A stretch of 24,225 nucleotides of DNA from a virus. The stretch lies in IMG/VR virus record IMGVR_UViG_3300031227_000418, positions 1 to 24,225 of that record. One strand, written 5' to 3'. The number at the start of each line of letters is the position of its first letter. Positions within the stretch are counted from its first letter, which is position 1. Of the stretch, positions 1 to 24,225 are shown one piece after another. The notes below the pieces were generated by a model. It was not told the origin of the DNA, searched no databases, and worked only from the letters and a program-made list of their open reading frames with translations. The position numbers and the translations under genes are program-made.

Positions 1-235
1 CCCTCGCTGCATCCTCACTGTGCAACCATTTGCCATTCATTCCGGTAACCCTGTCACCATCTAACCATGCCTGAGCCAATTCCCCTGCCGTGTATGCGCC
101 TGAGATGCTATCCTTGGGCTTGTGAGCGGGTCTAGGTGGTGATCCTATCTCCGCACAGTCCAGAATCATTGTGCCTGCCTCTGTATCGAATATCAGTCGA
201 CCTCCTACGTTTGATGCGTATATTACTACTTTCAT
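1..235 (-). CDS. Partial hypothetical phage protein, N-terminal 78 residues
   Basis: The gene runs off the left edge, so only the N-terminus (MKVVIYASNVGG...) is visible. The start is chosen at 235 because an AAAGGACAAGAC ribosome site lies just upstream and the ATG overlaps the TGA of the upstream gene (ATGA). The visible part is soluble, with a beta-rich beginning followed by a Pro/Lys-rich stretch and an acidic helix. I recognise no family. It is the last visible member of a leftward chain of small accessory genes that are probably co-transcribed. Confidence 0.75.
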   Translation of the reverse strand, partial: MKVVIYASNVGGRLIFDTEAGTMILDCAEIGSPPRPAHKPKDSISGAYTAGELAQAWLDGDRVTGMNGKWLHSEDAAR

Positions 236-489
236 GTCTTGTCCTTTGCCAGTTTTAGGGCTTCCAGCGCTATGTTGCCAGCCTCATCAATAGACAGTGC
301 GGAAAATGGAGCCTCGCGCCAGTAAGCGATCTTCCGCAATGCCTCAACAAGTGCATCGTGAGCCTCCCATCGCTTAACAACGCTGTTGATTAGTTGGTTT
401 TGCTCTTCAACACTGCATGCTCCGTCTATGTTTAATCGGGACATCCCGCATTCTGGACACTTTTCTCGTGATAGAGTTATTTCACTCAT
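232..489 (-). CDS. Small hypothetical protein with a CPxCG motif
   Basis: An 85-residue protein. The start at 489 (MSEITLSREK) is preferred over an upstream in-frame ATG at 513 because GGAAGGGG sits directly before it and because it overlaps the preceding gene's stop (ATGA). Near the N-terminus CPECG is followed by one further Cys, a half zinc-knuckle; the rest is helical with a Trp-containing segment. Zinc binding is possible but a full four-ligand site is not visible. It lies in the leftward early-type operon and is translationally coupled on both sides. Function unknown. Confidence 0.75.
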   Translation of the reverse strand: MSEITLSREKCPECGMSRLNIDGACSVEEQNQLINSVVKRWEAHDALVEALRKIAYWREAPFSALSIDEAGNIALEALKLAKDKT

Positions 490-644
490 ACTATCCCCTT
501 CCTCTTTTTCCATTTCGTGTACGCTGTTGACAGATTAGACCTATCACATTCTTTCATCTTGCAAAAATCAGCGATTAGGCCGAAGTTCTGCCGCCAGTAA
601 TGGTATCGCTGGAGTAGTTTGTCGTTGTACTTCTTGGTGCTCAT
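486..644 (-). CDS. Small basic HTH-like protein
   Basis: A 52-residue basic protein starting at MSTKKYND. An AGGAGG site lies about six bases before this ATG, which makes it a better start than the in-frame ATG at 668. The C-terminal half (LIADFCKMKECDRSNLST followed by a Lys/Trp-rich helix) looks like a single helix-turn-helix, with the Arg/Ser/Asn helix as the possible recognition helix. A DNA-binding role is inferred, not shown. It overlaps both neighbours by ATGA/TGATG junctions. Confidence 0.7.
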   Translation of the reverse strand: MSTKKYNDKLLQRYHYWRQNFGLIADFCKMKECDRSNLSTAYTKWKKRKGIV

Positions 645-970
645 CACATCGCCTCCTGATTCCTGCATTCCATCTCAAAGCTACGGAACATATCCGCTTG
701 TGGTTTCTGAGCTCTCACCCGTACCAGCCTTACATTCTTACCTGTCACTCCGCAAACCACTCTGCCGCATTCCTCAACGCAGCATTTCTTGATTAGTTCG
801 GTTATCCTTGGTCGCACGCTATTCATATCTGCATACCTAAGCGCTGATTTGATATTCCTGTCTGTTGTGGGGGCTTTGTTCATCAGCATCCACCCCAAGA
901 TCTCACATTCGCGCTTACTGAATTTGTGCCTGCCGTCGTAATAGGCTATTATTGAGTTGGTGTGCATCAT
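644..970 (-). CDS. Winged helix-turn-helix phage protein
   Basis: A 108-residue protein. Residues 15-75 form a pattern familiar from phage winged-helix proteins: FSKRECEIL (helix 1), then NSVRPRITELIKK as the putative recognition helix, then a beta-hairpin wing ending in VRLVRVRAQKPQ. Its likely role is DNA binding or transcription control. AAAGGA lies upstream of the double ATG at 970/967. Four Cys residues in the wing region could be structural. It is coupled by overlap to both neighbours in the leftward operon. Confidence 0.8.
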   Translation of the reverse strand: MMHTNSIIAYYDGRHKFSKRECEILGWMLMNKAPTTDRNIKSALRYADMNSVRPRITELIKKCCVEECGRVVCGVTGKNVRLVRVRAQKPQADMFRSFEMECRNQEAM

Positions 971-1263
971 GTTAATCCTTTCTTCTTAGCCATTTCGTCT
1001 CGCTCTTGTGTCCAGACTGAATCACATTTCACTGTTTCCAAGATAGCGTGCACAAGGCAGCCTACTTGGAGAGAGAAATGATTACTCTGTAGTTGCTTTG
1101 GCGTATCCCTGCCAACCCTCCCCAGATAATAGTCTCTCGCCTGTTCCTTGAATGTATCTATGTCCATAGCCCTCTTGATGGGTTCTACAGGATCAACCAT
1201 ACTGAACATGGCATAGACGCAATGCTCCCTAATCTCATTTACCAGTTCGTTCCTATTTCTCAT
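967..1263 (-). CDS. Hypothetical phage protein, 98 aa
   Basis: A soluble, mostly helical protein (MRNRNELVNEIREHCVYAM...). No catalytic motif is recognised. The ATG overlaps the TGA of the 53-aa gene upstream (TTATGAG), and the ribosome site is weak (GGGAAGAAAG), so translation is probably coupled. The stop overlaps the start of the winged-helix gene. Confidence 0.75.
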   Translation of the reverse strand: MRNRNELVNEIREHCVYAMFSMVDPVEPIKRAMDIDTFKEQARDYYLGRVGRDTPKQLQSNHFSLQVGCLVHAILETVKCDSVWTQERDEMAKKKGLT

Positions 1264-1421
1264 AAGTTACTTTCTTCCCGCTTCTTCTTGGCGAACTCTT
1301 TTTGTACTATCCCTGCAATCTCATCCATGCTCATATCAACCTTAGAAAAGTCAATACCTCCCTTTAAGATTTCCTTCCATGCGTTGTCGCACATCTTCTC
1401 GAACCTGTCGGAAAATCTCAT
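1260..1421 (-). CDS. Small hypothetical protein, 53 aa
   Basis: A short gene with TAGGAGGG eight bases before its ATG and a TGA that overlaps the ATG of the next gene. The protein begins MRFSDRFEKMCDNAW and ends in a basic/acidic helix (FAKKKREESNL). It shares the 'KEFAKKK' style of C-terminus with its neighbour (DEMAKKKGLT), perhaps by chance. It is charged, helical and without a recognised domain. The strong SD and perfect spacing argue that it is real. Confidence 0.72.
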   Translation of the reverse strand: MRFSDRFEKMCDNAWKEILKGGIDFSKVDMSMDEIAGIVQKEFAKKKREESNL

Positions 1422-1440
1422 CCTGTAACCCTCCTATTTC

Positions 1441-1638
1441 TCACACGTTGCTTTCTTCCCGTAGTGCCTGCCATTTTGTACCCGTCCGACTGAACATCAC
1501 CCAAAGCAAGCAATCGATCACCAGTAAAACCGGATACGCAATCAACTTTTTCGGGTTCCATTTACTCTTGGCAATTTCTTTCCATGCAATCATTATGCAG
1601 AAAGAAAGCCATATTATTGCTACTGTTAGGACTAGCAT
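1441..1638 (-). CDS. Small membrane protein, two predicted TM helices
   Basis: A 65-residue protein. Residues 1-19 (MLVLTVAIIWLSFCIMIAW) form one hydrophobic helix and residues 33-49 (LIAYPVLLVIDCLLWVM) a second, separated by a Lys-rich loop (KEIAKSKWNPKK), with a polar tail. An AAGGAAG ribosome site precedes the ATG. The topology suggests an inner-membrane accessory protein. Holin-like action is conceivable, but no lysis partner is adjacent, so the function stays open. Confidence 0.75.
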   Translation of the reverse strand: MLVLTVAIIWLSFCIMIAWKEIAKSKWNPKKLIAYPVLLVIDCLLWVMFSRTGTKWQALREESNV

Positions 1639-1648
1639 TTCGACTTCC

Positions 1649-2494
1649 TTAATTCTTCCGCAATTCTTCCGCGCTTATCTCAAACACTATTTCCGCTTTT
1701 AGTCCCGCATGAAGTCGCCATATTTTGCCGTCAAAACTTGGAACATATCCACCCAACCACAACTTGCGAAGAGAATGCCAAGGTCGTTTTTTGTCTTTGG
1801 AGCAATATTTCCAATTTGTAATGTTATGGAACAAAGAGCCAATATAAGCCCACACGCTGTCCCCCACGCTGGCCCACACGCTGTCCCGCACGCTGTCCCG
1901 CAAGCTGACCCGCACGCTGTCCTGCACGCTGACCCACACGCTGTTCTGCAAGCTGACCCGCACGCTGACCCACACGCTGTCCCACACGCTGTCATGCACG
2001 CTGACCCACACGCTGTTCTGCACGCTGTCATGCACGCTGTCATGCACGCTGTCATGCACGCTGTTCCGCACGCTGTTCTGCACGCTGTTCTGCACGCTGT
2101 CCCAATTCTTCAGCAGAGCAACCTTGTCTAATGATTTATCCCGTTTCTGTTTAAGCGGATTTACTGGATTGAAAGCCTCTTTGACTTTCCATCCTTTCAG
2201 CTTTACCTTCGCCCATCCTTTCAGCTCCGCTCGCGTCATAGCCTCGTATTTACCTAAGTCCCACCACTCGGGGAGATCCCTTGGAAATCCCGCAAAGTCG
2301 ATTGCGAATTTCCAGTCCTTTAGCGGTAGCGACAAGTTGCCGCCCTCTGGCGTTATCTCTAGAGGAACCACATTTACCCCCCTGATGCCGCTTTCGCAAA
2401 GCCCGTGCTCGCTGATTATCTCATGATGTGAGTCTGTTTTTTTTGACCAATACACTCTGTCCTTTGTCGCCACAAATGATGCTGGATTACACAT
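1649..2494 (-). CDS. Phage protein with a long tetrapeptide-repeat (xxSV) domain
   Basis: A 281-residue protein with three parts. Residues 1-130 are an N-terminal domain (MCNPASFVATKDRVYWSKK...) of a type I associate with phage and metagenomic hypothetical proteins. Residues about 132-218 are some 21 tandem tetrapeptides of the form [QHRW][DNV]S[VL]. Residues 219-281 are a C-terminal domain (IGSLFHNITNW...). A hydrophobic Val/Leu and a Ser at fixed positions suggest a solenoid or repetitive beta structure; this is inference. AGGAGG sits just before the ATG at 2494. The repeat is a 12-bp DNA tandem array, so unit loss or gain keeps the frame. Biochemical function unknown. Confidence 0.85.
   Translation of the reverse strand: MCNPASFVATKDRVYWSKKTDSHHEIISEHGLCESGIRGVNVVPLEITPEGGNLSLPLKDWKFAIDFAGFPRDLPEWWDLGKYEAMTRAELKGWAKVKLKGWKVKEAFNPVNPLKQKRDKSLDKVALLKNWDSVQNSVQNSVRNSVHDSVHDSVHDSVQNSVWVSVHDSVWDSVWVSVRVSLQNSVWVSVQDSVRVSLRDSVRDSVWASVGDSVWAYIGSLFHNITNWKYCSKDKKRPWHSLRKLWLGGYVPSFDGKIWRLHAGLKAEIVFEISAEELRKN
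1841..2101 (-). repeat. 12-bp tandem repeat array inside the xxSV protein gene
   Basis: About 21.7 imperfect copies of a 12-bp unit, read on the + strand as CACGCTGTCCYG or CAAGCTGACCCG. They encode the [QHRW][DNV]SV tetrapeptides. Variation is concentrated in the first two codon positions of each tetrapeptide, while the Ser-Val core stays fixed. Two alternative frames are stop-free across the whole array as a by-product of the 12-bp period. Confidence 0.95.
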
Positions 2495-2499
2495 TATTG

Positions 2500-2544
2500 C
2501 TACCTCCTGATTATGCTGAGTGCCGCTTTGATTGTATCTGTCAT
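2500..2544 (-). CDS. Possible 14-aa leader peptide before the repeat-protein gene
   Basis: An ATG preceded by AAAGGCGG opens a 14-codon frame (MTDTIKAALSIIRR) whose last two Arg codons (AGG AGG) form the ribosome site of the next gene. Its TAG ends five bases before the next ATG. It could be a leader that couples translation, or an eroded gene remnant. It is too short for certainty. Confidence 0.35.
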   Translation of the reverse strand: MTDTIKAALSIIRR

Positions 2545-2560
2545 GGTGTGCCGCCTTTCG

Positions 2561-2842
2561 TTACTTGAATATAAGTATTCTGGCTGTCTTGCCGTTTCGG
2601 TTGTCTCTGCACTCCACCACGCCATCAAGCTCCAAGTAATCGCCCCCGCCAAGGTTGCGCCATTTGGCTATGCAGACATACTCCCTGCTTAATCCCCTCG
2701 GATCGCTCCCGCACATTGAACCCATATTGAAACCAAGGGCCTCCGCTTCTCTCTCGTATGCGCGAACAATACTGAATGTCTCCCCGCTTGCCGCTATTTC
2801 TATTTCTCGCGCTATCTCTCTGCCTGTTGCTTTGTGCTTCAT
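2561..2842 (-). CDS. Hypothetical phage protein, 93 aa
   Basis: The protein begins MKHKATGREIAREIEIAASG, a charged helix, and then has a beta-rich half with two Cys (SMCGSDP, YVCIAKW) and an LGGGDYLELDG turn. No domain is recognised. The start at 2842 has AAAGAGGCAGG upstream and overlaps a tiny upstream reading frame by ATGA. It sits in the leftward early-type operon. Confidence 0.75.
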   Translation of the reverse strand: MKHKATGREIAREIEIAASGETFSIVRAYEREAEALGFNMGSMCGSDPRGLSREYVCIAKWRNLGGGDYLELDGVVECRDNRNGKTARILIFK

Positions 2843-2874
2843 GCTGTGCCTGCCTCTTTGATGATGATTCTCAT
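2839..2874 (-). CDS. Possible 11-aa coupling peptide
   Basis: The frame MRIIIKEAGTA starts after AGGAGAGGATAATATC, and its TGA overlaps the ATG of the 93-aa gene. It contains that gene's ribosome site. It may serve only to deliver ribosomes to the next start; a functional peptide is not claimed. Confidence 0.3.
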   Translation of the reverse strand: MRIIIKEAGTA

Positions 2875-2878
2875 GATA

Positions 2879-2944
2879 TTATCCTCTCCTCCATTCACCG
2901 GTGAGTATCCACCAGTAAAGCTTGTTCTGTATTGTGTTGCTCAT
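2879..2944 (-). CDS. Possible 21-aa peptide gene
   Basis: The frame begins MSNTIQNKLYWWILTG and ends in Arg-rich residues, so it is an aromatic/hydrophobic core with a basic tail that could associate with a membrane. Its ATG overlaps the TGA of the HTPGPW-type gene, the same coupling used by the confident genes around it. No separate SD is visible apart from the coupling. Confidence 0.4.
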   Translation of the reverse strand: MSNTIQNKLYWWILTGEWRRG

Positions 2945-3351
2945 GCTGTGGCTTTGCTGATTGCGGCCTTTGCTTCGCTTAAAGCCTCTCTGAAAGAGTT
3001 AGACACATTTTCCGTGCCTGCTACGCTCCCCATGAAGTCAGCGCATTTTTCCAACGCCTCCAACAATTCAGGCGCCGCCGCAATTAGCTTGGCGTTTGCC
3101 TCTCGTGGATGTTCGCCGCCGGCAGCGTATACCTGGCACAATAGAGGGCTGTGCTCTGTTTTGTTTCCGTGCTCAATAAGCATATCGGGCGCGCTGTGCT
3201 CTGTTTTTTTTAACTGGCACCTGCTGATCTTCCATGGCCCCGGCGTATGTTTCACCTTCTGCCTGTCCTCTGCATCTATCACGCCTTGCGCGTCTGATCT
3301 TGTTAGGCCGTTGTCAATCTCTGCCTGTACTCGGTCTTCATAGGTTTGCAT
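2941..3351 (-). CDS. HTPGPW-type phage protein with ANAKLIAAAPELLEAL motif
   Basis: A 136-residue protein in a widespread family of phage proteins of unknown function, recognised by HTPGPWKIS near residue 46 and the later ANAKLIAAAPELLEALEK helix. An N-terminal helix (TYEDRVQAEIDNGLTRSDA) precedes these. The start at 3351 (MQTYEDR) follows GAGGGCGAGA. An alternative in-frame start at 3384 would add 11 residues identical in style to the N-terminal extension of the next gene upstream; both extensions come from a duplicated 36-bp element, so they may be untranslated leader. Confidence 0.82.
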   Translation of the reverse strand: MQTYEDRVQAEIDNGLTRSDAQGVIDAEDRQKVKHTPGPWKISRCQLKKTEHSAPDMLIEHGNKTEHSPLLCQVYAAGGEHPREANAKLIAAAPELLEALEKCADFMGSVAGTENVSNSFREALSEAKAAISKATA

Positions 3352-3384
3352 TGTCTCGCCCTCTGATGTAGTGTTAATCTTCAT
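3349..3384 (-). repeat. Duplicated 36-bp start-associated element, copy 2
   Basis: This copy shares 31 of 36 positions with the copy at 3556-3591. Both begin ATGAAGATTAACAC, carry a GAGGGnGAGA ribosome site and end with the ATG of the following gene. Both therefore sit at exactly the same place relative to a gene start, although the downstream proteins are unrelated. Confidence 0.85.
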
Positions 3385-3387
3385 TCT

Positions 3388-3558
3388 CTACGCCTCCAGT
3401 GTTGAGTATATCTTACCGTCAATTACAATGCTGATGCTCGTGAACCCGTCATTGCCGATATTCATTTCCTGCCACTCTTCGAGCTGTTCCAGCGTAATCT
3501 CTTCCATTGCCGTAAAGCTCCGAAGCGCGCCATTCCTGATACATTCAACTCTGCTCAT
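3388..3558 (-). CDS. Hypothetical phage protein, 56 aa
   Basis: A short soluble protein (MSRVECIRNGALRSF...), with an acidic helix LEQLEEWQEMN followed by a beta-strand segment (SISIVIDGKIYS). GGAGGGGGAGAAA lies immediately before the ATG at 3558. The in-frame ATG at 3591 has no good ribosome site, so 3558 is preferred. It ends in TAG, and the terminal GGAGGCGTAG can act as ribosome site for the longer alternative start of the next gene. Confidence 0.7.
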   Translation of the reverse strand: MSRVECIRNGALRSFTAMEEITLEQLEEWQEMNIGNDGFTSISIVIDGKIYSTLEA

Positions 3559-3591
3559 TTTCTCCCCCTCCGTTGTGGTGTTAATCTTCAT
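3556..3591 (-). repeat. Duplicated 36-bp start-associated element, copy 1
   Basis: This is the partner of the element at 3349-3384. The five differences between the copies all fall at positions outside the ATGAAGATTAACAC block and the AATG end. See that entry for its placement. Confidence 0.85.
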
Positions 3592-3604
3592 GCTTCAAAT
3601 TGTT

Positions 3605-3624
3605 GCCCGGATTACCCGCCGGGC
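3605..3624 (-). other. GC-rich hairpin between two leftward genes
   Basis: GCCCGG (3605-3610) pairs with CCGGGC (3619-3624) around an 8-nt loop. On the - strand no T-run follows, so it is not a standard intrinsic terminator. It lies in the 47-nt spacer between the genes at 3639-3839 and 3388-3558 and could be a processing or attenuation element. Confidence 0.45.
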
Positions 3625-3638
3625 GCGGGGGTTGGGTG

Positions 3639-3839
3639 TTACTCGTGTAATCCGCAGGCATCGATCTTATCATCAGCAAGCTGCAATCCCTCTATGAGGT
3701 TGTGCGCCGATTGGCTGCCAGAGTTGCAGTAGTACGCTACGACGATATCGCCGTATGTTAGTTTGCCGGATGTGCATCTCGTACCGACCGGGGTTTCGCT
3801 TACTTCTACGACTCTATTTTTTGGTGTTGTTGCTTTCAT
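3639..3839 (-). CDS. Hypothetical phage protein, 66 aa, first gene of the leftward block
   Basis: The protein begins MKATTPKNRVVEVSETPVG, then has two Cys (TRCTSG, YYCNSG) and a helical C-terminus with two more acidic segments. The start at 3839 follows GGGAGAGGAAG. A longer frame opening at 3932 would overlap the promoter proposed at 3877-3903 and has a hydrophobic, unconvincing N-terminus, so it was not used. The first gene of the operon; function unknown. Confidence 0.72.
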   Translation of the reverse strand: MKATTPKNRVVEVSETPVGTRCTSGKLTYGDIVVAYYCNSGSQSAHNLIEGLQLADDKIDACGLHE

Positions 3840-3876
3840 ACTCTTCCTCTCCCTTGTGTTAGTTGCTCTCACTGGC

Positions 3877-3903
3877 ATTATAAGGTAGCAAGACCCATGC
3901 CAA
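3877..3903 (-). promoter_or_regulatory. Candidate leftward sigma70-like promoter
   Basis: On the - strand TTGGCA, a 15-nt spacer and a perfect TATAAT lie 38 bp before the first leftward start codon. The -35 matches 5 of 6 consensus bases; the spacer is shorter than the ideal 17. The predicted 5' leader of about 30 nt holds only the ribosome site of the 66-aa gene. Its position at the head of the leftward block fits an early promoter. Confidence 0.55.
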
Positions 3904-4029
3904 CTAATACACAACAACCCAAAAAACATCACTCTATTTCACTCAACACGCATTGCGCCCAATGATAGCAGTGTATTCCCTCAACTGCCTGACATTGCAA
4001 TATCCCCACCTAACACCCGCAAACATTCC

Positions 4030-4097
4030 CGTTTTCGCAACTGTGGGAGGTTAGATCACCACTTTTCGCGCTTTTGAGTAGCGATATTGCGAAAACG
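4030..4097. repeat. Perfect 11-bp inverted repeat CGTTTTCGCAA
   Basis: CGTTTTCGCAA at 4030-4040 is matched by its exact reverse complement TTGCGAAAACG at 4087-4097, 46 bp apart, with a related TTTTCGCG in between at 4063-4070. Two or three copies in alternating orientation 130-220 bp upstream of a promoter look like operator or initiator sites rather than a terminator. Confidence 0.7.
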
Positions 4098-4327
4098 ACC
4101 CCAAAATGCTCGACCGCTCACATGCCCATTTGACCTTGCCAACTCGGAACGCGTCACAACTCCCTATATAGGATCGCACACGCACGCGCACCCATAGTCT
4201 CTTTGAGTAGAGTATATTAAAGCTCTCTAAGGGTTATCCAGGGGCATATAAGGGGACTGCTGACTACTATAGGTTATTCATTGGAGGTTGATTGTTACTT
4301 ACTTGATGTTGCTTCGTTGGGGGTTGG

Positions 4328-4357
4328 GTTAGTTTGTGTTAGTTTGTGTTAGTTTGT
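4328..4357 (+). repeat. Three exact tandem 10-bp repeats, iteron-like
   Basis: GTTAGTTTGT occurs three times without a mismatch. A related TTGTGTTAGTT occurs at 3854-3864, near the leftward promoter. The 10-bp period, one helical turn, is typical of protein-binding iterons. The location at the centre of the divergent region and near a strand-composition change fits an origin or a multi-site operator. Confidence 0.7.
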
Positions 4358-4445
4358 GGATTGATTAAGAGGGTTGTGTGATACTTGGTGCATTGTTGCC
4401 CCTGCCTCAACTCAACCGTGGCAACCTCAGAGGGTTAGATTATCA

Positions 4446-4596
4446 GCCAGTGTCGTATAACACGTTATTCTGTCTACAAGGCCATAAACAAGGCATTTAT
4501 CCCCTGTTGGACTGCCCTATCTCACACTAATACACCCAAAACACCCTTAAACCTTAACAATACGAGCCAATGTCGTATAATAAATCTTATGTCTAC
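4446..4596 (+). repeat. Duplicated GCCARTGTCGTATAA ... TGTCTAC element
   Basis: Copy one occupies 4446-4477 and copy two 4566-4596. Each has GCCARTGTCGTATAA, a 10- or 9-nt gap, then TGTCTAC. The copies start exactly 120 bp apart. The shared TATAA sits at the -10 position of the promoter proposed for copy two, so these may be two rightward promoters or one promoter and one decoy/operator. Confidence 0.7.
4554..4581 (+). promoter_or_regulatory. Candidate rightward sigma70-like promoter
   Basis: TTAACA (5 of 6 to TTGACA), a 16-nt spacer and a perfect TATAAT. A transcript would start near 4588 and read towards the mini-gene chain at 5029, giving a leader of about 440 nt. The equivalent position in the other repeat copy has TATAAC with no good -35, so that copy would be weaker. 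Confidence 0.5.
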
Positions 4597-5028
4597 TAAC
4601 AAAGCATGCTTTATTCTGAGACGAGGGGGGAGGGAGTCAATCGCTACAGTCATGCCCCACTGCATATACTACTTGGTACAGTAAAAAAATATTAATACAG
4701 GAACGAGTGCAGACCAAGCAGTTATTAGTTTGAGATAACGCCCCTACAATCGTTTTTAAGACGCCTGACAGAGCCGTGAGCGAGCGAACCCCCTAAAACC
4801 CTTGTGATGATACGTCCTAATCGGTTTGAAGTCCCTAGAGCGATGTGAGAGCATATTCATAAATGAGAAGGTTGTGGGGTGGATTCTTCTTAGATTTGAG
4901 TAGATGAGAGGGTGGAGAGGTAGAAAAGTGGTGGTTAGGGGTGAAATGGGTGGTATTGGTGTGTTGGCACGGGGAATGCAGTAAGATTGGCATAACGAAA
5001 GGATGGGTAATATGAGCACAGATACAAG

Positions 5029-5112
5029 ATGAATATGATAATACTCGCTATTCTTAGAGTCTGGCACAGGGACAAGTTTGTAACGAAGAAGGACGACAAC
5101 CACCATCAATGA
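5029..5112 (+). CDS. Possible 27-aa peptide gene
   Basis: A short frame beginning MNMIILAILRVWHRDK: a small hydrophobic start and a charged, His-ending tail. Its stop overlaps the next ATG (ATGA). A six-codon frame starting at 5012 after AAAGGATGGG overlaps its own ATG and could deliver ribosomes. It is the first plausible member of a rightward mini-gene chain. The evidence is coupling and position only. Confidence 0.4.
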   Translation: MNMIILAILRVWHRDKFVTKKDDNHHQ

Positions 5113-5270
5113 CCCCGAACATCAAACGAAGGGCTGTAGGAGGCAAATGGCAGAAAGGAAGGTACATTGTGTGGGTGTTTCTGGGTATGAGGTTGGTGCA
5201 CCATGCATATTTTGAGGTAAGTACAGAGGAACAAATGCGGCAATTGGTCGCGGAACTAGAGGAGAAGTGA
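5109..5270 (+). CDS. Small hypothetical protein, 53 aa
   Basis: A basic N-terminus (MTPNIKRRAVGGKWQKGR), a short hydrophobic stretch (YIVWVFLGMRLV) and an acidic amphipathic C-terminal helix (TEEQMRQLVAELEEK). The composition is protein-like and the reading frame is bounded by an ATGA overlap upstream and a ribosome site for the next gene at its end. On the opposite strand only low-complexity frames exist. Function unknown. Confidence 0.6.
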   Translation: MTPNIKRRAVGGKWQKGRYIVWVFLGMRLVHHAYFEVSTEEQMRQLVAELEEK

Positions 5271-5276
5271 AGTAAC

Positions 5277-5399
5277 ATGACCAAACAAGCCGGAAAAGGA
5301 TCTCTGCACCGGAAATGTCAGGTGCCATTGAAGGTGCGGGATAAGCGATTTGATTCCATTAACTGGCCTAGCAGGAAGAAAAAGGGAGAAAAGAAGTGA
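5277..5399 (+). CDS. Small basic protein, 40 aa
   Basis: A very basic protein beginning MTKQAGKGSLHRKCQV and ending in a Lys-rich tail (SRKKKGEKK). GAGGAGAAG lies 9-15 nt before the ATG. The charge suggests nucleic-acid or acidic-protein binding, which is inference. Its TGA overlaps the GTG of the next frame (GTGA). Confidence 0.55.
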   Translation: MTKQAGKGSLHRKCQVPLKVRDKRFDSINWPSRKKKGEKK

Positions 5400-5473
5400 A
5401 AAACTATAGTTGCAGGGGGTGTGTTCCCGGCGAATTGATAAGGCTATTGGTACAAAATAAGCAGTTGACATAG
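5396..5473 (+). CDS. Possible 25-aa CxxC peptide gene, GTG start
   Basis: The frame VKNYSCRGCVPGELIRLL... opens with GTG overlapping the previous stop and has AGGGAGA upstream. CRGC resembles half of a zinc-binding site. It is short and ends with TAG. Plausible as the last coupled mini-gene before the structured RNA. Confidence 0.4.
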   Translation: MKNYSCRGCVPGELIRLLVQNKQLT

Positions 5474-5540
5474 CATGATGATTTTGGGATAGTGACAATA
5501 TGACGAATACAAAATATCCAAATCCAACAATAAATACATG

Positions 5541-5602
5541 GGACGACTGTGCCTTGAAAGAGGCGAGGTGGCTGGGAAGCCGTAGCCTGTCAGCAGTCGT
5601 CC
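5541..5602 (+). ncRNA. Predicted three-way-junction RNA with two GNRA tetraloops
   Basis: A 9-bp closing stem pairs GGACGACTG (5541-5549) with CAGTCGTCC (5594-5602). Inside are two hairpins: GCCTT-GAAA-GAGGC (5551-5564) and GGCT-GGGA-AGCC (5570-5581). The second extends by a U-G pair and AGG/CCT (5566-5568 with 5586-5588) across a 3-nt bulge. Both loops are GNRA tetraloops. The fold lies between the mini-gene chain and the first replication gene and is followed by a U-tract. It could be a cis-acting leader/attenuator or a small RNA released by termination. It matches no riboswitch or ribozyme core that I recognise. A 38-codon frame starting at 5500 runs through it but has a weak ribosome site. 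Confidence 0.55.
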
Positions 5603-5611
5603 TTTTTATTT
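5594..5611 (+). terminator. Intrinsic terminator-like U-tract closing the structured RNA
   Basis: The 3' arm of the GC-rich closing stem (ending at 5602) runs directly into TTTTTATTT (5603-5611). This is the arrangement of a Rho-independent terminator, except that the loop is itself a folded 44-nt insert. It would end the rightward mini-gene transcript about 17 nt before the next gene's ATG, so readthrough or a second promoter would be needed for the replication genes. Confidence 0.5.
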
Positions 5612-5627
5612 GCTGAGGGGGGTCGAT

Positions 5628-6308
5628 ATGAGTTTATACGTCCGCGTACAAAACAACTTCTGGACGCATAGAAAGACGATGCGCCTAAAAACCAAGATAG
5701 GCGAGGATGCCTTTTGGATAGTACCCAAGCTGTGGAGTATAGCCGCTGAACACCAACCAGACGGAGACTTCTCGAGCTATACATCCGAGGAACTTGGTAT
5801 GCTAATAGGATGCGACAAGCATGCTACAAGCATAAAAGATTCTTTGATATTTGCTGGTTTCATGGATTCTGACGGTGAATTGCATGATTGGGATGAGCAT
5901 AATGGATATCACGCTGCATTCGCAGGTAGGGCAAAAAAGGCGGCAGATGCACGTTGGGCCAAGAAGAAAGGAAAGGAGAAGAAAGGAAAGGAGACAAGCA
6001 TTGCTTCAAGCATGCTACAAGCATCAGAAGAAGCATTTGAGAGATGCTGGAAATTATACCCGAATACGTCTGGTTCTAAGCATAAAGCCTTAGAAGCCTA
6101 CAAGAAAGCAGGGCCCCTAGAGGCTGATGTAATTGCTGGTATAGATCGATATAAGGCCTTTGTTGCGTCTGAGCGTAAGCGAGGATTCAAAGACCTTAAT
6201 TACGCCAATGGGCAGACATGGTTTAATCAGCGCAGATGGGAAAGCGAATATGAAGTTGATACTTCCAAGGCCACCCGTCCTGACGGTAGCCCTCTGTTGG
6301 AGATGTGA
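5628..6308 (+). CDS. Replication-initiator/helicase-loader-like winged-helix protein
   Basis: A 226-residue protein. Residues 1-95 resemble the winged-helix N-terminus of phage replisome organisers (YVRVQNNFWTHRKTMRL, then FWIVPKLWSIAAEHQPDG, GFMD and ELHDWDEHNG). A Lys/Gly/Glu linker follows (about residues 103-125, purine-rich DNA). The C-terminus (LYPNTSGSKHKALEAYKKA to NGQTWFNQRRWESE) resembles the helicase-contact tails of O/DnaD-like proteins. It directly precedes a DnaB-type helicase gene, one nucleotide apart, which supports a helicase-loading role. Start at 5628 chosen for the GAGGGGGG site; a frame from 5610 starts inside the terminator. Confidence 0.7.
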   Translation: MSLYVRVQNNFWTHRKTMRLKTKIGEDAFWIVPKLWSIAAEHQPDGDFSSYTSEELGMLIGCDKHATSIKDSLIFAGFMDSDGELHDWDEHNGYHAAFAGRAKKAADARWAKKKGKEKKGKETSIASSMLQASEEAFERCWKLYPNTSGSKHKALEAYKKAGPLEADVIAGIDRYKAFVASERKRGFKDLNYANGQTWFNQRRWESEYEVDTSKATRPDGSPLLEM

Positions 6309-6309
6309 T

Positions 6310-7212
6310 ATGAAGCCTACCCTAACCACATTCAGCGACATAGCAGGATCCATCGACAACTATCACTCTAACCCAAACGCCTATAAGGGCAAATCAACCG
6401 GCTCGCCAAAACTGGATGAGTTCATTACGCTCAAAGAGGGAAACCTGCACGTTATTACCGGCATCCCGTCATCCGGAAAATCGGAACTACTCGACCAGAT
6501 CATGCTTAACACCGTCGCCCTGCACGATTGGCATTGGGCGGTATTTAGCCCCGAGAACTGGCCTCTTGAAGCACATTTCCAGAAGGTGTGTGAGAAGTGG
6601 ACTGGTAAGCCTTGGGCTTCACAAGGGTGTACACGGGGCGTTACTAATGACGACGTGATAGATACGCGGGCATTCTTGTCACAACACATATCATTCATAG
6701 ATACGCCTGATGGCATGATGACTCTCGACACGTTTCTTGAGGGGTGTAGAATAAGCCACGAGGAGCACGGCACTAATGCGGCCGACTTAGACCCGTGGAA
6801 TGAACTTGAGGCGAAAGCTCCAAAAGGCATGAGCGAAACAAATTACATTTCAGAATGCCTCAGCAAGATTCGCAATTTTGGGCGCAAGCATGATATGGCA
6901 ATGTTCATTGTGGCTCATCCCACAAAGTTGCAGAAGAATGAGAACGGCAACTATCCGGTGCCAACTCCGTATGACATTAACGGAAGTGCCGCTTGGAGAA
7001 ATAAGGCTGACGTATGCCTGTCTGTATGGCGCAATTACCAAATGAATGATGGCGTAGTGCAGGCGCATGTTCAGAAGGTGCGCAACAAGATGCTTGGCAG
7101 GTTAGGTATGACTGAACTTCACTGGCTGTGGACGAATGGCATATTTATGGAAGATGAACATGAAGTTTGCGAGGGCGAGCGATTTGCCATCAAGAAGCTG
7201 GTAGAACAATGA
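6310..7212 (+). CDS. DnaB/Twinkle-type replicative helicase domain protein
   Basis: A 300-residue RecA-fold ATPase. Walker A is GIPSSGKS (residues 51-58); VFSPENWP (78-85) corresponds to the catalytic-Glu strand; LDPWNELE (160-167) is the Walker B region of Twinkle/gp4-like helicases; FIVAHPTKL (199-207) is the sensor; and KVRNKMLGRLG (256-266) carries the Arg-finger-like segment. No TOPRIM or zinc primase domain is attached, so a primase must come from elsewhere. Oddly, the Walker B strand reads TNAAD before LDPWN, where a hydrophobic run is usual. Start 6310 has GGAGATG upstream; an in-frame ATG at 6160 lies inside the previous gene and is rejected. Confidence 0.88.
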   Translation: MKPTLTTFSDIAGSIDNYHSNPNAYKGKSTGSPKLDEFITLKEGNLHVITGIPSSGKSELLDQIMLNTVALHDWHWAVFSPENWPLEAHFQKVCEKWTGKPWASQGCTRGVTNDDVIDTRAFLSQHISFIDTPDGMMTLDTFLEGCRISHEEHGTNAADLDPWNELEAKAPKGMSETNYISECLSKIRNFGRKHDMAMFIVAHPTKLQKNENGNYPVPTPYDINGSAAWRNKADVCLSVWRNYQMNDGVVQAHVQKVRNKMLGRLGMTELHWLWTNGIFMEDEHEVCEGERFAIKKLVEQ

Positions 7213-7406
7213 GTGCGTATAGAAAATATGGGCGGCATCATGGAACTGCATTCTTTCTCGACGGAGAGGACAGCGACGCGTTTCTAACTCACATGGAAGC
7301 ATGGTTGCCAGCGCAGGGAGTAGAGGAATATCTCGATGGGTTTTTCGAGGGCAAGTTGGGCGAGTGCAAGAGGGAGTTTAGATATTTAAGGAGGAACTAT
7401 GAATAA
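7209..7406 (+). CDS. Hypothetical phage protein, 65 aa
   Basis: The ATG overlaps the helicase stop (ATGA). The protein (MSAYRKYGRHHGTAFFLDG...) is aromatic-rich and acidic in the middle, ending with a basic helix (CKREFRYLRRNYE). No domain is recognised. Its 3' end contains AAGGAGG, the ribosome site of the next gene, which starts before this one's stop. Confidence 0.72.
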   Translation: MSAYRKYGRHHGTAFFLDGEDSDAFLTHMEAWLPAQGVEEYLDGFFEGKLGECKREFRYLRRNYE

Positions 7407-7542
7407 AATTGATGCTAAGGGTGATGTTGTTCCGGACACAACTCCAATGGACATATTGAAGAGGTTGATTGAAGTGATGGCTGCGAGTAATGAGCCCGAC
7501 GAGATTCCTGAAGTGGATTTTCAGGAGGTTGAGGCGATATGA
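7399..7542 (+). CDS. Small acidic protein, 47 aa
   Basis: AAGGAGGAACT lies directly before the ATG. The protein (MNKIDAKGDVVPDTTPMDILKRLIEVMAAS...) is acidic, with one amphipathic helix and an acidic tail. It overlaps both the previous stop and the next ATG. Function unknown. Confidence 0.65.
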   Translation: MNKIDAKGDVVPDTTPMDILKRLIEVMAASNEPDEIPEVDFQEVEAI

Positions 7543-7580
7543 ATAGTCACAAACCGACATTAAAGGATGCTAAATTATGA
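7539..7580 (+). CDS. Possible 13-aa coupling peptide
   Basis: The frame MNSHKPTLKDAKL starts in an ATGA overlap after CAGGAGG and ends in an ATGA overlap with the next gene. It consists almost entirely of the repeated TCACAAACCGACA cassette. It may be only a translational bridge. Confidence 0.35.
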   Translation: MNSHKPTLKDAKL

Positions 7581-8094
7581 GCCTAGAGATAATAGATTGG
7601 ACAGACGAGAACAGAGCTAGAGCCAAGGACGGCGGGAAGATACAGCAGGTCTTTGATGACTTCGAGGTAAAGAACGGGGAGCAGACAATATCGCAGGCTT
7701 CTACCGAAGCAGAGGCGTGGAAAAAGGCGGCTGAGTTCTTGGCTAAATCTCACAAACCGACACCTAACGCTACTAAACCAGAGGAGGAGTTATGAGGTGG
7801 AAAGACAGGGCTGGTGTGGGTTTGATTGAAACTCAGAACATAGGCTCAACTCACAAGGTTAGGGTGTATTCTGATAGGCTGGCAATCTGGCGGCAAGATG
7901 GCAAGCGGCTGACTTGGGAGGAAGTTCAGGAAGTGAAACAAATGGTCTGGGGTAATACAGTTGCCGTGGAGGTGTACCCCGCGCAGGCTGATGTAGTGAA
8001 CGAGAGACACACTAGGCATCTATGGTCTACCAGCTCGATTACAGATGCAGTTGCCGTGGACTGCGCTCATCCAGAGTTTAATCACACCCCGACA
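7547..8094 (+). repeat. Three dispersed copies of a TCACAAACCGACA junction cassette
   Basis: TCACAAACCGACA occurs at 7547-7559 and 7750-7762, and a two-mismatch copy (TCACACCCCGACA) at 8082-8094. Each encodes the [SN]H[KT]PT start of the C-terminal tail of a gene and lies 17-29 nt before the next start codon. The proteins themselves are unrelated. Confidence 0.75.
7577..7795 (+). CDS. Hypothetical phage protein, 72 aa
   Basis: A soluble, charged protein (MSLEIIDWTDENRARAKDGG...). A central EAWKKAAEFLAKS helix precedes a low-complexity tail (SHKPTPNATKPEEEL) derived from the junction cassette. GAGGAGGAG at its end is the ribosome site of the next gene. No recognised domain. Confidence 0.72.
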   Translation: MSLEIIDWTDENRARAKDGGKIQQVFDDFEVKNGEQTISQASTEAEAWKKAAEFLAKSHKPTPNATKPEEEL

Positions 8095-8115
8095 TTATCG
8101 GAGGAATCGAAGTGA
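7792..8115 (+). CDS. DUF7694-like phage protein
   Basis: A 107-residue protein with the pattern I associate with the DUF7694 phage domain: MRWKDRAG at the start, then VYSDRLAIWRQDGKRLTWEE (about residues 25-45), EVQEVKQMVWG, AVEVYPAQADVVNE and RHLWS (about 78-82). Proteins of this family are found in many phage early regions; the function is unknown. An excellent SD (GAGGAGGAG) precedes it, and it overlaps the genes on either side. Confidence 0.78.
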   Translation: MRWKDRAGVGLIETQNIGSTHKVRVYSDRLAIWRQDGKRLTWEEVQEVKQMVWGNTVAVEVYPAQADVVNERHTRHLWSTSSITDAVAVDCAHPEFNHTPTLSEESK

Positions 8116-8204
8116 AACCATGGACGAACAGACCAATGACAGACTTTGAGGGGTTACTGGTGCTGATCGTATTGGCTTTGCTGGTAGCGCTGGTGTTGAG
8201 ATGA
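8112..8204 (+). CDS. 30-aa single-pass membrane peptide, GTG start
   Basis: A GTG start overlaps the previous TGA, with ATCGGAGGAATC upstream. Residues 1-14 are polar (VKPWTNRPMTDFEG) and residues 15-29 are LLVLIVLALLVALVL, followed by one Arg: a textbook single transmembrane helix. Its TGA overlaps the next ATG. An ATG at 8119 opens only a 10-codon frame in another phase. Confidence 0.6.
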   Translation: MKPWTNRPMTDFEGLLVLIVLALLVALVLR

Positions 8205-8341
8205 AACAACAGTCCCGCCTGCACCTATTCTGGATATTCTCACCGTTCATAGTCGTCGCATTCGTGATGGCCGTAACGTGCGCTGTTGTGTGGGTTGCGA
8301 TCAGAACGACATTTGAATATGTGATGGAGAAAACCAAATGA
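8201..8341 (+). CDS. 46-aa single-pass membrane protein
   Basis: The protein begins MKQQSRLHLFWIFSP and has a hydrophobic core (FIVVAFVMAVTCAVVWVAI) with a short polar tail. It is coupled by ATGA overlaps to the preceding membrane peptide and to the following zinc-ribbon gene. Two adjacent tiny membrane proteins may act together; holin-like, superinfection or envelope-modifying roles are all possible, and no motif decides. Confidence 0.65.
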   Translation: MKQQSRLHLFWIFSPFIVVAFVMAVTCAVVWVAIRTTFEYVMEKTK

Positions 8342-8685
8342 GATTTTGTTCGGCATGCGGGAGAAAGCTGGCTTGGGGTGATTCTGACTTGTGCGGTAGA
8401 TGCGAGGAAATTGCTGACCGCGAGGATAAACAACGGGAGGATGGAGAAATGATAACTGAAGATGAAAAGCGCGAAATAGATACTGCTATCACGGTGGAGC
8501 AGAAGAAGTACAAGAAGCTACAAGATGAATATGCGGCGCTACAGATTAAGCATGACAGGTTTGAGCAGTGGTATTTTAGCGAAGCCAAAAAACGGCAAAG
8601 TCAGTGGGTTAATCTTGTCGATCTTCAGGCAGAGAATGAGCGGTTGAGGAATAATGCATTAGGCGACGAGATGAGGGCGAGATGA
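8338..8685 (+). CDS. Zinc-ribbon plus coiled-coil protein
   Basis: A 115-residue protein. C4xxC7 and C19xxC22 make a compact four-Cys zinc ribbon. Residues about 40-110 are a long charged helix with heptad-like spacing (VEQKKYKKLQDEYAALQIKH ... DLQAENERLRNN), predicted coiled coil. An internal ATG (residue 38) has GGGAGGATGGAGAA upstream and could give a coiled-coil-only form. It could be a DNA- or protein-binding accessory factor. Confidence 0.75.
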   Translation: MRFCSACGRKLAWGDSDLCGRCEEIADREDKQREDGEMITEDEKREIDTAITVEQKKYKKLQDEYAALQIKHDRFEQWYFSEAKKRQSQWVNLVDLQAENERLRNNALGDEMRAR

Positions 8686-8978
8686 GTAAATATAGACAGG
8701 CGGCCCGTACAGACAAGAATCAAAGCGCCATAGTGCGATCCCTGCGTCAGTTGCCGGGGGTGTCGGTGGCGGTAGGTCACGATGATATATTGGTCGGGGT
8801 TCGCGGAATCACGTTCTGGTTTGAAATAAAACGTCCTGAATGTATCGGCAAAGATGGTGTGGTATGGCCGAGCGAAATCACTGATAGCGAGAAGAAGTTA
8901 CTCAAAGATTGGCGCGGTCACTATTCGATTGTGAGTACACTGGATGAAATATTGGACGAGATGAAAAAGGGGAAATAA
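8682..8978 (+). CDS. VRR-NUC family nuclease
   Basis: A 98-residue stand-alone PD-(D/E)xK nuclease of the VRR-NUC type, found in many phages. The catalytic pattern is GHDDILVGVRGITFWFEIK: Asp34/Asp35 and Glu48-x-Lys50. It is followed by the usual SEKKLLKDWRGHYSIVST segment. Members act as structure-specific or junction-processing nucleases; a role in resolving replication or packaging intermediates is inferred. It overlaps the upstream gene by ATGA. Confidence 0.85.
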   Translation: MSKYRQAARTDKNQSAIVRSLRQLPGVSVAVGHDDILVGVRGITFWFEIKRPECIGKDGVVWPSEITDSEKKLLKDWRGHYSIVSTLDEILDEMKKGK

Positions 8979-8980
8979 CT

Positions 8981-9106
8981 ATGAAATTGAAATGTTTGTT
9001 CAAGGGACACGACTAGCGGTTTGTAGCTGAAATGACAAGCAAGGGCAGGAAGAAATTTAAGAAGTGCTATACGTGCGGCAAGACAAAGGATATGCCAAAG
9101 AAATAA
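8981..9106 (+). pseudogene. Zinc-finger mini-gene interrupted by an in-frame TAG
   Basis: After a GGGGAAATAACT ribosome site the frame reads MKLKCLFKGHD, then TAG at 9014-9016, then continues open for 29 codons (RFVAEMTSKGRKKFKKCYTC... GKTKDMPKK) to TAA at 9104. The two halves together have Cys5, His10 and a later CYTCG, the layout of small phage zinc-finger proteins in which GHDW is common; a single change TGG to TAG explains the break. It is either a nonsense mutation or a readthrough site (the base after TAG is C). Confidence 0.6.
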
Positions 9107-9136
9107 TACTTGACGGCAAAAAGGATTTGTAAGACA

Positions 9137-9340
9137 ATGCAAGCAGATGAAAGCATGAGAAAAGCAAGATCCATATCGATTACGTTCAGGACATATCCAG
9201 AAATCAAGGCAAGGATTGACGAGTTAGCGGAAGCGCATGACGCTTCAATGGGGTGGGTAATTAACAGACAGCTCAAAGAAATGCTTAGTGACCAGACCAA
9301 GCAGGACATTGATAATAAAGGCGAGATTGACAATGGCTGA
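9137..9340 (+). CDS. Ribbon-helix-helix DNA-binding regulator
   Basis: A 67-residue protein. ARSISITFRTYPEIKARI (about residues 9-26) gives the N-terminal beta-strand and first helix, and SMGWVINRQLKEML (37-50) the second helix, the CopG/Arc/MetJ-type fold. Such proteins bind DNA as dimers and often repress their own operon. Start 9137 chosen for AAGGAT upstream; another in-frame ATG follows at 9155 and a TTG at 9110. Its targets might be the short palindromes in the control region, which is speculative. Confidence 0.72.
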   Translation: MQADESMRKARSISITFRTYPEIKARIDELAEAHDASMGWVINRQLKEMLSDQTKQDIDNKGEIDNG

Positions 9341-9521
9341 CGAACTGATGAATATTTTGGATGCAGTGACCGAAGAACTGCGTTGCGAAACTGGCGATCC
9401 TCCTTCTGGATGGATGGTTGCCAAGCGTCTTTCGGCCAAGCTTAAAGCGTCAAAAGATCAGAGTAAGATGTGGGAAACCAAGTATCACGAACTTCTACAC
9501 AGAGCGGGGGTAATTGCATGA
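9333..9521 (+). CDS. Hypothetical phage protein, 62 aa
   Basis: A helical protein beginning MADELMNILDAVTEEL, with ETGDPPSGWMVAKRLSAKLK in the middle and an acidic/aromatic tail. AAAGGCGAG precedes the ATG at 9333, which overlaps the previous gene; a longer frame from 9288 lacks a site. Possibly a small DNA-binding or adaptor protein; no family recognised. Confidence 0.68.
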   Translation: MADELMNILDAVTEELRCETGDPPSGWMVAKRLSAKLKASKDQSKMWETKYHELLHRAGVIA

Positions 9522-10309
9522 AGGCACATTGCGATATAGTGAAATGGGCTCAGACGTGGCATCAAAACCTAAACCCAATGGCTCAACTCTTATACGCCTA
9601 TGTCTGGGATGTTGCTGATGAGGCCGGTGTATGGGATGTTGATATTGTCGAAGCTGCAAATATGATAGGTTCACCCATTGATGAAATAGCCGTTTCGCAG
9701 ATTATTGAGGCAAAAGTAGCCAAATACCTTGAAGTTGACGGTAAGAAATTCCTTTGGCTAACCCGGTATTGTGAGCAGTACGTCACTTTGAGTGATAAAT
9801 TCTTCGGGCACCGCAAGGTTATCAGGCTTATTCGATACTACAATCTGTTCGAGGAACCTATAATTGCAAGCCTATTTCGAGATGGATACCAATACACGGT
9901 TGATAAAAAGCGAAAGAAGCTCAAACTCGATGAAGCAGACAAGGAAAGCGAGGGCGAGCGCGATATGTTCAACAAGCTATGCGAGCATGGAATACAGATA
10001 TCATGGCAGAATTGGCGCAGATTATGCCAGTTGTGCCCCGCAATGGATAAGAACTATGTTCTCGATACAATGATTGAGATAATTCCAATATACCTGCCGA
10101 ACCACATGCGGCATGCTGGCGATAAAAAACCCCTTGTCCGACCAGATGAGGTTTGGAAGATGGCGGTAGATATTGCCGAATATAGCGAGCAACACAAAAG
10201 ATATACCGGGGCTATAGCAGAATCTCTTATATGTAGCTGGACAGGAGAGAGGATAGATACATGGCACAAGAAGAAAGAAGCGAAGAAAAAGAAGGAATCA
10301 AAGAAGTAG
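9518..10309 (+). CDS. DnaD-like/replication-initiator-like protein
   Basis: A 263-residue protein. Its N-terminus (NPMAQLLYAYVWDVADEAGVWDVDI) has the pattern of the winged-helix domain of phage replication-initiation/DnaD-like proteins, continuing with LEVDGKKFLWLTRYCEQYVTL. A charged linker (KKRKKLKLDEADKESEGE) leads to a helical C-terminus and a Lys-rich tail. It ends with TAG inside the next gene, which begins 49 nt upstream of that stop. With the protein at 5628 this makes two winged-helix replication-type proteins in one region. A small-terminase role is a less likely alternative. Confidence 0.55.
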   Translation: MKAHCDIVKWAQTWHQNLNPMAQLLYAYVWDVADEAGVWDVDIVEAANMIGSPIDEIAVSQIIEAKVAKYLEVDGKKFLWLTRYCEQYVTLSDKFFGHRKVIRLIRYYNLFEEPIIASLFRDGYQYTVDKKRKKLKLDEADKESEGERDMFNKLCEHGIQISWQNWRRLCQLCPAMDKNYVLDTMIEIIPIYLPNHMRHAGDKKPLVRPDEVWKMAVDIAEYSEQHKRYTGAIAESLICSWTGERIDTWHKKKEAKKKKESKK

Positions 10310-10914
10310 CACCGGCAATCATAGTGCCGCAAGAGGTTGAGGTAGAGAAACTTAACGTCATGGATGGCGGTGCATCTAACGCGCAGGACAAAGCTACCCG
10401 CGTAATGCTTGCCGAGGTTGACGAAAGCGCAGTGGAAGGCGCACCCTCTCTCGTTGACATGTGGGATAGAGTTGTCGGTTTTCACGACACAAACGAGCTT
10501 GTACGTGTAAATATCCAGCAGGTACAGCATCTTTTTCAAGAGGCATACGAGGAACACCACCGGCAGAAGATACTTGATAACGAGAGATTGAAGTGTCTAC
10601 TTGAGAATGCCAAGGCTGATTCAAGTCAGGCAGACACCTATACTGCGGAACTCTATCGGGTCAATCAGGAGCGCAAGTCTGAGCGCAAGCAGCTTCAACA
10701 GATGGCTATCACGGTTACCGGACTTGCGAAGGAATACCGTAGTTGCTCCATGCAGCGGGCTATGTTTATCCATATTGCCTTGATTCAGCAGTTTACCTTG
10801 CTGATATCAGCCTCAATTCAAAGGAATGTCAAAGATCCGTATGCTTTAAGGGCGATTGGTGAAGACATAAAACAGGCAAAGCGGGTGTGTTTCCCGGCAC
10901 AGGATAACAGTTAA
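10261..10914 (+). CDS. Hypothetical protein in the small-terminase position
   Basis: A 217-residue protein just upstream of the large terminase, overlapping it by one base (TAATG). It has an acidic N-terminus (MAQEERSEEKEGIKEVAP), a middle coiled-coil-like section (about 90-160) and a hydrophobic helix (MFIHIALIQQFTLLISASI). By position it could be the small terminase, but no clear DNA-binding HTH is visible, so the call is only positional. CAGGAGAGAGG precedes the ATG. The 49-nt overlap with the preceding gene is the longest in the window. Confidence 0.6.
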   Translation: MAQEERSEEKEGIKEVAPAIIVPQEVEVEKLNVMDGGASNAQDKATRVMLAEVDESAVEGAPSLVDMWDRVVGFHDTNELVRVNIQQVQHLFQEAYEEHHRQKILDNERLKCLLENAKADSSQADTYTAELYRVNQERKSERKQLQQMAITVTGLAKEYRSCSMQRAMFIHIALIQQFTLLISASIQRNVKDPYALRAIGEDIKQAKRVCFPAQDNS

Positions 10915-12809
10915 TGAAGAAATTAGGCGATCAAAGCGTAAGACCAGTAGCGAGTATCGATCAGGTTATTGACGATATGGCGCTCAGTCTTGAGGAACAG
11001 CCCCCGAGATTAAAGGCTTTCTGGGATTATAAGCCGATTCCGCTCTATATGGGAGAACCGTCGTTTAGTACAGTCGCAGAAGAAGGATTCTTTAGGACAA
11101 AGAAGAAGATTAGGGCATTATGCGCCGGAAATCGTAGTTGCAAAACTTATACCGCTCTGTACGAATTGATAATGATTTACACTGGTATCATCCCTCCGGC
11201 GCTACAAGGGATATATCCGTGGGAACAGTCGCTCAAGGACTGTTTGCCGGGGGGTAAGCACCCTCACGCCCGCCGTTGCCGTATAGTCGTACAGAATTAC
11301 ACTACCCATTGGGCGACGGCTCTCAGGCCCATTCTCTTGCAACAGGAGCAGGATCAAGATACAGGGCTTTTACCCGAAGGATGGGACGATTGGAATGGTG
11401 ATGAGCATCTATTCACGGGGCCGGATGGCTCTCTATTGCATATCTATTCAGCGGATCCGCGCGAAAACGTGAACCCTATCTTTCTCAGGGGTGGCGCTTT
11501 TGACGCTACGGTGATAGATGAGCCTAATTCTCAGACGGTTTTCGAGGAAAGTGTGGCAAGAACTATATCAGTTCCGCACGGATTAGGGTTTGTGACGCTA
11601 TCCTACTGCCCTGAAGATGGCTTTGAATCGTGGCATTACAAGGATATTTACAAGAAATGCTACGATTTTAACACCTATGAGCCGTTGCCGCCCGAAAAGG
11701 TGGATCCTGAAATCTTTGTTCAGGTAGCAACTCCAATGGACAATCCATCGACAACCGAGGACGGGTTACGGGCTATGAAGGCCGCATGCCGACCTTGGCA
11801 GATACTCTCTAAAGTTCACGGCAGATACTCAGCGCAAGGTGAAAACAGCTTCTTTCCTGTAGGAATCCTCTCTGATTGGCAGGTAAAGCCTGATTTGAAC
11901 GGATTTTACGAGTATGCAGAGTTTGATATGGCAAATGTTTGCGAGCAGGACGGTGAATTTGAGGCAGAGGTAAACTGGCTGGACAGGAATGAGGGCGACG
12001 GAATAGCTGAAAGAGAAGATCGACCTATCTGGAAAGTGTGGCATAAGCCTGAAGATGGGCATAAATACGTGATGACAGCCGATTGCGCGGCTGGTCGCAA
12101 GGATTCCGACTATCAGGTATCAGATATATGGGACGCCACAGACTACACCAATGTCTTTCAGGTAGCGCAATTACGCATAAAAAAGCTTACAATACTGGAC
12201 TTTTCGGCACAATGCGCGGTGATGGGCACCTATTATGGCGATATCCTGATAGCACCGGAAGCCGAAACCTTTGGCGCAGCATTCATTGATAATATCAGGG
12301 AATACCCCAATATCTACGAGCGCACCAACATATCTTCACGGATAGACAACCAAGACGAGCGCAAATACGGCTGGTCATCAAACAAACATAGTAAACTTAA
12401 TATGCTTGAGAATCTTGATCAGTTCTTGAAGAAGTGTCAGGAGCAGAAGTATATCCCCTTACGATCCCTGCATACGCTTAACGAGTTGGTGGCTTATCAG
12501 GAAAAACTTAAGACTAGCCATGACGGAGTGACGAAACGGACATGGGGTGCCAAGTCCGGAATGAACGATGACACGGTTACAACGGCTGGTATCGCTATCT
12601 GGATTATCCGGAAAGAGTACGAAAAGTTGTCGGTATCACACCTTCATCCTGAACGACCAAAGAAAATACATGTTGACTTACATGCGCAACGTATGAAAAG
12701 ATCAGAACAGACCAACAGGGGATTCGGCAGGGCGCTCACGCACCGGAAGCGGAACCTAACAGAATTGCGACGTAGCCACACGAACCCAAGGAGGCGCGGC
12801 AATGGCTGA
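10914..12809 (+). CDS. terL: Terminase large subunit
   Basis: A 631-residue packaging motor: N-terminal ATPase plus C-terminal RNase H-fold nuclease. The Walker A region is AGNRSCKT (residues 71-78), with Cys76 where Gly is expected. Walker B is TVIDEP, with Asp202-Glu203. The nuclease begins at MTADCAAGRKDSDYQ (Asp390), continues through IAPEAETFG, and ends with NDDTVTT (Asp552/Asp553), matching the acidic cluster of terminase nucleases. Length and order are normal for the family. Head genes follow immediately. Apart from the Cys, all expected motifs are present. Confidence 0.93.
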   Translation: MKKLGDQSVRPVASIDQVIDDMALSLEEQPPRLKAFWDYKPIPLYMGEPSFSTVAEEGFFRTKKKIRALCAGNRSCKTYTALYELIMIYTGIIPPALQGIYPWEQSLKDCLPGGKHPHARRCRIVVQNYTTHWATALRPILLQQEQDQDTGLLPEGWDDWNGDEHLFTGPDGSLLHIYSADPRENVNPIFLRGGAFDATVIDEPNSQTVFEESVARTISVPHGLGFVTLSYCPEDGFESWHYKDIYKKCYDFNTYEPLPPEKVDPEIFVQVATPMDNPSTTEDGLRAMKAACRPWQILSKVHGRYSAQGENSFFPVGILSDWQVKPDLNGFYEYAEFDMANVCEQDGEFEAEVNWLDRNEGDGIAEREDRPIWKVWHKPEDGHKYVMTADCAAGRKDSDYQVSDIWDATDYTNVFQVAQLRIKKLTILDFSAQCAVMGTYYGDILIAPEAETFGAAFIDNIREYPNIYERTNISSRIDNQDERKYGWSSNKHSKLNMLENLDQFLKKCQEQKYIPLRSLHTLNELVAYQEKLKTSHDGVTKRTWGAKSGMNDDTVTTAGIAIWIIRKEYEKLSVSHLHPERPKKIHVDLHAQRMKRSEQTNRGFGRALTHRKRNLTELRRSHTNPRRRGNG

Positions 12810-14673
12810 ATATGACGGACTGAATGAGGCGCAGAAAAAGAGCCTCAAGAATTACCGCGACTCACTAACTCAATCAATAGAGTTTGTCAGACCTTACTTT
12901 GAAAAGTTCATTCGCTTCATGCGATTGTATGCGGGAGAACGACCAGCAGAGATTGACAGCACCTATTCGCAAATCATGCTTTGGTATCCATTCTCGATCA
13001 TCGATCAAGAACTACCAGTAACCCTGCGTAGTATGTTTTCTAATCCCGACTGGATTAACCTTGAAGCAATGGAGTATCAGTACGAGCGTCATTCAAAAGT
13101 TGCTACACGTTGGCTCAAGTATCAGCTTGAAAAAGTACAGCGCATTCAGCAGACCATTGTTCCTACCGCTCAGTCTACGCACATCTTCGGTACTGGTTAC
13201 AGATTCTATTCGCACAAGTATATCCCTAAACCCAAAACGCAGACGCGAGAGATAAGCGGTATGATGGGTATGGTTGAGGGCTTGGAGCAATCGACTACTA
13301 CCGAACAACAAGGTCTTATCTCCGGCGGCTACATGAATATCTTTAATGTGTATCCCGCACCATTCGGAGGCATGGTAAACTCTCCTGATGGCACCGACGA
13401 AAACAAAGCGCCGTATGTAATCGTGATGACGTTCCCTACCGAAAAAGAAATCCAAGCAGAAGTTGAGAAGGGTAACTTCGATAAAGATCAGGCCGCTAAG
13501 TTATTCGCTTCGCCACTTGAAACTAAAGACCCAAGCGCAGAGTACAAAGATCAGCTTTCAAAGATAGATGGTGGCTGGCAAAGTTTCACTAAGCCAGAAT
13601 GGATCCGTAAGGCTGCGGCGCGTGGATTGAATGTTGATAAGCGCAGGCGTGTGGCATGGATGATGTCAGGTGATAATTGGAAGGCTGTAGGGGAAGATAA
13701 GTACATGCTTTACGATGATAAGCCGCTTCTTGCCGCAACACCGCTTGCCAAGTTTACAGGAACCTATGACCTTGATAACTGGTTTGGGCTTGGCCTGATT
13801 GAGCCATGTGAGGATTTGGTAATCAGTATGATTATGAATTTCAATCATCGCATGGATTATCTCGCAGGCATTTTCCATCCACCAACATATTTGCCGCAAC
13901 GATTGATTGACGATTGCGGCGGCGACCTTGGCGCTTTTGATCCCGAACCTTACAAGACTCTAGCTTACAACCATAAGCAATTTCCGAACGGGATAGGCAG
14001 TTACATTTACCATGATCGTAACGATGAAATAGATCAGCAAGCTTTTGTAGAAGAAAACCAAATGCAGAGTTACCTGCAACAGATTATCGGTCAGCATCCG
14101 GCGTCTTCTCTTGACGGAAATAATGCGACAACTACGGCGGCACTTATGTCAAAGGATGTTGCGCGGGGGATGTTGCGAGCTATCAATATTGAGAATAGCG
14201 GTATACATGATTCAGCTTGGCTCACGCTCAAACTTGGGGCAAAACATATTGAGGATGACCAGTGGATCCGTGTTTCCAATGCAGACGGGTTCCCTTGGCA
14301 ACAAGTAGACAAAGACGCTATCACTGACGGTTACGGCGTACAGGTGACGGGCGCGAAGGATTTACAGATTGCAGAAATTACTTTCCGTCGCATGTTGTCG
14401 GTGGCTCCTATGCTATTGCAGAGTCCACGGGTGCGCGGTCAAGTCGAAGCGTTGCGCCAGCTAGCCTCTAAGGGTGGATTTGAGAATGTTGATTCCATCA
14501 TGCTAGGCGAGCAAAGTCCCGCGCCGCCGCAGTCGCAAGGTCAGCCCGGCGGGGCACCTTCTCCCATTGCGGCTGCGGGTGGTGCTCCCACTGTTCAGAA
14601 CGAAATGGCAGGAGCGGCAAACGGTCAGGCTGTTGTTGGGCCCGGCGGTGAAGGGGGTAACATACTCGTATGA
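12802..14673 (+). CDS. Portal protein
   Basis: A 623-residue protein of the length and composition of podovirus-like portals. It is helical at the N-terminus (ALKNYRDSL-like stretch, FVRPYFEKFIRFMRLYAGERP), with a central beta-rich domain (GGYMNIFNVYPAPFGG, APYVIVMTFPTEKE) and a long C-terminal helical part. It ends in a low-complexity Gly/Ala/Pro/Gln tail. It forms the dodecameric ring at the head vertex through which TerL packages DNA. The order terL-portal-scaffold-capsid supports the call. AAGGAGG precedes the ATG, which overlaps the terL stop. Confidence 0.87.
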   Translation: MAEYDGLNEAQKKSLKNYRDSLTQSIEFVRPYFEKFIRFMRLYAGERPAEIDSTYSQIMLWYPFSIIDQELPVTLRSMFSNPDWINLEAMEYQYERHSKVATRWLKYQLEKVQRIQQTIVPTAQSTHIFGTGYRFYSHKYIPKPKTQTREISGMMGMVEGLEQSTTTEQQGLISGGYMNIFNVYPAPFGGMVNSPDGTDENKAPYVIVMTFPTEKEIQAEVEKGNFDKDQAAKLFASPLETKDPSAEYKDQLSKIDGGWQSFTKPEWIRKAAARGLNVDKRRRVAWMMSGDNWKAVGEDKYMLYDDKPLLAATPLAKFTGTYDLDNWFGLGLIEPCEDLVISMIMNFNHRMDYLAGIFHPPTYLPQRLIDDCGGDLGAFDPEPYKTLAYNHKQFPNGIGSYIYHDRNDEIDQQAFVEENQMQSYLQQIIGQHPASSLDGNNATTTAALMSKDVARGMLRAINIENSGIHDSAWLTLKLGAKHIEDDQWIRVSNADGFPWQQVDKDAITDGYGVQVTGAKDLQIAEITFRRMLSVAPMLLQSPRVRGQVEALRQLASKGGFENVDSIMLGEQSPAPPQSQGQPGGAPSPIAAAGGAPTVQNEMAGAANGQAVVGPGGEGGNILV

Positions 14674-15080
14674 AGCAAATTATTGATCGCACAAGGTCGA
14701 AGCGTCCGATAAATGTTCCCGACGAAGACGATGTGAAGAATCTGGAATATGCCAGAGAGAGAGCGGTTGCTGAATTAGATCAACTTGACCTTGCCATTCA
14801 GAGGTTAGAAAGCAACGAGTATCAGGCGCTTGTGGAGGAATCTAAGCAGGATATGATAGAGATAGCCTTGGCAGCGATGGAGCTTGATCCGGATGATATA
14901 AAGCGATTCAGCAGGGCGCAGGGACAATTTTTTGAAAGGAAACGCTTGACGCAGAAATTAGCAGATGTGAGAATAGAGGCTGAAAGCAAGAAAAGTTTTA
15001 TTGGCAACCTTACAAATCAGGTACGAAATCTGGTTAAGAAGTTGCAAAAAGTAAAGGAAGGTAAGAAGGATGAACGGTAA
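14670..15080 (+). CDS. Coiled-coil head-region protein
   Basis: A 136-residue, highly charged, nearly all-helical protein (LEYARERAVAELDQLDLAIQ, then repeated Glu/Lys helices, ending LVKKLQKVKEGKKDER). It sits between portal and scaffold and overlaps both by ATGA-type junctions or a few bases. A small assembly or scaffolding accessory role is inferred from position and coiled-coil character. Confidence 0.7.
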   Translation: MKQIIDRTRSKRPINVPDEDDVKNLEYARERAVAELDQLDLAIQRLESNEYQALVEESKQDMIEIALAAMELDPDDIKRFSRAQGQFFERKRLTQKLADVRIEAESKKSFIGNLTNQVRNLVKKLQKVKEGKKDER

Positions 15081-16194
15081 CGAAGCTCAACCAACAGTAG
15101 CAACGGCACCAGTAGCGGCACCAACGGCAGAAGATGAGGCACTTGCGGTAATAGCAGATGTCGGTAAATCTGCTTCAAATGTAGTTGCTCCGCCTGTTGC
15201 GCCTGTAGAGCCTGTTACGGCACCTGCGAACCCTCCGGCGGGAGAGGTAACACCAACGACACCAGAAGGCAGTACGCCAGCGGAGGGTGGGGCGACAACC
15301 CCGACAGACCCAAACACCGCTGCGACATCCGACGGAGCGCCGCCTGAAGCGGTTGCACCCGTAGTGGACGAGGCTGCAGCTTTTGACGAAGCATTGGGAT
15401 TACCGCCTGAGACGGCAGAGACGGTAGATGTGTGGAGAGAAAAGGCGCAAGCCGCTTCACAGGAAACCTCTCGTGTCAGCGAGGAACGGACAGCACGGGA
15501 TGAAGCTCTTAGCGAGATGGGGCTTAAGTTGGTTCACGTCGGGGAAGGCAAGTATGCTCTCAACCCGACGGACGAGTATAAGGGTAGTTTCGATATCGAT
15601 GGTGATATTGATCTCTCTAAGCTTATCGAACCAATGACCGAAGCACAAAGGGATGCTATGCTTACCGATCCAGAGGCTACCTTCTCCAAGTTGGCGAAGG
15701 GTGTAGCCAAGAAAGTCGGTCTGGAACTGCTTACAAAGCGTCCACCAGTCAAGGCGGGAGTGCAAAAATCACTTCTAACGGAACATGAAACGAGCGATTG
15801 TTTTGATTCTTTCGTCACGTCAAAGCGCCCTGATGGTACGACACCCCTGTATCCAGACGCCGATAAGCCTGAGATTCAAAGCTATATGACCCGTATATGG
15901 AATGCCGGTTCCCCCGCTATGGATGCAGTTAGAGATGCTGCAAATAGGGATAAAGGCGTATACATGGCGGCAATGGAGCTTTGCTATTACAAGGCAGCAT
16001 TCGGAGTGGCTAACGCCAAAGAACGCGTAAGATTAGCGGGCGAGCAGGCCAACGCTACTCACGTAGAGAATCAAAATCAACCAGTAGTATCAGCAGGAAG
16101 CGCAGGTGCGCCACCGGCGGCAACGCCATCGGCAACCACCAGAACGGCAGAAGATGAAGCTCTATCGATTATAGGGGCAGCCAAGCCAGCGTAA
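15070..16194 (+). CDS. Probable scaffolding protein
   Basis: A 374-residue protein directly before the major capsid gene. The first 110 residues are Ala/Pro/Thr/Val low complexity; the middle is acidic and helical (DVWREKAQAASQETSRV...), with LVHVGEGKYALNPTDEYKG in a beta-like section; the C-terminus is again Ala/Pro rich. TAEDEAL occurs near both ends, at residues 19-25 and 359-365, followed by hydrophobic residues. Disorder, acidity and position fit a scaffold or capsid-assembly protein. A head protease is less likely, as no catalytic triad is visible. Confidence 0.65.
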   Translation: MNGNEAQPTVATAPVAAPTAEDEALAVIADVGKSASNVVAPPVAPVEPVTAPANPPAGEVTPTTPEGSTPAEGGATTPTDPNTAATSDGAPPEAVAPVVDEAAAFDEALGLPPETAETVDVWREKAQAASQETSRVSEERTARDEALSEMGLKLVHVGEGKYALNPTDEYKGSFDIDGDIDLSKLIEPMTEAQRDAMLTDPEATFSKLAKGVAKKVGLELLTKRPPVKAGVQKSLLTEHETSDCFDSFVTSKRPDGTTPLYPDADKPEIQSYMTRIWNAGSPAMDAVRDAANRDKGVYMAAMELCYYKAAFGVANAKERVRLAGEQANATHVENQNQPVVSAGSAGAPPAATPSATTRTAEDEALSIIGAAKPA

Positions 16195-16229
16195 AATGTT
16201 GATACGCAGATAGTTAAGGGAGGCACGAA

Positions 16230-17435
16230 ATGCCAGTACAAAATGGAGCAGTTATAGATGGAGCAGCACGTTCAGATAATGTGAACTCCGCAGGTCTTAT
16301 CATTGATATGGAAAAAATCATCCACGAGCTTGAGCCGGATGAATACAAGATGGTCGCGCTTATGAAGCAGTTTGGCGAGGATCGCGCTTGTGCTCAGATG
16401 AAGCATCAGTGGCAGGAAGATCGCCCGATTCCTAATTACTCGACAATCTCGCAGACTTCGGCAGCGGCAGCTACGACGATCTACGTCAATGATTATACTC
16501 GGGTTCAGGATGACAATGTTCTCTTTGTCATCGACAAGGATTCAGGAGATATCAAAGAGCGCCTGCTTGTTCAGGATTCCAGTATTGATGAGAGCATTAC
16601 CGTTGTAGCAATAACGGACGGCTCAAGTGGCTGTACTAACGCCCTTGCAGTTGGCGATATCGTTGTTATTGGCCCTGAGTCACATGCAGAAGGCGAAGAT
16701 GTACCTACCGCATTCACCAACAAGACTACCGACCTGTATACATACAACATGCAGATTGACCGAGCCGTAAAGATCACGGATCAGGAAGAGGCTATCGCTC
16801 ATTACGATGACCGTCAGAAGAGTCTTGCATGGTCGCGTAAAAAGGCGTGGATTGAGACTATGCGTGATGTCAATATGCTGTTTTATCTCGCAACGAAAGA
16901 ACGCGAGACGACTACGGCTGGTGGCAGACGCAGGTATATGTGTGACGGCGTGCTTGCTCTCTTTACCGAGAACAACATTGATCTGTCAGAGACAGAGGGT
17001 GGCTTCACAGCGGCAACGCTAGGCGGAATCTTGGCGGCAACTAAGAAGTATGCCGGATCAGGCGAGAAGAAGATTCTGCTTGGTGGCGCAAATGCATGGG
17101 AAGCAATCTCAGCATGGCCTGAAAACGCCCTTCGCGTCAGCCCCAGAGAAAAAGAATGGGGTATCAGGCTTAACCGTATCATCACTGGTTTTGGTGATAT
17201 CGATGTAGGTCACGACAACACGCTTGATGCGAATGTCGGGCTTGCTGACAGGGCTGTAATCCTCGATCCGGTATTGATGCGCAGACTCTATCTGCAGAAT
17301 CTTGGCTGGTTCAAGATGCACCAGAATATTCAGAGTGCTCGTGATATCCATAACAAGGAAGACGCTATAAGCGGAACTTGCGGAATCATGGCTCCCCTTG
17401 CAGAGCTTTATGCTCAAATAAGCGGGATTCACTAA
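16230..17435 (+). CDS. Major capsid protein, SU10-like HK97 fold
   Basis: A 401-residue capsid protein. Its N-terminal arm (LIIDMEKIIHELEPDEYKMVALMKQFG) and core sequence resemble the SU10-type major capsid family (formerly DUF5309): a loop with SSAAAATTIYVND style residues, a K-ITDQEEAIAHYDDRQ stretch, a basic AWSRKKAWIETM helix and a GFGDIDVGHDNTL segment. SU10 itself has a podovirus morphology with an elongated head. AAGGGAGGCACGAA before the ATG is the strongest ribosome site of the head operon, as expected for an abundant protein. Confidence 0.85.
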   Translation: MPVQNGAVIDGAARSDNVNSAGLIIDMEKIIHELEPDEYKMVALMKQFGEDRACAQMKHQWQEDRPIPNYSTISQTSAAAATTIYVNDYTRVQDDNVLFVIDKDSGDIKERLLVQDSSIDESITVVAITDGSSGCTNALAVGDIVVIGPESHAEGEDVPTAFTNKTTDLYTYNMQIDRAVKITDQEEAIAHYDDRQKSLAWSRKKAWIETMRDVNMLFYLATKERETTTAGGRRRYMCDGVLALFTENNIDLSETEGGFTAATLGGILAATKKYAGSGEKKILLGGANAWEAISAWPENALRVSPREKEWGIRLNRIITGFGDIDVGHDNTLDANVGLADRAVILDPVLMRRLYLQNLGWFKMHQNIQSARDIHNKEDAISGTCGIMAPLAELYAQISGIH

Positions 17436-17466
17436 AAGAAAAAAGGAAAGGCAGGAGGCATCAGTT

Positions 17467-17940
17467 ATGCAGAAGCATGATACGAAATGGAAGGATGAAC
17501 CGGAAGCGAAGATCAAGAGGGTATTTCGCACTACAAAGGTACCGTTTGAGCTAGATAAGCGCATACTCGGAACCGTCAACCGTCAAGAAGGTACGGAAAA
17601 CGGAACTACAGTAAGACCATTGCTTATCAAAAAGAAGTTCAATCACGCCGGTCAGTACGTCCTGCAGGATAACGAGCAAGAATACAACCGTCAGCTTGGA
17701 GCCCTTCGTAGGGCAGAGGGCAACAGTAAGATTCTTGAAGTCGATCCTACGTGGGAAGGTAAACCGTTCATTCCAGCGCCTCCACCTGACGAGCGCGACA
17801 AACAGATAAGGGAACTTAAAGAAGAATTAGCGGCTGCAAAAGCCGGTAAGTCCAAGACTGCCCCGAAACCAGTAGCGAAAACTGCAGGTGACGACGGCGA
17901 GAAGGGCGACCCGGCAGCACCCGTAGAAGGAGCGAAGTAA
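17467..17940 (+). CDS. Hypothetical head-region protein with disordered tail
   Basis: A 157-residue basic protein. A structured N-terminal half (FELDKRILGTV... HAGQYVLQDNEQEYNRQLG) is followed by Pro-rich and Lys/Ala-rich segments and a coiled-coil-like helix (ERDKQIRELKEELAAAK). AGGAGG lies upstream. Position after the capsid gene suggests a minor virion or decoration/adaptor component, inference only. Confidence 0.65.
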   Translation: MQKHDTKWKDEPEAKIKRVFRTTKVPFELDKRILGTVNRQEGTENGTTVRPLLIKKKFNHAGQYVLQDNEQEYNRQLGALRRAEGNSKILEVDPTWEGKPFIPAPPPDERDKQIRELKEELAAAKAGKSKTAPKPVAKTAGDDGEKGDPAAPVEGAK

Positions 17941-17942
17941 TT

Positions 17943-18662
17943 ATGATGAAGAAACTTAGAGTGATAGTTGGGCTGTTGTTACTGGCAGCAATTGGCGTTG
18001 TTCACGCCGAACAGGAAGGTGTTACCTTCTTCAATGAGGCAGACGAAGCGAAGGCCATAACGATTAAGTATCGTGGTGCCGCTACTGCTACGATCACGAA
18101 TGCGGCTACAACCATCGAATTAGTTGACGATGATTATACCAATTCGATTGCAATCGGAACGACGATGAGCGCCGTCCTGACTAGCATCAATGCGGCAACG
18201 AATACTGCTGGCATTCGTAACTTCACGTCCGATTATCTTTGCTCCCTGTCTACGGACAGCCTGAGTAATAAATTAGTGGCAGCTACGGCGCAGGTAGATA
18301 TATCCGATGGCAAAGAGGTTCAGTTCCTCACAATGGATACGTCCGCAACGGTTACATTTGATGTAGCTCGCAAAGATGGCCCTGCCTGTTGGGTTACTGG
18401 AATCACTGGTAATCCGGGTGGTACTGGTAATGCAACCACCACTATATATGTCGATGGCGACATGAAATGGACTGATATTAGCATTAGCCCATGCTACGAT
18501 AACGTAGACGGAACAATATTCTCGACCAATGCGAACGTGAATCTGTCTGGTACGTTCAATGAGTCTATCTATGTCGGCAAGGATAGGACTGTCCTAGTTC
18601 GCTCAACGCGAGCCACTACTGCCACAACCGGCGGTATCGGCGTGATATTCACACAGCGGTAA
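17943..18662 (+). CDS. Secreted-type virion-region protein with Sec signal peptide
   Basis: A 239-residue protein. Residues 1-22 (MMKKLRVIVGLLLLAAIGVVHA) are a classic Sec signal peptide: basic n-region, Leu-rich core, and VHA before EQ as cleavage site. The mature part is Thr/Ala/Asn/Asp-rich, with repeated beta-strand-like patterns and two Cys-containing segments. AAGGAG precedes the double ATG. It lies inside the late operon between capsid and tail genes, an unusual place for an exported protein. It could be a capsid decoration, a tail component or a surface factor. Confidence 0.7.
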   Translation: MMKKLRVIVGLLLLAAIGVVHAEQEGVTFFNEADEAKAITIKYRGAATATITNAATTIELVDDDYTNSIAIGTTMSAVLTSINAATNTAGIRNFTSDYLCSLSTDSLSNKLVAATAQVDISDGKEVQFLTMDTSATVTFDVARKDGPACWVTGITGNPGGTGNATTTIYVDGDMKWTDISISPCYDNVDGTIFSTNANVNLSGTFNESIYVGKDRTVLVRSTRATTATTGGIGVIFTQR

Positions 18663-18674
18663 TTATTTTGTCGG

Positions 18675-18701
18675 CAGGGTCGGCTTAACACTGGCCCTGC
18701 T
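18675..18701 (+). other. Hairpin in the spacer before a signal-peptide gene
   Basis: GCAGGGTC (18675-18682) pairs with GGCCCTGC (18694-18701), 8 bp including one U-G, loop 11 nt. No T-run follows on either strand. It may slow ribosomes or RNase or be a weak partial terminator; no strong claim. Confidence 0.4.
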
Positions 18702-18720
18702 TACAAGCAAGGAGAACGAT

Positions 18721-19098
18721 ATGAAGAAAATCTTAACATCACTCCTGATGGTTATCATTGTCTGTTCTGTGGCTGTAGCGGGTTTGCAACGGTCTGGGGG
18801 AAAAACGAAGTGGGTATCCCATCCAACGGCGGCAACATGCTTCCTGCGTGATAGGACCGATGATGTGTATCCAAGCAGGGACACCATCGTGTATCCTGAC
18901 ACCACTAAGTTGCTCGATGTTAATACAGTTGGTACAGGCACAGTTTACAACACCGGCTATTTTAATATTGATACTAGTGGAGATGTGTATCCGATAGATA
19001 ATTTGAAGAATCGCTATGCTCAGTTAGGGGATAGGGGAGCGCTTCTTGACATAGAGTTTTTGCTGGATTCTTCCGGCGATGTATATCCAAGAGATTAA
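18721..19098 (+). CDS. Signal-peptide protein with repeated [GD]DVYP motifs
   Basis: A 125-residue protein. Residues 1-20 are a signal peptide (MKKILTSLLMVIIVCSVAVA). The mature part contains a Tyr-Pro motif four times: DDVYPSRD (48-55), TIVYPDTT (55-62), SGDVYPID (86-93) and SGDVYPRD at the C-terminus (118-125). A single Cys lies in the mature part. CAAGGAGAACG precedes the ATG. Function unknown; a small exported or virion-attached repeat protein is inferred. Confidence 0.65.
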   Translation: MKKILTSLLMVIIVCSVAVAGLQRSGGKTKWVSHPTAATCFLRDRTDDVYPSRDTIVYPDTTKLLDVNTVGTGTVYNTGYFNIDTSGDVYPIDNLKNRYAQLGDRGALLDIEFLLDSSGDVYPRD

Positions 19099-19117
19099 AA
19101 AGAAAAGAGGTATTGGT

Positions 19118-19732
19118 ATGAAAAAAATGAAAATAACGGTGCTAGTGCTGGCGATGGTTGTTTGTGGTTACTCGGTTATGGCAGAGGGGCTTTACACCCC
19201 AAACACGGATGGAGACGATCTAGGCAGGACGGATAAGCGGTTTGGCGTAGTGCATGCTGACTCATTCAGCAATCTCACTGCCGAGGTTTATGCAACAAAT
19301 GTAGTCACTTATGCCGCAGATATCGAGACGGGCACAATCGAAAGTGCAGCACTTACAGACAAAGCCGCAATTTTATCGACGGTAACGATGTCTGTTGTTA
19401 CAAACACTGGTGATACCAGCGGAACTAATGTCGTGACGTATACTGCTCTTGATATAGCCGGTAACGCCGTTACTGCTCCGTTCGTGTTTCGCACATGGAT
19501 AACCGACGACGAAGAAGGCGCTCTTGCCGCTGTGACCGGTTCTTTTACGGTTGATAATGGCATGGAGCTTGAGGAGGTTCTTGATAAGGCTGACTACTGG
19601 ATATCTACCACGAATGACAATGTTACCGCTACCGTGACTATCGTGGATCTTTCCGGTGGAACAAACTACATCCATTGTCTGAGTCCTACAGGATTTAGAA
19701 CTACTGTTCCTTCTGCCTTTGATACTCCGTAA
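19118..19732 (+). CDS. Secreted-type virion-region protein with Sec signal peptide
   Basis: A 204-residue protein. MKKMKITVLVLAMVVCGYSVMA forms the signal peptide, with cleavage expected before EG. The mature part is beta-rich, with Thr/Asp/Asn/Val; a short YTPNTDGDDLGRTDKRFG segment resembles tail-fibre 'LGxxxKRFG' patterns used in fibre N-termini. Start 19118 chosen for AAAAGAGG; an upstream in-frame ATG at 19079 lies inside the previous gene without a ribosome site. Probably a fibre- or decoration-related protein. Confidence 0.65.
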   Translation: MKKMKITVLVLAMVVCGYSVMAEGLYTPNTDGDDLGRTDKRFGVVHADSFSNLTAEVYATNVVTYAADIETGTIESAALTDKAAILSTVTMSVVTNTGDTSGTNVVTYTALDIAGNAVTAPFVFRTWITDDEEGALAAVTGSFTVDNGMELEEVLDKADYWISTTNDNVTATVTIVDLSGGTNYIHCLSPTGFRTTVPSAFDTP

Positions 19733-19749
19733 CAGAATGGTGGTTAATT

Positions 19750-20667
19750 ATGATTGCCGCCGGTATAGTTATCAGCGCCGTTCAGAATATGATCGACGAC
19801 GATTCCGATGAAACGAAAGTTGTCATCCGTGATTATCTGAACCTTGTCTATCAGGGCATAGCATCTCAGCGTAATTGGGCTGATTTGCGCAAGTATATAA
19901 GCGCAATGCCGTCTGACAGGATTCTTCCGTCAGATTGCGGGCAACTTTACTATGTTGAGGACGATACGGATTACCTATATTTCAAGGGTGGCGTCCCTTT
20001 GAGATACTCAAGGAGTAGGCTATACAACTACTTCCGTGATATTGGAGTAGCGACACCGCTACTTACCGGCTCTGATCTGAGCACAACGATCAACGATAAG
20101 ACTGTAGGAAGCGTAACAGCGGGCTTCACGGCGGCTATGGTTGGCGAATACCTCCGTATCGGTAATCAGTTCGGGTTCTACAAGATAGCAAGCTTCACGA
20201 GCACGTCAGAGATTGAATTGACTGACGCTGTTAGGGCGGCAGACTTGAGCGATCCTGGAACCCCTGCTAATCTGACGGCGCAATACTTCGAGGTACGCCC
20301 TACAGGAACCAAGAAGCTCCTGTTTACAGATGAGGATGGGGGCACTATCTCGTCAACTACAATCAAGATATGGTATACGGCGGTACCGCTTCCTGTCTAT
20401 AATGACTACGATATGATACTTCTGCCCGGTAACTGCGAGGCGGTAAGGGTCAAGATATGTCAAATGATGGATCAGACGGACAAATACACCAATGACGCGC
20501 TTAAGAAGGTGCCTGATTACGATGAGGAACTCGAGAAGATGGTGGCACTTGACCCATCTCCGAGCATAGAGCGCACACCAAGAGGACGGTATGGTAGTAG
20601 ACTTGCTTTTGGCAGGCATCGTGCCGGCCCAAATAGTTACGCGAGTGACGGAAGGCTCCGGCTGTAA
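19750..20667 (+). CDS. Head-tail adaptor-like (connector) protein
   Basis: A 305-residue protein. The N-terminal helices (IVISAVQNMIDDDSDETKVVIRDYLNLVYQGIASQRNW) have the look of phage adaptor/gp6-like connector proteins. A beta-rich middle follows (IGNQFGFYKIASFTSTSEI, FEVRPTGTKK) and then a helical C-terminus (CEAVRVKICQMMDQ...) and basic tail. No signal peptide. AATGGTGG upstream is a modest ribosome site. Position between head and tail genes supports the role. Confidence 0.6.
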   Translation: MIAAGIVISAVQNMIDDDSDETKVVIRDYLNLVYQGIASQRNWADLRKYISAMPSDRILPSDCGQLYYVEDDTDYLYFKGGVPLRYSRSRLYNYFRDIGVATPLLTGSDLSTTINDKTVGSVTAGFTAAMVGEYLRIGNQFGFYKIASFTSTSEIELTDAVRAADLSDPGTPANLTAQYFEVRPTGTKKLLFTDEDGGTISSTTIKIWYTAVPLPVYNDYDMILLPGNCEAVRVKICQMMDQTDKYTNDALKKVPDYDEELEKMVALDPSPSIERTPRGRYGSRLAFGRHRAGPNSYASDGRLRL

Positions 20668-20679
20668 GGATGAATATCT

Positions 20680-22215
20680 ATGGGAGATTACGCAAGACCT
20701 AAGAATCCACAGAGTATTCCGAGCACCAAAGTAAGGGTGTTTGATGGTATCGGTGGCCCTGTTACCCAAATCCTTAAGCGCTTCAATTCCCGTGGTTGGG
20801 ATATATCCAGTACCGTAGCCAATGAGGTTTCCGACTTACACCTTGCAGAAAAAGGATCGCTATTATTGCGTCCGGGTATGCGTCGGCTTGGCTCAGAGGA
20901 TCACACAATAGGATGGTTGGGTCAGATAAACATTGGTGGGCTACTCAAATACGGGGTTATCTATAATAACAGCCTGTCGGTAGTCGATCTACCTTCGCGT
21001 TTGGGTTATGATCTTATCCCTTGGCCCGAAGATGACCCTGTAAAACCTACTGATTGGCCTGCGGGATGGCACTTTTATCCTTGGGAGCCTGTAGATGATG
21101 TGATTCCCGAAGATCCCTCGCTACCCCTTGAAGAACAGGTTTGCACCGTTGGGTATACGTGGTCAAACGAACCTGCTGAAAAAGCGTTTGAGATGCAATA
21201 TGCTGGAACCTTGCCGAGTTCAGTTAACTGGTATCACAAGACGGAAGGGTATCGGCCCTATGTTCAGCTGATTGGTAACTACAACGCTCCTCCTGCATGG
21301 CTTTATGTCAACCTCCTTACAAGCAAAACCATAGTCCTTAATCCGTGTCTAGGCCAAATAACGGGTGGAATACTTTTTACTCCCAACGGTAAGGATATAG
21401 ATGATGAATGGCTTGTGCCTGCAACATATAATTTCACATCTACCCTTACATGGTCGGATGGCGAAGTAATGACATTCCCTATAACGCTTTATGTGTACGG
21501 CCCTGCAATAACACTTTCCCCTGAAGAATGGGACGAGCCTTCTGTAGTCGTCGGTGATTCTGGCAATAAGACGAAGACGATCAATATATCCAATACAGGT
21601 GATGCGGGTAGTAGCCTTGTCTGGGAGTACGTCTTGACTGGTGATGCAGTTCTAACGGCTATCCTGACTGCTGACAAGGCTTCTGGGACATTGGCTAAGA
21701 GTGCAGATGAAGACGTTGTTTTTACTATGACGGATCCCGGTGGCTTGGCGGCTGGCTCATATTCGGCTACTATCACGTTCAGAGACTCACGCTTGAATAC
21801 AGTTACCGGAACCGTTGACGTTACTCTGGTGGTAGTACCTGTCTTTACTGGCAATATACTTTGGTCCGGAACTTTTACAATAGATGGCGTCCTCCAATCT
21901 TCTCCTACTCTGGTTGGCGTGTATTGTGCTCCCTTTAACGACGGATTTAAGCCCGGATGGCATAGGGCTTCTGGATACCTCTGGGGATTGACTCCGCATA
22001 CAGGGTTTCATGTTGCTCACGATGGATGGGAAATGTTCTTTCAAGATGTAGCATGGTGGGAGTGGGGTGGTGGTACATCTCAAGCCTATCAGGATATAAC
22101 ATCATTCAATGCGAATGGATGTCCGACTGGCACTTACACATGGATAACGCCGTATAAGGCTATATCCCACGAGCAGGTCGATGTTTATACAATAACTATA
22201 AGCGAGATTCCATAA
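20680..22215 (+). CDS. Tail protein with BACON/Ig-like domain
   Basis: A 511-residue protein with three parts. Residues 1-105 are an N-terminal domain (DLHLAEKGSLLLRPGMRRLG then GGLLKYGVIYNN) resembling tail-attachment modules. A Pro/Trp-rich part follows. Residues about 276-386 are a BACON-like/immunoglobulin-like domain (ITLSPEEW, DSGNKTKTINISNTGDAGSS, PGGLAAGSYSATITF). The rest (387-511) is Trp/Gly rich and could be a carbohydrate-binding end. BACON-type domains are common in phage tail proteins and bind glycans. It shares its N-terminal module with the next gene. Confidence 0.68.
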   Translation: MGDYARPKNPQSIPSTKVRVFDGIGGPVTQILKRFNSRGWDISSTVANEVSDLHLAEKGSLLLRPGMRRLGSEDHTIGWLGQINIGGLLKYGVIYNNSLSVVDLPSRLGYDLIPWPEDDPVKPTDWPAGWHFYPWEPVDDVIPEDPSLPLEEQVCTVGYTWSNEPAEKAFEMQYAGTLPSSVNWYHKTEGYRPYVQLIGNYNAPPAWLYVNLLTSKTIVLNPCLGQITGGILFTPNGKDIDDEWLVPATYNFTSTLTWSDGEVMTFPITLYVYGPAITLSPEEWDEPSVVVGDSGNKTKTINISNTGDAGSSLVWEYVLTGDAVLTAILTADKASGTLAKSADEDVVFTMTDPGGLAAGSYSATITFRDSRLNTVTGTVDVTLVVVPVFTGNILWSGTFTIDGVLQSSPTLVGVYCAPFNDGFKPGWHRASGYLWGLTPHTGFHVAHDGWEMFFQDVAWWEWGGGTSQAYQDITSFNANGCPTGTYTWITPYKAISHEQVDVYTITISEIP

Positions 22216-22625
22216 TGCCATACAAGAGAGAAAACGATAAGACTAATAAGCGATACTCTCGCACGGTAGATCAGTTCTACGGTCTGCACATGGGGTATAG
22301 CTGGACGGATCAGCCCGCTTCATTCTCGTTTGGCTGCGATTTGCATTATGGATACAAAAAGCCAGAGCTTAGACCGGGTTGCCGAAAGAATCAGATAAAC
22401 GGGTATGATAACACTATTGCCAGCTTGCAGGCTATATCCATAGGTGGAATTGATTTGCTTGGAGTTATTCAAGGCGGTATCCTGTCTGTGTACCCTGTTA
22501 GCGATATTATGGAGGGAGTCAGGAGGTATTACACTTGGCAGGAGATTTACGACAGGGGCTATACTTGGGATGATCTCGAAAGCAAAACGTGGGACGACCT
22601 ATTTAACGGAGACAATAATCCATGA
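22215..22625 (+). CDS. Short tail protein, paralogue of the preceding N-terminal module
   Basis: A 136-residue protein. Residues about 42-92 (DLHYGYKKPELRPGCRKN ... ISIGGIDLLGVIQGGILSV) align with the attachment-like module of the preceding protein (DLH...LRPG.R...GG...GVI...LSV). The C-terminus has a repeated Trp-Asp motif (YTWQEIYDRGYTWDDL, KTWDDLF), a pattern seen in phage tail proteins. It starts within the TAA of the upstream gene (TAATG) and overlaps the fibre gene by ATGA. Confidence 0.65.
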   Translation: MPYKRENDKTNKRYSRTVDQFYGLHMGYSWTDQPASFSFGCDLHYGYKKPELRPGCRKNQINGYDNTIASLQAISIGGIDLLGVIQGGILSVYPVSDIMEGVRRYYTWQEIYDRGYTWDDLESKTWDDLFNGDNNP

Positions 22626-24225
22626 AGATAAAACAACTTGTAATTGCCGCAACGATTTTTCTGTCTGCCTTGTCATGTATGGCTCAGACAACGATTACTA
22701 GTCTGGGTGCTACCGACAGGGTGGATAGAGCAACACTTAATGCTAATTTCAATAATCTCAAGGCTTCGGTAGATGCATTTCATCCATCGAGCACAGTACC
22801 GTCCTCGCACGATTTTCAGGCGTGGTCGAACAATGTTATCGGTGTAAGCAATCTTGTCGGAATAGGCACAGGCGTCATAACGAACTTCAGGGAAATGTAC
22901 GTTGGAACTATTGTCGTATCGGAAATCTCATTAGGTACGGGGTCTGTGTCGGTAGCTGATGCGGCTAAATGGAACAGCAACTCCACTTGGTATGTCGATT
23001 CTTACGACAACCTCTTCTATCTTGATAGCAATAATGTGTCTACCGCAACCAATACCTATGATGAAATGACATACATGGATGGGCTGACGTTGAACGGAAC
23101 GAACGTAGGAACGGCAATAACGGTGCTCGAAGGTCAGACGAATAGTTATGCCTATCTCGCCATTACCAACACCTTTACAGCCTCTCAGTATTTCGATGAT
23201 ATCTATCTGTATGGCACTAATTTTTCAGCTATTGTAGGTTCAATAATTACCAACGGAACATCTGATTGGAGTCTTGGTAGCGGTACATTTACTGGAAGAG
23301 TGGACACAACAATAGATATGGTAAATGACGGGGCAAGTCAGAAGGAACTTATTACCAAAGAGTATCTTGACTTCTCTCTCCAGCAACTCGCAGGCGCAAC
23401 GACGAACAGCCCTGATGCTACATTGCTGGCTAGAGCGAATCATACAGGGACACAGCTTGCGGCAACGGTCAGCGACTTTGAGTCGGCTGTCAGCACCAAC
23501 GCTGATGTTGTGGCGAATAGTGCCAAGACTGGATACACCGAGGCGCTAGTCAATGCCAACGTATCAGTTGCCAGTAATACGCTCAAGGTGGGATATACTG
23601 ATGCGCTAGTAGAGGCCAATGGTAGCGTTGCCAGTAATACGCTCAAGGTGAGTTACTATGATGCCGGCAACGTGATCCTCAAAGATGGCTCAGTTGCATA
23701 TACAGGCGACCAGAACTTTGGTGGACATAACATTGATAGTGTAGGTACAGGTACTTTCCAAGAAGTAGAGTTCAACTATGGTGGTGGGATATATCAGGAT
23801 ATTTTTGGTCGTATTGTTATAGATAACACTAGGGGCACTGCACCAGTAACCAATACATTTGTTAGGTGTAATGCTTTACTAGGTGCAGGAGATATATTCA
23901 TCTCAGAAGAAGCATCATTAGGTATCCCCAGCTGGAGGTGGAAAGACTCGTACATAGTCACAGGTAATTTTGATACAGGGATTTTCAGTGTAGTCAAAGC
24001 AAATTATTTAACCAACTCTTCGCCTGTAGAAGTACATACTACAGCAACGGGCGGTTTGCAGATAGTCAACTATGCCACGATGGACGGCATGGGCTACGCG
24101 ATAGTTCTCAATTTGAATACGAGTAATTGGGATACTGCTTACTCTTGGGTCAATGATAATTCTAATAATTTTGCGTCTTTGGTATTACAGGTTGGATCTA
24201 ATGACACCGGCATAGCTTCTCTTGA
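22622..24225 (+). CDS. Tail fibre protein with Sec signal peptide, truncated by window end
   Basis: At least 534 residues; the gene runs off the right edge. Residues 1-21 (MKIKQLVIAATIFLSALSCMA) form a signal peptide. The mature start (SLGATDRVDRATLNANFNNL) resembles fibre attachment segments. LLARANHTGTQLAATVSDFE (about 271-290) is a familiar tail-fibre motif. A 20-residue repeat unit (ASNTLKVGYTDALVEANGSV) follows, then glycine-rich beta regions. Expected to form a trimeric fibre that recognises the host surface. The start overlaps the previous stop by ATGA. Confidence 0.82.
   Translation, partial: MKIKQLVIAATIFLSALSCMAQTTITSLGATDRVDRATLNANFNNLKASVDAFHPSSTVPSSHDFQAWSNNVIGVSNLVGIGTGVITNFREMYVGTIVVSEISLGTGSVSVADAAKWNSNSTWYVDSYDNLFYLDSNNVSTATNTYDEMTYMDGLTLNGTNVGTAITVLEGQTNSYAYLAITNTFTASQYFDDIYLYGTNFSAIVGSIITNGTSDWSLGSGTFTGRVDTTIDMVNDGASQKELITKEYLDFSLQQLAGATTNSPDATLLARANHTGTQLAATVSDFESAVSTNADVVANSAKTGYTEALVNANVSVASNTLKVGYTDALVEANGSVASNTLKVSYYDAGNVILKDGSVAYTGDQNFGGHNIDSVGTGTFQEVEFNYGGGIYQDIFGRIVIDNTRGTAPVTNTFVRCNALLGAGDIFISEEASLGIPSWRWKDSYIVTGNFDTGIFSVVKANYLTNSSPVEVHTTATGGLQIVNYATMDGMGYAIVLNLNTSNWDTAYSWVNDNSNNFASLVLQVGSNDTGIASL
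23515..23650 (+). repeat. 60-bp tandem repeat in the tail-fibre gene
   Basis: GTTGCCAGTAATACGCTCAA is exact at 23567 and 23627, in 24-bp identical blocks 60 bp apart; a diverged earlier copy begins near 23515. They encode ASNTLKV-type 20-residue units typical of coiled or triple-helical fibre shafts. Confidence 0.8.

Follow-up and report, generated by a model that had tools for sequence, protein, structure and literature searches.

Tailed phages are generally understood to build their particles in the cytoplasm, and signal peptides are not expected on their structural genes. Exported surface proteins of the lambda Lom/Bor type are encoded among late genes, and the coat proteins of filamentous phages (M13 pIII and pVIII) are structural proteins that carry Sec leaders, retain a transmembrane anchor and assemble at the membrane. 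Searches of the open-access literature turned up no account of structural proteins with signal peptides in tailed phages. Signal peptides have been listed among the features by which structural proteins, unlike enzymes, cannot be recognised (PMC3426561). Escherichia phage SU10 (Kuravirus) carries its late genes in the order terminase large subunit (terL), portal, small gene, scaffold, major capsid protein (MCP), slot gene(s) and adaptor. Its slot gene product gp10, an Ig-like protein encoded between the MCP (gp9) and the adaptor (gp11), resembles the epsilon15 minor capsid protein and the phi29 head fibre; gp10 was not seen in the SU10 virion, and is either lost from it or has another function (PMC9509320).

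Gene content of the window and likely host

The window analysed here is an entire IMG/VR record of 24,225 bases. Its left half encodes a replication-initiation protein and a DnaB-type helicase, and its right half is a head-tail operon running from terL through SP4, in which four genes for predicted exported proteins (SP1 to SP4) are interleaved with the adaptor-like gene 19750 and the tail-type genes 20680 and 22215 (numbers give start positions). The features are as follows, L037 and L108 being the related contigs G030:C135 and G428:C32.

6310..7212, + strand: DnaB-type helicase (PF03796); nearest relative in a prophage-like element of a Lentisphaerae MAG, 51%
10914..12809, + strand: terminase large subunit, terL (phrog_24361 terminase); 38% to L037
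12802..14673, + strand: portal protein; 44% to the L037 portal
14670..15080, + strand: small protein in the portal-scaffold interval; 29% to L037:14507
15070..16194, + strand: scaffold-like protein, by position and SU10 gene order
16230..17435, + strand: MCP of SU10 type (PF17236, E 1.4e-23); 47% identity to the L037 MCP
17467..17940, + strand: 157-aa gene 3' of the MCP, no signal peptide; positional counterparts L037:17279 and L108:4487
17943..18662, + strand: SP1, 239 aa, predicted exported; signal peptide 17943-18008 (VHA↓EQ); homologue with signal peptide L037:17690-18487, 32%
18721..19098, + strand: SP2, 125 aa, predicted exported, repeated DxSGD motif; signal peptide 18721-18780 (AVA↓GL); homologue with signal peptide L037:18542-18925, 33%
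19118..19732, + strand: SP3, 204 aa, predicted exported, probably short fibre-like; signal peptide 19118-19183 (VMA↓EG); non-homologous signal-peptide protein in the same slot, L037:18937-19317
19750..20667, + strand: adaptor/head-completion-like protein (role suggested by position), no signal peptide, best-conserved late protein; 51-55% identity to L037:19384
20680..22215, + strand: tail protein with Ig-like (choice-of-anchor D/BACON-like) region (NF012200, E 5e-4, below cut-off), no signal peptide; homologue in L037/L038, contig position 20296 onward
22215..22625, + strand: 136-aa tail protein, no signal peptide; N-terminal part in common with 20680, 43% over 53 aa
22622..24225, + strand: SP4, fibre-type, at least 534 aa, ending at the contig end; signal peptide 22622-22684 (CMA↓QT, or atypical lipobox ALS↓C)

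The MCP matches PF17236 with 84 bits against a cut-off of 24, which places it in the SU10 type. The portal scores 18.9 bits against PF23899 (SU10_portal), under the cut-off of 30, and its 44% relative in G030 scores 34.9, over the cut-off. No Pfam family, including the SU10-type adaptor family PF24175, matches 19750. The right half of the window is best explained as the late operon of an SU10-like short-tailed phage with an SU10-type head, the shapes of tail and head being predicted. The adjacent tail genes at 20680-22215 and 22215-22625 have a common N-terminal region, which suggests partial duplication. Furthermore, positions 1649-2494 on the minus strand encode a 281-aa protein with a long (D/N/A)SV repeat run (NSVQNSVRNSVHDSVHDSV...), probably a repeat-expanded early protein.

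The best genome matches of the helicase lie in Lentisphaerae MAGs, and the top match (L005) adjoins an integrase-like gene amid chromosomal genes of such a MAG. Together with the relatives in G030 and G428 described below, this points to a host in Lentisphaeria or in a neighbouring class within the phylum. Lentisphaeria-like bacteria are thus the likely hosts, and the G030 and G428 contigs may be mis-binned. As we take such hosts to be ordinary diderms, the unusual host envelope offered as an explanation by an earlier, sequence-only reading of this DNA is not needed. Searches of IMG/VR with the MCP, SP1, terL, helicase, portal, SP4 and two alignments confirmed no close relatives, and tblastn of INPHARED with the MCP, portal, SP1, 19750 and 20680 returned none. 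Related helicases also occur in the faecal records L003 and L004, which resemble pieces of Bacteroidales chromosomes and were rejected as kin.

Signal peptides in the late operon

Signal peptides were scored with a von Heijne-type cleavage matrix combined with n- and h-region rules, reconstructed here and calibrated on shuffled proteins and control phages; it is not SignalP, and this matrix is the chief technical weakness of the analysis, partly offset by the controls. Four of the 35 genes in the window (17943, 18721, 19118 and 22622) are positive and the other 31 negative, compared with 13 of 7200 shuffled proteins (0.18%). The sequence-only reading had ascribed Sec leaders to these same four genes, and all four N-termini are as it described; the adaptor- and tail-type genes at 19750, 20680 and 22215, which it had set apart as leaderless, score negative. 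The best cleavage sites are VHA↓EQ in SP1 (12.1), AVA↓GL in SP2 (6.6) and VMA↓EG in SP3 (7.2). In SP4, CMA↓QT (5.9) ties with ALS↓CM (6.0), so a lipoprotein type is possible, with ALS↓C being atypical compared with the canonical lipobox L-[AS]-[GA]-C.

All four leaders combine an n-region net charge of +2 to +3 with an h-region hydropathy of 2.9-3.4, and no transmembrane segment was detected in mature SP1-SP4 (maximum KD19 at most 1.4) or in the leader proteins of the relatives (at most 1.54). A good Shine-Dalgarno sequence precedes each of the four starts; that at 19118 is nested in a longer ORF (19079) and is favoured as the start by its Shine-Dalgarno sequence AGAGGT. With basic n-region, hydrophobic h-region and small-x-small c-region, the leaders are textbook fits to Sec/signal-peptidase-I substrates, and export of the proteins is predicted. 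Transmembrane anchors were rejected since the mature parts lack transmembrane segments, and wrong start codons in view of the Shine-Dalgarno sequences and the conservation in relatives. Prohead-targeting peptides were also considered as the identity of these N-termini and rejected.

Conservation in related contigs

A terL search of 198 genomes from the class of a Lentisphaerae MAG returned a single contig, G030:C135 (5e-124), with the same late operon as the window (terL 38%, portal 44%, MCP 47% and adaptor 55% identity). After its MCP follow a small gene, SP1', SP2', a third leader gene, a leaderless adaptor and a homologue of 20680, and the contig ends before the SP4 position. Signal peptides are present on SP1' (32%), SP2' (33%) and the unrelated protein in the SP3 slot, and absent from the adaptor. 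Only 4 of 22 leader residues in SP1 and 8 of 20 in SP2 are identical between the two phages, with the leader features kept; divergence of residues with retention of properties is the behaviour of selected signal peptides.

Two more distant relatives, G428:C26 (L107) and G428:C32 (L108), were found by searching 346 genomes from a different class of the phylum with an MCP alignment. G428:C32 has the same order, with a portal (21%), small gene, scaffold, MCP (23-28%), a 17467-like gene, a leaderless SP1-like gene and then, 3' of the MCP, a leader-bearing protein of 300+ aa in which a clear leader (MKMKKLIGIITIALLAMVWTCRA↓VDYNN) is followed by fibre-type repeats. In G428:C26, which encodes a beta-helix spike and an SU10-type adaptor that does match PF24175, no leaders were found. 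Leaders in G030:C135 and G428:C32 and none in G428:C26 indicate a feature common to some, not all, related phages. As a side observation, G428 thus holds two differing phages with SU10-type MCPs, one leaderless with a beta-helix spike, the other with a leader-bearing fibre.

Searching the 198 genomes of the Lentisphaeria class for the SU10 MCP gave ninety-odd matches in 77 of them. ORFs up to 8 kb downstream of the MCP at 55 other such loci served as a control set, in which 23 of 428 (5.4%) were positive, a good many of these being host genes or false positives caused by terminase P-loops. The window alone has 4 of 8 downstream ORFs positive (p = 7e-4), and the window, G030:C135 and G428:C32 together 8 of 17, a Fisher p of ~3e-6 that is indicative, since the three loci were chosen with the window already in view and G428:C32 entered the count through having been found. 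In the same scan no late gene of P22 was positive, and two of SU10 were, the holin and one fibre that by eye lacks a typical leader. The claim that so many leaders would hardly recur by chance is borne out by the shuffles and by the two related contigs, the kind of contigs in which the sequence-only reading had suggested looking for them. That these N-termini reflect chance or wrong start codons is very improbable: short hydrophobic N-termini at 5% of control-locus ORFs, many of them false positives, speak for it, and the Shine-Dalgarno sequences, the joint statistic over three loci and the conservation in the G030 and G428 relatives contradict it.

The genomes with SU10-type MCPs include G071, G129, G130, G150, G188 and ~70 more (L070-L089, L112-L151), mostly with a single copy of ~400 aa. 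Several of these loci carry a terminase-like P-loop ORF (LFGGSRSGK) ~1.1 kb downstream of the MCP, an unusual order. This MCP family in the Lentisphaeria class may represent either prophages that have spread widely or an element that has been domesticated.

Properties of the putative exported proteins

No domain or family was assigned to SP1-SP4 in Pfam, PHROGs or NCBIfam. The NHTGTQ repeat region of SP4 matches annotated tail-fibre and tail proteins, which supports its assignment as a fibre-type protein, and SP3 is probably fibre-like as judged by eye. AlphaFold models of SP1 and SP2, built from two-row alignments, are unusable (pLDDT 33-37), and the SP1 model suggests a mostly beta protein at very low confidence. 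SP1 shows weak similarity to the leaderless 246-aa protein L108:5037-5777 (pairwise E 2e-4; 38% over 72 aa), and its likeness to a slot counterpart that lacks a leader points to a structural rather than a cargo protein. One Cys is conserved in each of SP1 and SP2, weakly consistent with an oxidising compartment. The SP2 profile also matches two secreted host proteins of ~1450 aa (G057:C72:11225 and G055:C190:9773; L109, L110) with E values of 3e-5 and 3e-4; the weak match begins at the signal peptide and is probably mainly leader-driven, and they were rejected as SP2 kin.

SP1-SP3 occupy the MCP-to-adaptor slot of SU10 gp10. Of the earlier description of the exported proteins as fibre- or decoration-like, the fibre part is supported for SP4 by its repeats and also by the fibre-type, leader-bearing L108 protein, and the decoration part rests on the gp10 slot and the weak homology of SP1 to the leaderless L108 protein.

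Possible roles of the predicted exported proteins

We tentatively favour the reading, without giving it an even chance, that SP1-SP4 are fibre- or decoration-type proteins that leave the cytoplasm of a diderm host through Sec and join virions at lysis. The fibre SP4 and the three proteins of the capsid-adaptor interval, SP1-SP3, would be made late with a cleavable Sec leader, cross the inner membrane and be matured by signal peptidase I, while the capsid, portal, adaptor and nozzle-type proteins would remain cytoplasmic. Folding of mature SP1-SP4 would take place in the periplasm or at the cell surface; once lysis mixes the compartments, the proteins would most likely join virions as accessory fibres or head decoration. 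Export, compartment and assembly at lysis are thus steps we infer, as is virion membership, which is suggested by position and sequence type. Within the operon the leaders are confined to slot and fibre-type genes and are conserved across divergent relatives. Virion joining is favoured by conservation of the block, by the fibre-type sequences of SP4 and the leader-bearing L108 protein, and by the SP1-like L108 protein that lacks a leader. It is also supported by the tight head-tail operon, where a consensus scan found no promoter or terminator sites beyond chance and the SP4 gene overlaps the 22215 gene by 4 bases. Against it count the inefficient route, as exported subunits would meet virions only at lysis, and the lack of known domains and usable structure models for SP1 and SP2.

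A close competitor, itself a substantial possibility, is that SP1-SP4 are exported non-virion proteins, late surface or periplasmic cargo that coats the infected or lysogenic cell for superinfection block, receptor masking or adhesion, like lambda Lom. Signal peptides are the normal mark of surface and periplasmic proteins, SP3 is swapped for an unrelated signal-peptide protein in G030, as cargo genes are, and the absence of gp10, encoded in the equivalent slot, from the SU10 virion (PMC9509320) counts for this reading and against virion joining. Yet block order is kept between phages whose main head genes share just 38-47% identity, both SP4 and the leader-bearing L108 protein are of fibre type, and the promoter and terminator of its own that mark a Lom-type moron were not detected beyond chance in the consensus scan. 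It is improbable that the N-termini are uncleaved membrane-active segments with which virion proteins insert into the host membrane during infection, as ejection proteins do. Short-tailed phages do carry membrane-active ejection proteins, and a host protease trims 20 residues from the N-terminus of P22 gp7, but every one of SP1-SP4 has a short h-region and then a small-x-Ala site, as is typical of cleaved leaders, SP1-SP3 precede the adaptor rather than holding the position of ejection proteins, and the P22 late proteins were negative in the same scan. We consider it quite improbable that secretion serves folding only (disulfides, glycosylation) and yields receptor-binding fibres set free as adhesins or decoys, of which some would attach to virions by chance; the conserved Cys in SP1 and SP2 and the fibre-type sequence of SP4 agree with this, and the Cys-free protein in the SP3 slot of G030 does not.

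Extended from the window to its relatives, virion joining would mean that a clade of short-tailed Lentisphaeria phages finishes its particles outside the cytoplasm, with Sec-exported decoration and fibre proteins added in the periplasm or at lysis, which we regard as possible but doubtful. A conserved exported set of fibre/decoration-type proteins, if real, would imply that assembly spans two compartments or else that the phage clothes its host in its own fibres. Both possibilities are directly testable and matter for receptor masking, superinfection and host range.

Comparison with known systems

The window shares with SU10 the gene order from terL to the adaptor and the MCP family, and probably the portal family, in which its own portal scores under the cut-off and the G030 portal over it. 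In contrast to the single leaderless Ig-like gp10 of SU10, its slot holds three signal-peptide proteins, and the fibres of SU10 lack a credible leader. Compared with lambda Lom/Bor, several such genes stand in a row, are of fibre/decoration type and form a block kept between divergent phages. Sec leaders are common to SP1-SP4 and M13 pIII/pVIII, whereas mature SP1-SP4 have no transmembrane anchor. The P22 ejection protein gp7 likewise has an N-terminal leader cut off by a host protease, but it is cleaved by OpdA, its leader is not of the hydrophobic Sec type and its gene position differs. Measured against these systems, what appears to be new here is an SU10-type head-tail module with predicted exported accessory proteins of structural type.
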